Program-made: the position numbers and the translations under genes
Notes under the pieces: model-generated
Told to the model about the DNA's origin: nothing
Databases searched by the model: none
Seen by the model: the letters and a program-made list of their open reading frames with translations, nothing else
Shown: positions 1 through 64,000 of the stretch, one piece after another
Layout of the letters: each line of letters starts with the position of its first letter
Position numbering within the stretch: the stretch's first letter is position 1
Source of the DNA: Procambarus clarkii
Taxonomy: Eukaryota; Arthropoda; Malacostraca; Decapoda; Cambaridae
Length of the DNA stretch: 64,000 nucleotides
Assembly: GCF_040958095.1 (NCBI RefSeq)
Contig: NC_091154.1
Coordinates: forward strand, 46,670,232 to 46,734,231
Direction of reading: 5' to 3'

Positions 1-975
1 AGTCGAAGCGATTTTTCCCATAAGAAATAAAGGGAATTGAATTAATCCGTTCCCCACCCTCCAAAATATTAACTTACAAATACATTTTATACTGAATACA
101 ATTTTTTTTCTCTAACTACAATACAGTACATATGTTTATCTTACCTTTATGGACAACTCTTGATAGCGTATGGAAGATGGTGAGGCGGGCGGAGGAGGTG
201 AGGTGTTACTGTTTGGAAGGGGAGTCCCCTTCTATTATAACATCAGGCAGTGAGGACTTTTCTGGGGTACACACACTGACACGTTTTTCCTGCATACCAC
301 TAGGTCCTGCTTCTGGCTCGCTGCTTGATTTTCTCACTAAAAATCGTTCCATTGAAGATTGTTTTTCCCTTCTTTCCAACACTTGTCTGTAGTGATGCAT
401 CACATTGTCATTAAAAAGATCAATGCAACGGGCTGTTACAGCTTTATCTGAGTGATTCTTTTCAATAAAACTTTGCACTCTTTCCCATACTGCACACATT
501 TTCTTAATTAATGAGGAAAGGACATCCTCTAATGCCGCCACCACCTCCTCTGAAGATTTATTGTACTGCCTAACTAGTTCAACAACACTAGTACCATTTT
601 CATGTTTGCATATGACCTCTTGTTTTTCCTCTATGGTCATTCTTACATGTCTTCTAATATGTTGAACCTTACCACTGACTTTCTTGGGACCCATGGCATG
701 ATATATAATAATCAGTTTCATGTTCAAAAAGCAAAAAATCACCACAAAAACTAAATTTCTTATAGGCGTGATCATCATTATGCGGACAGCTCTAGTAAAC
801 TGAGGCAGGTCGGCCCACATGATCAGGAACCACACGCTCGGTCGACCCAAACGTGTACCAACAAATATCGTTAGTCGACGACACTATCGTAAGTTGAGTC
901 GCATTTTTCGATCAAATTTACATCGTAACTCGAAATTATCGTAAGTCGGGGCAATCGTAAGTCGAGGTGCCACTG
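1..975 (-). mobile_element. Tigger/pogo-like DNA transposon, internally deleted
   Basis: The element is cut by the window start. Its right terminus reads CAGTGGCACCTCGACTTACG on the minus strand and ends at 975, followed by TA (976-977), the target dinucleotide of pogo/Tigger elements. The sequence at 1-60 resembles the subterminal part of the opposite end. It contains one transposase remnant, so this copy is non-autonomous. Confidence 0.85.
206..694 (-). pseudogene. Tigger transposase remnant, catalytic core deleted
   Basis: Translation from the ATG at 694 starts MGPKK and runs 162 residues. Residues ~1-47 look like the first half of the CENP-B/Psq-type helix-turn-helix of Tigger transposases (MTIEEKQEVICKHENG). 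Residues ~50-162 look like the far C-terminus (VQSFIEKNHSDKAV, SSMERFLVRK). The rest of the DNA-binding domain and the whole DDE domain, several hundred residues in the family, are missing. The two ends are joined without a stop, which suggests an internal deletion derivative spread by an autonomous relative. It cannot catalyse transposition. Confidence 0.8.
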
Positions 976-976
976 T

Positions 977-1460
977 ACTTTAAATCTGTCCATGGTAAAG
1001 TATTTAAAATTAAGTTTTTTTTTCTATCTTTCTTGAGATATATAAAATATTTGTGTTTATTAATGAATTTATGTGAAATATACATTGTTCTGAGAGAGAG
1101 AGTTCCTCCGTCGATCGATCTGTGCGGAGTCGAAAAATATAAAATACACCTATCTTCGCTTTAATTTCAAATATACCCATGGTCAGGTATTTAAAATGAA
1201 GCTTATATTTCTATTTTTCTTGTAACATATAACACTTTTACATTTATTAATGAATCTGTGTGAAATAAGCTTTGTTCTGAAATGAATATCAAGGTTTACG
1301 AGCTTGACGAACGATGAAAAATGCCACTTTTATAAAACTACATATATCTTCAGTTTTACTTTAAATATTGACCTGGTGGAGGTTTTACATATAAATCCCA
1401 TTTCTGTCATTCTTCTGATATATAAAGATTTATGGTTTAATGAGTTATCAAGATATTTTC
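977..1460. repeat. Diverged ~185-bp tandem repeat, about 2.6 units
   Basis: Blocks starting near 977, 1159 and 1358 share an ordered set of words: CTTTAA, CCATGGT, AGTATTTAAAAT, TTTCTAT, TCTTG, TTATTAATGAAT, GTGAAATA and TTGTTCTGA. The first two units align well at a spacing of ~182 bp and the third is weaker. It starts directly after the Tigger target site. Confidence 0.7.
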
Positions 1461-1890
1461 AACAATATTCTTTGGGCGTCCATCTATTCCAACTTGTTTG
1501 CACTTTTTGGAAATCCGATACATGGGGCTAACCCATCTGATACTTGGGTCAACGTCCAATATGGTTCAGAACAGTGTTACATCACTGCAAGTCTATAAGC
1601 AAACATAACCTTACCTAAAATACCACAACCAAACAATACAAAATCAAAGATAAATTTAGTTTTTTAAACATACTGTGTGTAAGATGTGTTATGTAAACAC
1701 AGGTTGTTTCCAGTAATCATCATATGTACTACAGGCAGGAAACACCTAGCCATTGCCAGTACCCACACCTAGGGTAGGCCTACTCTTGGAGACTAAAACT
1801 TACCCAGGCGGTGCAAGAGCCAGATGCCCACCATACTCAGGGAAGTTAATAAATGGAATGGCAGAGATGTGGTGGAGGCAGACTCCATAC
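1461..1890. other. Intergenic sequence, no feature recognised
   Basis: AT-rich unique-looking sequence. No coding frame, RNA gene or repeat family is recognised. Confidence 0.5.
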
Positions 1891-1894
1891 ACAA

Positions 1895-2030
1895 TATCAA
1901 ATGTCGCCAAGCCCCGAAATCATCTTAAGGTAACCAGTTGCTTGACAGTTGAACGGCGGGACCAAAGAGCTGAAGCTAAACCCCCCACAAGCATAGCTAG
2001 GCAAGTACTCAGATGGGCCGGGGTGCATCA
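1895..2030 (+). mobile_element. Diverged SINE/CR1 3' end
   Basis: GCCCCGAAATCATCTTAAGG matches the 3' end of the tRNA-derived SINE at 43,248-43,500. The following GGCGGGACCAAAGAGC and CTAGGCAAGTACTC resemble the CR1 3' UTR seen intact at 24,570-24,660, in opposite orientation. The copy is old. Confidence 0.6.
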
Positions 2031-2362
2031 CAAGCCTCCAGGACTCACCAGCCCTTGGTAACTGCCCTAAAATCCAGTCAGAAAACACTAAAAAAAAATC
2101 TATCAACTTCCCTGACCCAAGCCAAAGTGTGTTAGATATACCTCTACTTTATTATAAAGATGAGTCATGTTTTTCACTCCCAAGGCTGAGCAGTCAGAAG
2201 TCGTCAACGGTTAAACTCAGATTCATGACTATCTATAATCTGTGCCCACTCACCCGAAGTTGAACCTGGCAAGCAATTTTGTCATATTTTCCATTCTTCT
2301 AAAGCCATCACGAACGTTTCCTAAATACAAATAAAATATATAAAAAAAGAATTGGTGCTCAC

Positions 2363-2595
2363 CAGTCATGAGATGCAGGAGTTTGTGTGAATGTATTTGG
2401 TGTTGATAGGAGAACCAAAGCATCAACAATTTGCAAGACTGACGTTACTAGTAATGAACTGGGAGCAGGTCCAGCACTGGAGCTGAATACCCAGTCAATC
2501 GTGGCGTAGTTGCGGCATCCGTAGGGAGCAGCAGGAGGCCATCCACCCCGAGACGCTGGAGATTGTTGTTTTTGTTGTGGTGGCGGAGGTGGCAT
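2363..2595 (-). CDS. Candidate first coding exon, unknown protein
   Basis: On the minus strand an ATG at 2595 opens a frame starting MPPPPPQQKQQSPASRGG. After ~77 codons it reaches CATGACTG|GTGAGC, a strong splice-donor match, at 2363/2362, and the frame stops within the putative intron. The N-terminus is rich in Pro and Gln; the second half has a hydrophobic stretch (SSLLVTSVLQIVDALVLL) that could be a membrane segment or part of a globular fold. I do not recognise the family. No acceptor or second exon was identified below 2362, where the sequence to ~2035 looks intronic. It may be a host gene exon, or a chance frame beside a chance GGTGAG. Confidence 0.3.
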
Positions 2596-2825
2596 CGTAC
2601 ACGCCACCTCCTCTTCCTGTACTCGAACACTTATAATTCATCATCCATCCATTCACCACCTTATTTTATACCAAAATCCTCCTGATCTATAAGACACATC
2701 ACTGCAATCCTCTTTAATAAGACACCTAGTTTCGTCCGCCTCTTTAACCTACAGGCAAGGTTGGATAGCCTAAGAGGTTGCTCTGGCCCAGAACGTACGA
2801 TATCCCTCCATGAGGAGGCGCACTA

Positions 2826-3787
2826 TTTGAATTTATTTAGTTATATATTTATTTATATACAAGAAGGTACATTGGGTTTGTGAGAATACATAGCATGGTA
2901 TTTACACTCTTGTAAAACCACTAGTATGCGCATCTTTTCGGGCACAGGTCCTCAATCTAACAGATAATTTTTAATAGGTAAATTCTAGCGGAATTAATAA
3001 AAATGATAAAAGATACATTGTATGAAAGAAAAAAATGAGATGAGAGAGATTAGTAGGTATATTAAAGTACATTGGTATATTAAAGCTCTGATTGATTGCA
3101 TTGACAGCTTGATTGGTAATTTAAACGAAGATTAATAGGCATCATAGAGCAAATTGATAAATAATAATAAAATAAATAAATAAATGTTTATTTAGGTAAG
3201 GTACATACATACAAGAAATTTTTACAAAGATTTGTTGACTTATAGGTAGAGCTAGTACATACAATGCCTAAAGCCACTATTACGCAAAGCGTTTCGGGCA
3301 TCATCATCATCATCTATATGATAGCACATATATAAGAAGACAGCAATGATGACATTGGTAAAGTTGTTTGGATTGGGTACATGAAGATTGGGAGATTGGG
3401 TAGCACTAGATACAGTGCAATTTTAAAGCAACAAGGTAGAAAACTATAAAGATGAAATTAGGTATTTTTTTAGTTTTGTATTTGAATGACGCAAAAGTTG
3501 GACAGCTTTCATTAGGGAGTGAGTTCCATAGACTGGGTCCCTTTATTTGCATAGAGTGTTTACACAGATTAAGTTTGACTCTGGGGATATCAAAGAGATA
3601 TTTATTTCTGGTGTGGTGATAATGGGTCCTATTACATCTGTCCAGGGAGAGTTTCAGAGCAGGATTTGCATTTAAGAACAGGGTTTGAAGATGTAGTTGA
3701 CACAAGAGAATGTGTGGAGTGAGATTATGTTTAGCATGTTTAGGGAGTTAAACAAGGGGCTGAGTGTTATCTGAAAGCAGAAATAGT
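2826..3787 (-). mobile_element. LINE-A 3' fragment (ORF2 C-terminus and 3' UTR)
   Basis: 3787-3406 encodes the ORF2 C-terminal tail (HHTRNKYLFDIPRVKLNL), matching the LINE-A copy at 10,273-10,590. The 3' UTR follows and ends with the family signature near 2940 and an AAAT-type tail near 2840. A LINE-B tail (3,178-3,311) interrupts it. Confidence 0.85.
3178..3311 (-). mobile_element. LINE-B 3' tail, strongly 5'-truncated insertion
   Basis: Reverse complement carries GCCCGAAACGCTTTGCG, then CTTACCTAAATAAACATTTA and an ATTT-type tail. The flanking sequences both belong to one LINE-A 3' UTR, so this is a nested insertion. Confidence 0.8.
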
Positions 3788-3889
3788 CACTGCTTTCACA
3801 ACAAAAGCGGTGAAGTTCTGCGAGGAAGAAAGTGTATTACCATGATTTGGAGAGTAACCGACTAAAAAGCGTGCATCGAGCGGGGTACT

Positions 3890-5110
3890 TAAAAGTGCGC
3901 CCGCGGTCTCAGCGCCTCTTGCTCACCTCCTCCTCGCTAGATACACTACAAAACGACTACAAAATACACTCAGACGACTACACGCCTTCGACATAGCCTT
4001 CCACGCCACTCTCTGTCGCCTACAAGGGCGGCCCACACGGGGCTCCTGATTGAGTGAAGTTTTCTTTGTTAGCCATAGGCGTTCCAAAGCAGCCGGCCCA
4101 TCTCCACTATCCTCAGATACAGTCCTGCCCGTGTTTCCCCCTACACGCCCGCGTGTGGGGCGCCCTGTTTTAGTTAGGAATGTCCCCAGTGCCCAGCGTG
4201 TGCCCAGCGCCTGTCCCCGGTTGTGCGTGTACTGACGCAGTAGCTAGCTGCCCCAGGTTTATTTGCCCTCTCAAAGGACCCCGCCCTCAGTCCTGTGCCC
4301 GGGCGTGCGAGTCGTGCCGTACACGTGTGGCTCCCCCTTCAGTACGAGGGCGGGCGGCGCCGCTTTGGTGGTATCGCCCACGTGGCCAGGCTCAGTGGCG
4401 TGCTTACCCTAGGCGTGGTCCCTGGGGGCACCCGGCCTTCGCCCCTTGCGTGCGGGCTCCTCTACACCCGAGGGCGGGCGGCGCCACTGTGGTGGTGTCG
4501 CCCATCTGGTCATGGCTCTCAGGGGCTTGCTTGCCCTGGGCGGGGTCCCTAGGGGCTCTGCTTCGCCCTCTTCCTGCGGGCGCCTGGGCCACGAGGCATG
4601 CACATGCGGGCTCCTCTACGCCCGTGGGCCGGAGTCCCCCACGCCTGGTGGCGTGGCCCATGCGGACAGTCCTATTGGTTTCCTTGCCTAGGGGGCGTCA
4701 CTGGGTCCCGGAGGTGTGCAGAGCGTGGCCTAGTGTCCGTGCCTGGGGTACGGCGTGGGCCACGTGGACGGGCTCCTTACGGCTCTCACGCTTCTGGGGG
4801 CTGCATTAGGGGCCTTTGCCTCCCTTCTCGCCCGGGCTGAGGGGCATGGGGTGTGGGCGTACCGGGCTCTCGCCTGCCCTGAGGGCCTCCTGCAGGCGGC
4901 GACCGGGTCTGGGGGCCACGTGGGGTGCACGTGCAGGCTCCCCCTATGTCCCGGCGGAAGTGATTCCCGCCGATGATCCAGTAGCCGAAGGCTCAGCTGG
5001 CGGTGTTCCTTCTGAGCATGCCCTTACTACCCTCAGTGCCGTGCCCGGGAGTGCGTGTCGTGCAATGCACGTGTGGGTCTCCCTTGCACGAGGGCGGGCG
5101 GCGCCACACC
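3890..5110. repeat. GC-rich segment with degenerate ~124-bp repeats
   Basis: A very GC-rich block inside AT-rich DNA. GAGGGCGGGCGGCGCC recurs at ~4346, ~4470 and ~5089, each followed by GGTGGT-TCGCCCA and often GTGGCCAGGCTC; a weaker unit lies near 4620. Six-frame translation gives many overlapping frames rich in Arg, Pro and Ala, as expected from composition, and none resembles a known protein. Confidence 0.6.
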
Positions 5111-5584
5111 TGGTGGTGTTGCCCGCGTGGCCAGGCTCAGTTTATTTATTTCGTTATTTATTTCCTACTTTAATAAATTCGAGAATTACCTCATTTCCGA
5201 AGAATCGAGTCAGTCGAATCCAGCCAATTATTCTTTATTAGTGTTATCCTTTATAGTTATCATTATTTATTATTATTCTTTATTATAATCGTCATTAATC
5301 TATTCTTAATTATTGGATAGAGAACAACTGCTGTATCGCTTTACTCGACGTCGTATAACATAACTGAGCAGTGCGCCAGTGATTGTTAATCACTGGCTGG
5401 TTCGTCGCCCATACTATTGTTATTCTTCATTGTTATTATTCTCTATTACTTATTATTTATAATTATTTATTCACCCAGCTGCTGAAGTTCCGGCTGGCGC
5501 GACCCAGCCGATGATCCAGCAGCTGAGGCTTCAGTTACTAAGAAACTTTACTTTAAGAAAAGGTTAAGTTTTCTTCATGCTTAT
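5111..5584. other. AT-rich sequence with a motif shared with the GC-rich block
   Basis: GCCGATGATCCAG(T/C)AGC followed by a GGCTCAG or GGCTTCAG-type word occurs at ~4970 in the GC-rich block and again at ~5500, so the two parts may belong to one repeat unit. No gene recognised. Confidence 0.4.
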
Positions 5585-5908
5585 ATTATCTTTATTAATC
5601 AAACTAGAAATGCTCTACAAATCAAGGGACCCAGAATGTAGAATGACCTTCCCGACCATGTTAAAGACTGTACCTCTCTCAACCAGTTTAAGATAAAAAC
5701 GAAGCTATACCTAATAAATTCCCTGTAACCTACCTTACCCCTCTATTGTCAACTAATGTCTGTTTTTTTTTTTTTTTTTTTTTTTTTAAGAGCGCTGTTT
5801 GTCGACAGAATTGTATTTGTGCTGCTTTTTCAGCTATGTTTTCATTCCATGTTTTCATTTTACTCTTTATGCTCAATTAGTATTAAGCTTTAGTCATTTA
5901 AGTTTTAA
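5585..5908 (+). mobile_element. LINE-B 3' fragment
   Basis: Begins inside the ORF2 C-terminus (NQTRNALQIKGPRM), passes the stop and enters the LINE-B 3' UTR. A poly-T run at ~5763-5788 replaces a shorter run in other copies. It breaks off before the terminal GCCCGAAACGCTTTG. Confidence 0.8.
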
Positions 5909-5929
5909 CCATTTTTTAAGAACCATTTT

Positions 5930-6438
5930 AACTCCCTACAACAGCAACACACTGCAACCCAAGACGAATCAGACCAGCTTAAGCTCCTTGATTCTGTCAT
6001 CATCTCATCACAGGATTTTCCCCATGAAACTGACAGAGAAGACTGTACTGCCATCGTGATCCAGGAATTGCGTACTAAGTTGAATTATTCAATCGAAGCA
6101 AGAGACATTAAGTCAGCTTATAGAGTGGGTGCCAAATCATCTGGTACAAACAACAGAAAGATAAGGGTGAAGTTAGATAGAACCGCAAGTCAGACCTTAT
6201 CACTGCTGCAGTCGCTATGAAATCCAAGGTTTATGTGAACGAATGTCTTACCAGATTCAGACAAAATCTCTTATATAAACTACGAGGAATTTGCAATAGA
6301 TCCACTGCTATTAAACATTGTTTTGTGCGCGATGGTAAAATAATAGCTAGGAAGACTGACTCTGGAAAAACTTATGTCATAACCACTGAAGCACATCTCA
6401 CTTCTTTCCTGGATGACTGTGGGATATCAGCTGAATAA
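5930..6438 (+). pseudogene. LINE-A ORF1 protein, truncated and frameshifted
   Basis: Frame 1 (DESDQLKLLDSV ... IKSAYRVGAKS ... RKIRVKLD) is followed after a frameshift near 6,195 by KVYVNECLTRFRQNLLYKLR and CFVRDGKIIARKTDSGKTY, ending at 6438. This is the conserved C-terminal domain of CR1/L2-type ORF1 proteins, thought to act as RNA-binding chaperones in the retrotransposition particle. The N-terminal coiled coil is missing here; a piece of one is seen at 11,177-11,310. The related LINE-B ORF1 lies at 19,950-20,469 on the minus strand. Confidence 0.75.
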
Positions 6439-8200
6439 CCAGAACATAATTTGTAGTCTCACATACAACCAAAGTGTACTTAAGCTCTGCCTTTCCTTTC
6501 CAAAGGTGTTTATTTTTATTTTCATTTTTTTATTTTTTTTTTGTTTGTCATCTTTGCCTGTTTTATACTCTTAATTATTTGTTCTTAGTTAATCCCCTTG
6601 TCACTAAACCTAGGGCTTTTTATTACCCTGTTAATTAACCATTACTAAGCTAATTATCTTCAAGATCATTTTTTTATGATTATCATTTTTCTTATTATTT
6701 TTTATTTTACATTTATATTGTCAGTCTCTACTAATTTTTTGTTTTTTTATTTTATGTAACTTCTGTGTCCTCCCTGGCTATCTATTGGATCTTTATTTTA
6801 CTTCTAAATTGTTACTATTTTATTGTATTTGCTTTTATTCTTGTGTTTTGCTTTATCGTGTATCTTGTATCGTGATCCCTCTGCATCTCTATGCACACTG
6901 ATATTGATCCTGATCAAAATCTTCTGTCTCATATCTACACCAACCAGCACATTGATCATCATTATTGCAAGTATTTCACAGCACACCAGGCTAAAAACAA
7001 ACTCCAAAATAGCACCTGTCTATCAGTTTATAACCAAAATGTTAGATCACTTGTTAAACATTTTGACGATTTAAATGCACTACTCACAGCACTAGGTACT
7101 AACCTATCGTTCATTATTTTAACAGAAACTTGGCTAAATAAAGACTATACCCAACTCTACAACTTAGCTAGTTATAAAGCCATTCATAACTGTAGGCCTA
7201 ATAAAAAAGGTGGTGGCACAGCTATATATTACCGAGATACATTTATCTGCAACAGTGTTATTAGTGACAGAGATGACTACTGTGAATATACTTTTGCTCA
7301 GTTTACAATTAAATCCCTTAAATCCTCTTTGACTATTGGAGCCATCTATAGATTTCCTAATACTAACATAGCTTCTTTCTCAGACAACCTAAGGAATCTT
7401 ATTATAAACAACAATCTCAACAAAAACCACATCATTCTGGGAGGAGATTTTAATATTGACCTGGGTCAACAAAATTGCTCTCAAGTTGACTATTTCCTTA
7501 ACAGCATGAACTCCTGTATGCTAATCCCCACAATCACCAAACCTACCCGAGTCACTCAAACATCAGCCACTACCTTGGACCACATATGGACAAACATAAC
7601 AGCTCCCCTTGTATCTGGTATAATCTACGACAGAACAACTGACCACTATCCTACCTTTCTCATAGCGAACATGGACATAACACCACCAAAAAGCAAGAAA
7701 CTTTCATTTAGGCTACACAGTGAATCAGCTTTAGACAATCTTACAGAGGCACTTTACAATATTAACTGGGATTCTGAATTCAATAATACCCATGATATAA
7801 ATTCATTAGCTAACCTCTTCCTCTCCAAAACTCTAAGCCTCTACAACCTTCATTGTCCCCTTCTTACCAAGCAAGTAACTGACAAAAGATTAAACAATCC
7901 ATGGCTCACAAGTGGCATTCTCAACTCAATCAACAAGAAACATGAATATGAAAAGAAAGTTAGGATTGGCCTAGTTTCAAAGGAAGTAGCTAAAAGGTAC
8001 TCATCAATGCTTACCAGTATCATAAGAAAGGCAAAACTTGCATATTATGTGAATAGATTCAATGAAGCAAAAGGCAACATGAAAAGCACTTGGAAAACTA
8101 TCTCTAGTATCCTAGGAACTAAACAACACTCACATAACCAAATAAAACTCTACAAGGATGGGGGTATACCGTCAACTGACTTAGAAATGGCAAATGAATT

Positions 8201-8247
8201 TAATAATAATAATAATAATAATAATAATTTTTATTTAGGCAAATAGT
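8201..8247 (-). mobile_element. Minimal LINE tail insertion carrying an (AAT)n microsatellite
   Basis: ORF2 coding sequence (GCAAATGAATTTAA) is interrupted by (AAT)n and TTTTTATTTAGGCAAAT, then continues with TTTCTTTTCATCGG. Read on the minus strand the insert is CCTAAATAAAAATT followed by (ATT)n, the extreme 3' end of a LINE of this group with its tail. Confidence 0.65.
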
Positions 8248-9381
8248 TTCTTTTCATCGGTTGGTGCTAATCTTGCCAGTAAAATCCCACAGACTCAGAC
8301 ACATATTAACACATATCTCACAGGCAGCTATCCAAACTTTCTTCTCCTTTCACCAATCAGCCCGACAGATGTTGTGTCCATCATACACTCTCTAAAAACC
8401 AAGGCAGGGAACACCAGTGAAATTCCGTCCATTGTGTACAAGAGAGCCTCCCATGCCCTTGCCCCACCTATAGCTCTACTGTTCAACAAATCTATAGAGT
8501 ATCACACCTTCCCTGATATCCTCAAAAAAGTAAGAGTAACACCAGTCCATAAAGGAGGCAATCCGGCGGACATAAACAATTATAGACCAATATCAAATCT
8601 ACCCATTCTATCAAAAATATTTGAAAAAATTATTTACAAACAGCTCTATTCCTACCTCGTAAAATTCGACATACTCAGCCCCTGCCAGTTTGGCTTCCGG
8701 TCCCAAAAGAGCACCAACGATGCAATCATTAGTCTCCTTGACGTTATCTACTCAGCCCTTGACAAAAATGAGTTTCCGATTGGACTCTTCATTGACCTAA
8801 GAAAAGCCTTTGATACTGTTAATCACAACTACCTCTTACTTAAACTCCAGCATTATGGAATCCGAGGCCTTGCCCTTGACTACATCCGATCCTATCTTAG
8901 TGACAGACACCAATATGTAACCATCAATGATACAACTTCTTCCACTCTACCAATTACCGTTGGAGTGCCACAGGGCAGCATCTTAGGACCTCTTCTATTT
9001 CTTATATATATAAACGATCTGCCTAATGTCTCTAATATTCTCAAACCTATATTGTTTGCTGACGATACTACCCTTATTTACTCAAACCTCAACCCACATA
9101 CACTAAATAATGTTGTGAATAATGAATTAAAAAAAGTCCACTTATGGATGTCAACGAACAAACTAACATTAAACATCGAAAAGACTTACTACATCTTATT
9201 TGGAAGCAAATCATCAAATGCAATTCAGCTACAGATAGACAACATTAACATCAGTAATAAAAATGATGGCAAGTTTCTTGGCCTATTCCTAGACAAGAGA
9301 CTCAACTTCAGTACCCACATTCAACACATAACTAAGAAAGTCTCTAAGACAGTTGGTATACTCTCCAAAATCAGATATTAT

Positions 9382-10094
9382 ACAATACAATTTTATTTAG
9401 GTAAGGTACATACATACAATAAATATTTACAAGGATTGTTTGACTTATAGGTAGAGCTAGTACATACAATGCCTAAAGCCACTATTACGCAAAGCGTTTC
9501 GGGCATGATAAACTTAAATGACAAGCTTAATACTAATTGAGCATAATGAGCAGAATGAAAACAAGAAATGAAAACAGATGAAAAAGCAGCACAAATACAA
9601 TTATGTCGACAAACAGCGCTCTTTAAAGAAAAAAAACAGACATTGGTTGACAATAGAAGGGTAAGGTAGGTTACAGGGAATTTATTAGGTATAGCTTCGC
9701 TTTTAACTTAAACTGGTTGAGAGAGGTACTGTCTTTAACATGGTTGGGAAGGTCATTCCACATTCTGGGCCCCTTGATTTGTAGAGCATTTCTAGTTTGA
9801 TTAAGTCGTACTCTAGGAATATCAAAACTGTATTTATTTCTGGTGTGGTGCTCATGGGTTCTGATACAACCTTCTATGAAGCTTTTGAGATCAGGATTGG
9901 CATTATAGTTTAGCGTTTTATATATGTATAATACACATGAGAGAATGTGCAGTGACTTAATGTCTAACATATTCAGAGATTTAAGTAGGGGTACCGAGTG
10001 ATGTCTGGGGCCAGAATTGGATATTGTCCTAATAGCAGCTTTGTGTTGAGTAATTAGAGGACGTAAGTGATTTTGGGTAGTAGAGCCCCAAATG
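9382..10094 (-). mobile_element. LINE-B 5'-truncated insertion inside LINE-A ORF2
   Basis: A 713-bp copy with the ORF2 C-terminus and complete 3' UTR in reverse orientation, ending in an (ATTGT)-type tail next to 9382. TTAT at 9,378-9,381 and 10,095-10,098 is a 4-bp target duplication. Removing the insert and one TTAT restores the ORF2 reading (ATC AGA TAT TAT GTT CCT). Confidence 0.9.
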
Positions 10095-11102
10095 TTATGT
10101 TCCTAACTCTGCTCTCCTCTCACTATATTATGCACTAATCTACCCCTATCTTAATTATGGTATCTGTGCATGGGGGTCTACCACTGCAAACCACCTTAAG
10201 CCCATCATCACACAGCAAAAATCTGCTATCAGAATAATAACTAACTCTGCTTTCAGACAACACTCAGCTCCCTTGTTTAAATCCCTAAACTTGCTAAATA
10301 TTAACTCCCTCCACACATTCTCTTGTGTCAACTACATTTACAAAACCCTGTTCTTAAATGCAAACCATGCTCTGAAACTCTCCCTGGACAGATGTAATAG
10401 GACCCATTATCACCACACCAGAAATAAATATCTCTTCGATATCCCCAGGGTCAAACTTAATCTGTGTAAACACTCTATGCAAATTAAGGGACCTAGTCTA
10501 TGGAACTCACTCCCTAGTGAATTGAAAAACTGTAAAACTTTTGCCTTATTTAAAAGCAAAACCAAAAAGTACCTAACTTCATCTATTTAGTTTCCTACAC
10601 TGAGCTTTAAATTTGCTCTGTACCTAGTGTTACCCAATCTCCTAATTTTTATGTAATATCAAACAACCTTATCATTGTGTTCATTGCTGTCTTCTTTTAT
10701 GTGCTAGCCATATGCTGTATTGTGACTACCAATTTTTGTCAACTACCATTCAAGCTGTCATTGCAATCAATCTTATATTGTTTCTGCTGTATTGTGCCTA
10801 CCAATTTGTTGTCAACTACCATTTTAAGCTGTCATTGCAATCAATTATAGCTACCTATGTGCTTTAATATACTGTACCTATAATTTTCTCTCATCTTTTT
10901 TTTCATTCCATGTAATCTGTTATCATTTTTTTGTCTATAAATTTTGCAAGTATTTACCTCCTTAAAATTTTCTTAGATTAAGGACCTGCCCGAAACGCTG
11001 CGCGTGCTAGTGGCTTTACAAGACTGTAATTACCATATTTGTATCCTCACATTCCTTATGTACATTCTTGTATATGCATAAATAAATAAATAAATAAATA
11101 AA

Positions 11103-11178
11103 TCTATAAATCCATCACTCTTTGTAAAATCTCTTGTATGTATGTACCTTACCTAAATAAACATTTGATTTGATTTGA
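11103..11178 (+). mobile_element. LINE-B tail (~75 bp)
   Basis: CATCACTCTTTGTAAAATCT through CCTTACCTAAATAAACATTT, then (GATTT)n. It abuts the LINE-A (AAAT)n tail. Confidence 0.75.
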
Positions 11179-11330
11179 AACTCAAGCCAGATTGGAACAT
11201 TTACACAGGATTATTGAATCAGAACAAATAGCCAGTACATCAAATAAAGTAGATAATGTCATGGATGATCTGGATCTTTTTGAGAATAAATGTCAAGCCA
11301 GATTATGGCCACTGCTTATTTGAAATAAGC
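11177..11330 (+). pseudogene. LINE ORF1 coiled-coil fragment
   Basis: Frame reading ETQARLEHLHRIIESEQ ... SNKVDNVMDDLDLFENKCQ. The heptad-like spacing of hydrophobic residues suggests the N-terminal coiled coil of a LINE-A/B ORF1 protein. It stops at the edge of the Gag-only copy 1. Confidence 0.5.
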
Positions 11331-11429
11331 GGGGGAATTCTGGGAAGGAAAAAAACATTTACGCAGCGCTCCGTGAGAGCTGCGCGCGCAGTGGGGGGGG
11401 GGGGGGCGCATATTTAAGCAAACGCATGA

Positions 11430-13064
11430 GGAGTCTACGTCGTAGTCAACGATGAAGGACTCCCTCAACTGCTGTTCAGCAGTGCCGAGGCCGTACAACG
11501 CCTCTTTAACCCCATTCACCTCACTGCTCTCGAGGAGGCGCACATGTTCCTCACCCCACCACGACACTACCTCGCAGCCAGGACTGTTTTCGTAAGGAGA
11601 GTGAGCTCCCTCATCTCCGAAAAAGCTACCACTGACGTCGCCACCAGCATAACCGAAGATAACCCTTCCTTGACTGCAGTCACCGTAAAATTCATCCCTG
11701 TGCAGGACAGCCACCTCTCCACTATGAAGGTCACCTTCACCTCGCCTGAGGAAGCTACCTCTGCTACCACCAACGGCTTCCGGTGCTTCGGCCTCGCTTG
11801 TACACCCCGACAAATATCAAGAGAACATTACTACCAGCTACGACAGTGTTTTAAGTGCTATAGTTATGAGCACTTCACTAAACATTGCCCATCTGAGGAC
11901 CAACGGTGCAGCAAGTGCGCCGAGAGTCACCACTTCAAACAATGCACCAGCGACTTCCTCAAATGCCTTCTCTGCCAAGGTCACCATACTGCCGTCTCTG
12001 CTGAGTGTCCAGAAAGACGTCAAGAAATACAGAAGATGACCAGCGCCAGGCAAGCCAACACCACACGACGAGAACCGTCAACATTCAACGTGCAAGCCGC
12101 CAACTTTCCTCTGCTTCCGGGAGGGGGCGGAGCTTCTGCACAGACTGCATCCCATTGGGGCCCTGGGTCCCAGCCCGCCAACCAATCATCGACGCAGCAG
12201 CGACAGCCACAAGTTTACTCTGCTGAATCAACAAGCCAGCCCTCACCACACCAGATGCTGCTCCCTAACAGGAACCACAACGTCATAATGGGACTCATCC
12301 GCACTGCTGAAATGATTGCAGGCACGAACACCAAGGAATTTGTACGAATTCTGAACATTATGTACGCTGACAACGGTTTACCAACATTTACTGTTCGTGA
12401 CGAGCTCTTCACAACAACAGCCTCAGCCAACACCAATGCTACGACTTTAGCAACAAATACCACTTCTGCTTCTAACATCAGCATCACCATCTCTTCAACT
12501 GCATTGGCAGATATCCTGTCTGCTGACGCCCACCCTGTGCAACCTGATACAGACTCTGCAACATCCTTGCACACTGCTACTACTCCAGACGAACAAGCTA
12601 CTTCTCCAGTGGTACCTGAGACTGCACCAACTTCACCAGCTTCACCAGAAAATACACCAGCCGCACCTGAGACTACACCAGCTTCACAGGTACCTACACC
12701 TGATGCTTCTGAAAACCAACACTTGTTTTCCGATGATGACTCTACTGCCTTGATTGACGTTGAAGCACAATCACCATCTCCAGCAACACAGGAGTCTCCA
12801 AGAGTCTCCGCACTATACGATCAACGTGAACAACTTACACTTGGAACTCCCGAATACAGACGCCTCTCCAGCAAAATACTCAACACAAGGTATGCGGAAT
12901 GCCTGCTGAATGATCCAAACTTAAAGTACACACTAAAGAACGAAGTAATCTTCGTTGAATGCGACGAAACCACATTGTCAAAGGACCTTTTCCCATCAGA
13001 CTACGCCGATTACAAACATCAAATGATTACTCGAAGCAAGAAGAAAGAAGAAACACCAAATTGA
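11430..13064 (+). CDS. Gag-like ORF1 with three zinc knuckles (copy 1)
   Basis: The frame is open from ~11,430, with the first ATG at 11,544 (506 codons); the upstream codons (VVNDEGLPQLLFSS) match copy 2, so the start was lost by truncation. A central cluster reads CFKCYSYEHFTKHC, CSKCAESHHFKQC, CLLCQGHHTAVSAEC: CX2CX4HX4C, CX2CX3HX4C and CX2CX3HX6C, the triple-knuckle layout of jockey/I-group Gag proteins that bind element RNA. A ~300-residue Ser/Thr/Pro-rich tail with repeated PETxPASP-like segments follows, then a basic end (MITRSKKK). No RT is present. Confidence 0.8.
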   Translation, partial: GVYVVVNDEGLPQLLFSSAEAVQRLFNPIHLTALEEAHMFLTPPRHYLAARTVFVRRVSSLISEKATTDVATSITEDNPSLTAVTVKFIPVQDSHLSTMKVTFTSPEEATSATTNGFRCFGLACTPRQISREHYYQLRQCFKCYSYEHFTKHCPSEDQRCSKCAESHHFKQCTSDFLKCLLCQGHHTAVSAECPERRQEIQKMTSARQANTTRREPSTFNVQAANFPLLPGGGGASAQTASHWGPGSQPANQSSTQQRQPQVYSAESTSQPSPHQMLLPNRNHNVIMGLIRTAEMIAGTNTKEFVRILNIMYADNGLPTFTVRDELFTTTASANTNATTLATNTTSASNISITISSTALADILSADAHPVQPDTDSATSLHTATTPDEQATSPVVPETAPTSPASPENTPAAPETTPASQVPTPDASENQHLFSDDDSTALIDVEAQSPSPATQESPRVSALYDQREQLTLGTPEYRRLSSKILNTRYAECLLNDPNLKYTLKNEVIFVECDETTLSKDLFPSDYADYKHQMITRSKKKEETPN

Positions 13065-13325
13065 AGAAGAAGAAGACACCACATGAAGACAGATTGTTTC
13101 CACCTTGAATGCTGAAGCACTGCCACCGCCGCCTTCCAGACCCGCCTCCAAGCCTAGCCAGTTGTTGGGTTGTTTGCAGCATCGACGTATTGCCACGCAG
13201 CTGGGTTTAGCCCTGGCACTTTTTCTTCAACTTCACCATTTCCTCTCACCGACTACTCTTCAGCTGTCCCCACTTCAAGGCTCGCCCCAATGGGCATCTT
13301 CTCCTGTATTATTCAGTTCATTCAG
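11430..13325 (+). mobile_element. Gag-only non-LTR retrotransposon, copy 1 (5'-truncated)
   Basis: ORF1 is followed directly by a ~255-bp 3' UTR that ends in an ATTC-rich tail at ~13,308-13,325. No ORF2 follows. The 3' UTR matches that of copy 2 (20,613-20,874) almost base for base, so the missing ORF2 is a property of the family and not of one copy. No target duplication was found for this truncated copy. Confidence 0.75.
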
Positions 13326-13494
13326 TTCAGTCTTCCCTGACGGGAGACATCTCCCGTCACGCAGGGTGCAGTCGCCCCTCCACAGATCTCCAGTATCAGC
13401 TCTTGATACTGGTAATGGCACAAAAGGGCCACCACTTACGGGCTATTCATGCCCGTGCCACCTCTTGGGTGGCTTAATCTTTATCAATCAATCG
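13326..13494 (+). repeat. 3' end of another retroelement: four hairpins and (ATCA)n tail
   Basis: Four perfect inverted repeats in series: TGACGGGAGA/TCTCCCGTCA (13,338-13,359), CCAGTATCA/TGATACTGG (13,390-13,412), ACGGGC/GCCCGT (13,438-13,456) and GCCACC/GGTGGC (13,457-13,473), then (ATCA)n. It resembles a repeat 3' end I remember as common in decapod sequences. The Gag-only copy 2 inserted into its tail. Confidence 0.65.
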
Positions 13495-14364
13495 AGTCTC
13501 CCCCACACAACAGCAGCGGAGAGGAAGCTAGCTTGCACCTAGCACTGCCTGGTGGATAAATATTGAGCAGCAACGTGAGCGCTTCCATCCTTATCTTTAG
13601 CGTGGTGTCTGAATAGGCACCATGCTGTTCAGAGTGAAGGTGCGGTTCCGAGGAACCGACACCACATTCAACAAGGCCGAGATCATGGACCTACTGACCT
13701 CGACCTCAGGGGTAGCACCCATCGACGTCGTCATGGACGTAAATGGACCCCAAATCCTCTTCAGTAGTGCAGTAGCACTAGAAGCCCTATTCACCACGAC
13801 AACGACCACTGCACTCGAGGAAAAGGGCTTAACACTCCTGCCTCCCCACCATTTCCAGGCAGTAAGGACAATATTCATTCACAGAGTGAGTAACATCATC
13901 GCCGAACAGCCCATCACTGAGATCGTGAAGACCATAAACACTCTGAACCGATCCCTCTCAGCCATCTCGGCCCACCTCATTCAGAAGAGTGAGAACGGGA
14001 AGCCCACCCTCAAGGTCACCCTCAAGACTCCGGCAGAGGCTACTCTCGCGGCCGACAACGGCCTCAGATGCTGTGGAATGGCCTGCACACCCCACCAGAT
14101 CTCCAGACAGCGCTATTTCCGCCTTCGTCAGTGTTTTAGGTGTTATCAATACACCCACTACCTTAAGAAGTGCCCAAACCCGCTGCAGAAATGCAGCATT
14201 TGTGCTGGAGAACACCATCACAGGACCTGCAATGCCACCACCAAACGTTGTCTACTCTGCAACGGTGACCACACAGCCATCTCTCAAGACTGCCCCTTCA
14301 GACAGGAAGAAATCAAGAAAATGATCGACGCCAGACCTCGCAACTCTACCCCAAAATTGAAATC

Positions 14365-14639
14365 TTGACAGTCTCCGTGGTGTAGTGGTAAGACACTCGC
14401 CTGGCGTTCCGCGAGCGCTATGTCATGGGTTCGTATCCTGGCCGGGGAGGATTTACTGGGCGCAATTCCTTAACTGTAGCCTCTGTTTAACGCAACAGTA
14501 AAATGTGTACTTGGATGAAAAAACGATTCTTCGCGGCAGGGGATCGTATTCCAGGGACCTGCCCGAAACGCTACGCGTACTAGTGGCTGTACAAGAATGT
14601 AACAACTCTTGTATATATAAAAAACAAAAACAAAAAAAC
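14365..14639 (+). mobile_element. tRNA-derived SINE with LINE-A-like 3' end
   Basis: The head holds pol III A- and B-box-like sequences (GTGGTGTAGTGGTAAGACAC, GGTTCGTATCC). The body follows, then GACCTGCCCGAAACGCTACG and GTACTAGTGGCTGTACAAGA, which closely match the LINE-A 3' end, and an A-rich tail. AATC at 14,361-14,364 and 14,640-14,643 is a 4-bp target duplication; joining the flanks matches Gag copy 1. Confidence 0.9.
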
Positions 14640-16041
14640 AATCATTCAACATACAAGAAGAGACCAGCTCTCCCGACAAGTGGCGCGCAACCAAACTACT
14701 GGACCAGCAACTCCCGCGCCAGCCACTCACAGCCTCGGACGACTCCTCTGCACAAAGCCAGCCAGCCGTCCTCACTCACGACGCCTTCAGCCACCCCCGA
14801 TAGCACTGTTGCAGCTCTGATTCACTTCGCAATGGAGCTCTCAGGCGGAGATCTTAAACAACGGTACAGAATTCTGAATGAATTGTACAAAGTGAACCAG
14901 CTACCGACCTTCGTTATACCAGAGGACATGTTTCCCGCCTGCTCTTCCCAGCCAGAAGCTTCTAACATCACCATCTCTTCAACTCCATTGGCAGATATCC
15001 TGTCTCCTGACGCCCACCCTGTGCAACCTGCTACAGATTCTGCAATATCCTTACACACTGCTACTCCAGACGAACCATCTACTTCTCCAGTGGTACTTGA
15101 GACTACACCAGCTTCACCAGAAACTACACCAGCCGCACCTGAGATTACACCAGCTTCACAGGTACCTACACCTGATGCTTCTGCAAACCAACACTTGTCT
15201 TCCGATGATGACTCTACTGCCTCGATTGACGTTAAAGCACAATCACCATCTCCAGCAACAGAGGAGTCTCCAAGAGTCTCCGCACTATATGATCAACGTG
15301 AAAAAATTACACATGGATCTCCCGAATACAGACGCCTCTCCAGCAAAATACTCAACACAAGATATGCGGAATGCCTGCTGAATGATCCAGACTCAAAGTA
15401 CATACTAAAAAAATAAAAAATCAAGATCAAAATGTTTATTTAGGTAAGGTACATACATACAAGAGATTTTACAAAGAGTAATGGATTTATAGATAGGGCT
15501 AGTACATACAATGCCTAAAGCCACTATTACGCAAAGCGTTTCGGGCATGAAAAACTTAAATGACTAAAGCTTAATACTAATTGAGCATAAAGAGTAAAAT
15601 GAAAACATGGAATGAAAACATAGCTGAAAAAGCAGCACAAATACAATTCTGTCGACAAACAGCGCTCTTAAAAAAAAACCAGACATGGGTTGACAATAGA
15701 GGGGTAAGGTAGGTTACAGGGAATTTATTAGGTATAGCTTCGTTTTTATCTTAAACTGGTTGAGAGAGGTACAGTCTTTAACATGGTTGGGAAGGTCATT
15801 CCACATTCTGGGTCCCTTGATTTGTAGAGCATTTCTAGTTTGATTAAGTCGTACTCTTGGAATATCAAAACTGTATTTATTTCTGGTGTGGTGCTCATGG
15901 GTTCTGTTACAACCTTCCATGAAGCTTTTGAGGTCAGGATTGGCATTACAGTTTAGCGTTTTATATATGTATAATACACATGAGAGAATGTGCAGTGACT
16001 TAATGTCTAACATATTCAGAGATTTGAGTAGGGGTACCGAG

Positions 16042-17532
16042 ATAATTAGACGAGCCAAAACTAAATACTACGAAGATAAATTTACCCAAATAAAGAGCAA
16101 CATTAAAAAAACTTGGAGCACAATTTCACAAATATTGGGATCAAAGAAGACTTTAAATAACAAACCAACACTCCTGTCCAATAACGATGGTCAGCTTTCA
16201 GCCTCAAATTCTGCTATTGAGTTTAATAGGTTCTTCTCTTCCATTGGGTCATCCCTTGCAAATGATATTCCATCTTCCAGTACTGACGTTAAGGACTATC
16301 TCACAGGTAACTATCCACAGTCTCTGTACCTAAAGCCTACTAATTCCACTGACGTCAATGAGATAATCCTTTCCCTTAAAACCAAGTCTAGTGCCCTTGA
16401 GGAGATACCAACTTTAATTTACAATAAAACCTCCAGATCTTTAGCCCCTGCTATTGCTTTGCTCTTCAACAAGTCACTTGAACTCCGAACCTTTCCAGAT
16501 GTTCTAAAAAAAAGCGAGAGTAACGCCTGTCCACAAATGTGGTGACCTCACAGATGTTAACAACTACAGACCTATATCAATCCTCCCAAACTTGTCAAAA
16601 TTTTTTGAAAAACTAATCTATAAGCAGCTTTACTCTTATCTAGCCAAACACAATATACTTAGCCCTTGCCAATATGGCTTCAGACCCAAAAAAAGCACTA
16701 ACGATGCACTTATTAGTATGCTAAACTCGATTCATACAGCTCTTGATAAAAATGAGTTCCCTGTTGGGTTATTTGTGGACCTGCGTAAAGCTTTTGACAC
16801 TGTCAACCACCAAAACCTTCTTCTTAAACTACATCATTATGGAGTCAGAGGACACTCCCTGCAATACCTCAAATCCTACCTTACTGACAGGCTCCAGTAT
16901 GTTTCTGTGAATAATTCAATTTCTCCCACCCTACCCATCAACATTGCTGTTCCTCAGGGCAGCATACTTGGCCCTCTCCTCTTTCTCATCTACATTAATG
17001 ACCTTCCACATGCCTCCCAACACCTCAAACCAATTCTATTTGCTGACGACACAACCTTCATTTACTCCACTCCTGACCCCCTTGCTCTAAATGCCACAGT
17101 AAATACTGAGCTAAATAAAGTCCATCTTTGGCTAACTGCCAACAAACTCACCCTTAATATTGACAAAACTTTCTATATTCTGTTTGGTAATAAATCCTCT
17201 AATCAAATAAATCTCAAAATAAACAATACCCAAATTTGCAACAAATTAGATGGCAAATTCCTTGGCATTCTCATTGACCACAAGCTGAATTTCCAGGGAC
17301 ACATTCTAAACATATAAAAAAAAGTTTCAAAAACTGTTGGCATTCTCTCTAAGATCAGATATTATGTACCCCGCCCTGCCCTGGTGACTCTCTATTACTC
17401 CCTCGTCAATCCATATCTCAACTATGGTATTTGTGCTTGGGGTTCTACTACCCAAAATCATTTACGTCCTCTAATTACTCAACACAAAGCTGCTATTAGG
17501 ACAATATCCAACTCTGGTCCCAGACATCACTC
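16042..17532 (+). pseudogene. LINE-B ORF2 RT segment, inverted within the block
   Basis: Starts at IIRRAKTKYYEDK and covers the RT: FGFRPKKSTNDAL, FVDLRKAFDTVNHQ, VPQGSILGPLLF, FADDTTFIY, ending at NSGPRHHS. It has a frameshift near 16,512 and a stop at ~17,318 (HILNI*KKVSKT). The next residues of the element (VPLLKSLNMLD) lie at 16,041 and below on the other strand. It is very similar to the LINE-B copy at 25,489-28,339. Confidence 0.85.
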
Positions 17533-17591
17533 AAAAAAAAAAAAAAATGTTTATTTAGGTAAGGTACATACATAAAATATTGATATATTTT

Positions 17592-18528
17592 TTAAATTGA
17601 TTTTTTATAACTGCTGCTGACATTATCAGCAGCAATTATAAAATTGTCTATAGCAGTTTCATTGTGCAGCCTAAAACTTAACTCCCTTGACTCTAGTGGT
17701 GGTTTGCTAATGTTAGTTAAGAGAAATGTGGGGTAATGGTCTGTAGTGCTATCGGTGATTATACCTGAAGTAAGCGGAGAGGTTATGTTTGTCCAGATGT
17801 GATCTAGAGTCGTGGCAGTGCTATCAGTGATTCTAGTAGGTCTAGTGATTAAGGGTATGAGGAAGCAGGAATTCATACAGTTGAGGAAGCTAACAGCAGT
17901 GGGGTGTTCAGGCTCGCAGAGGTCAATATTAAAGTCCCCTGCGATAATTAGATGGTTTTTGTTCAGTCTGTTATCGAGTATTAGATTTCTAAGGTTTGAG
18001 TTGAATTCGGACACATCAGTGTTAGGAATTCTATAGACTGCACCCACAGACAGGACAGACTCGGCACCCTTGACTCTGAAGCTGGCGAAGATATACTCCC
18101 CATAGCAGTCTCTAGTTCTAATTTCTTTTAAGCATGTTAGTTCTTGTTGGTAGTAAAGAGCAGTGCCACCACCTCTCTGAAGTTGACGACAGTTGTGAAT
18201 TGCTGAGTAGTTAGGCATGTTAAAGAGTTAAGTAGTATCCTCTTTCAACCATGTTTCAGTAAGTATAATAAGAGAATTTGTTTTCAATAGTTTCAATCAA
18301 GGCACTAACATCATCGAAGTGTTTACCTAGGGATCTAACGTTCAAGTTGATTACAGAGATATTGTGATTATGAGTTAATACATTGTTTACATCATGTGCT
18401 GCAAAATATCTGCAATTTAGATCATTAAAGTGATGATTGTCATAGATAGTGGATAAGAGGTTTAGTTCTGGGTCTATACTTGTCTGCATAAAAAAGCTGG
18501 TTGCAGGAAAACAAGGCAAGAAAGGCAA
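17592..18528 (-). pseudogene. LINE-B ORF2 endonuclease domain, truncated
   Basis: Minus-strand frames carry INLNVRSLGKHFDD, then after a break near 18,230 GGGTALYY, GAVYRIPNTDVSEF, AGDFNIDL, TLDHIWTN and TTDHYP. The frame leaves the known protein after AADNV, where a 16-bp near-palindrome (17,604-17,640) precedes a stray LINE tail. Confidence 0.8.
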
Positions 18529-18934
18529 ATTACAAAGTAGAATTTAGCTATAAAAAGGGGAAAAATATATAAACAATACTATACAAAACAAACATAAAAT
18601 GAACAACAAAAGAAAAAAATGAGGTAGCTTACAAGGGGCTTACAGGGGTACAATGGAGTAAGGGAGCATGGCGAGGCTAGGCAACCTAGGTAATAAATGA
18701 AATCAAAGAAAAAGTTGAATAATAAGCATAGGCAAATTTAAGCTAGTGATTATTAACTATAAATAGTTCAGTTATGACTGTATAATTAATAAGACCTGGA
18801 TAAATATTAATGCACTCAATTAATTAAGTTCAGTAAATGACTAGTGAAGAGTAAGTTAAAAAAATTAAGTCAAAAAATGAAACATGGAGACTTAGGATAC
18901 CTAGCCCCACTAGTAGACAAGGGGGTTAATTAAC

Positions 18935-19938
18935 ACCCTTAACATTGACAAAACTTTCTATATTCTGTTTGGCAATAAATCCTCTAATCAAATAAATCTC
19001 AAAATAAACAATACCCAAATTTGTAACAAATTAGATGGCAAATTCCTTGGCATTCTCATTGACCACAAACTGAATTTCCAGGGACACATACTAAACATAT
19101 CAAAAAAAGTTTCAAAAACTGTTGGCATTCTTTCTAAGATCAGATATTATGTACCCCGCCCTGCCCTGGTGACTCTCCATTACTCCCTCGTCTATCCATA
19201 TCTCAACTATGGTATTTGTGCTTGGGGATCTACTACCCAAAATCATTTACGTCCTCTAATTACTCAACACAAAGCAGCTATTAGGACAATATCCAACTCT
19301 GGCCCCAGACATCACTCGGTACCCTTACTCAAATCTCTGAATATGTTAGACATTAAGTCACTGCACATTCTCTCATGTGTATTATACATATATAAAACGC
19401 TAAACTGTAATGCCAATCCTGATCTCAAAAGCTTCATAGAAGGTTGTAACAGAACCCATGAGCACCACACCAGAAATAAATACAGTTTTGATATTCCTTG
19501 AGTACGACTTAATCAAACTAGAAATGCTCTACAAATCAAGGGACCCAGAATGTGGAATGACCTTCCCATCCATGTTAAAGACTGTACCTCTCTCAACCAG
19601 TTTAAGATAAAAACGAAGCTATACCTAATAAATTCCCTGTAACCTACCTTACCCCTCTAATGTCATCCAATGTCTGTTTTTTTTTTTTTTTTAAAGAGCG
19701 CTGTTTGTCGACAGAATTGTATTTGTGCTGCTTTTTCAGCTATGTTTTCATTTGACTCTTTATGCTCAATTAGTATTAAGCTTTAGTCATTTAATTAAGT
19801 TTTTCATGCCCGAAACGCTTTGCGTAATAGTGGCTTTAGGCATTGTATGTACTAGCCCTAACTATAAATACATCACTCTTTGTAAAATCTCTTTTATGTA
19901 TGTACCTTACCTAAATAAACATTTTGATTTTGATTTTT
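18935..19938 (+). mobile_element. LINE-B 5'-truncated copy nested in the block
   Basis: Starts in the RT at LTLNIDKTFYILFG and continues to the ORF2 C-terminus with one stop at ~19,500 (FDIP*VRLNQ). It then has the complete 3' UTR (GCCCGAAACGCTTTGCG) and a (GATTTT)n tail at ~19,924-19,938. It interrupts the spacer between ORF1 and ORF2 of the minus-strand LINE-B. Confidence 0.85.
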
Positions 19939-19949
19939 AGTTTTTTTTT

Positions 19950-20469
19950 TTATTTTGAAGTTAATTCATTGAGGGTGATAATATGGTGAGACAGACCACA
20001 TTGGGAGAGGAAGGTGTTGAGGTTCTCTTCATTAGCAATTGAAAACATTTTGCCCTTTGCTGTTTTTCTCACCTTTATCAATCCATCTCTAACGAAGCAC
20101 TGATGAATCGCATCTGGGTTTTGTTGACGGATTTGACGCAGGCGGTAGAGGAGTTGCTCTCTGTTCCTGGTCAAGCACTCGTTGATGTATAATCCCTTCC
20201 GTTGGGATGCAGCTGTCCGGACAAGATGGGATTTCGTGAACTGGGAAGTCAGCTTCAGGCGAATTTTCCGCTGGTTTTGACCTGATGTATTCTTTTTGCC
20301 TACTCTGTAGGCAGCAATAACGTCAGTTTTGTTTAGAATGACCTGCAATTCGTTTTTTATGAGAGCCTGAGCTATTTCGACACACTTTTCACCTTCACGT
20401 TCCACAGGTATATCTTGGGACGGCCCAATAACAGAGTCTAGCAGCTTTTGTTGGTCTTGTTCTTCCTTG
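19950..20469 (-). pseudogene. LINE-B ORF1, 5'-truncated
   Basis: Minus-strand frame from NKEEQDQQKLLDSV through KTDVIAAYRVGKKN, IRLKLTSQFTKSHLVRTA, GLYINECLTRNREQLLYRLR and CFVRDGLIKVRKTAKGK to the stop at 19,950. It is the same RNA-binding-type C-terminal domain as LINE-A ORF1 and is intact in this part. The 5' end falls at the CTAA duplication, so the copy was truncated on insertion. Confidence 0.75.
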
Positions 20470-20884
20470 TTCTAAGGAACGAAGTAATCTTATTTGAATG
20501 CGACGAAACCACATTGTCAAAGGACCTTTTCCCACCAGACTACGCCGAGTACAAACATCAAATGATTACTCGAAGCAAGAAAAAATGGAAGAAAGAAGAA
20601 ACACCAAATTGAAGAAGAAGAAGACACCACCTGAAGACAGATTGTTTCCACCTTGAATGTTGAAGCACTGCCACCGCCGCCTTCCAGACCCGCCTCCAAG
20701 CCTAGCCAGTTGTTGGGTTGTTTGCAGCATCGACATATTGCCACGCAGCTGGGTTTAGCCCTGGCACTTTTTCTTCAACTTCAGCATTTCCTCTCACCGA
20801 CTTCTCTTCAGCTGTCCCCACTTCAAGGCTCGCCCCAATGGGCATCTTCTCCTGTATTATTCATTCATTCATTCAGTCTCCCCC

Positions 20885-21470
20885 TCAGTTACGCTCCAGC
20901 TCCAGCCCGCTTCGCTCGAAACACCCGCCCTCCTCCCTTGACTGCAGAACAACTATGCCCATTAGAGCTCCTCACGCTTTCTTTTATGCACACTTTTCTA
21001 CTATGCACAAATTCGGGGGGTGCTGCGCCGGATCCCCAAGTCTAGGGCTACCCGCAGCTACTTACCATATGTCAAGTGCACACTTGTAGTGCAAGTTGGG
21101 GGTTGCAGACTTTACATGTAACCTAGGCACTAGCATATCATTACCCCTGGAAATTCTTATCTATCTTTTCTATGCCTTCTGTGTATACAGAATATATTTT
21201 ATATACATACTGTACTGGCTGTGCTACTCAATTTATAACTCTGGTGTTGTCTTTAATTACAGCATTAAGCTGATTGTGAGTACTGCAACATTGCTTTGGC
21301 TAACTGGCACTAGGCTCTGTTAATAATGTGCTACGACTTATTTCTTTAGTTGCATCTTTGCAGTACTAGCATTCTACTCAGTCATGTTATACGACATCAT
21401 TTATATTGTGGTACAGCAGTTGATCTTTATACATTAATTAATAAATAGGTCCCCCCATTCTGGCTTGTGT
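20885..21470. other. Unassigned sequence upstream of the BEL/Pao relic
   Basis: A mixed-composition stretch to ~21,110, then AT-rich. It could hold an LTR or leader of the BEL/Pao element that follows, but no second LTR is present to confirm this. No gene recognised. Confidence 0.4.
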
Positions 21471-21479
21471 TTTTCTCCC

Positions 21480-22910
21480 CGATCAGAAAAATCCTTTAAT
21501 CAACGAGGATAAAGCTTCACCCACTACAGCTTCACCCAATATTATGCCACCAGAAATTAAGCAGTTCTCAGATAATTTATCCACAGTCTCTGTGGATTCT
21601 GAAAACCCAATACCTGAGGCTACTATGTTAACATGCCTCCATACTGAAATTAGAAGTGAAGCTGAACCAGTAGTAGAAAATATATATGAAAATAGCGACA
21701 GCACTAATTTCCCAGTCCAGCTTCCTAGGAATAATGCTGGCAATGAGAAAACTGTCATACATCTAGTATGTCATACATACATACTGTCTACAATTGCTGG
21801 ACTTACCTCAACCTGATCAGACTGCTGACTCATTACATTCCTTCAGCATGGAGTTTGAGTCACTACTAAGAACATTCAGTCTTAAGGATGATATAACTAC
21901 TAGTGAATGGATGACCAAAGTAGTCCTTCAACGAAAATTGTCGAGCGATATACTAGATGAAATATCCATACAAGAACATAACTTCATCCTGACAGTACAG
22001 GACATCACTAAAGGTTTGCATTCCATCATAAACAAACGACGAGCAAATGAGGAAGTTAAAGCCTCATGCAAGCCTTCAGAAATCGAAAATAATAGTCAAT
22101 TAAAGGGTAAAACAACTACCCCCAAAAAAACATCAGTCAATTACACTCACATCAAGTTGCAGACAATCTGGCAATGCAGCAGAATCCTCCAAGCCTACTG
22201 TTACTAGTTCACCCAAACCGGTAACTTCCAAACGTGCAGTAGGCTGGGGGACATGTATGTTCTGCAAAAACAAACATTCAACATACTGTTGTGCTAATTA
22301 TCCAGACAGAGACACTCGTATTAAGCGACTCCAGGAATTAGGGAGATGTGCAAGGTGTCTCAAGTCACACAACATAGACTATTGTGATACCCAATTCAAC
22401 ACCTGTAACAGGTGTAGAAGAGGTAGGCACCATGCAGCACTGTGCAAATATACGAAATTAACGTATTCAAGACCCAAGGTGGAAGATAGCATTCCCACCA
22501 CAGTACAGTACTGCAAGGTGCAACAAACAAAGAGTGTCCAATCGGCAAAGTCTAAAGGTAATACAACTTTGCCTACTGCCAAAATAACCATCCAGAATAA
22601 GAGGGCCAAGGTCCATACCCGTGGGTTGTTTGACCAAGGGTCCCAGAGAACATATGTCACTAAAAAGTTGGCAGATGAATTACAATTAAGGCCTATAGCC
22701 CAGACGACAATCAACATCTCCGGGTTTATAACAGATGCAGGACTTCAAGTCTACCAGGTGGTACAATCATCAGTACGTTTAGGCAGGTACGTCTATCAAG
22801 TACAAGCCATTGTGGTGGACAAAATACCAGTAGACCTACAAGTTCAAGGTAACAGCCAACAGCAACAGCCAAAATTCCTGAGAAATAGAGGAATAAAATT
22901 GGCAGATAAT
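21480..22910 (+). pseudogene. BEL/Pao LTR retrotransposon gag-protease fragment
   Basis: Three successive frames give a Gag piece (MEFESLLRTFSLKDD), then the BEL/Pao zinc cluster (MFCKNKHSTYCCANYPD ... RLQELGRCARCLKSHNIDYC ... CNRCRRGRHHAALC), then the protease start GLFDQGSQRTYVTKKLA with the DQGSQ active-site variant usual in this group, and INISGF. The BEL/Pao protein normally continues into RT, RNase H and integrase; here it is cut at ~22,905, where a minus-strand CR1 3' region begins. Frameshifts near 21,800 and 22,210 show decay. Confidence 0.85.
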
Positions 22911-24365
22911 ATTAATTCCCGTAGTCTCTCCTCGTAGCTCATACCTCTCAGCTCGGGTACTAGTCTGGTGGCAAACCTTTGAACCTTTTCCAGTTTAGTC
23001 TTATCCTTGACTAGATATGGACTCCATGCTGGGGCTGAATACTCCAGGATTGGCCTGACATATACAAAGTTCTGAATGATTCTTTACACAAGTTTCTGAA
23101 TGCCGTTCGTATGTTGGCCAGCCTGGCATATGCCGCTGATGTTATCCTCTTGATATGGGCTGCAGGAGACAGGTCTGGCGTGATATCAACTCCTAAGTCC
23201 TTTTCTTTCTCTGACTCCTGAAGAATTTCCTCTCCCAGATGATACCTTGTATTTGGCCTCCTGCTCCCTACACCTATCTTCATTACATTACATTTGGTTG
23301 GGTTAAACTCTAACAACCATTTGTTCGACCATTCCTTCAGTTTGTCTAGGTCTTCTTGAAGCCTCAAACAGTCCTCTTCTGTTTTCTTAATCTGTCTTGT
23401 TTAACGCAACAGTAAAATGTGTACTTGGTTGTAACAACGATTCTTCGCGGCGGGGATCGTATTCCAGGGACCTGCCCGAAACGCTACGAGTACTAGTGGC
23501 TGTACAAGAATGTAACAACTCTTGTATATATCTCAAAAAAAAAAATCCTTCTCATAATTTTGGCATCGTCCGCAAACATTGAGAGAAATGAATCTATACC
23601 CTCCGGGAGATCATTTACATATATCAGAAACAAGATAGGACCGAGTACAGAGCCCTGTGGGACTCCACTGGTGACTTCACGCCAATTGGAGGCCTCACCC
23701 CTCACCGTAACTCTGCTTCCTATTGCTTAGATACTCCCTTATCCACTGGAGCACCTTACCAGCTACACTTGCCTGTCTCTTCAGCTTATGTACCAGCCTC
23801 TTATGCGGTTCTGTGTCAAAGGCTTTCCGACAATCCAAGAAAATGCAGTCTGCCCAGCCCTCTCTTTCTTGCTTGATCTTTGTCACCTGGTCGTAGAATT
23901 CTATTAAGCCAGTCAGGCAAGATTTACCCTCCCTGAACCCATGTTGGCGATTTGTCACGAAGTCCCTTCTCTCCAGATGTGCTACGAAGTTTTTTCTCAC
24001 GATCTTCTCCATCACCTTGCATGGTATACAAGTCAAGGACACTGGCCTGTAGTTCAGTGCCTCTTGTCTGTCACCCTTTTTGTATATTGGGACCACATTC
24101 GCCGTCTTCCATATTTCTGGTAGGTCTCCCGTCTCCAGTGACCTACTATACACTATGGAGAGTGGCAAGCAAAGTGCCTCTGCACACTCTTTCAGTACCC
24201 ATGGCGAGATCCCGTCTGGACCAACAGCCTTTCTAACATCCAGATCCAGCAGGTGTCTCTTGACCTCCTCTCTCGTAATTTCGAACTCTTCCAAGGCCGC
24301 CTGGTTTACTTCCCTTTCTCCTAGCACAGTGACCTCACCTTGTTCTGTTGTGAAGACCTCTTGGA
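22911..24365 (-). mobile_element. CR1-group LINE copy 1 (RT region), minus strand
   Basis: Reading down from 24,365: FQEVFTTEQGEVTVL, VGPDGISPWVLKECAE, LNYRPVSLTCIPCKVMEK, HGFREGKSCLTGLIEFYDQ, FLDCRKAFDTEPHKRL, then [19 protein letters not shown] and MFADDAKI, then the thumb-like region LEFNPTKCNVMKIGVG. There is a frameshift at ~23,700 and a SINE at 23,393-23,543. It is truncated on both sides, against a (CA)n array and the BEL relic. Confidence 0.85.
23393..23543 (+). mobile_element. SINE (LINE-A-tailed family), 5'-truncated
   Basis: Matches 14,490-14,620 from TTTAACGCAACAGTAAAATG through GACCTGCCCGAAACGCTACG to the tail, lacking the tRNA head. AATC at 23,389-23,392 and 23,544-23,547 is a 4-bp duplication. 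CR1 copy 2 shows the empty site. Confidence 0.85.
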
Positions 24366-24378
24366 ACCTGTGTGTGTG

Positions 24379-24470
<92 letters not shown>

Positions 24471-24531
24471 TGTGTGTGTGTGTGTGTGTACTCACCTATA
24501 TGTGCTTGCAGGATCGAGCATTGACTCTTGG

Positions 24532-24561
<30 letters not shown>
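24366..24561. repeat. (GT)n/(CA)n arrays = CR1 3' tails
   Basis: Two long GT arrays (24,370-24,489 and ~24,533-24,564) are each followed by TACTCACCTA. On the minus strand that is TAGGTGAGTA followed by (CA)n, the end of the CR1 3' UTR. The same junction recurs at 29,930-30,010. Confidence 0.8.
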
Positions 24562-24568
<7 letters not shown>

Positions 24569-24674
24569 CACCTAGTATACCTTGTACTCACCTAGTTGTG
24601 CTTGCGGGGGTTGAGCTCTGGCTCTTTGGTCCCGCCTCTCAACCGTCAATCAACAGATGTACAGGTTCCTGAGC

Positions 24675-25488
24675 CTATTGGGCTCTATCATATCTACTCT
24701 TGAAACTGTGTATGGAGTCAGCCTCCACCACATTGCTTCCTAATGCATTCCATTTGTCAACCACTCTGACACTAAAAAAGTTCTTTCTAATATCTCTGTG
24801 GCTCATTTGGGCACTCAGTTTCCACCTGTGTCCCCTAGTGCGTGTGCCCCTTGTGTTAAATAGCCTGTCTTTATCAACCCTGTCGATTCCCTTGAGAATC
24901 TTGAATGTGGTGATCATGTCCCCCCTAACTCTTCTGTCTTCCAACGAAGTGAGGTTTAATTCCCGTAGTCTCTCCTCGTAGCTCATACCTCTCAGCTCGG
25001 GTACTAGTCTGGTGGCAAACCTTTGAACCTTTTCCAGTTTAGTCTTATGCTTGACTAGATATGGACTCCATGCTGGAGCCGCATACTCCAGGATTGGTCT
25101 GACATATGTGGTATATAATGTTCTGAAAGATTCTTTACACAAGTTTCTAAAGGCCGTTCTTATGTTAGCCAACCTGGCATATGCTGCTGATGTTATCCTC
25201 TTGATATGAGCTTCAGGAGACAGGTCTGGCGTGATATCAACCCCCAGGTCTTTCTCTCTCTCTGACTCTTGAAGTATTTCATCTCCCAAGTGATACCTTG
25301 TATCTGGTCTCCTGCTTCCTACCCCTATCTTCATTACATTACATTTGCTTGGGTTAAACTCTAACATCCATTTGTTCGACCATTCCTGCAGCTTGTCCAG
25401 GTCTTCTTGAAGCCTCAAGCTGTCCTCCTCTGTCTTAATCCTTCTCATAATTTTGGCGTCGTCAGCAAACATTGAGAGGAATGAGTCT
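24675..25488 (-). pseudogene. CR1 copy 2 RT C-terminal half
   Basis: From [13 protein letters not shown] (catalytic ADD) through LEFNPSKCNVMKIGVGSRR, EKDLGVDITPDLSPEAH, YTTYVRPILEYAAPAWSPYL and FFSVRVVDKWNALGSNVVEA to the stop at 24,675. About 265 residues are unbroken. It joins in sense to the fragment ending at 28,344 once the LINE-B insertion is removed. Confidence 0.85.
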
Positions 25489-28046
25489 GCTATGGGGAGT
25501 ATATCTTCGCCAGCTTCAGAGTCAAGGGTGCCGAGTCTGTCCTGACTGTGGGTGCAGTTTATAGAATTCCTAACACTGATGTGTCCGAATTCAACTCAAA
25601 CCTTAGAAATCTAATACTTGATAACAGACTGAACAAAAACCACCTAATTATCGCAGGGGACTTTAATATTGACCTCTGCGAGCCTGAACATCCCACTGCT
25701 GTTAGCTTCCTCAACTGTATGAATTCCTGCTTCCTCATACCCTTAATCACTAGACCAACTAGAATCACTGATAGCACTGCCACGACTCTAGATCACATCT
25801 GGACAAACATAACCTCTCCGCTTACTTCAGGTATAATCACCGATAGCACTACAGATCATTACCCCACATTTCTCTTAACTAACATTAGCAAACCACCTCT
25901 TGAGTCAAGAGTGATACGTTTTAGACTACACAATGAAACTGCTATAGACAATTTTATAACTGCTGCTGATAATGTCAACTGGGAGTCCGAGTTAGGTAAC
26001 ATAGTGGACATCAACCTTGCAGTACAATCTTTTCTTCAAAAAACTCTTAGCCTTTATAATACCCACTGTCCTATGCTTACAAAACAAGTCACAACCAAAA
26101 GGCTTAACAATCCCTGGCTTACAAAGGGAATACTTAAATCTATTAATAAAAAACATGACCTTGAGAAGAAGTATAGGTTAGGAATTGTCTCCAAAGAATT
26201 CTCAAAGAATTACTCATTATTGCTGTCTAAGATAATTAGACGAGCCAAAACTAAATACTACGAAGATAAATTTACCCAAATAAAGAGCAACATTAAACAA
26301 ACTTGGAGAACAATTTCTCAAATATTGGGATCAAAGAAGTCTTTAAATAACAAACCGACTCTCCTGTCTAATAACGATGGTCAGCTTTCAGCCTCTGATT
26401 CTGCTACTGAGTTCAATAGGTTCTTCTCTTCCATTGGTTCATCCCTTGCAAATGATATTCCATCTTCCAGTACAGACATTAATGACTATCTTTCAGGTAA
26501 CTATCCACAGTCTCTGTACCTAAAGCCTATTAATTCCACTGACGTCAATGAGATAATCCTTTCCCTTAAAACCAAGTCTGGTGCCCTTGAGGAGATACCA
26601 ACTTTAATTTACAAAAAAACCTCCAGATCTTTAGCCCCTGCTATTGCTTTGCTCTTCAACAAGTCACTTGAACTCCAAACCTTCCCAGATATTCTAAAAA
26701 AAGCGAGAGTAACGCCTGTCCACAAATGTGGTAATCTCACAGATGTTAACAACTACAGACCTATATCTATCCTGCTAAACTTGTCAAAAATTTTTGAAAA
26801 ACTAATCTATAAGCAGCTTTACTCATATCTAGCCAAACTCAATATACTTAGCCCTTGCCAATATGACTTCAGACCCAAAAAAAGCACTAACGATGCACTT
26901 ATTAGTATGCTTAACTCGATTCATACAGCTCTTGATAAAAATGAGTTCTCTGTTGGGTTGTTTGTGGACCTGCGTAAAGCTTTTGACACTGTCAACCACC
27001 AAAACCTTCTTCTTAAATTACATCATTATGGAGTCAGAGGACACTCCCTACAATACCTCAAATCCTACCTTACTGACAGGCTCCAATATGTTTCTGTGAA
27101 TAACACAATTTCTCCCACCCTACCCATCAACATTGGTGTTCCCCAGGGCAGCATACTTGGCCCTCTCCTCTTTCTCATCTACATTAATGACCTTCCAAAT
27201 GCCTCCCAACACCTCAAACCAATTCTATTTGCTGACGACACAACCTTCATTTACTCCAGTCCTGATCCCCTTGCTCTAAATGCCACAGTAAATACTGAGC
27301 TAAATAAAGTCCATCTGTGGCTAACTGCCAACAAACTCACCCTTAACATTGACAAAACCTTCTATATTCTGTTTGGCAATAAATCCTCTAATCAAATAAA
27401 TCTCAAAATAAACAATACCCAAATTTGTAACAAATTAGATGGCAAATTCCTTGGCGTTCTCATTGACCACAAGCTGAATTTCCAGGGACACATTCTAAAC
27501 ATATCAAAAAAAGTTTCAAAAACTGTTGGCATTCTTTCTAAGATCAGATATTATGTACCACGCCCTGCCCTGGTGACTCTCTATTACTCCCTTATCTATC
27601 CATATCTCAACTATGGTATTTGTGCTTGGGGCTCTACTACCCAAAATCACTTACGTCCTCTAATTACTCAACACAAAGCTGCTATTAGGACAATATCCAA
27701 TTCTGGCCCCAGACATCACTCGGTACCCCTACTTAAATCTCTGAATATGTTAGACATTAAGTCACTGCACATTCTCTCATGTGTATTATACATATATAAA
27801 ACGCTAAACTATAATGCCAATCCTGATCTCAAAAGCTTCATAGAAGGTTGTATCAGAACCCATGAGCATCACACCAGAAATAAATACAGTTTTGATATTC
27901 CTAGAGTACGACTTAATCAAACTAGAAATGCTCTACAAATCAAGGGGCCCAGAATGTGGAATGACCTTCCCAACCATGTTAAAGACTGTACCTCTCTCAA
28001 CCAGTTTAAGTTAAAAGCGAAGCTATACCTAATAAATTCCCTGTAA
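25489..28046 (+). CDS. LINE-B ORF2 endonuclease/reverse transcriptase, open but N-terminally truncated
   Basis: The frame is open from the insertion edge (YGEYIFASFRVKGAES) to the stop at 28,046, about 852 codons; there is no authentic start because ~150 N-terminal residues were lost on insertion. Motifs: GAVYRIPNTD, AGDFNIDL, TLDHIWTN, TTDHYP (endonuclease); NNYRPISILLNLSKIFEK, DFRPKKSTND (G to D in the usual FGFR), FVDLRKAFDTVNH, GVPQGSILGPLLF, LFADDTTFIY (RT); LDGKFLGVLIDHKLNF; C-terminal NKYSFDIPRVRLNQ. It is the best reference here for the fragments at 9.4, 15.4-19.9 and 5.6 kb. It cannot retrotranspose by itself. Confidence 0.85.
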
Positions 28047-28339
28047 CCTACCTTACCCTTCTATTGTCAACCAATGTCTGTTTTTTTCTTTAAAGAGCGC
28101 TGTTTTTCGACATAATTGTATTTGTGCTGCTTTTTCATCTATGTTTTCATTTCTTGTTTTCATTCTACTCATTATGCTCAATTAGTATTAAGCTTGTCAT
28201 TTAAGTTTATCATGCCCGAAACGCTTTGCGTAATAGTGGCTTTAGGCATTGTATGTACTAGCTATACCTATAAGTTAAACAATCCTTGTAAATATTTATT
28301 GTATGTATGTACCTTACCTAAATAAAATTGTATTGTATT
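25489..28339 (+). mobile_element. LINE-B insertion, 2.85 kb, 5'-truncated, young
   Basis: GTCT at 25,485-25,488 and 28,340-28,343 flanks the copy as a 4-bp duplication, and CR1 copy 1 shows the empty site. The 3' end reads CCTTACCTAAATAAAATTGT followed by (ATTGT)n. The whole visible ORF2 frame is open. Confidence 0.9.
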
Positions 28340-28704
28340 GTCTATACCCTCTGGGAGATCATTTACGTATATCAGAAACAGGATAGGTCCAAGCACAGAG
28401 CCCTGTGGGACTCCACTGGTGACTTCACGCCATTCTGAGGTCTCACCCCTCACTATCTCTGCTTCCTATTGCTTAGGTACTCCCTTATCCACTGGAGCGC
28501 CCTACCAGTTACTCCTGCCTGTTTCTCCAGCTTATGCATCAACCTTTTATGGGGTACTGTGTCAAAGGCTTTCCGACAGTCCAAAAAAATGCAGTCCGCC
28601 CATCCTTCTCTTTCTTGCTTAATCTTTGTCACCTGATCATAGAATTCTATCAAGCCTGTAAGGCAAGATTTACCCTCCCTGAACCCATGTTGATGGGTTG
28701 TCAC
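28340..28704 (-). pseudogene. CR1 copy 2 RT fingers/palm
   Basis: HGFREGKSCLTGLIEFYDQV, FLDCRKAFDTVPHKRL, then after a frame change at ~28,453 [20 protein letters not shown] ending LPEGID. The coding continues at 25,488 as the second half beyond the LINE-B insertion. Confidence 0.85.
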
Positions 28705-28725
28705 GAAGTCTCTTCTCTCCAGATG

Positions 28726-29911
28726 TTATCTTGAGGTTATCTTGAGATGATTTCGGGGCTTTAGTGTCCCCGCGGCCCGGTCCTCGACCAGGCCTCTTTT
28801 GTTGAGTTCTTCACACACCTCTTTGTCATTCTCTGTGTACCTGTCCTCGCCCACCCAAAGTTTCATCACCTGTTCCTTCACTGTTGTCTTCCTCCTGATG
28901 TGACTGTGTAGTAGCTTTGGTTCGGTCTTGGCTTTATTAGCTATATCATTTTCATACCTTTTCTCAGCTGCTCTTCTCACACTAACATACTCGTTCCTGG
29001 TTCTCTGGTATCTCTCTCTACTTTCTGGTGTTCTGTTATTACGGAAGTTCCTCCATGCCCTATTGTTCAGCTCCTTTGCTTTCATACATTCCCTATTAAA
29101 CCACGGATTCTTCCTTTGCTTCTCTGTTTTTTCCTGTTGGGCTGGGACAAACCTGCTTACAGCCTCCTGACATTTTTGGGTGACATAGTCCATCATGTCT
29201 TGTACAGACTTGGTTATGAGTTCTGTGTCCCAATGTATATCCCATAGGAATTTATTCATCTCCTCATAGTTTCCCTTTCGGTACGCCAGCCCTTTGTTTC
29301 CCAGTTCTTTTTTTGGGGGTGATAATTCCTAGCTCAACCAAGTACTTAAAGCTCAATACACTATGATCACTCATTCCCAAGGGGGCTTCCAACTTAACTT
29401 CCCTTATATCCGACTCATTTAGGGTAAATATCAGATCAAGCAAGGCTGGTTCATCCCCTCCTCTCATTCTTGTCGGTCCCTTGACGTGTTGACTTGAAAA
29501 GTTTCTTGTTGCCACATCCAGCAGCTTAGCTCTCCATGTGTCTGGGCCTCCATGTAGGTCTCTGTTCCCCCAATCTATCTTCCCATGGTTGAAGTCTCCC
29601 ATGATTAGTAGTCTGAATCTGTTCCTGCTAGCCACAGAAGCTGCTCTCTCTATTATATTGATGGTGGCCAAGTTGTTTCTATCATATTCCTGTCTGGGTC
29701 TCCTGACATTCGGTGGGGGGTTATATATGACTACTACTATAATTTTCTGTCCTCCAGTTGCTATGGTGCCTGATATGTAGTCACTGAAACCTTCACAGTT
29801 CTGAATTACCATCTCTTCGAAACTCCAACCTTCTCTTAGTAGCAAAGCTACACCACCTCCTCCTCTCCCTTCTCTCTCTTTCCTCACTACATAGTAGCCC
29901 TGTGGAAACAC
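28726..29911 (-). pseudogene. CR1 copy 2 endonuclease and linker
   Basis: 29,911-29,264 encodes GYYVVRKEREGRGGGGVALL, VVVIYNPPP, LLIMGDFNHGKIDW, LLDLIFTLNESDI and LGMSDHSVLSFK, an APE-type endonuclease with the GDFN and SDH motifs. After a frameshift, 29,259-28,798 gives the linker to the RT (NPWFNRECMKAKELNNRAWR, VKEQVMKLWVGEDR). The frame then runs into SINE sequence, so it ends in foreign residues. Confidence 0.85.
28735..28797 (-). mobile_element. Fragment of the tRNA-Thr-type SINE 3' end
   Basis: Minus-strand GAGGCCTGGTCGAGGACCGG through CCCCGAAATCATCTCAAGAT and a repeated TCAAGATAAC tail, as in the full SINE at 43,248-43,500. Confidence 0.8.
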
Positions 29912-29925
29912 TACGTTTGTTATGG

Positions 29926-30015
29926 TTTGTTGTGTGTGTGTGTGTGTGTGTGTGTGTACTCACCTAATATACCTTGTGTGTGTGTGTGTACTCATCTAGT
30001 ATACCTTGTGTGTGT
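29926..30015. repeat. GT microsatellites joined to CR1 3' end sequence
   Basis: Three short GT arrays separated by TACTCACCTAATATACCTTG and TACTCATCTAGTATACCTTG, i.e. repeated CR1 3' termini with CA tails read on the minus strand. Confidence 0.75.
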
Positions 30016-30204
30016 GATAGTGTATGTTATTAAAGTACATATATGTGGGCATTGTTTTGTGTGTTGTGTGTGGGGTAAGATGGTGCCCGAGGTCTGGAGT
30101 GTAGTACGATACTGCCAGGCCTGGCCTGTGATCCCAACGGTTGGTAGGCGAGGCTGTGCTGGCTGTCAGTGTCCCTCTCCATGCTGTAGGCCTCACAGCT
30201 AGGA
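30016..30204. other. Spacer, no feature recognised
   Basis: Unique-looking sequence between the CR1 tail repeats and the pyrimidine tract. Confidence 0.4.
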
Positions 30205-30945
30205 TCGTCTCTCTCTCTCCATCTATCTCCCTCTTCTCTCTCTCCATCTATCTCCCTCTTCTCTCTCTCCATCTATCTCCCTCTTCTCTCTCTCCATCTA
30301 TCTCCCTCTTCTCTCTCTCCATCTATCTCCCTCTTCTCTCTCCATCTATCTCCCTCTTCTCTCTCTCCATCTATCTCCCTCTTCTCTCTCTCCAACTATC
30401 GCCTCTTCTCTCTCTTGTTCTCTCACTTCTTCTCTTTTCCTTTCTTCTTTGTCTCTCTCTCTTCTTCTCTCTTGTTTCTATCTCTCTCTTATCTCCCTTC
30501 TTGCTCTCTCTCTACTTCTCTCTCTATTCTCTACCTTTTTTCTTCTATTTTTCTCTCTCTCTCTCTTCTCTTTTATTCTCTCTTCTTCCCTTCCTTCTTG
30601 CTCTCTCTCTCTCTTCTTCTTTTTTCTTGTTATCTACCTTTTTCTTCTCTCTGTCTGTCTCTTTCTTCTTCTTCTCTCTCTCTCTCTCATTTTCTCTTCT
30701 TCTTCTCCCTCAATGTTCTGTCTTTACTTCTCTCTCTCTCTCCCTCTCTTTCCTTCCTCTCTCTCTCTCTTTCCTTCCTCTCTCTTCTTCTTCTACCATT
30801 CTTCTTCTATCTCTCTCCCTCTTCTCTTTCTCTCTCCTTCTTCTTTCTCTTCTATCTCCTTCTCTCTCTCTCTCTCTACTTTTATCTCCCTCTTTTCTCT
30901 CTCTCTCTCTCTCTTGTTCTCTTGCTTCTTCTCTTTTTCTTTTTA
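30205..30945. repeat. 25-bp minisatellite grading into a ~740-bp polypyrimidine tract
   Basis: CCATCTATCTCCCTCTTCTC recurs every 25 bp (30,219, 30,244, 30,269 ...) to ~30,395. Beyond that the strand remains almost wholly C and T (TCTCTCTT, TTCTTC, CCTCTC) to ~30,945. Long Leu/Ser/Phe frames here are composition artefacts. Confidence 0.85.
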
Positions 30946-30959
30946 AATAATTTAAAAAC

Positions 30960-31507
30960 ACACAACACTTGTACCCCCTATTAGACTATTTTCCAGGAAC
31001 TTCTTTTCGACGGCTAATAAAACGGAGGAAAGGATCCTAAAAGATATTGTTGATAGGAACGTTATCCCTACAGACAAAAATCAGAAAATACAACTGATAA
31101 TTTATTATAAAACCAAAAAAACGGCCAATCTACTCATGAAAAACTCCACAGACACCAAGCAGAATGCCTTGAAGGAAACCAACGTCGTCTATGCCTTTAA
31201 ATGCTCCCTTGGGGACTGTAAGCCCCAAAGAACTCAGTATATAGGCAAGACAACAACGTCTCTTTCCAGGCGACTAACAATGCATAAACAACAGGGCACC
31301 ATCAAGGAACACATAATCTCTTCTCACAACCAGACCATCACCAGAGAAATCTTAACAAACAACACAGAAATCATTGATAGGTACAGCGATAGCAGACGGC
31401 TTGACATCAGCGAGGCACTACACATCAAAAAGTCAACACCAGTAATCAACAGCCAATTAATACACAACTATATTCTACCCACTTCAAGGCACCGTATGGG
31501 CCAATAG
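30960..31507 (+). pseudogene. Penelope-like element C-terminus with GIY-YIG endonuclease
   Basis: The frame from ~30,975 reads RNFFSTANKTEERILKDIVD, then IPTDKNQKIQLIIYYKTKK, then TNVVYAFKCSLGDCKPQ and YIGKTTTSLSRRLTMH, the GIY-YIG-type motif (VYAF ... YIG, with the downstream Arg), then HIISSHNQ and the final EALHIKK, stopping at 31,507. This linker-plus-GIY-YIG order is typical of the end of Penelope-like retroelement proteins, where it supplies the nicking activity. The RT domain is absent; the upstream side merges into the pyrimidine tract. The visible ~180 codons have no stop. Confidence 0.85.
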
Positions 31508-31816
31508 GCCCTCTGCAATTACTTCCATTCTCATGTACCCACCTCACCCATAACCTTTGTGTCACCTCTAAACGAATAAAAAGCAAGATTTAGGTCAAAT
31601 GTATCATACACAGGGTACCAAGTGTATCATAAGTATAGTGTTAAGTGTAAACAAGTCTTTGAGAATGTAAGAAGCCCTTACGAAATGCTTCTAGGCGTCA
31701 GACCATTAATAAAAAGGAATTTTGGAGAATTGATATTTCCATTACCACCGACAGCGAAGAAAAACATAAGAAATATTGAAAAAAATCGTGTTAGAACTAT
31801 TAATCTTACTTTTTAG

Positions 31817-31935
31817 GTCATATTCAACAACATATATACTCATACCCCAGAAGTGACTCGAACCCATACTGCCAGGAGCACTCTGCAACTGGTGTACAGG
31901 ACCCCTTATCCACTCGACCATCATGACCGGACAAA
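31817..31935 (-). mobile_element. tRNA-derived SINE (minus strand)
   Basis: Reverse complement has GGTCGAGTGGATAAGGGG (A box), an anticodon-arm-like part and GTATGGGTTCGAGTCACTTC (B box). Spacing fits a tRNA-derived head, but the sequence does not fold as a clean tRNA. Confidence 0.7.
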
Positions 31936-32004
31936 AGCTGATGGTAGCCGAAGCTATTTCCCCATCAGCCTGCCAGCACTCTGATGATAATCTTGGGCAT
32001 GGTA

Positions 32005-32694
<690 letters not shown>

Positions 32695-32737
32695 CCAGCC
32701 TGAAAAGTGTGCGCCATAACCATAACCATAGCGCCAT

Positions 32738-33112
32738 TTTTGTCAACTACCATTCAAGCTGTCATTGCAATCAATCTTATATTGTTTCTGCTGTATTGTG
32801 CCTACCAATTTGTTGTCAACTACCATTTTAAGCTGTCATTGCAATCAATCTTAGCTACCTATGTGCTTTAATATACTGTACCTACAATTTTCTCTCATCT
32901 TCTTTTTTTTTTCATTTCATGTAATCTGTTATCATTTTTTGTCTATAAGTTTTGCAAGTATTTACCTCCTTAAAATTTTCTTAGATTAAGGACCTGCCCG
33001 AAACGCTGCGCGTGCTAGTGGCTTTACAAGACTGTAATTACCATATTTGTATCCTCACATTCCTTATGTACATTCTTGTATATGCATAAATAAATAAATA
33101 AATAAATAAATA
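32738..33112 (+). mobile_element. LINE-A 3' UTR copy with AAAT tail
   Basis: Nearly identical to 10,735-11,103, including an internal duplication (TCAACTACCATT ... AAGCTGTCATTGCAATCAAT twice) and GACCTGCCCGAAACGCTGCG, ending in (AAAT)n. No coding part. Confidence 0.9.
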
Positions 33113-33290
33113 ACCTTAATTGTAACCTGTGATATAATGGAAAAGTATTCCACCAGTCTGTGAACCCTGCCCCAACATCATATGCAGATATCCCCCACTT
33201 CAGCAAACCAGCGTTCATATTAACAGGGTAGTAAATCCAGCCTGAAAAATGTGCGCCCTAACCAGAGGTTCACCAAATGGATATTGCATT
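33113..33290. mobile_element. Tigger-type terminus fragment
   Basis: CAGTCTGTGAACCCTGCCCC, ATCCCCCACTTCAGC and GTAAATCCAGCCTGAAAA match the subterminal region at 62,690-62,800. The terminal TIR is decayed. Confidence 0.65.
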
Positions 33291-33790
33291 GGAATTCCTT
33301 TTGTGCGCATTTTGTGTGCAATAACACCATGGTCACATTTGTTGAAGGCCTTTGCAAAATCTGTTTATATTATGTAAGTTTTTTGCTTGACTTCCATGGC
33401 ATCTGATGCCATGTCATAGTGGTCTAGCAATTGAGTCAGAGGCATCCTGTTCTGAACTCATGTTGTCCAGGGTTGTGCAAACGCAGTGATTCTGTGTGTT
33501 CTGCGATCTTACTTCATAGCACGCTTTCGAAGATTTTTATGATGTTTGGTGTTAGAGCCATTTTTCTATAATTTTTTTCACCAGATTACTACCTCCTTTG
33601 TGAAGTGGCACAATCTCCACTGTTTTAAGTATGTCAAGTATAACACCAGTATCTAGGCTCCATCTCCAAAAGATGTTTAGGGCCTGTGATTTTTTTTTTG
33701 CAATTCTTGTTGAATATAGAATTCTGGGAGTCTGGGCTTGGTGTAAAGTGCATGGGCATGCTGTCTATGGCTACTTCAAAGTCGAGTGGG
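33290..33790 (-). pseudogene. Degenerate non-LTR RT fragment
   Basis: Minus-strand translation, with frameshifts and stops, keeps the order of an RT: a PLHKGG-like block, PGQH/FR-like and DHYDM-like words, and the region corresponding to VKAFDKVDH. It is distinct from the CR1 and LINE-A/B copies and too decayed to assign to a clade. Confidence 0.5.
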
Positions 33791-33799
33791 GTTAGAGTA

Positions 33800-33905
33800 A
33801 CATCTGATGAACAAATCCACAAGGGCGGTGTTAAGGGTTCGAACTTACGTCCAGGATGATCCCAGATGTGCCTTAGTCGAATGCGCCATGACGTGGTTAA
33901 AAGCA
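33800..33905 (-). mobile_element. tRNA-derived SINE, diverged
   Basis: Reverse complement reads CATGGCGCATTCGACTAAGG ... GTAAGTTCGAACCCTTAAC ... CCCTTGTGGATTTGTT, the same family as 34,487-34,600. Confidence 0.7.
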
Positions 33906-34130
33906 TTGTAACCGGGAGTGCAACTGCCCCCCACATGGATTCCACAGCCTCTCCGAGACACTAACTGGGGTTTTACACAATTACCCCATACACCCAGGCT
34001 CTGTCAACAAGCTGTTCTACCTCTTTGCCCTCACTTCAATACACACAAGAAATAAGTAATTATCAAAAGAAGTCACCAAACTGGGAAGGCATCATCAAAT
34101 GTGCAGAATAATTAGAGGACACTAAATATC
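33906..34130. other. Spacer, no feature recognised
   Basis: Unique-looking sequence between a SINE and the I-group LINE relic. Confidence 0.4.
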
Positions 34131-34176
34131 ACCAAGGATGCCAATACGAGAACAGAAACGCATAGGGCGAACAATA

Positions 34177-34365
34177 TCAAAAGTATTCGATTACCAAGAA
34201 TTCTATCGAGGGACAAGCGACTGCGAGGGACAAGCGACTGCGAGGGACGGTCGGAAAGCAAGACACATGCTTGTCCTGGAAGTCAGGATATTCAACAAGG
34301 ATATGCACGACCGTAAGAGGGACAATGCAATTTGGACAATAAGGAGCAGGGCAGCGCTCCATTAA
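34177..34365 (-). pseudogene. I-group LINE ORF2 C-terminal zinc motif
   Basis: ERCPAPYCPNCIVPLTVVHI then LVEYPDFQDKHV: the conserved CX2C ... H segment at the end of I/Jockey-type ORF2 proteins, with Tyr where Cys is usual in the EC-P motif. One 18-bp tandem duplication (GGGACAAGCGACTGCGA) lies just beyond at ~34,212-34,246. Confidence 0.65.
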
Positions 34366-34486
34366 GTAACCGTGAGTTAATGGGGATGTATGGGGGAATT
34401 GTATAAAAACCTGGTTTGTGTCTCAGAGAGACTGCAGGATCCATGGTAGGTCAAGTTGATTTCCCGGTTACAATTCTTATTACCAT

Positions 34487-34600
34487 GTCATAGCTCAGTC
34501 GATTAAGGCGTGTCTGGGATCCTCACAGACGTAGGTTCGAACCCCTCATCACGGCCCTTGTGGATTTGTTCATTTGATGCATCACGCTATTTTGATTTCT
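34487..34600 (+). mobile_element. tRNA-derived SINE
   Basis: A box TCATAGCTCAGTCGATTAAG, B box GTAGGTTCGAACCCCTCATC, then CCCTTGTGGATTTGTTCATT and GATGCATCACG. The anticodon stem encloses a 9-nt loop, so it is not a functional tRNA gene. It sits inside the I-group LINE relic. Confidence 0.8.
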
Positions 34601-34903
34601 GTGTGTATATTGGAGAGACGCTGGAAACAGTAGGGGAACTAAGGGAATATTAGAACGAATCAAGAAAACAGTAAGTAGCGTTATGGGCTCCAGCAAAAGC
34701 TGGGATTGGAGAGAGAAAGGAATAGCCACGTAAGCAACCAAGACGAGCACCAAGCATCGGCTCCTGGAGACAGACACAAAGGGGGAAAACTGTGAAATCA
34801 GAAGTTGGAGTTCATGGAAACTGCCATAATATCCACGAATATTCCATTGAAGAATAGATAAAAAGAGAAAGGACTGCAACAGAAAACAATGAAGAAACAA
34901 AGA

Positions 34904-36880
34904 TTAAAAGGAACCAAGCATGTTAAAGAACCTCGGGATCAGGATCGTGTCAGCGAAGTCAGGGTTAGGAGGCATGGGTATACTGAGTAAGGATGGAGGG
35001 AAGGGAGCAGGACAGACCAGAGGCTGAGGAGCAGACAACCGAAGGTCAAGGACAGCAGGAGGAGGAGGGGCAGAAACCGGGGAGCGCACCTCAGCAAGGG
35101 CAGCAACCGAGAGGGAAGCGGGGCCCAAAGAAATCTCCACATCAGGAACAGGTGGATCGACCACCAAAACGGGATGGGATGGAGCGATAGTCAGAGGTGG
35201 GGGGGGGGGGAGGAAAAAAAACGAAGCCTTCTTACCCGCCGGGGAGGAGGAAGGAGATGGCCTGGCTTTCGCTTCTGACTCAAAGATACAGGTGTTCCAG
35301 CAACAATGTACTGGGGCAACAGACTCAAGTGTCTCAACAGGAGAAGAAGAACGAGAGTGAACAACACGATGATCGCTAGGAGTGAGATGGACATCAGCCC
35401 CACACAGACAGGCGGCGTGGAGAGCTAAGAGACAGAGAAGGATGGGAAGGAGGATCAGAGGGAGATGAGAAAGAAGATTCAGGAGACATGACAGACTAGG
35501 TAGAAAGAAGGGGAATCCCAGACAGAGAACCAGGAGGGGGACCTTGCAGGACAGAACGTAAAGGAACTGGGGACGAGGCGGCAGGCGTGTCTGATGTCTA
35601 AGGCCTGGAAACAGTTGTGAGACTGAGGAAGGTGGGAAGGACGAGGAGAGGAAGAGTGCAACACGCAAGCATAAAAGACGCTAGCAAAAGGGGGGGAGAT
35701 GGCGAACTTGGTGCCTCGCCTCAGGAAAAGACAAACGTTCCTGGTGCTTCAAGTTGACGATGACTGCCTCAAGCTTGTAATGTATACACACGCGGGAGAA
35801 GGTAGGGTTGGCCTTACCGCACTTGAGGCAGCGAGCTAGGGAGAGAAGTGCACTCTGACTTAGAGTGACCTTCGTCCCCACACAAGGAATAGAGGGAGAC
35901 AGTACTGGAGCATCGGAGGGTACCATGCCCAAATCACCAGCACTTATTACAGAGCCGAGGAGAGGGAATGTGAGGAGAGGGAATGTACTCCTGAACGGAG
36001 CACCTGGCACCAGCAAGAATGACAGGAGGCGGAAGGGTCTGACCATCAAAGGTAATTTTCACAACCCGAAGGGGTTGACGGTGACGACCACAAGAGGGAC
36101 GAGTAAACGTGTCCACCTGGAGGACAGAATGGCCCTGGGCTACAAGGATATTCTTGATATCTTCGTGGGAGTTCTTTAGATTCCTAACACCGGTTGCAAC
36201 ATGGTGCGGGAGGAGAATAGTGCCAAAACTGGCGTTTAACCGAGCATTCTTGGAGACTCGAATAGGGGTCTCGCCAATGCAAGATAAGGCGACCAAGCGG
36301 GTAGCTGCATTCTAAGAAGGTGCAGCAACGATACGTGAACTGAGATGGGTGGGGTTGAAAGTAACAGAGTCATCCACGGAATCAATAAGGTGCCTATGAA
36401 GGGGAAAAATCGTCAGGAGTAGTAGAATCTAAATGATGGAGGTCAAAGTACTTAGTCCGCGTAGTAGGAACAAATAAGGCATGGTACGAAGAAGTATAAG
36501 AAAGGATTGTGTGAGTGTGGCCGCAGTGGGGACAGCGTTGAGAACCCCCAGAGAGGAGTTAAAAGGCACAGTAGTTACAATGAGAGATGGAGCTGGGCCA
36601 TGGGACGAGGTGGTCACTGCTGGGGGCTTATAGCTCAACCCAACCACAGAGGAGGGAGGGGAGACGATGGGGAGTAGTCAGGAGTGTCAGAGGAGAAGCT
36701 AGGTCTGGGCCCAATGTAGCAGGGGCTACAGAGACCGGTCTTCCAACACAGTCTGACTTGGGGGCCTGGTCACCCACCCCATGAGCCCGAAAAATCATAA
36801 GAGGAATAGGATTTATCGACATGAAAATGAGAGGAAGACTTTCATTTACGAATGTGCCCCCACACCTACCACGGAGCCAC
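34904..36880 (-). pseudogene. I-group LINE ORF1 (Gag-like), frameshifted
   Basis: Pieces in order: VALSCIGETPIRVSKNARLN, GVRNLKNSHEDIKNILVAQG, PLRVVKITFDGQTLPPPVIL and LCNKCW (first knuckle); then after a frameshift RCLKCGKANPTFSRVCIHYK (second knuckle) and LSFPEARHQV. A long Pro/Ser-rich C-terminal part follows (35,668-34,904). This is the knuckle and FPEAR-type layout I associate with I/Nimb-group ORF1. Frameshifts at ~35,930 and ~35,690 and upstream stops mark it as dead. Confidence 0.65.
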
Positions 36881-37430
36881 AATTAGAGGAGAGGACACCC
36901 AACAAGAGACATGTTGCCGGTTTTGCCGTGGCCCCCTAGGGTGCATTGTGAGTATATTCCCCACAAACGCCACCTTAAGAACCATCAGTCCATCGAGATC
37001 GGGTCCAGTGCCGAAAGAAGGATTGACAATAAAAGCGCCCCCCTCGCTCGAGACGTTGGTTACGACAGTTCTACGGGTGAGAGAGAATGCCTTCTTAAAC
37101 ACCCGGGCATCAAAATAGAATAAGTCCAAAAGAATAATCAAGACTGGCAAAAGGTCAGCGGGAAATGACAATTAGAAAGGAGAAGAGGGGGGGGGGGAGA
37201 AAAATGAAACACAAGGAAAAGGAAAAAGAGAACCAGCACAATTGGAGAAGAAAGCAGTAGGAGCATAAGAGCCTCAAAAGGATAGAGAACTGACCCAAGG
37301 AGCATCACACCCCGGCAGCCACCCATCAAGCCCCCTCACGACAACCCCCGTGTTCGACAACAGGCCGGACAGGGAGGGGGGTCTCAAAACTTAAAAAAAA
37401 ATCCACAAAAGAGAAAAGCAAAATTTTGTC
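36881..37430. other. Sequence between LINE relic and old DIRS copy
   Basis: Probably the decayed 5' part of the I-group LINE up to ~37,330, judged by similar composition and minus-strand frames; no motif seen. Confidence 0.35.
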
Positions 37431-37847
37431 CAACTAATCTTTGCTTGTTAGCTCTAAATTTCAAGGAGGGAAGAGCCAGCCCGGGTGACCAAAGCTGCCA
37501 CAAGCCAGTTCTTGAATTAGAAAAGTCGTCAAGCAGAGGGAGTGTGACAGGAAGTCTCCAGGTCTCCCCCAGAAACTGGCATTTCATTATATTCAACGCT
37601 AGTTTTCTGTGGGGAGCCCCGTCGGCTACCTAAAGCTATCTATCCACATAGAAGGAAAAACTGGGACTTACCAGGGAGGCAGTAGCCCCAAGCCAGGAGT
37701 GTGAACCAGAAATCTGGCAGCCAAAACCCTGGTAAACCTCCAAAACCCCCGTGCTCGAACATCGTCCCAAGACGCACTCCCAAACACAGTCATGGAAACG
37801 GCATACTTCTCCATCTCACGGGCAAGAGGCTAGACCGCAGGCTGGCT

Positions 37848-38216
37848 TTAATGAATGACACAGCAGACAACCTGAGACACACGAACCCTGGAACAGTGAA
37901 CCAGGGAAACCGGATCAACCCACAGTGCGCTCACCAACCCAGAATCGGTAGCTAATAGGTAGAGATGTAAAGCTGCTACCGGACATAACACATGATGCAC
38001 CCCGGTCAAACCAGCCAAGCATCTACAACCACAGGACCCAGGACCCCCTCCAGAGCCCGTCATCTCAATCTTCGCCACAAAAGAAGGAGCCGGCTGTAAC
38101 CTAACAAAATGACTACCAGGACCAAAGCCACCAAAAACAAGGCTTTCCAAAAACAGTCCTGAACTGAAGGGTCCACCACAAACCGAGGTCAAGAAAGAAA
38201 AGAAAACCCAGTCCAA
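37848..38216 (-). pseudogene. DIRS tyrosine recombinase fragment (old copy)
   Basis: FVRLQPAPSFVAKIE, GVHHVLCPVAALHLYL, ALWVDPVSLVHCSRVRVSQV: aligns with the middle of the recombinase at 55,496-56,570. The catalytic tail is missing or out of frame. Confidence 0.75.
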
Positions 38217-38364
38217 AGACCAAGCAGGCTCATGAAGGACTCAGCGGCGATCATCCACTCTGTGGAAAGGGTAAGAAAACGAAACAGACTGCCTGCCAGG
38301 ATGCTATACACCTCCTGAACGTCCACAGTGCAGAGAGCTAAATCTCGAGATCTCAGCAGAGGAG

Positions 38365-39420
38365 TTACCCGAAACGACCAGCTCCGAAGAGACATGGACC
38401 GAAGGTAGCCCTATTTGCCCCCCTCCCCTCCCTGGTGTAGACAATGAACCACTGGGAACAGAACAAATGGAACCGGATCACATAGCCCCGAGGAATCCAA
38501 AACCGCCGCAGCGCCTGCCACACAGCTGAAAAACTGCATGGCACTGTAGGCCCGACTAAGGATGAGCCCTGATGCCTATGGTTGGACTGGTGAGCACATT
38601 TCACAAAGCTCCACTCAAGCACCAAAGCATCTGTAAAAACACCAACCAAGGGAAGGGGAAGGTGCCATGGCACCAAACCCAAAAAAAACGAAGAGGAAGC
38701 TGGGGACACAGCAACCACCAGGGGAGAACATAGCTATCGCAAGAGCAGTGATAGGTTGCCTCAAAGATACCAGAACAGCCTCCAGAGCCAAACCCAACCC
38801 AATGAATCAACCAGGACAAAGACAGGCTTCCGCACAGCTGCTTGAGCAACTGCTGAGTCACCCGGTACCCCCACAGCAGCAGCTGACAGCAGAATTGCAG
38901 TCGAAGCAAGGCCGCAGAGTGGCGAGAGAGAGCGACACCGTTCAGGAAAACCAAACAAGGCCCAACTGGGCCTTTCCCCAGCTCACAAGGAACCCAAAAC
39001 AGCTAGAAAGGACCCTGGCTAGCAGACAGACTGGCTGGAAGCCCAAATGAACCAGTCAATGAAGTATGCCAAGACCTTTGAAAACGGGCTACCATGATCC
39101 AAGATAAGCGAGACAAGTGCGTAAAAAACGTGAGGTACCAAATTCAGGCCAAAAGGAAGACAACCAAAGTAGTAAGCATGTTGTCTCACCACAAAACCTC
39201 ATCAATCTCTGAACCCCAGAATATGGACAAGCCAACAAGCATCCTAGAGGTCCTGGGAAACCATCAAACGCCTGGCCCAAGAATGAGCCAGACCTGGGAC
39301 AACATGGCCAGCTGAAAGGAGGCACTCGAAAGTAACTGGTCCAAAAGAGAAAAGAACAGGAAAGACTGGAGATTCGCACTGTCCCGTTTCGGAACCGGAA
39401 AAGTGGGAAACCCACCAAAG
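38365..39420 (-). pseudogene. DIRS RT/RNase H fragments (old copy)
   Basis: VSHFSGSETGQCESPVF, SLSWLIHWVGFGSGG and LVPWHLPLPLVGVFTDALVL correspond to positions around FPVPKRD, the RT thumb-like segment and VYTDASSLGW of the young copy, spread over at least three frames. Confidence 0.65.
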
Positions 39421-39799
39421 AAAGAGGTCGTGTTCACTACGCCTATGCGAACCCACTCTAAAATGACCAGACGGATGGAAAGGAATGATGCTCATTCCAT
39501 CCGACCCAACCCTACTAAAGGAGGAAGGGCAGCCTACCACCACCGAAGGATGCAAGGCACTCCCTAAAAAGCCCATGAAATGTGGGACCAGAAATGGGCA
39601 AATAGAGCCAGCCTCTCCCCATCACCCTGTCACAAGGGCAACCTGTAAAAGCTGACACCACAGGCCTACCCTGACACAAGACAGCCCGAGCTCTGGCCTG
39701 ACCCTTCAGAGAAGGCCGAGACTGACCCCATGGACATTCAACAAAACAGAAATAGAACAGCCACCTATCGGAGCACCCAACACCGACCTCCGGGAAAAA

Positions 39800-41100
39800 C
39801 TATGAACAGAATGGTGAAGCAGAAAGGAGAACCAGGACCCCCCAAGCTGAAACCAAACAGTGACAGCACAGCTTGCCGACACATGAGATGAGCAATGAAA
39901 AACATGAAACCGTTTTCCTAAGGATCTGTGCACACAGCTCTAGAGGAAGGCAAAAGACACCAAAGCAGCCAAGACCAGGACACCAGCAGCAGGCACCCAG
40001 CGAAGGGGTGTTGGCATCCCTGAAAGCCAATCCAAAGGAAGCTCCAGAAGGGGCAGGAACCGTATGTCAGAGGCCAAGTGCACCCAAGTCAGAAGGTCGC
40101 TGGCCACCAAAGCAGCCGAAAGAATGTAACCTGAGTGTGTAACTGCACCGGACCCACATCATGGGTAATGCAGTTCCTAGTGAAGAGGTATGCAAGGAGG
40201 AACTCAAAGGAACCTCCCCAAAAATTCCCCATAACACGAAAAGCCACCGCTTGCCACTCAAGTGTGTTGGTCCGACAAAAACCACCCCTAACCCCAAGCA
40301 AAGACAATGGACAGTCCGATAACCAGGACAACTCCAGAATCCTCAGAATGCATCAAGAGGAGGAAGAATACCTGCCCTCAAAAGAGGCCAGATACATCGC
40401 CGAGGTCATAACCGGGTCACGCAGGAGGTAAGCACCAAGGGCCTCCTGAACCTCCGCAGGGGAAAGATGAAAGAAAACCTCCAGGAAGACGAATCCTGGG
40501 AATCCTGGGAACCCTATGACAAGGGTCCCAGGGCTGAGCCCTCATCCACGTCACCACTAGAAAGAAAAGACGGAGTCTAGGGGAAAAGGCCTCCAACGAG
40601 GGGGCTGGCTGGTATGACTCAGAAGCCTCGGCAGGAAGGAGAGACTCAACTACCTTTGCACTCGCATCAGAAGGGGCAACCCCCAGAGCCACCTGAGCTA
40701 AGCCCTGCCCCAGCTCCAAAACCCCTCTGACACATCAGAGCTGGAAACCAGGGGAGAGGATTAGGGCAAACCACCCACCTGGGAAGGAAGAGGGGGTGTG
40801 GATGGAACTACGATTGATGCGACCAACACCCCCAAAATTGAGTCCCGAAAACCAAGCGGGACCGTTCCAGGACTTCCAAATGGGCAGACAACCTAAAACG
40901 TTGCACCACAAACACGCCTATGCAACACAACACCTGCTCGATCCCTTGAAATATCCGATGAGGAAAGGATAATCTGGAGTAAATGAGGAGAACAAGTCCC
41001 ACAAGACTCCGGGTCGTAGGTGTCACCGACCCCACAAGCATCATGGTAGAGGCAGAATGGATGATCATAAGGCAGGGGTGAAAAGCACCCTGCTTCACCT
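39800..41100 (-). pseudogene. DIRS Gag fragments (old copy)
   Basis: GFCRTNTLEWQAVAFRVMG, LHTQVTFFRLLWWPATF and LCAQILRKTVSCFSLLISC match CRSHTLEWREASTVLHV, LHVQVPSLSAVLVVEDL and LFTPILRDTVSLFYASRLA of the young copy's Gag. CDFEGL near 41,100 matches CEFEGC. Confidence 0.7.
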
Positions 41101-41879
41101 TAAACCCTCAAAGTCGCACAAGACGAGAGCGGGCTCTGAAGAGGTACCGTTGAACAACCGATCAGCAGGGGATTTCCAGGGCCTGTATATAGGGTGAATG
41201 AGTCCTACAGGAAGCCCAGACACTGGGGCCCAGCTACACTGGTAAACCCTGTTGGTGTTCAGGCAATCTGACTGTATGAAAATGCAGGAAAGCCCAATGA
41301 GCAACAGAGGATGACCACCACACGCACAGCCTAATATGGTGAGAGGCAGAACTCCACTGCTGAAAAAGCAACAATAATGTCAGCAGAAGTTAAAAACCAA
41401 CATGAATATCCCCAAAACAACTCAACAGAAACCAAGCAGAGAAAGATCGATGTGCCATCACTAGCTGAATGCTGACCGCAGAGCGCCCCACCAGCCTACA
41501 AACACTCCCCTACCCAGGGCAAGGCGGCAAGCATAAAGCCCCGACAAACCCCATGGGCAAAAACCACCCCAAGCGAGGAAGTCCTCTAGCGGGAAGTGAT
41601 TCCTGAATGCCCCAGGGAAGAAAACCCTGATCACAAAAGAACAGTACTTACTGAGCACCAGGGAAGGTACGTGAACCTAGGCACATGCTGCTCCAGTACT
41701 CTACACTCCTGGCCAATGCACACAATTGTGTAAGAACAGCATGAATAAGGCAAAAATGCCCAAAACAGGAAACTGTGGTCAGAGCGACGCAATGTCCTCC
41801 AGGCACGCATCAATCGGGCTGGTGGCAGCCCGACTCACCCAGGCTGGATCTCCCCCCCCCTCCCTCAACTGGGGGAGCT

Positions 41880-42135
41880 AACAAGTATGAGGTTAATTGA
41901 ATGAAATTTTGTTTGTTTTCTTTTTGGGGGAGTTCTTTTGATGTTTTGAGGGTGTAGGTCACATTTTTCAATCAGGCAGTGGTCTGTTTTGACTCACCTA
42001 CCTTTATAGGTTCCTTCCCTGGTCCATGGCAAGATGATAAACTTTAAATGTAAAGTGTTCATGAGCCACTGCTCCCTGCGCTTCTGTGAGGGGGGACCAG
42101 GTTCTGGCTCGCGGTCACCGGTAAGCATACAAGAG
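41880..42135 (+). repeat. DIRS left inverted terminal repeat (old copy)
   Basis: GGGGGAGTTCTT, CACCTACCTTTATAGGTTCC, GGTCCATGGCA and GAGCCACTGCTCCCTGCGC match, in plus sense, the right terminal repeat of the young copy read in minus sense (55,160-54,960). Opposite orientation at the two ends fits DIRS ITRs. Confidence 0.65.
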
Positions 42136-42162
42136 CTCTGCGGCTGATGACCCATAGTAGTG

Positions 42163-42436
42163 CCACACTACTTTGCCAAGTAGTGTGGCATTTAATCAGT
42201 AAGCTAGCTTCAGGGAGTAGACAGTGCTTTCCACACTACTTTGCCAAGTAGTGTGGCATTTAATCAGTAAGCTAGCTTCAGGGAGTAGACAGTGCTTTCC
42301 ACACTACTTTGCCAAGTAGTGTGGCATTTAATCAGTAAGCTAGCTTCAGGGGAGTAGACAGTGCTTTCCACACTACTTTGCCAAGTAGTGTGGCATTTAA
42401 TCAGTAAGCTAGTTTCAGGGAGTAGACAGTGCTTCC
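42163..42436. repeat. Four 68-bp tandem units, each with a perfect hairpin
   Basis: Units begin at 42,163, 42,231, 42,299 and 42,368 and are almost identical. Each starts with CCACACTACTT-TGCC-AAGTAGTGTGG, an 11-bp perfect stem with a 4-nt loop, followed by a ~42-bp spacer containing TTAATCAGTAAGCTAG. Confidence 0.95.
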
Positions 42437-43238
42437 CACAGAAAACAAATTTAACCACTTTACTTATTTTATTATAAATCATATTCTACCTTATACCACC
42501 ACTGTGCTTTATAATATCATATTTGTTTAGGATATCATATTCATCTAAGGTGTTATATTACAAAAGTGTACTGAATTTTATTGTTTAATACTTTATAAAG
42601 TATTCTGCACTACCTACTTATATTAATTTTACATATTTCATTAAAGTTCTGTTTTGTGCATGAGTGTGTAATATAAGTGTAATATAATGTGTAATATAAT
42701 GTAAGTGTAATATAATGTAAGTCAACCTTATGTGGCTTATTTATTAAATGAATAAATACACTGCACAAATTACAATACTGTACTCAAGTCACAAATAGAT
42801 ATGCCCAAAAGTAAAAGATTATCTTGGGCTTGAATGTCCATAAGAAAAATTTAGACCATTGAATGTAGTGAAACACTCTTCTCTTGGCATTGCCCAAGTA
42901 CCTTGAAAATGTTTTTGTACTGGCCATTAACAGACAGAATAACTAAAGCCAAGAGTCTGTAATATTCCCTGCCTACTGGAAACATTTGCTATCTCCTTAG
43001 TAATTTTCCATTACCCTCCTTACGAGGTATGGGAACACCTGGAAATCAGGTTCAATCTAGTTCTCAAACTAGATTGATCTTGATATTCTATAACTATAAC
43101 TAGCTCCAGGTCTAGAAGCAATGAAAGGGAGGGGCACACATGACTCCAAAACTTTCATTCAAGAAATATTTAGGAAAAGTGTAAAACTGACAAACAAGAA
43201 TATGAAAACTACCATACAAGCAGTCCCAATGGCTTAAT
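42437..43238. other. AT-rich sequence, short GTGTAATATAAT repeats at 42,666-42,722
   Basis: No coding frame or element recognised. The GTGTAATATAAT-type repeat is local. Confidence 0.5.
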
Positions 43239-43247
43239 GCCCCTTCA

Positions 43248-43500
43248 CTAGCAGGTGGTTATCTTGGTTATCTTGAGATGATTTCGGGGCTTTAGTGTCC
43301 CTGCGGCCCGGTCCTCGACCAGGCCTCCACCCCCAGGAAGCAGCCCGTGACAGCTGACTAACTCCCAGGTACCTATTTACTGCTAGGTAACAGGGGCATT
43401 CAGGGTGAAAGAAACTTTGCCCATTTGTTTCTGCCTCGTGCGGGAATCGAACCCGCGCCACAGAATTACGAGTCCTGCGCGCTGTCCACCAGGCTACGAG
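43248..43500 (-). mobile_element. tRNA-Thr-type SINE, full length
   Basis: On the minus strand: CTCGTAGCCTGGTGGACAGC (A box), AGGACTCGTAATTCT (anticodon arm, CGT in the anticodon position), GCGGGTTCGATTCCCGCACG (B box), a body with ACCTAGCAGTAAATAGGTAC and GGAGTTAGTCAGCTG, GGCCTGGTCGAGGACCGG, CCCCGAAATCATCTCAAGAT and an AAGATAACC tail. GCCCCTTCA at 43,239-43,247 and 43,501-43,509 is a 9-bp duplication. Confidence 0.9.
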
Positions 43501-43509
43501 GCCCCTTCA

Positions 43510-44280
43510 GTCAAAAGGGGTAGTCAAAATCACCCCGAATCAAGGAGATGAAGCAATGTTACTCTTCAGGAAAGATACAACCTTATGTCACTGGAAGAGA
43601 CAGGGGCAGGGAAAAGGAATTACTGAGGCAGTGTCCAAAATGGGGCATTTCATTACACATCGCTTATTTATGAGCATCCTCCTCAAATGCTTCCTCTGCA
43701 TGGTGCCTCATGCAAACTTCCTTGAACATAACACGAGCCATATCATAAGAAACATGAAATAAAAAATAACAATAACACTATAACAAATTTTTTTTAAGGT
43801 TACGTGAAAGCTGAAGACACCTTATCTACAGCTATGACACATTGTCACAGCTCTAGATAAGTAGTCAGCAGCCTTCAAGTAACCTACAAGACATCTTCCC
43901 TAAAAGCATCTAAACAACAATTTTAGAAACTCTACACCCCAAGATTGGGAGAGAGAGCCATGAAGTAGTCTGAGTGGTCTGGAAGACTTAAGTCTTAGGA
44001 ATGACACTGATGAGTGCAGCACAAGAACAGAATACAAAACCAGGGCTAAAATCTCCAAACGGTAACCCTCAATTAAGTCTCCTAGAGCCCAGGTGAATGG
44101 GAAGGTAAGCCCCAAATCTCTCTAACATTGCTAACATACAGAGAAGAGCCTGAACGGTAGGATTGTGCCTATGGCACCTCTACTCTTCACTGGCTCTATT
44201 CTGCATTTCCTTCCATATATGTCACTCCAGTATGTAGTTATTTTACTGTGCAAATTTGGGACCTCCCTTCCCTAGGGTGG
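43510..44280. other. Intergenic, no feature recognised
   Basis: Unique-looking sequence with only short unconvincing frames. Confidence 0.5.
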
Positions 44281-44289
44281 GGAGGAACT

Positions 44290-44560
44290 AACAGCATGTC
44301 AATTGGTGATGTTTTGCTTGTTGCATTTTTTTGGGGGGGGGGGGGGGGGGGGGTGGGGGGCGGGGGGAGTTCTTGGGCTCTGTTTGGTCTTGGGTTTCAA
44401 TTTTCTACCAGTTGGGGTTTGTTTTGGGATGCCTACCTTTCTGGGTGCCTTACCCCAGTCGATGGCAGACATAAATATACTCTCAAAGAGTGGAGTTTTC
44501 GTAGGCCATTGCTCCCTGTGCTCTCTCTGAATATCTCTTACTGAAAGAAAGTGGCCTCCC
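44290..44560 (+). mobile_element. DIRS terminal-repeat fragment with a poly-G run
   Basis: TTGGGGTTTGTTTTGGGATG, CCTACCTTTCTGGGTGCC, CGATGGCAGACATA and AGGCCATTGCTCCC match the DIRS terminal repeat. Nothing coding accompanies it. 44,332-44,368 is nearly pure G. Confidence 0.75.
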
Positions 44561-44945
44561 TTCACTATGAACAAGACTCTAGGCTGGGTTTAATGGCAAG
44601 CAAGGCAACCCTTTGCAAGTCTCAAAAGTCTTAAAGCTCTCAAAAACAGAAGTGAAGAAGGGCCAGGATCATAACTTCATATCAACTGAAAACCCATAAC
44701 ACTGGGAGGCAGGTTGAGAACTCCAGCCTTCAGATGCCACATCAGGACCCAAAAGTTCATTTCCAGTACATCATGCACTTGTACTTGCCGAATATGGCCC
44801 TAGTTAACCATTATATAAATCCAAAGTATTATCTCTAGCATGTCTCAGTAACTTTATCGTTGTATCTAAAACAAAACTTCAAGTTAACAGGGACAGCTGC
44901 TCATCATCATGCCCCTCCATGTATTTACCCTATGTTGCAATGTAA

Positions 44946-45950
44946 CTAAGGGAAACAAATAATTTCAATTGATTCGACTTGACTTGCATTTTCTTTGTGG
45001 GTTTTAATATGTGATAATAGAGAAGATTTCACTGTAAAGTTTTTTAAACATTCTGAGCACTGATATGGTTTTTCTCCTGTATGAATTCTTGTGTGTGATA
45101 CTAAAGCATTTCTCTGTGAAAAAGCTTTATAACACACAGAACACTGATATGGTTTCTCTCCTGTATGAGTTCTCAAGTGATATCTTAGATCAGATCTATT
45201 TTTAAAACTTTTAGTGCATATGGAACATTGATATGGTCTCTCTCCAGTGTGAGTTCTCGTGTGTGTTACTAAAGAATTTTTATATGAAAAGCACCTGAAA
45301 CACTCTGGACACTTATATGGTTTCTCCCCTGTATGAATTCTCATGTGTAATACTAGACTGCTATTTTGTGTAAAACATTTTGCACACTCTGAACACTTGA
45401 ATGGTTTCTGTCCAGTATGAAGCATCATGTGTGTCACTAAAGAATTTTTATGTGAATATTTCTTTAAACACTTTGGACAGTGATATAGCCTTTCCACTGT
45501 ATGAGTTCCCTCTCTTGTATGAGTTTTCAAGTGGTTTAATAGAGACAATTTATATGAAAATGTTTTCATGCACTCTGAACATTGATACGGTTTCTCTCCT
45601 GTGTGAATTCTCATGTGCGAGTCTAGACCGTTACTCTGCGTAAAACACTTTGAACACACTGAACACTGATATGGTTTCTCACCTGTGTGAGTTCTCATGT
45701 GTTTTGTTAGTGAAGAATTTAGTGAAAAGCATTTTAAACACTCTGAACACTTATATGGTTTCACTCCTGTGTGAATTCGCATGTGTGTTATTAAGCTGCT
45801 ATTTTGGGTAAAACATTTTGAACACTCTGAACACTTGTATGGTTTCTCACCTGTATGAGTTCTCATGTGTGCTATTAGGTAATAATTTTGTTTACAGTCT
45901 CTTAAACACACTGAACATTGGTAAGGTTTCTCTTCTGGCTGTGAACTCAT
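44946..45950 (-). CDS. C2H2 zinc-finger protein, 11 fingers, intronless
   Basis: I start the protein at the ATG at 45,950 (MSSQPEEKPYQCSVC), 334 residues; the frame is open 33 codons further up (to 46,049), but those residues are hydrophobic and unlike the family. Eleven fingers follow CX2CX12HX3H, nearly all joined by TGEKPY-type linkers; finger 1 has Cys in place of the usual hydrophobic core residue (RDCKQNYYLIAH), and the finger 5-6 linker is longer (TREGTHTVERLY). The short tail ends NASQVESIEIICFP. Tandem fingers with conserved linkers indicate sequence-specific DNA binding in the nucleus, probably transcription regulation; targets are unknown and no effector domain is visible. It is the only long host-type reading frame in the window. 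Confidence 0.85.
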   Translation of the reverse strand: MSSQPEEKPYQCSVCLRDCKQNYYLIAHMRTHTGEKPYKCSECSKCFTQNSSLITHMRIHTGVKPYKCSECLKCFSLNSSLTKHMRTHTGEKPYQCSVCSKCFTQSNGLDSHMRIHTGEKPYQCSECMKTFSYKLSLLNHLKTHTREGTHTVERLYHCPKCLKKYSHKNSLVTHMMLHTGQKPFKCSECAKCFTQNSSLVLHMRIHTGEKPYKCPECFRCFSYKNSLVTHTRTHTGERPYQCSICTKSFKNRSDLRYHLRTHTGEKPYQCSVCYKAFSQRNALVSHTRIHTGEKPYQCSECLKNFTVKSSLLSHIKTHKENASQVESIEIICFP

Positions 45951-46038
45951 TTTTAATAAAAGATAATATTTTAGGTTTTTCAGCCACACTACTAATATGG
46001 TGTCATTTGTGAATATTATTATGTTATACAGGAGCTTA

Positions 46039-46095
46039 AGTATGCACAAACCTTTTTTGGTATAATGAACAATGATATGGTTTCTCTACAATATA
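46039..46095 (-). pseudogene. Decayed zinc-finger unit upstream of the array
   Basis: The minus-strand frame at ~46,090 reads EKPYHCSLYQKRFVHT, the first half of another C2H2 finger with Tyr replacing the second Cys. It is out of context with the open frame, suggesting the array was longer or duplicated. Confidence 0.5.
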
Positions 46096-46334
46096 TCTGA
46101 AAATGTGGTATTATCTTCCCCAACAATGGGCTATAACTTTGCCAAACTAAAAGGACACTATATCAGAAAATCAGAAGAATTTTGATGAGAAATCTCTCCA
46201 ATGCATTTGAATATGTAACAAATCTCTGAATGAACATTAAAGTCCTCAGTTCTGACCTAAAAAAAATCTACTGTTGGATAAATTATTATATCTACAGACA
46301 GTTATGCAACTCTACCTTAAATGGCAATAATGTA

Positions 46335-46432
46335 CAATATTTTTATCATATTTTTATCAAATTTTTATCAAATTGTTTATCATATTTTTATCAGATATTT
46401 ATCAAAATATTTATCATATTTTTATCTGTTAA
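46335..46432. repeat. TTTTTATCA(TA/AA) short tandem repeat
   Basis: About eight imperfect 10-12 bp units of TTTTTATCATA or TTTTTATCAAA. Confidence 0.8.
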
Positions 46433-46559
46433 AAAATGCTACTGACTGATGAAATACATGTCAAGGTAAACATTCTTAATGAAATCTATAAACCAATAAC
46501 TTTCAATACATTATATAATAATGTATTGTAATAATGTATATAATAATCTATGTATAATC

Positions 46560-46770
46560 AGGCTAACTTTGGAGAAAAACAATATTGGTGAAGGTAACAG
46601 CCTAAGTGTAATTCCTTAGGTGTAGTTACAGGATGAGAGCTACACTGTGGTGTCCCACCTTGCCAGTACTCTTTGTCTTGTGATGTTTTGAAACTACTGA
46701 TGGTTTTGGCTTCCACGGCCTTCTCAATTAACTTGTTCCAATTTTCTATCACTCGGTTGGCAAAAGAGAT
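46560..46770 (-). mobile_element. CR1-type 3' end fragment, other subfamily
   Basis: Minus-strand RVIENWNKLIEKAVEAKTIS followed by SFKTSQDKEYW is the C-terminal end of a CR1-like ORF2 (compare RVVDKWNALGSNVVEADSIH at ~24,730), then a different 3' UTR. Confidence 0.7.
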
Positions 46771-47055
46771 AGGTCATCACCTACAATATTTAGTAACTTC
46801 CAGCAAACATGTCTGTTAACTCACTTTCCTAGATAATACGTATGGAAACTTTTTTAGGAAAGGAGATTGCTATTTTTCTTGAGTCAGAAAGCCGCTGGAA
46901 TACTAGAATGATCTGCAAATCTGAAAATTTAACATAACATTAGACAATCTGTAGTTTAAACAAATCACTAAATTCAAAAAGTTAAAATGTTACATTAATA
47001 GCAAAATGCACAGCCTGCAAATATAACATGGAGGCAGTGACAGCAGTTTAGAAGC
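46771..47055. other. Intergenic, no feature recognised
   Basis: AT-rich, no frame or repeat recognised. Confidence 0.4.
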
Positions 47056-47059
47056 ACAG

Positions 47060-48480
47060 GGAAATCATTCCAAGAGCCTATCTTCCGAACCCCAAGAATC
47101 TACCTTCTGAAAAGAGTGAATACAGCACTGACCAGATGTAGGAGGATTGGCTGAGAAAAGTACATTCATCCTGGCTTTTGACTCCACCAATTGCCTAACC
47201 AGACCGACTGAGGGTGTCCTATCCAACTGCTTCAAAGCCCAAGAATGAAAACCTGGTACAGAGAGGTGTTCATAATGGGCCAGCAAGCTGTAACTGCCGA
47301 AGACAGAAACTGGACGGGGATAAAGGAGAAGCAGACAGGAGAACAAGGGCCCACGCTAACTCAAGAAACTGGGCCAACACAGCAGTCGACATGCGAGTTA
47401 GATGGCAAACAACGTGGCCATCGTCTCTGGGAGCATGGAAGCATACAGCTTGGGGAGTGCAGAGGATGCCACAACAGAAGAGGTAAAGACTCCTGCAAGT
47501 GCCCCCCCCCCTCACTGAGTGCTCTGACATCCTCTATGAGCTAATCAAAATGCAGCTCAAGTAGTTCCAGAGAGTGCACAGATGCAGACAGATGTGAAGG
47601 ATGTCTGCCACAAGCATGGCCAATAACAGGGATACTTGGTCACGGAACAGCATGAGTCTTATATCCCAAAAAAGAGTGGGAGCAAACAGGCAGTTACTGA
47701 GAGGCATAAAAGAAGAGCCCCTACAAACACGTGTAACATGGTTAACACCTCACGTGACTCCAGCCTGCAGGTACGACAAATGCCGTGCCAAGCCCAAAGC
47801 AAAAACAAGAGTTGTCTGCTAGCCAGGAAGACTCCAGAACCTGATGACATATCCAATTCTAAGAAGACCCAAACTAAAAGAGTTTGGGACTCCTGACCCA
47901 CCATAGCAGGGACCAGAGAGGTAGGATTACCCTGGAAGGATGAACCTGAGCCTAAAAGCTTGGACACGAGCCCTGGGAAAGCCGCAACCAAATCATACTC
48001 ACACAAAGAGCGGAAGATATGAAAATCTCTCCCCTTTCAAAAGGAGACCCATCTTAGAGGGATACCAAGAACCACAAAGAGTTGAAAGGGACCCAAGGGC
48101 CCATATCCGACTCCCCCCCCAAAGCACTGGAAGCTGCAGCATAGGACTGGGCAGAGTCAGTTTCTGCCCATCGCTCAGGATAGAAAAGCCAAGGCCAAGG
48201 AAAAGGCTTCAAAGGAAGAAGGGGCATGCTGAAAGAAAATAAAAGAAGCTGCAGCAGAACTAGCAGGCTCAAATGCCTATGTGCCCTAGTCAAAAATGGA
48301 AACTCTCTGGAACTTGCTGAGCCACATCCCGAGTTAAATCCTGCCCTGACCCCAAAATCCTCAGACGCTTCAGGACCAGAAGCAGGGAGAGGGCGGAGGA
48401 CCAGAGTAAGGGCAAACCACACTCGAAGGGGAAGGAAGAAGAGGTGAGGATGGAACCAAGGTGGAATTTACCAACCTCTA
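47060..48480 (-). pseudogene. DIRS Gag relic (third copy)
   Basis: LAWALVLLSASPLSPSSFC and PASGPEASEDFGVRAGF match gag-region sequence of the young copy (VESAWALALRCSSPFCPLLF; the latter in its alternate frame near 59,700). Many stops and frame changes; no RT or recombinase part. It is more decayed than the 37.5-42.1 kb copy. Confidence 0.65.
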
Positions 48481-48765
48481 ATTCCATGTCCTTAACCATT
48501 ACACTGCACTGCATTATAATGACACCCCCTCTTGGTATGCCAGAACAAAATTATTTTATACTTTAGCCATGATGGAGCTGAGAAGTTGAGCAATTTATAA
48601 TTGTTGAGAGATTAGGTGCTTGGAGATGCAATTGTTGCAAAGATAGTTTTTCATAATTATTTCAATGTCTCTCATTGGTTTTTTGCTGTAATATTATTCA
48701 AAAGTGTGTAATTAATGAAATTTATATAATGAATCCATTATATTCACTGTGTCGGGGGGACAGGA
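48481..48765. other. AT-rich sequence resembling 50,620-50,700
   Basis: TTGCTGTAATATTATTCAAA and GTGTGTAATT match TTGCAGTAATATTATTCAAT and CTGTGTAATT next to a Tigger-type end, so it may be flanking sequence or a remnant of the same element. Confidence 0.4.
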
Positions 48766-48990
48766 AGCCATAGTGTATCATACACGTTAGACTTTTATCA
48801 AGGTTACCCCGACCTCCCCTAGGGTCAAATTACAGACCCCACCCAGGATGCAACCCTACAACAAGCTGACTAACTCCTGAGTACCTACTTGCTGCTAGGT
48901 GAACAGTTCCATTAGATGAAAGGAAATGTGTCCAAACATTTCTGTCACACTCGGGATTCGTCAGCTTAGGGCCCGACAACTGAATGTGGC
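48766..48990 (-). mobile_element. SINE with shared core, different head
   Basis: On the minus strand: CACCTAGCAGCAAGTAGGTA and CAGGAGTTAGTCAGCTTGTT match the core of the SINE at 43,248-43,500, while the 5' part differs and the B box is decayed (ACGAATCCCGAGTGTGACAG). Confidence 0.7.
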
Positions 48991-49238
48991 GAGCGCTGCC
49001 CCAAATACATTTTTACATACTGTAGAAACCCACGAATCCAAAAAATGCCCTAATCCAGCAAAAATGGTGGCCACTTATTCATTTAACTGGATAAAGTTAT
49101 CTCCCTATCCAGCCAAAATGTCCATGGAAGCCGGACTAGCAGATGTTTGGCCGGATCAGCGGCCTAACACTCTTTGTACACGACCATCAGGAAGGGAGGA
49201 AGTCACCCTTACTGCTGCTCACTTCCTCTGTCCCGCCC

Positions 49239-49629
49239 CAACCCGTTCTCGCACTTCCTTATAATCAATATTGACTTATTAAATACATGCATATGTGACA
49301 TACTACTTTATTGTGAATATTTTAGTTTACCTTGAAAAGCTTTATAGAAAACACCGACCTTACCTAACCTTCTTAGCATGTTAAGATAAGCATCTTATTG
49401 CTTCGTAATTACAATTATTACTTAACCTATACCTATAATAGGTTAAGTAATAATTGTAATTACGAAGCAATAAGATACTTATCTTAACATACTAAGAAGG
49501 TTAGGTAAGGTCGGTGTTTTCTATGAAGCTTTTCAAGGTAAACTAAAATATTCACAATAAATTAGTATGTCACATATGCACTTATTTAATAAGTCAATAT
49601 TGACTTAAAGAAAGTGCGAGAACGGGTTG
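49239..49629. repeat. 391-bp near-perfect palindrome
   Basis: Arms of ~192 bp run from CAACCCGTTCTCGCAC (49,239) to GTGCGAGAACGGGTTG (49,629) around a 7-nt loop at 49,431-49,437, with roughly 94% pairing by eye. Confidence 0.95.
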
Positions 49630-50214
49630 CACCCCCCGCCCACATTCACTGCCTCCCTCCCTCCCTCTCCAAGAGATCCTTCCTTAGGTGGCAGTAGATT
49701 GCCAGCCTGGAGAATTTTCATCAAATACAATAAAGCATTCATGAAACAAGTATTTTTATAACTTTTTATTATCCTAATAATATTAATAAACAAAATCTGT
49801 AACCAAAAATATATATATGATCATGTACATCCAGAATTTAAGAAACAATTCTAGCTAATGGGATCAAGTGTGTAGGGTTATCAGAGTGAGCCCGCCCTCC
49901 CCCATCACAGACACACCTCCCCCACCTGCCCCACATTCCATACACACACTGCTCCATTGGTCACGTAGCTCAACTGTCCATAATTCATAAGTAAAAATGT
50001 ATTTGTTTAATTAATAAACAGGAAGCAATAAAACATGTTAATGATTATTAATGTATTGTAATACTGTACTGTACACTTAACACAAAAATCAACATATAGC
50101 ATAAAGCTAAGCATAAAGCTAAGATATAAATTTTAATATGGGCGGGAGGCTTTGGTCACTGCTTTGTCAGCGAATTAATACGTTGACTTCATAACACATT
50201 CCTCACTACCTCTC

Positions 50215-50440
50215 CTTCACTGACTGGACTGACTGGACTTGACTGACTGGCTTGACTGGCTTGACTGACTTGACTGACTGACTGGCTTGACTGACTGACT
50301 GACTTGAATGACTGACCTGACTGACTGACTGACTTGACTGACTTGACTGACTGACTGACTGACTGACTGACTGCCTGACTGCCTGCCTTCTTTCCTTCCT
50401 TTCCCTCCCCTCCCTCCCTCCCTGCCTGCCTGCCTGCCTT
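50215..50440. repeat. (GACT)n-rich simple repeats, then (CCCT)n/(GCCT)n
   Basis: GACTGACTGG-type units to ~50,385, then CCTCCCTCCCTCCCTGCC and GCCTGCCTGCC. Translated Ser/Gln/Val frames are artefacts. Confidence 0.85.
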
Positions 50441-50683
50441 TGGATGACTTAAGTTGGCAAATCAAGTGGCTGTCTGAACAAACATTTTTTGGGATGGTCA
50501 CTTTTAGACTCCCTCGGTGAAAGGTGAAAAAGTATGTTAATCCAGAAAACGTGTTAATCCAGCTGGGGGTCCTTCCCATATAGTCCGGATTAACGGGTTT
50601 ATACAGTACTTATTTCAGTGTCTGTGAATGGTTATATATCTAGTTTTTGCAGTAATATTATTCAATACTGTGTAATTTGTAAA

Positions 50684-51930
50684 ATACTGTAAATGTTCAC
50701 TAATCCGGACAATGTGCTTATCCGGCCAAAATTGCCTCCAAATAATGCTATATCTCTATTCGGATGGAATGTCCATAGACTCCAGATGACCGGAGATTTG
50801 TCCAGATCAAAGTATACTGATAGAGAGTTTAAATCGAATTCGGTTAACTTTCTGCTGATGTGACCCTATCCGGACTGTAATCCAGACCGGAGATTATTCC
50901 GGATAAGAAAGTCAGGCATCAGGCCATACCATATTAATCCTGTACGGCTGTAGTTCGAGGCTCGTGGTATAGTAGGTGTTGGGGTGGGTGGGTGGTGTTG
51001 GATGAGAGAGGAGAGTTGGGAGGGACTGCCTAAGGATTAGGGGGCATGTGGAAGGGGCCTATAATTACCAATAATTTTAGAACAATTCATCACAGTAAAA
51101 AATTAAAGAAATATTCTCTAATACTGTATTATAATTAATAAAAGTTTCTGAAAAACAAATATGCACAGGCTGAAGTTGCCTCCTAAAATTTTGGGAGTTT
51201 TTTCCACCTGGTGGCCTACGTAATGTGCCTCCCTGCCCCAAGTGGACCCGTCCAGGCATGATCAAGGAAAACAGCCCATGTGCTCCCGACCCTCGGGTTA
51301 TACTACAGTGCCGTGCCATTGGTGAAATATTTTCTGAAATAATTTTTTTGTGTTCACAGTAACTTTGATAATTTTTGTTTGCCAACCCTATGTCTGGTAG
51401 CAGCTGGAGGTGTTAAGGGAAAGAAGGTTACCCTAACAATTAAGGACCAGTTATATTTTATAGAACTCTTATAAGAGTGGCCGGTCGGCTGTGAGTGTTG
51501 CCAAGGACTTTAATATAGGCACTAGTACTGTTTCTAATATAAGGAAACAAAAAGAGCCTTCAACCAGTGAGGCTTCAGTAGCTGGCAGTCAAAACTGACC
51601 TTGCCAAGCTCATGTATTGTACAGTAATTTTAAGCGTTAATTTTAGTGTTGTGTTATAATAGGTTACGTAAATTGTCAAGAATTCTTAACTTCAAGATAT
51701 GTAGCATCACTCAAGAGAATGAATTACAACAAGGTAAGTTGAGGTTTCTGTTTAAAATATTAATTATAGTACTGTACAGTACTTGAATATTTTATAATTA
51801 TATGTGGCAATTCAAATTGTGTTGGTTGTAGTACAAAATTTTTTGGAAATGTTCACTTTTGGACTTACCCGGTAAAACATCCTTTGATTCGGATGACAGG
51901 CCTATCCAGACGGGAATCCTTCCCCAACCT
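50684..51930 (+). mobile_element. Second Tigger/jerky-type element, relic
   Basis: The left end CTGTAAATGTTCACTAATCC with TCCGGACAATGTGC; the right subterminal region at 51,837-51,925 (TTTTTTGGAAATGTTCACTT) resembles 50,486-50,575 of the neighbouring element. Between them lies a jerky-like helix-turn-helix remnant. Confidence 0.55.
51418..51595 (+). pseudogene. Jerky/Tigger transposase N-terminal HTH remnant
   Basis: GKKVTLTIKDQLYFIELL, then after a +1 frameshift SGRSAVSVAKDFNIGTSTV and SNIRKQKE: the CENP-B-type N-terminal helix-turn-helix that binds transposon ends. A stop follows soon after. The DDE domain is absent from this relic. Confidence 0.75.
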
Positions 51931-51939
51931 GTCCTCTTA

Positions 51940-52560
51940 CAAATTACGTCTGAATTTGGCCGTTTGCCCATGTGGCTGAAAATGGACGTAATTTGAAAAT
52001 AACAAAATTTAAATTTAATTAAAAAATATTTTTCTTTCCAAAACAGCAAGTTAAAGGTCCTCTGGTAGGTTAGGAGGGCAAGAAGTTCTCCTAAGGTTTC
52101 AAAAGTCATGAAAACCGTTAATTGAACATTTCTTCTCCTAACCTAACCGAGTAAGCCGGAGGACTCAAAACAGAAAATGAGACAGTACATCACTTTCGTG
52201 AGCTGATTTCATTTCAAATTACGTCCATTTTTGGCCATAGCGTGCATACGAGCGAAAAGCAAAGCAATTTTAACACTCGCACTCTTCGAACGCCCCTGGG
52301 GGTGCAAAATTTTTCTCTTTTGTCAGAGTCGTGGACGCAAGTGGAGTCCATCATTTGAAAATATTTATTACAAATTTAAATTTTATCCGATCAATCTAGG
52401 AGTGGTTTAAACACTTTCCCACACCGATGTCGCGAGCGTCGTCATCTGTTTTTTTTCCCAATTGTGAACGGATGACAATCCTCGCGTCATCCTTTAAAAT
52501 ATTTGTAAAAAAATAAATTTTCATCCGATCAACTTCTTTGTGGTTTCAAAATGAGCGCCA
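51940..52560. other. Upstream region of the fusion ORF with repeated ACGT-core words
   Basis: CAAATTACGTC occurs at ~51,940 and ~52,216 and inverted (GACGTAATTTG) at ~51,987, giving a ~22-bp inverted repeat across ~230 bp. Two GATGACG/GTCATC-rich blocks (52,430-52,500) resemble each other. Promoter elements could lie here but none is clear. Confidence 0.45.
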
Positions 52561-52740
52561 TTGTTTTCCCCCTCTCCTCCATATGCTGCATGGCATTCTG
52601 GGTCATCACGCCATGCAGTGGGCCTAGTGTTGTGTTTACCTTGCTCGTGACCGGAACGCCGCCCGCTCGTGCCCCGAACTTGTGCAAATCTCGGCATTTA
52701 TATTTGTTCCCGTGTCTTTCCAACACTTTATATACGTTAC

Positions 52741-54816
52741 ATGATGGATCAGGGTCAAGGACAGAGCACTTCAATGCCGAAAAAAACAAAGAAATCAACC
52801 AAAGAGGATAAACTAAGTATGCTCTACCGTAAATTTCGCAGACTTTGGCTTACACCAACAAAAATCCCAGGTTTGATTCAAGAATTATCCGATATTGACT
52901 CAGATATTGAGGCAGAAGAACGGGTCAGTGATTTCAACAGTGATACAAAGATGGCAGATGATAGTGAGTCAACAGTTGAGGAGGGTGAGGAAAGTGAGGA
53001 TTCTGAGGAGGAGGACAAGGGACGTCCACAGCCTCCTATTCGAAAGCGTGCAGGACATACTCAACAAACAGATCCTGCAGATGCCTGGTGTACTGACAAC
53101 ACTCCGCCATCTGTAGACAGTTTCACTGGAACACCAGGCATGACTATACCAACACCTACCACGCCTATACAATTTATACAATTATTTCTGACTCGTGCAT
53201 TGATTGAATATTTGACGTTTGAAACAAACTTGTATGCAGAACAATTTATACAGAATGCTTCCGTGAGTGCAATGAGTATGTGGAAAGAAGCATCTGTAAA
53301 GGAAATGGCACAATATTTGGGTTTGTCCCTGCTGATGGGTGTTGCAACACTCCCAACGATGAGAATGTACTGGCAAACAACCCGACTGTGGCATATGCAT
53401 ACCTTCAATACTTTCATGATGGTGAAACGATTCACGCATATTGGCCAGTTTTTTCATAGTTATAATAACAAGGCCATTCCCCAGAACAGTAAAGACAAAT
53501 TGATAAAAGTTCACACAGTGATGACCTATCTTACCAGCAAATTTGCCAAAATATACATTCCCAAGAAAGAATTTTGTTTTAATCAAACAATATTTACGGA
53601 CTGGTTTGAAAACAACTTTTGCAAAGAAGTCAGAGAATTCCAGATCAACAAATGTGGAATAAAGGCCAGTGAGGTTAAGGCATTGTTGCTGCTAGATAAT
53701 GCCTCTGCTCATCCCATTAGCAAGTTAATTTCAAGGGATGGCAGAATAAAATGCATGGCACTTCCACCAAACACAATATCCTTAATCCAGCCCATGGACC
53801 AAGGTGTTATCCTTGCTGCTAAACGTATGTACCAAACAGCAATGCTTGAAGATGTTTTAGTTATTTTACCTAGCGAGGAAGATGAATTGACAGGAAAGGA
53901 TACAAGGGCTCAAAGAACACTAGAAAATCTAAAAAAGTACACAATCAGGGAAGCAATATTCCACTGGGCTAGGCTTTGGAATAAAGTGAAAGACACGACA
54001 CTAACAAATTCATGGAAGAAACTGTTAACAGAGAGGCCTAGATGTGATGCAGCAGTATCTGGTAGTGAATTCGAAGGTTTTGAAAATGAAGCCAATGATT
54101 TTGAAGGGTTTGAAGAAACGGTCCGAACAATGTTGCTCCAAGCTGGTCAGGGTGTACAAGTGAATGATATCAATGAATGGTTAGAAAATTATTACGATCC
54201 TGGTTATGAATTGTTAACTGAAGAACAGATTGCGCAAAGTGTTCTCGGAAATGACTCTGATGACTCTGATGATGACTCGGACGATGTTGGTGAGGCTCTG
54301 CCTAGAGGTGTCGGATATCAGAAAAGATTGGAACAAGTTGAGGAACTCATTGAATGTTCAAGAAAAAGTAAACATGAGGTTGTTGGACATTTTTATGTAC
54401 ACTTTACAGCCTTTAAGCAATGTCTCAGAACGTTAGCCAGAGAAAATCAGATTCAGACAAAAATAGATAAATTCATGATTTCAACGGTTCGTGAAAAATC
54501 TTCGTCGACAAGCCCTGCTGCACCCGCCGATGCAGAATTACCATCGAGAAGTCGTGGAGCATCCGCCGACAACGAATGCTCTGCAAGCCATGCTGCACCC
54601 GCCGATGCAGAATTACCATCGACAAGTCGTGGAGCATCCACCGGCAACGAATGCTCTACAAGTCATGCTGCACCCGCTGATGCTGAATTCCCACCAACAA
54701 GTCATGGAGCATCTGCCGGCAACGAATGCTCTACAAGCCATGTTGCACCCGCCGATGCTGAATTCCCACCAACAAGTTGTGACAAGTCATCCACTAACGA
54801 TATAAAATATGATTGA
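52741..54816 (+). CDS. Chimeric transposase-derived protein: piggyBac N-half fused to jerky/Tigger C-half
   Basis: ATG at 52,741 (MMDQGQGQ), 691 residues, one exon, no stop. Residues ~51-96 are acidic (DIDSDIEAEE ... EEGEESEDSEEED), as in piggyBac N-termini. Residues ~142-276 match the piggyBac N-terminal/dimerisation region: PIQFIQLFLTRALIEYL, EMAQYLGLSLLMGVATLP, MYWQTT, FMMVKRFTHIGQFFH, IYIPKKE. At ~277-281 the match switches to jerky/Tigger DDE_1: FTDWFENNF, ALLLLDNASAHP (D319), LPPNTISLIQPMDQGVI (D353), YTIREAIFHWARLWNKV. PiggyBac's first catalytic Asp and everything after it, and jerky's HTH and first Asp, are absent, so catalysis is unlikely. The C-terminus has four 25-residue repeats. 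I infer a DNA-binding or regulatory role, or a recent fusion not yet decayed. Confidence 0.85.
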   Translation: MMDQGQGQSTSMPKKTKKSTKEDKLSMLYRKFRRLWLTPTKIPGLIQELSDIDSDIEAEERVSDFNSDTKMADDSESTVEEGEESEDSEEEDKGRPQPPIRKRAGHTQQTDPADAWCTDNTPPSVDSFTGTPGMTIPTPTTPIQFIQLFLTRALIEYLTFETNLYAEQFIQNASVSAMSMWKEASVKEMAQYLGLSLLMGVATLPTMRMYWQTTRLWHMHTFNTFMMVKRFTHIGQFFHSYNNKAIPQNSKDKLIKVHTVMTYLTSKFAKIYIPKKEFCFNQTIFTDWFENNFCKEVREFQINKCGIKASEVKALLLLDNASAHPISKLISRDGRIKCMALPPNTISLIQPMDQGVILAAKRMYQTAMLEDVLVILPSEEDELTGKDTRAQRTLENLKKYTIREAIFHWARLWNKVKDTTLTNSWKKLLTERPRCDAAVSGSEFEGFENEANDFEGFEETVRTMLLQAGQGVQVNDINEWLENYYDPGYELLTEEQIAQSVLGNDSDDSDDDSDDVGEALPRGVGYQKRLEQVEELIECSRKSKHEVVGHFYVHFTAFKQCLRTLARENQIQTKIDKFMISTVREKSSSTSPAAPADAELPSRSRGASADNECSASHAAPADAELPSTSRGASTGNECSTSHAAPADAEFPPTSHGASAGNECSTSHVAPADAEFPPTSCDKSSTNDIKYD
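54518..54790 (+). repeat. 75-bp coding tandem repeat, ~3.6 units
   Basis: Units beginning near 54,521, 54,596, 54,671 and 54,746 encode variants of AAPADAELPSTSRGAS and a NECSTSH linker. The spacing is exactly 75 bp, so frame is kept. Confidence 0.95.
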
Positions 54817-54837
54817 AAGGCATACAAATTAGTGTAA

Positions 54838-55405
54838 AAAACCAGCGTTGAATGTAATGAAACGCCATTTTCTGGGTGAGTCCCGGAGGCTCCCCGGAGC
54901 TATCCCAGGCTGATATGCTAATGTCAGACTTTGGCATCAGTCATGTGTATGGAGTTCTTAGGCCTACCGGGGACCACGGCCAGAACCGGGCCCCCTCAGA
55001 GAGGCAAGGGGAGCAATGGCCTATAGAAGCCCCCGTGTATAGTTGGAAGCATTCTATGTCTGCCATCGACCGGAACAGGCACCCAGAAAGGTAAGCGCCT
55101 CAAAACAAACCCCTATTCTGGTTAAAATTGCTACCATAAACCGAACTAGTGGATAGAACTCCCCAACCGAAAACAAGCAAACTAGTGTGACGTCACACAC
55201 CGCCGCACCGCTGTCTGCGCAGCTCCCCCCTCCCTGGGAGGGGGAAGGGGGAGCCCCAGACCCCCCGCGCCGGCTACCCACACCTCAGTTCTTGAGGTTG
55301 GATGTCAAAAACACAAAAAACCGCCGACCGGAGGGAGGGAGGGATGCCGGGGAGCCTCCGGGACTCACCCAGAAAATGGCGTTTCATTACATTCAACGCT
55401 GGTTT
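54838..55405. repeat. DIRS right terminal repeat and internal complementary region
   Basis: AAAACCAGCGTTGAATGTAA at 54,838 and its inverse at 55,386-55,405 belong to a ~62-bp near-perfect inverted repeat separated by ~440 bp. In DIRS1 elements such a region pairs with the element ends to template circularisation; the position between recombinase and right end fits. Confidence 0.75.
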
Positions 55406-55495
55406 TCTGGGGGGAGCCCTGTCGGCTCCCCGGAGCTAACTACCCACAGACAGAAAAAAGAGGGACTTACCCGGGAGGCGGTCGTCGCTCACTCC

Positions 55496-56570
55496 TCAAC
55501 TCGAAGCCGAGACAACTGGCTGCAACCGCCGACCCAAAGCAACACAGGCCCGACGAGGCCCAGGGACATTCACAAGGTAACGAGCAGCCAGGACCCTGTT
55601 TGACCGCCAAAATCCCCGCGCCCGAATATCAGACCAAGACATATTCCCAAAGACGGCAGCAAGAGCCGCGAACTTACGAACATCATGGGCACGGGGATAG
55701 ACAGCAGGCTGGCTGGACTTAATAACCCTGCGGACAACCTGAGAGATCCGAACCCGCGAACAGGGAAGAAGGGAAACCGGATCAACCCACAGCGCGTCCC
55801 CAGACACAGAAGCTGTGGCGCGCAAATAACGGCGAAGCGCCGCAACCGGATACAAAACATGATGCACCCCCGGCCTGACCAACCAAGCATCAACCACCCA
55901 TGGACCCCTCCGGAATGCAGCAGTCTCATTCTTTGCCAGAAAAGAAGGAGACGGCTGCAAACGAACAAAACAATCACCACGACCAAAAGAGCAGAAACCC
56001 CTGCGCCGGAGGAGAGCATGAAGCTCCCCTACCCGACCCCCAGAGGCCAAAGCCAACAAGAAAAGTGCCTTGGAAAAACAATCCTGGACCGAAGGGGCCA
56101 CAACGAAACGAGGAGATGAAAGGAAAGCGAGCACTCTGTCCAAAGACCAGGACAGCTCAGGCGACGCATGAGCAGGCCGGAGGTGAAACAATGCACGAGA
56201 CAGCTTGCGAAACGGCGCAGACGTAACATCGATACCGAAAGCAAGCTGAAGCGGCTCCGCCAGCGCCGCACGATACGAAGCGACAGTGTTAGGCATAAGA
56301 TGACGGTCCTGAAACAACCACGAGAGGAAGGACAAGACCACCCGAACAGACAAGGAGCTAACACGATGAAGACGCAAAAAGAAACGGAAGGACCGCCAGG
56401 AAACTTCATACTGCCGCCGAGAAGAAGCCCTCAGGTGGGACACCAACAAGGAGGCCACCTGATCACCATAGAGATGATGATAGACTCGAGTCAAAAAAAC
56501 CATACACGAAGACTCGAGGAGAAGATCAAACCAGCCACGTGACGTACCGGCCCGATCTGCTGAAAGAGGC
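55496..56570 (-). CDS. DIRS tyrosine recombinase
   Basis: The frame is open from 57,151, but the first ~190 codons overlap the RT frame and look like shadow; I place the real start region near 56,570 (ESSCMVFLTRVYHHLYGD). Features: a core-binding-like part (SLLVSHLRASSRRQYEVSW), then the catalytic domain: SGGRVGELHAL (Arg), RAHDVRKFAA (His-x-x-Arg) and GFWRSNRVLAARYLVNV (nucleophile Tyr). It would integrate the circular cDNA by site-specific recombination without target duplication. No methyltransferase domain is seen. The frame is intact to the stop at 55,496. Confidence 0.85.
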
Positions 56571-58710
56571 GGAGCCGCGGGAAAACCCTCGGGTTCGGAC
56601 ACCGAGCAACCAGCGCCTGAAACCAAGGCTGGGCCGGCCACCAAGGGGCCAGAAGGACAACTCTCCCCTGGTAAGTCTCTAAGCGAGTCAGGACCTGGAG
56701 CAACAGCCGAACCGGGGGAAAGAGGTACAGGAACCCCCACCTCGACCAGTCTAGCCGAAAGGTATCGACCCCGACGGCCTCGCGATCGGGGAAGGGCAGC
56801 GCATAAACGGGAAGACGCCGCAACCACGCCGACGCGAAGAGGTCCACTTCGGGGCGCCCGAACGTCTGGCAAAGCCAACGGAAGGACTCGTCGTCGACCG
56901 TCCACACCGTGGAGAGGGGAACGAAGCGAGACAGGGCGTCGGCCAAGACGTTGGACACGCCCCGTACGTGAACCGCCAGGAGAGCCAAACCCCGAGAACT
57001 CAGCAGACGAGTCACCCGAAGCGACCAACCCCAAAGAGACAAGGACCGCATCGAACCCCCGCGGTTCAGGCAATGAACCACCGGAGAGCAGTCCGAATGG
57101 AGCCGAATCGTCGCTCCGCGGGCCACCCAAATCCTCCCCAGAGCAAACCACATCGCCGAGAACTCCCGCACCGTGCTGTTAGCTCGACGGAAGGACGGAT
57201 CCCAACGCCCCTGGCCAGCCTGGTGAGCACTGGTCACAAAACCCCAGCCGAGAGACGACGCATCCGTGTACACATCGAGCGAGGGCTCGGGTAGGCGCCA
57301 AGGCACTGAACCCCGAAAAACCCGAAGAGGAAGCCGGTGACGCAGCAACCGACGCAAGGCCCCCGGGGGTCGAACTCTGCAATCGCGAGAGAGGCGGAAG
57401 GGGGAACCCCGAAGGAACCAGAACAGCCGTCGAAGCCAAACCCGACCCGGCGGGTAGACCACCATTGCGAAGTTCAGGCTCCCGCACAGCCCCTCGAGCA
57501 ACCGCCGGGTGACCCGAGGGCCCTCCAGAAACAAACGAAGGCGGGACCGCAGCCGCAGGAGAGACTCCGGAGGGAGAGACAAGGAGGCGGTTCGAGAGTC
57601 CCAAACGAGACCCAGCCAAGTTCGAACCTGAGAGGGAACCAGATGGGACTTCCTCCAGTTCACCAAGAACCCGAACTCGGCGAGCCGGGAAAGAACCAAA
57701 TCCCTGGCTAGCAAGCAAGCTGACTGGCTGGGAGCCCAAACCAGCCAGTCGTCGAGGTAGGCCAACACCCGAACACCTAGGAGACGCAAACGAGCCACCA
57801 CAACCCGTGTAAGGCGCGTGAACACGCGAGGTGCCAGGTTCAACCCAAACAGGAGACAACGAAAACGGTAACTCAGACGCCCCACAACAAAACCGAGCCA
57901 GTCCCTGAACCGCGGATGAATCGGGACATGCCAATAAGCGTCCCGGAGGTCCAGGGACACCATCCAAGCTCCCGGCTCCAAGAGGAGCCGAACCTGAGAC
58001 AGCGTAGTCATCCGAAAGGAGGGGCAATGAACCCAGGGGTTCAGACGGGACAAGTCCAGAATGAACCGCAGGTCCGCACAGTCCCGTTTCGGAACCGGAA
58101 ACAGACGGGAAACCCATCTAAGGGACGACGTCGTTTCGACGACGCCCAAGCGTACCCACTCCAAGATGACTCGACAGAGCGCAGAGGAAGAAACCTGCCC
58201 TGCCAGCCCCGACCCCCCCAAAGGTGGAAGGGGCCACCCAACGCCACTGCAGGCCGCGAGACACGACCCGAAAGGCCCACGAATCGTGGGACCAGGCGCG
58301 GGCGAACAGCGCAAGCCGCCCCCCATCGCCCCGCCAAGGGGGCAAACCGCGAAAGGGCCGGCGACCCTTACGAGACCCAGAACCCCGCACAGCGCGAACA
58401 CCGCGCCGACCAGACGAGGGAGGGTCCGCAGGAGGAGCCAACCCCAAACCTGACACCAGAGGCCTACCACGACGAGAGGAATCCCGAGCCCTGGCACGAC
58501 CTTTCCGGGAAGACCCACCCCGGGACCCCCGGAAAACCAACAAGTCTGACATCGGACGACAAGCCGCCGACGCAGCCTGAATAAACTGCGCCATGGCCGA
58601 CTTCTCAAACAGGAGAGGACAAAAAGGTGAAGAACACCTAAGAGCCAGAGCCCAAGCAGATTCCACGGAGGAATCCAGCACCGCCTGCTGACACGCGAGA
58701 CGGGAAGCAT
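56491..58710 (-). CDS. DIRS reverse transcriptase / RNase H
   Basis: 739-codon open frame; the first ~190 codons overlap the Gag frame and may not be translated. RT motifs: RLFPVPKRD, LRFILDLSRLNPWVHCPSF, MVSLDLRDAYWHVPIHP, CLLFGLNLAPRVFTRL and LAYLDDWLVWA (catalytic YLDD). Then RNase H: LDVYTDASSLGWGF, STVREFSAMWFALG, IRLHSDCSPVVHCLNRGG and SNVLADALSRF. It ends with a segment overlapping the recombinase frame (LIFSSSLRVWFF). This is the DIRS order; frame overlap is common in the group. It would copy the element RNA into cDNA. Confidence 0.85.
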   Translation of the reverse strand: MLPVSRVSRRCWIPPWNLLGLWLLGVLHLFVLSCLRSRPWRSLFRLRRRLVVRCQTCWFSGGPGVGLPGKVVPGLGIPLVVVGLWCQVWGWLLLRTLPRLVGAVFALCGVLGLVRVAGPFAVCPLGGAMGGGLRCSPAPGPTIRGPFGSCLAACSGVGWPLPPLGGSGLAGQVSSSALCRVILEWVRLGVVETTSSLRWVSRLFPVPKRDCADLRFILDLSRLNPWVHCPSFRMTTLSQVRLLLEPGAWMVSLDLRDAYWHVPIHPRFRDWLGFVVGRLSYRFRCLLFGLNLAPRVFTRLTRVVVARLRLLGVRVLAYLDDWLVWAPSQSACLLARDLVLSRLAEFGFLVNWRKSHLVPSQVRTWLGLVWDSRTASLSLPPESLLRLRSRLRLFLEGPRVTRRLLEGLCGSLNFAMVVYPPGRVWLRRLFWFLRGSPFRLSRDCRVRPPGALRRLLRHRLPLRVFRGSVPWRLPEPSLDVYTDASSLGWGFVTSAHQAGQGRWDPSFRRANSTVREFSAMWFALGRIWVARGATIRLHSDCSPVVHCLNRGGSMRSLSLWGWSLRVTRLLSSRGLALLAVHVRGVSNVLADALSRFVPLSTVWTVDDESFRWLCQTFGRPEVDLFASAWLRRLPVYALPFPDREAVGVDTFRLDWSRWGFLYLFPPVRLLLQVLTRLETYQGRVVLLAPWWPAQPWFQALVARCPNPRVFPRLRLFQQIGPVRHVAGLIFSSSLRVWFF

Positions 58711-59380
58711 AAAACAGGGAAACCGTATCCCGCAAAATCGGCGTGAACAGCTTCAACAAGGCAGCCGACGAACACGCAGCCGAGGACAAGGTACCGGACC
58801 CCGGGACGGACCCAAGCGTCCCCACATCCTCCATGAGCCAATCCGAAGACAGCTCCAGGAGGGAAAAGAACCGCAAGGCCGAACTCAAAAGGCCCCGGGC
58901 GCGCAAGTCCTCCACAACGAGCACCGCCGAAAGGGAGGGAACCTGCACATGGAGCTGAATAACGCCCACATCGCGGGAAAGGGCAGGGGCAAACAAGCAC
59001 TCATTCAGGTACTCAAGTTCGCCCCCCAGGAAAACATGAAGCACCGTGGAAGCTTCCCGCCACTCCAGCGTGTGGGAACGACAGAAGGAATGCCAGGAAT
59101 CCAGACCAAACAAGGGGCAGTCTGCTAGCCAGGACGACTCCGGAGCCTCGTAACGGAGCCAGAAAGGGAACGAAGTCCCAAACCTGAACGTGGACGGATT
59201 CATTTCCGAGGCATAATCCGGGTCACGCAGGAGGTAAGCTGCAAAGGCCGCTCGCACCACACCAGGTTGGATGCGATAAGCCGAAAACCTCCGGAAGGAC
59301 ATAACCGACGTACCCGGGGAAACACGGAACCGAACCCGGGGAGGGGCCGACACCAAATCCAACTCGTACGCAGAGGGGGA
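58118..59380 (-). CDS. DIRS Gag-like protein, main frame
   Basis: Open for 414 codons from 59,362 (the listed first codon is TTG; no clear ATG start). Segments shared with the old copies: CRSHTLEWREASTVLHVFLG, VIQLHVQVPSLSAVLVVEDL, LKLFTPILRDTVSLFYASRL and ESAWALALRCSSPFC. The C-terminal third is Arg/Gly/Ser-rich (RGGSSRKGRARARDSSRRGR), suited to nucleic acid binding. It overlaps the RT frame by ~590 bp. Upstream Gag sequence continues in another frame to ~60,288. Confidence 0.7.
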   Translation of the reverse strand, partial: SPSAYELDLVSAPPRVRFRVSPGTSVMSFRRFSAYRIQPGVVRAAFAAYLLRDPDYASEMNPSTFRFGTSFPFWLRYEAPESSWLADCPLFGLDSWHSFCRSHTLEWREASTVLHVFLGGELEYLNECLFAPALSRDVGVIQLHVQVPSLSAVLVVEDLRARGLLSSALRFFSLLELSSDWLMEDVGTLGSVPGSGTLSSAACSSAALLKLFTPILRDTVSLFYASRLACQQAVLDSSVESAWALALRCSSPFCPLLFEKSAMAQFIQAASAACRPMSDLLVFRGSRGGSSRKGRARARDSSRRGRPLVSGLGLAPPADPPSSGRRGVRAVRGSGSRKGRRPFRGLPPWRGDGGRLALFARAWSHDSWAFRVVSRGLQWRWVAPSTFGGVGAGRAGFFLCALSSHLGVGTLGRRRNDVVP

Positions 59381-59454
59381 AAAGAAAACCCCACTCCTTG
59401 TAACAATAAGCCCCGCTCAGTGGGAAGAAAAACCCAGGCGGGGTCCAGCGGGGC

Positions 59455-60288
59455 CTAAGGCCCCCAAGTCAGCCCCTCCCCAGCCTCGAGGTCCTTCACC
59501 ACAGGACCCGAGGCCGAGTCCTCTCCCCAAGCCCCGACCCCACAAGACAAGGACGGAGCAGCCGGAAAAGCTGGAGAAAGGGGGGCCCACTGGTCAGACC
59601 CTGAAGCTTCGGCCGGGAGACAAGACTCGAATGCCAATGCCGCCCCACCGGAAGGGGCATCCCCCGAAGCTGCCCGAGTCTCGAAATCAAGTAACCCCTG
59701 CTCCAACCCCGAAACCCTCAGACGCTTCGGGGCCGGAAGCAGGGGCGGGGGACCAGAACAAACAGAAGGGGAAGGACGAGGAGGTGCGGACTGAACCAGG
59801 ATCGAAGCGACCCCCACCCCCTAGTCCGGGTCTCGAAAAGCAAATCGGGGCAGCCCCGGGGCATCCGGGGAAGCAACCAACCAAGCGCGTTGCAACAGAC
59901 GAAACCTAGACTGCAACGCACGCGCCGCCTGTACCCGAATCTATTCGGGTACATCAGAGGATTGGGTAAATTGAGTCACAAGCAAGCAGCAACACTCACA
60001 GGACTCAGGGTCGAAAGTATCACCGACCCAACAGGCAGCGTGGCAGAGGCAAAAACAATGAGGGTCACCCTGAGACAAGGGGACCGAGCAACCCTCAAAC
60101 TCGCACACAGAGAGTGGGGACTCCGGGGTCACATCCATCGGACCCACGCGCCCCCTAGGGGATTCCCAGGGTCCTGAGCGCTTACTTGAAGAGGACTCGC
60201 GCTCAGGTAGTCCCAGGCAGGGTGCTGCAAACCGGCGCCCAAAACTACCAAGCAAACTTCTAAAGCTGAACCCCAGGGACGTGTACAC
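59455..60288 (-). pseudogene. DIRS Gag N-terminal region with three in-frame TAG codons
   Basis: One frame of ~278 codons from 60,288 to 59,455 contains only TAG stops (59,941-59,943, 59,821-59,823, 59,455-59,457). It encodes a Cys-rich part (SVCEFEGCSVPLSQG ... HCFCLCHAACW ... DPESCECC) that could bind zinc, then a Pro/Ala-rich part. A frameshift separates it from the main Gag frame near 59,380. Confidence 0.5.
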
Positions 60289-60435
60289 TCACGGGGACCT
60301 AGCAGGGGGCGCCACCGAGGAGAACAGTGGAAGGGCAAAAACAAACTGAATAAAATGACAGAACCCCCCACCAGGCAAAAACAAAAAGAAAAACAAAACC
60401 CTGCAAGAGGACAGCAAACCCCAAGGAACAAGTCT

Positions 60436-60875
60436 TTTTTTTTCTTGTACACAATAAAAATGCATTATCATATTACATACTCTATCTATATATTACTTCT
60501 CTACTAAAAAATACTGTATTAGATAAATTTACCTTATTGTTGAAGTTATGTCCATCTTGCAGTTTCATGAAGTTGTGAATGCTCTACATTAAATACGTAC
60601 TGCAGTGCATTATGCCGTTAGCACTGTGTTGATTAAAAGTAGTTCTGCTGTATGTTGAGTACTACAATACAGTTTATGAAAACTATTGTACACTAAAATT
60701 ACTGCAACTTTAATTTTAACACTGTGTACACACTTAAATTTAACACTTGTTCTAACTGTTCACGCTGCACACGATGTTTTTAGATGTTTGCATCAGCTTT
60801 GCTGGTGCTCGCTGCTGCTGTGGGTTCAGCTGCTTCTGAGCTGGTGCTGGCTGCTGTTGTACCAGTGCTGGGTAC
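60436..60875. other. AT-rich spacer, no feature recognised
   Basis: No frame or repeat recognised; several TACTGTA-type words only. Confidence 0.4.
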
Positions 60876-61090
60876 AACTGTGCATGTGCTGGGTATGGCT
60901 GTTCTCGTGCTGGGTACGGCTGTTCTCGTGCTGGGTTCGGCTGTTCTCATGCTTGGTACGGCTGTTCTCTTGCTGGGTACGGCTGTTCTCGTGCTGGGTA
61001 CGGCTGTTCTCGTGCTGGGTACAGCTGTTCTCGTGCTGGGGGTACGGCTGTTCTCGTGTTGGGTACGGCTGTTCTCGTGCTGGTTGATTT
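60876..61090. repeat. 21-bp minisatellite, ~10 units
   Basis: GGCTGTTCTCGTGCTGGGTAC recurs about every 21 bp with few changes (a 22-bp unit near 61,040). Because 21 is a multiple of three, both strands show long repetitive frames (AVLVLGT, QHENSRT); I treat these as artefacts. Confidence 0.9.
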
Positions 61091-61347
61091 TCTGCTACTA
61101 GTTCTTGCAAAATATTGCTTCATTTTTGGCATTAATAAGGCACTATTAGTAAGCCCCTGAGACATTTTGTTTTATAACCAAAGAGCTGTAGTAAAAAAAT
61201 GGTCAATTCCACGATTATTCTTCCACCGGCTGATAAATACTGTACGTCAATCGCAGACAAAGCTAAGGGCACTGGGTGCATACTGTACGAACGCAGACTA
61301 AGTCTATACGTACACCCTTCAGTAGGCTGGTGTTTAAGCCTGATCCA

Positions 61348-62060
61348 GTAACATAAATTTCCCTTAACAATTCGATTTACATCAAATTATATATTTTTGG
61401 GTTATATATTTAGTTTAGCAACATTATTACGATAATAAGAGCTATAAAAAATACTTATTTTGGAACTGATTTATTAATTTTATTATTTCGAAGCCGTAGG
61501 TCACTGAACTGTGGCGACGAAATCGAACAAAACACTGCCTGGTGTTGTGTTCAATTTCCAGTAACATATATTTCTCTCAAATATTCAATTTACATCAAAT
61601 TATATATTTTTGGGTTACATATTTAGTTTAGCAACATTATTACGATAATAAGAGCTATAAAAAATACTTACTTTGGAACTGATTTATTAATTTTATTATT
61701 TCGAAGCCGTAGATCGCTGAACTGTGGCGACGAAATCGAACACAACAAGCATGGTGTTGTATGGACAGGGACTTGACCTGTCCACTTGTGCTGGAGTTGT
61801 GCTGCCAATAACGTGAATAATTTCTCAAATAGGAGATATCTATCTTATTACAGTATATTTTTGGTTTTATTTAGTTTAGTTTAATTAGGATAATAAAGAG
61901 TTATTAAAACACCAGTTTTAGAAATGATTTATTAATTTGAAACGTTCAAAGCCATGGGTCACTGAACTATGACAACACAGACGAAAGTGAGTGAAACCTC
62001 ACTGTAAAGTGAGATTTACTGTACAGTATTCCCTTATCTGTCCACCCTCACTCGTCTTGT
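61348..62060. repeat. 213-246 bp tandem repeat, three units
   Basis: Units at 61,348 and 61,561 are ~90% alike (CATCAAATTATATATTTTTG, GCAACATTATTACGATAATA, TCGAAGCCGTAG). The third from ~61,807 is diverged and longer. Confidence 0.9.
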
Positions 62061-62296
62061 TTCATCACAGAAAATGTATATAAGAAGATTTCAACATATT
62101 AGCTAGCTATTCACGCTTCAGCCTTTAAATTAATTTACAAAGATACGTGTGCCACAAATCGGTGAACGAAAATCATTGAAACTCAGTCGTTCACTTGTGT
62201 GGACGACTCTGGCTGGTGTTTGGTTAATATGCGTCACTTCTTGTGGACCATTCTGGCTGGTGTTTGGTTCATGATTCACTTGTTGTGTGGTCCACT

Positions 62297-62852
62297 TGTG
62301 TGATCCAACTTGTCTTATGAAGGAATTATTAATTGTAATCTGTGATAGAATGAAACAATTTTCCACCACTCTGTGAACTCTGTCCCAACATCGTAAGCTT
62401 GTGGACCACATGTGGTCCACTTGTGTGGTCCACTTGTGTGGTCCACTTGTGTGGTCCATTTGTGTGGTCCATTTGTGTGATCCAACTTGTCATATGAAGG
62501 AATTATTAATTGTAATCTGTGATGGTATGGTAAAGTTTTTCTACCACTGTGAACTCTGTCCCAACATCGTAAGCTTGTGGACCACTTGTGGACCACATGT
62601 GCGGTCCACTTGTGTGGTCCACTTGTGTGATCGAACTTGTCATATGAAGGAATTAATGATTGTAATCTGTGATAGAATGTGAAAGTTTTCCACCAGTCTG
62701 TGAACTCTGTCTCGATGTCGTAAGCAAATCCAAACATCCCCCGCTTCGGCGAACCATTGTTCGTCGAACCGGGTGAGTAAATCCGGCCTGAAAAGTGTGC
62801 GAACTAGCCGGAGATTCGTTGAATCGGGGTACGTTGAATCGAGGTTGTACTG
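62297..62852. mobile_element. Tigger-type terminus with nested tandem repeats
   Basis: The right terminus (inverted) reads CAGTACAACCTCGATTCAAC, ending at 62,852 and followed by TA. Inside, three 150-178 bp units (starts ~62,297, 62,473, 62,624) each contain AACTTGTC, GAAGGAATTA, TGTAATCTGTGAT and CTGTGAACTCTGTC. Between them is a 12-bp repeat GTGTGGTCCACT in up to five copies. Confidence 0.8.
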
Positions 62853-62854
62853 TA

Positions 62855-63040
62855 TTTTATCGTTAGCAGAGAAAAGGTGAGCTCAAAATATTTTGCCTTG
62901 GCTAGCTCTCAGTGACAAGGCTCGATCGCCATTGTTATTGCCTGGCCGCCACAGCCTGTGTCGTAACATTAAAAATACATTACTTGCACTGTTCAGGGTA
63001 AATCAAAACACATCTCTAAAATTTTATTGAGAAAATATTA
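62855..63040. other. Spacer, no feature recognised
   Basis: Unique-looking sequence between the Tigger-type end and the satellite. Confidence 0.4.
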
Positions 63041-64000
63041 ACACTTTCGCGCTCTCGGCGCTCAAAAAAAAACAATACCCCAGATGCTTTCGGCACTTCG
63101 CGCGCCTACGCGGTAAGACCGAAAAAGTGTACACTCTTTTGACTGTCCTGACAACAATTGAAGGCGCACGTATTTAAATTTGGTATCACTGTGTTCGCAA
63201 TGAAATTGTCTATAAGAGCATACCTATAAAATGCCGCCCAAGCATAAGGAGTATCAACACCAAATAAAAAATTATGCAGATCACTCGCCGAGAGCGCCAA
63301 ACAGCAACAAAATGTTTCCACTCTCTTAATGGTTGCGAAGCCTACAGTTGTCCTACATCGCTAATTTTGGTGTCATTGGAATCGCAATAAAATTCTCTAC
63401 ACGGACATATGCATATGAATGTTTAATATAGGTAATTGCCCACCCGCAAGAGTGTGTGAAGTGGAGAGTAGTTAGCCGCGAGAGCACTGGCGAAAACACA
63501 GGGGGGAAATCATGCTTGGAAAGTTTATACGTTTCCTGACCCTACTTTTCTATGTACGTATTTCTTTTTTATACCAATGTGTTCGCAATAAAATTTTCTA
63601 TAAGATGAACTGTATAACATTTGTACAAAGCATGTGTAAGAGAAGCACCAAATATAGAACCATGTCGCTCAGTATGCGTTCGCGGCAGAAACGAACGCAT
63701 TGTTTTCGTTCGTTTGATGTTTGTCATGTTTATACTTGTTGAAACATTTTATAATTTGTATGACAGTGATCGCAGTAAAATTCCCTACACAGACATATAC
63801 ATAACACATACAAATATTTCCCACGTGTTGGATATATCAACGGCTATAGGGAACCCACTGCCACACGCTCGCCACACCCCCAAACATACTTTGTGTATTT
63901 TTTTTTTTACTCATAGAAGTTTATGTGATATAATATTCATTCTGGTACCAAAAAATTCGCAAATAAATTCTCTACAAAACAAAAGTATCCCCATCCATTT
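63040..64000. repeat. Diverged ~190-bp satellite, five units, running off the window
   Basis: TTCGCAATAAAATTCTCTA and close variants occur at 63,193, 63,382, 63,582, 63,769 and 63,956, at spacings of 189, 200, 187 and 187 bp. Each is followed by a CATA-rich word and preceded by a T-rich word. The units between are diverged. Confidence 0.85.

Follow-up and report, generated by a model that had tools for sequence, protein, structure and literature searches.

Does an intact open reading frame that joins domains of two transposase families mark a new gene, or can it arise as an accident of transposon sequence? The question is raised by a frame in the 64,000-nucleotide stretch of Procambarus clarkii DNA that we analysed (the window), the parts of which are as follows.

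52741 to 54816, plus strand: 691-codon chimeric open reading frame, delimited by translation and a Pfam profile search.
52741 to 53577, plus strand: piggyBac-derived coding part, comprising an acidic N-terminus and, by homology, the first segment of the dimerisation/DNA-binding domain (DDBD), and stopping just short of the first catalytic Asp.
53578 to 54816, plus strand: jerky/Tigger-derived coding part, comprising DDE_1 profile positions 55-177 and an acidic, repetitive C-terminus.
54505 to 54781, plus strand: in-frame direct repeat with 75-bp spacing in the C-terminal tail, present also in jerky copies; its length may vary, since match ends differ among those copies.

From stop to stop the frame spans 721 codons, a length with a chance probability of ~3e-21 at the local base composition, and the 691-codon frame has both a start and a stop codon. 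Scanned intact, the protein matched the piggyBac profile DDE_Tnp_1_7 (E 6.6e-25, residues 141-306) and the jerky/Tigger profile DDE_1 (E 2.1e-18, residues 281-425). When the halves were scanned alone, the left matched DDE_Tnp_1_7 at residues 141-276 (profile 1-126 of 349) and the right matched DDE_1 at residues 282-425 (profile 55-177 of 177), placing the switch of family at residues 277-281. These data bear out the first-pass annotation, which had described one 691-codon frame passing from piggyBac to jerky/Tigger within a few codons, and they answer its question of whether the whole frame belongs to a single known family: two Pfam families were found in the whole protein as in the split one. 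Among solved structures, phmmer matched the N part to piggyBat (9c0f) and returned no match with E <1 for the C part. Single-sequence structure prediction of the frame gave a mean pLDDT of 37 and was set aside. No relatives of the frame were found in viral contigs, prokaryote genome contigs or phage records.

The genome of the same animal contains relatives of both parts. A six-frame search of the 4.03-Gb genome with the whole protein listed 74 matches, with 64 of 14076 candidates scored, and among those listed the window alone covered residues 1-691. The other 73 begin at residue 264 or later, are 78-92% identical and in many cases lie in long open frames; the main matches mostly begin at residues 268-269 and are near 90% identical, with an internal stop in 10 of 63. 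The right part of the frame is derived from a young, high-copy jerky transposon, with ~95% DNA identity to its copies. Twenty copies were compared together with their flanks (the best eight and twelve more among the matches listed). Several are broken by later insertions, and a full-length element of ~3.4 kb is common to them, exemplified by L010 2616-5986 (3371 bp), which has the inverted ends TATCCACTCAATTTAACGGCC. Pfam profiles identified CENP-B_N, HTH_Tnp_Tc5 and a complete DDE_1 in copy L003.

Window positions 53575-54840 correspond to positions 1241-2515 of the jerky element, and the sequence to the right of the frame is arranged as follows.

54817 to 54840, plus strand: first part of the jerky 3' UTR, ended by the next insertion.
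54838 to 60430, minus strand: retroelement; one frame encodes reverse transcriptase (RVT_1), and another has a weak match, under the Pfam cut-off, of the integrase type.
62853 to 63042, plus strand: further jerky 3' region (element positions 2882-3071).
63038 to 64000, no strand assigned: element of ~1.08 kb with ends CACTTTCGCGCT, situated at a TTAA within the jerky 3' region and extending to position 121 of the flanking locus L029.

Element positions 3060-3371, including the 3' terminal repeat, are found just beyond the window at L029 111-441. The jerky 3' pieces therefore run in element order to the terminal repeat at L029 441, separated by the retroelement, other repeats and the ~1.08-kb element; element positions 2516-2881 were not found in these remaining pieces. 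The retroelement, which we take to be of the DIRS type, carries within it inverted repeat arms at 54838-54897 and 55347-55406, and related stretches lie at 37536-38126. Judged from its ends and the TTAA, the ~1.08-kb element is probably of piggyBac type; a 97% similar stretch adjoins a jerky 3' end in L012. Elsewhere in the window, an open frame of 379 aa at 44946-46085 on the minus strand contains ten zf-C2H2 stretches (Pfam).

The 5' part of the jerky element has no match within the window apart from chance hits of 14-19 bp. Degenerate jerky-like helix-turn-helix sequence, apparently frameshifted and from a different jerky family, was read by eye at 51400-51600. We considered whether this sequence at 51.4-51.6 kb could be the lost N-terminus of the present copy and rejected the idea, because the jerky 5' part gave no match at that place. 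In L032 (8669-8842), ~64 kb upstream of the frame, there is a jerky 5' end of 175 bp and 89% identity, which probably belongs to another copy.

Relatives of the left part are more distant. A search with residues 1-267 listed 149 matches, with 144 of 3980 candidates scored; among the matches listed, other copies reach at most 72-76% identity to these residues, and large groups follow at ~60-65% and 46%. The nearest of sixteen relatives that were fetched (L036, L037, L034, L044, L033 and L039) differ from the window by 14-19% in DNA, and none of the sixteen is a parent copy with a difference below 14%. One of them, L033, has DDE_Tnp_1_7 over profile positions 2-349 together with zf-Tnp_2 (Pfam) and contains one stop near its start. 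The DNA upstream of the frame start resembles the 5' region of the piggyBac relatives, and three features were distinguished there.

51925 to 52273, no strand assigned: small element with the end CAACCTGTCCTCTTA, seemingly broken at the TTAA at 52270-52273; L016 matches 51925-52259.
52274 to 52406, plus strand: fragment, identified by eye, that resembles a second piggyBac-family 5' end, running from the TTAA at 52270 to the TTAA at 52407.
52407 to 52430, plus strand: likely piggyBac 5' end, identified by eye as a TTAA (52407-52410) followed by ACACTTTCCC.

The sequence AAACACTTTTGYG occurs near the corresponding place in two of five relatives (L037 and L038) and was not seen in L033, L034 or L035. 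Positions 52349-52394 are repeated at 52488-52532. By eye, the layout of 52274-52406 looks as if a piggyBac had landed in the 5' region of a second one.

The point at which the two parents meet can be read almost to the base.

53575 to 53582, plus strand: junction, at which piggyBac relatives have GAGTTTGGATG, jerky copies have TGGTTTAATC and the window has TTGTTTTAATC.

Over a longer alignment the corresponding sequences are AAGAAAGAATTGAGTTTGGATGAAGG in the piggyBac relative L037, TCTAAGAAATCATGGTTTAATCAAACAATATTTACGG in the jerky copy L009 and CCCAAGAAAGAATTTTGTTTTAATCAAACAATATTTACGG in the window. The piggyBac sequence stops in a run of T, one base before the GAT codon of the first catalytic Asp, and the jerky sequence begins in the same run, so that ~2 bp at the join are common to both parents. 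A TTAA at 53579-53582, native to jerky, overlaps the junction; it is possibly a coincidence or the trace of an aberrant piggyBac event. Where L033 has KKELSLDEG, the window has KKEFCFNQT, and because the piggyBac sequence stops before the Asp codon, the Asn-Gln of the window is jerky-derived rather than a mutated Asp-Glu. The join sits inside a 60.8-Mb contig, and no second copy of it was found among the matches listed in the two genome scans (64 of 14076 and 144 of 3980 candidates scored).

Compared with piggyBac transposons of the same genome (L033, L034 and L037), the window is alike in residues 1 to ~278 and in some upstream DNA but has neither the catalytic domain nor the second DDBD segment, and the zinc finger and 3' end are missing as well. 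Its DDE_Tnp_1_7 match covers profile positions 1-126 of 349 (2-349 in L033), and zf-Tnp_2, found in L033, gave no match to the window frame with a limit of E 10 (Pfam). According to an excerpt of a report on piggyBac, the catalytic triad consists of D268, D346 and D447, the DDBD of residues 117-263 and 457-535, and a cysteine-rich domain at residues 553-594 binds the terminal repeat (PMC7351741). The window frame reads Asn where the first of these Asp should be, and the other two belonged to the section that is missing. The claim of the first-pass annotation that the dimerisation/DNA-binding part was kept needs correction: by homology with the domain limits in that excerpt, the first segment (117-263) is present and the second (457-535) is not. 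A piggyBac transposon with two terminal repeats in TTAA was likewise not found, the sequence to the right of the likely 5' end being jerky up to the jerky 3' end.

Compared with jerky/Tigger elements of the same genome (L003, L010 and others), the window is alike from residue ~280 to the end and in the 3' pieces with their terminal repeat but lacks the 5' part, CENP-B_N, HTH_Tnp_Tc5 and DDE_1 positions 1-54, which hold the first Asp. CENP-B_N and HTH_Tnp_Tc5, the DNA-binding domains of jerky/Tigger (pogo-like) transposases, are present in L003 and absent from the window frame (Pfam). DDE_1 is represented by profile positions 55-177 of 177, with two of its three acidic residues; the Asp in LLLLDNASAH and the Asp in QPMDQG are presumably the second and third catalytic residues of jerky. 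The first-pass annotation had noted that the first catalytic Asp is missing from both halves, and this agrees with the window's FCFNQT in place of the LSLDEG of L033 and with the loss of DDE_1 positions 1-54. Paired jerky terminal repeats are also lacking, as the 3' repeat lies at L029 441 and no 5' part lies within the window. With both triads incomplete and with the jerky helix-turn-helix and the piggyBac zinc finger lost, the frame would not be expected to act as a working transposase of either kind, nor should it move as a unit, since no matching pair of ends encloses it.

Is the frame nevertheless maintained by selection? Substitutions in the jerky part were counted over ~900 bp against the majority of the 20 copies, leaving out the repetitive tail from 54481. 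Nineteen sites differ from the majority (17 nonsynonymous, N, and 2 synonymous, S), and 14 of these are private to the window (12 N, 2 S); the 20 other copies have, in total, 58 N and 20 S private changes. For the piggyBac part we used the six closest of the sixteen fetched relatives and dropped the other ten as too distant. Private changes there number 23 N and 7 S over 819 comparable sites (13, 12 and 5 at the three codon positions; terminal branch 0.058). The same count gave 18 N, 15 S and one stop for L033, 31 N, 8 S and three stops for L034, 21 N and 1 S for L036, 3 N, 0 S and one stop for L037, 56 N and 25 S with no stop for L039, and 2 N and 0 S for L044. A stop-free piggyBac piece at such divergence is therefore not unique to the window, as the more diverged L039 is stop-free over its private changes. 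Both parts of the window together have 35 N and 9 S private changes, and the neutral expectation is ~2.7 N to 1 S at the assumed transition weight; when pooled, the N:S ratio divided by its neutral value has a 95% range of 0.68-3.4. The ratio is as expected without selection and, in this small sample, shows no sign of the purifying selection that a domesticated transposase gene would display; weak or very recent selection would escape a test based on 44 private changes. Most changes in the N part are probably older than the join.

An open frame of this length might itself be taken as proof of selection. We rejected this reading, since the N:S ratio is near neutral and stop-free survival by chance, though unlikely, would not be surprising in a frame of this kind: 1.90 stops are expected in the N part and 0.89 in the C part, and the chances of none are 0.15 and 0.41. 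Their product, the joint chance of a stop-free frame, is ~6%, a value that frameshifts would push lower and that counts less against fusion by accident because the frame was noticed for its openness.

These data lead us to conclude, with high confidence, that one deletion accidentally joined adjacent or nested piggyBac and jerky transposons in frame and that the product has not yet decayed. On the plus strand, a copy of piggyBac would have lain beside a young jerky/Tigger copy, or one of them within the other, and a single deletion would have taken out the C-terminal part of piggyBac together with the 5' part of jerky. The remainders would have met through the ~2 shared T bases with the frame retained, as would happen in one third of such joins, and stops and frameshifts would have been avoided so far by chance. 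We infer the single deletion, the order of insertion and the lack of any function. What supports an origin by deletion is the presence of relatives of both parents, the position of the join, the surviving jerky 3' end, the neutral ratio and the finding of no second copy of the join among the matches listed; against it stands the jerky TTAA at the breakpoint, which a plain deletion leaves unaccounted for. A recent, still undecayed fusion was one of two alternatives offered by the first-pass annotation, and it is the one that has survived, with 19 differences over ~900 bp in the jerky part and no purifying selection seen. An open frame of 749 codons, of a piggyBac type from another subfamily, lies ~0.7 kb past a jerky 3' end in the same orientation in L028 (reverse complement from 6755), the kind of neighbourhood able to give rise to piggyBac-jerky joins.

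The other alternative offered, a repressor or domesticated DNA-binding protein, would make the frame a newborn host gene in which the dimerisation segment from piggyBac works with the half-domain from jerky as a DNA-binding or repressor protein. In its favour are the 691 open codons, bounded by a start and a stop codon, and a promoter that could have been inherited, given that the upstream DNA is similar to that in front of piggyBac relatives, but we think it very unlikely in the face of the 35 N and 9 S private changes, the single copy of the join among the matches listed and the disappearance of CENP-B_N, HTH_Tnp_Tc5 and zf-Tnp_2. Domestication or a repressor function is thus not supported by the sequence evidence.

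The TTAA suggests another route, in which a truncated piggyBac fragment integrated at a jerky TTAA and the integration itself created the join. The site is native to jerky and overlaps the breakpoint, and the same jerky copy received another piggyBac-type insertion at a TTAA. Integration predicts, however, that the jerky 5' part should lie on the left, where the small element and the second piggyBac-type end were found instead, and the piggyBac piece stops within coding sequence without a terminal repeat; we therefore regard this route as very unlikely.

Still more doubtful is the notion that a putative transcript from the inherited piggyBac 5' region yields a product that pairs, by way of the retained segment, with intact piggyBac or jerky transposases of this genome and dampens them, although, if true, the product would be a newborn cross-family transposition inhibitor built from two unrelated transposases. 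That the join is an assembly chimera, not present in the animal, is the hardest to credit of all: both parents are repeats and can be misjoined, but the join lies within a 60.8-Mb contig, private changes occur on either side of it, and the jerky side finishes in the natural 3' end of its transposon, while the piggyBac 5' end looks natural as well.

The titles and abstract openings in the literature searched contain no description of a piggyBac-jerky fusion. CSB-PGBD3, as outlined in excerpts of two reports, is a fusion of a primate host gene with piggyBac (PMC2268245, PMC3459987). It resembles the present frame, as far as those excerpts describe it, in that piggyBac transposase sequence is joined to an unrelated protein, but it is formed by splicing, has a host gene as partner and is conserved, whereas the window frame is joined in DNA, has a transposase as partner and has not been seen to be conserved.

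Large, repeat-rich genomes are able to fuse the coding sequences of transposons by chance, and such a fusion is very probably seen here at an early stage, with the breakpoint and relatives of both parents identified. The parental copies, the lost modules and the N:S ratio argue against a new gene family. Biologically the fusion is ordinary, and it shows by example why an intact two-domain frame is not, taken by itself, evidence for a new gene family.
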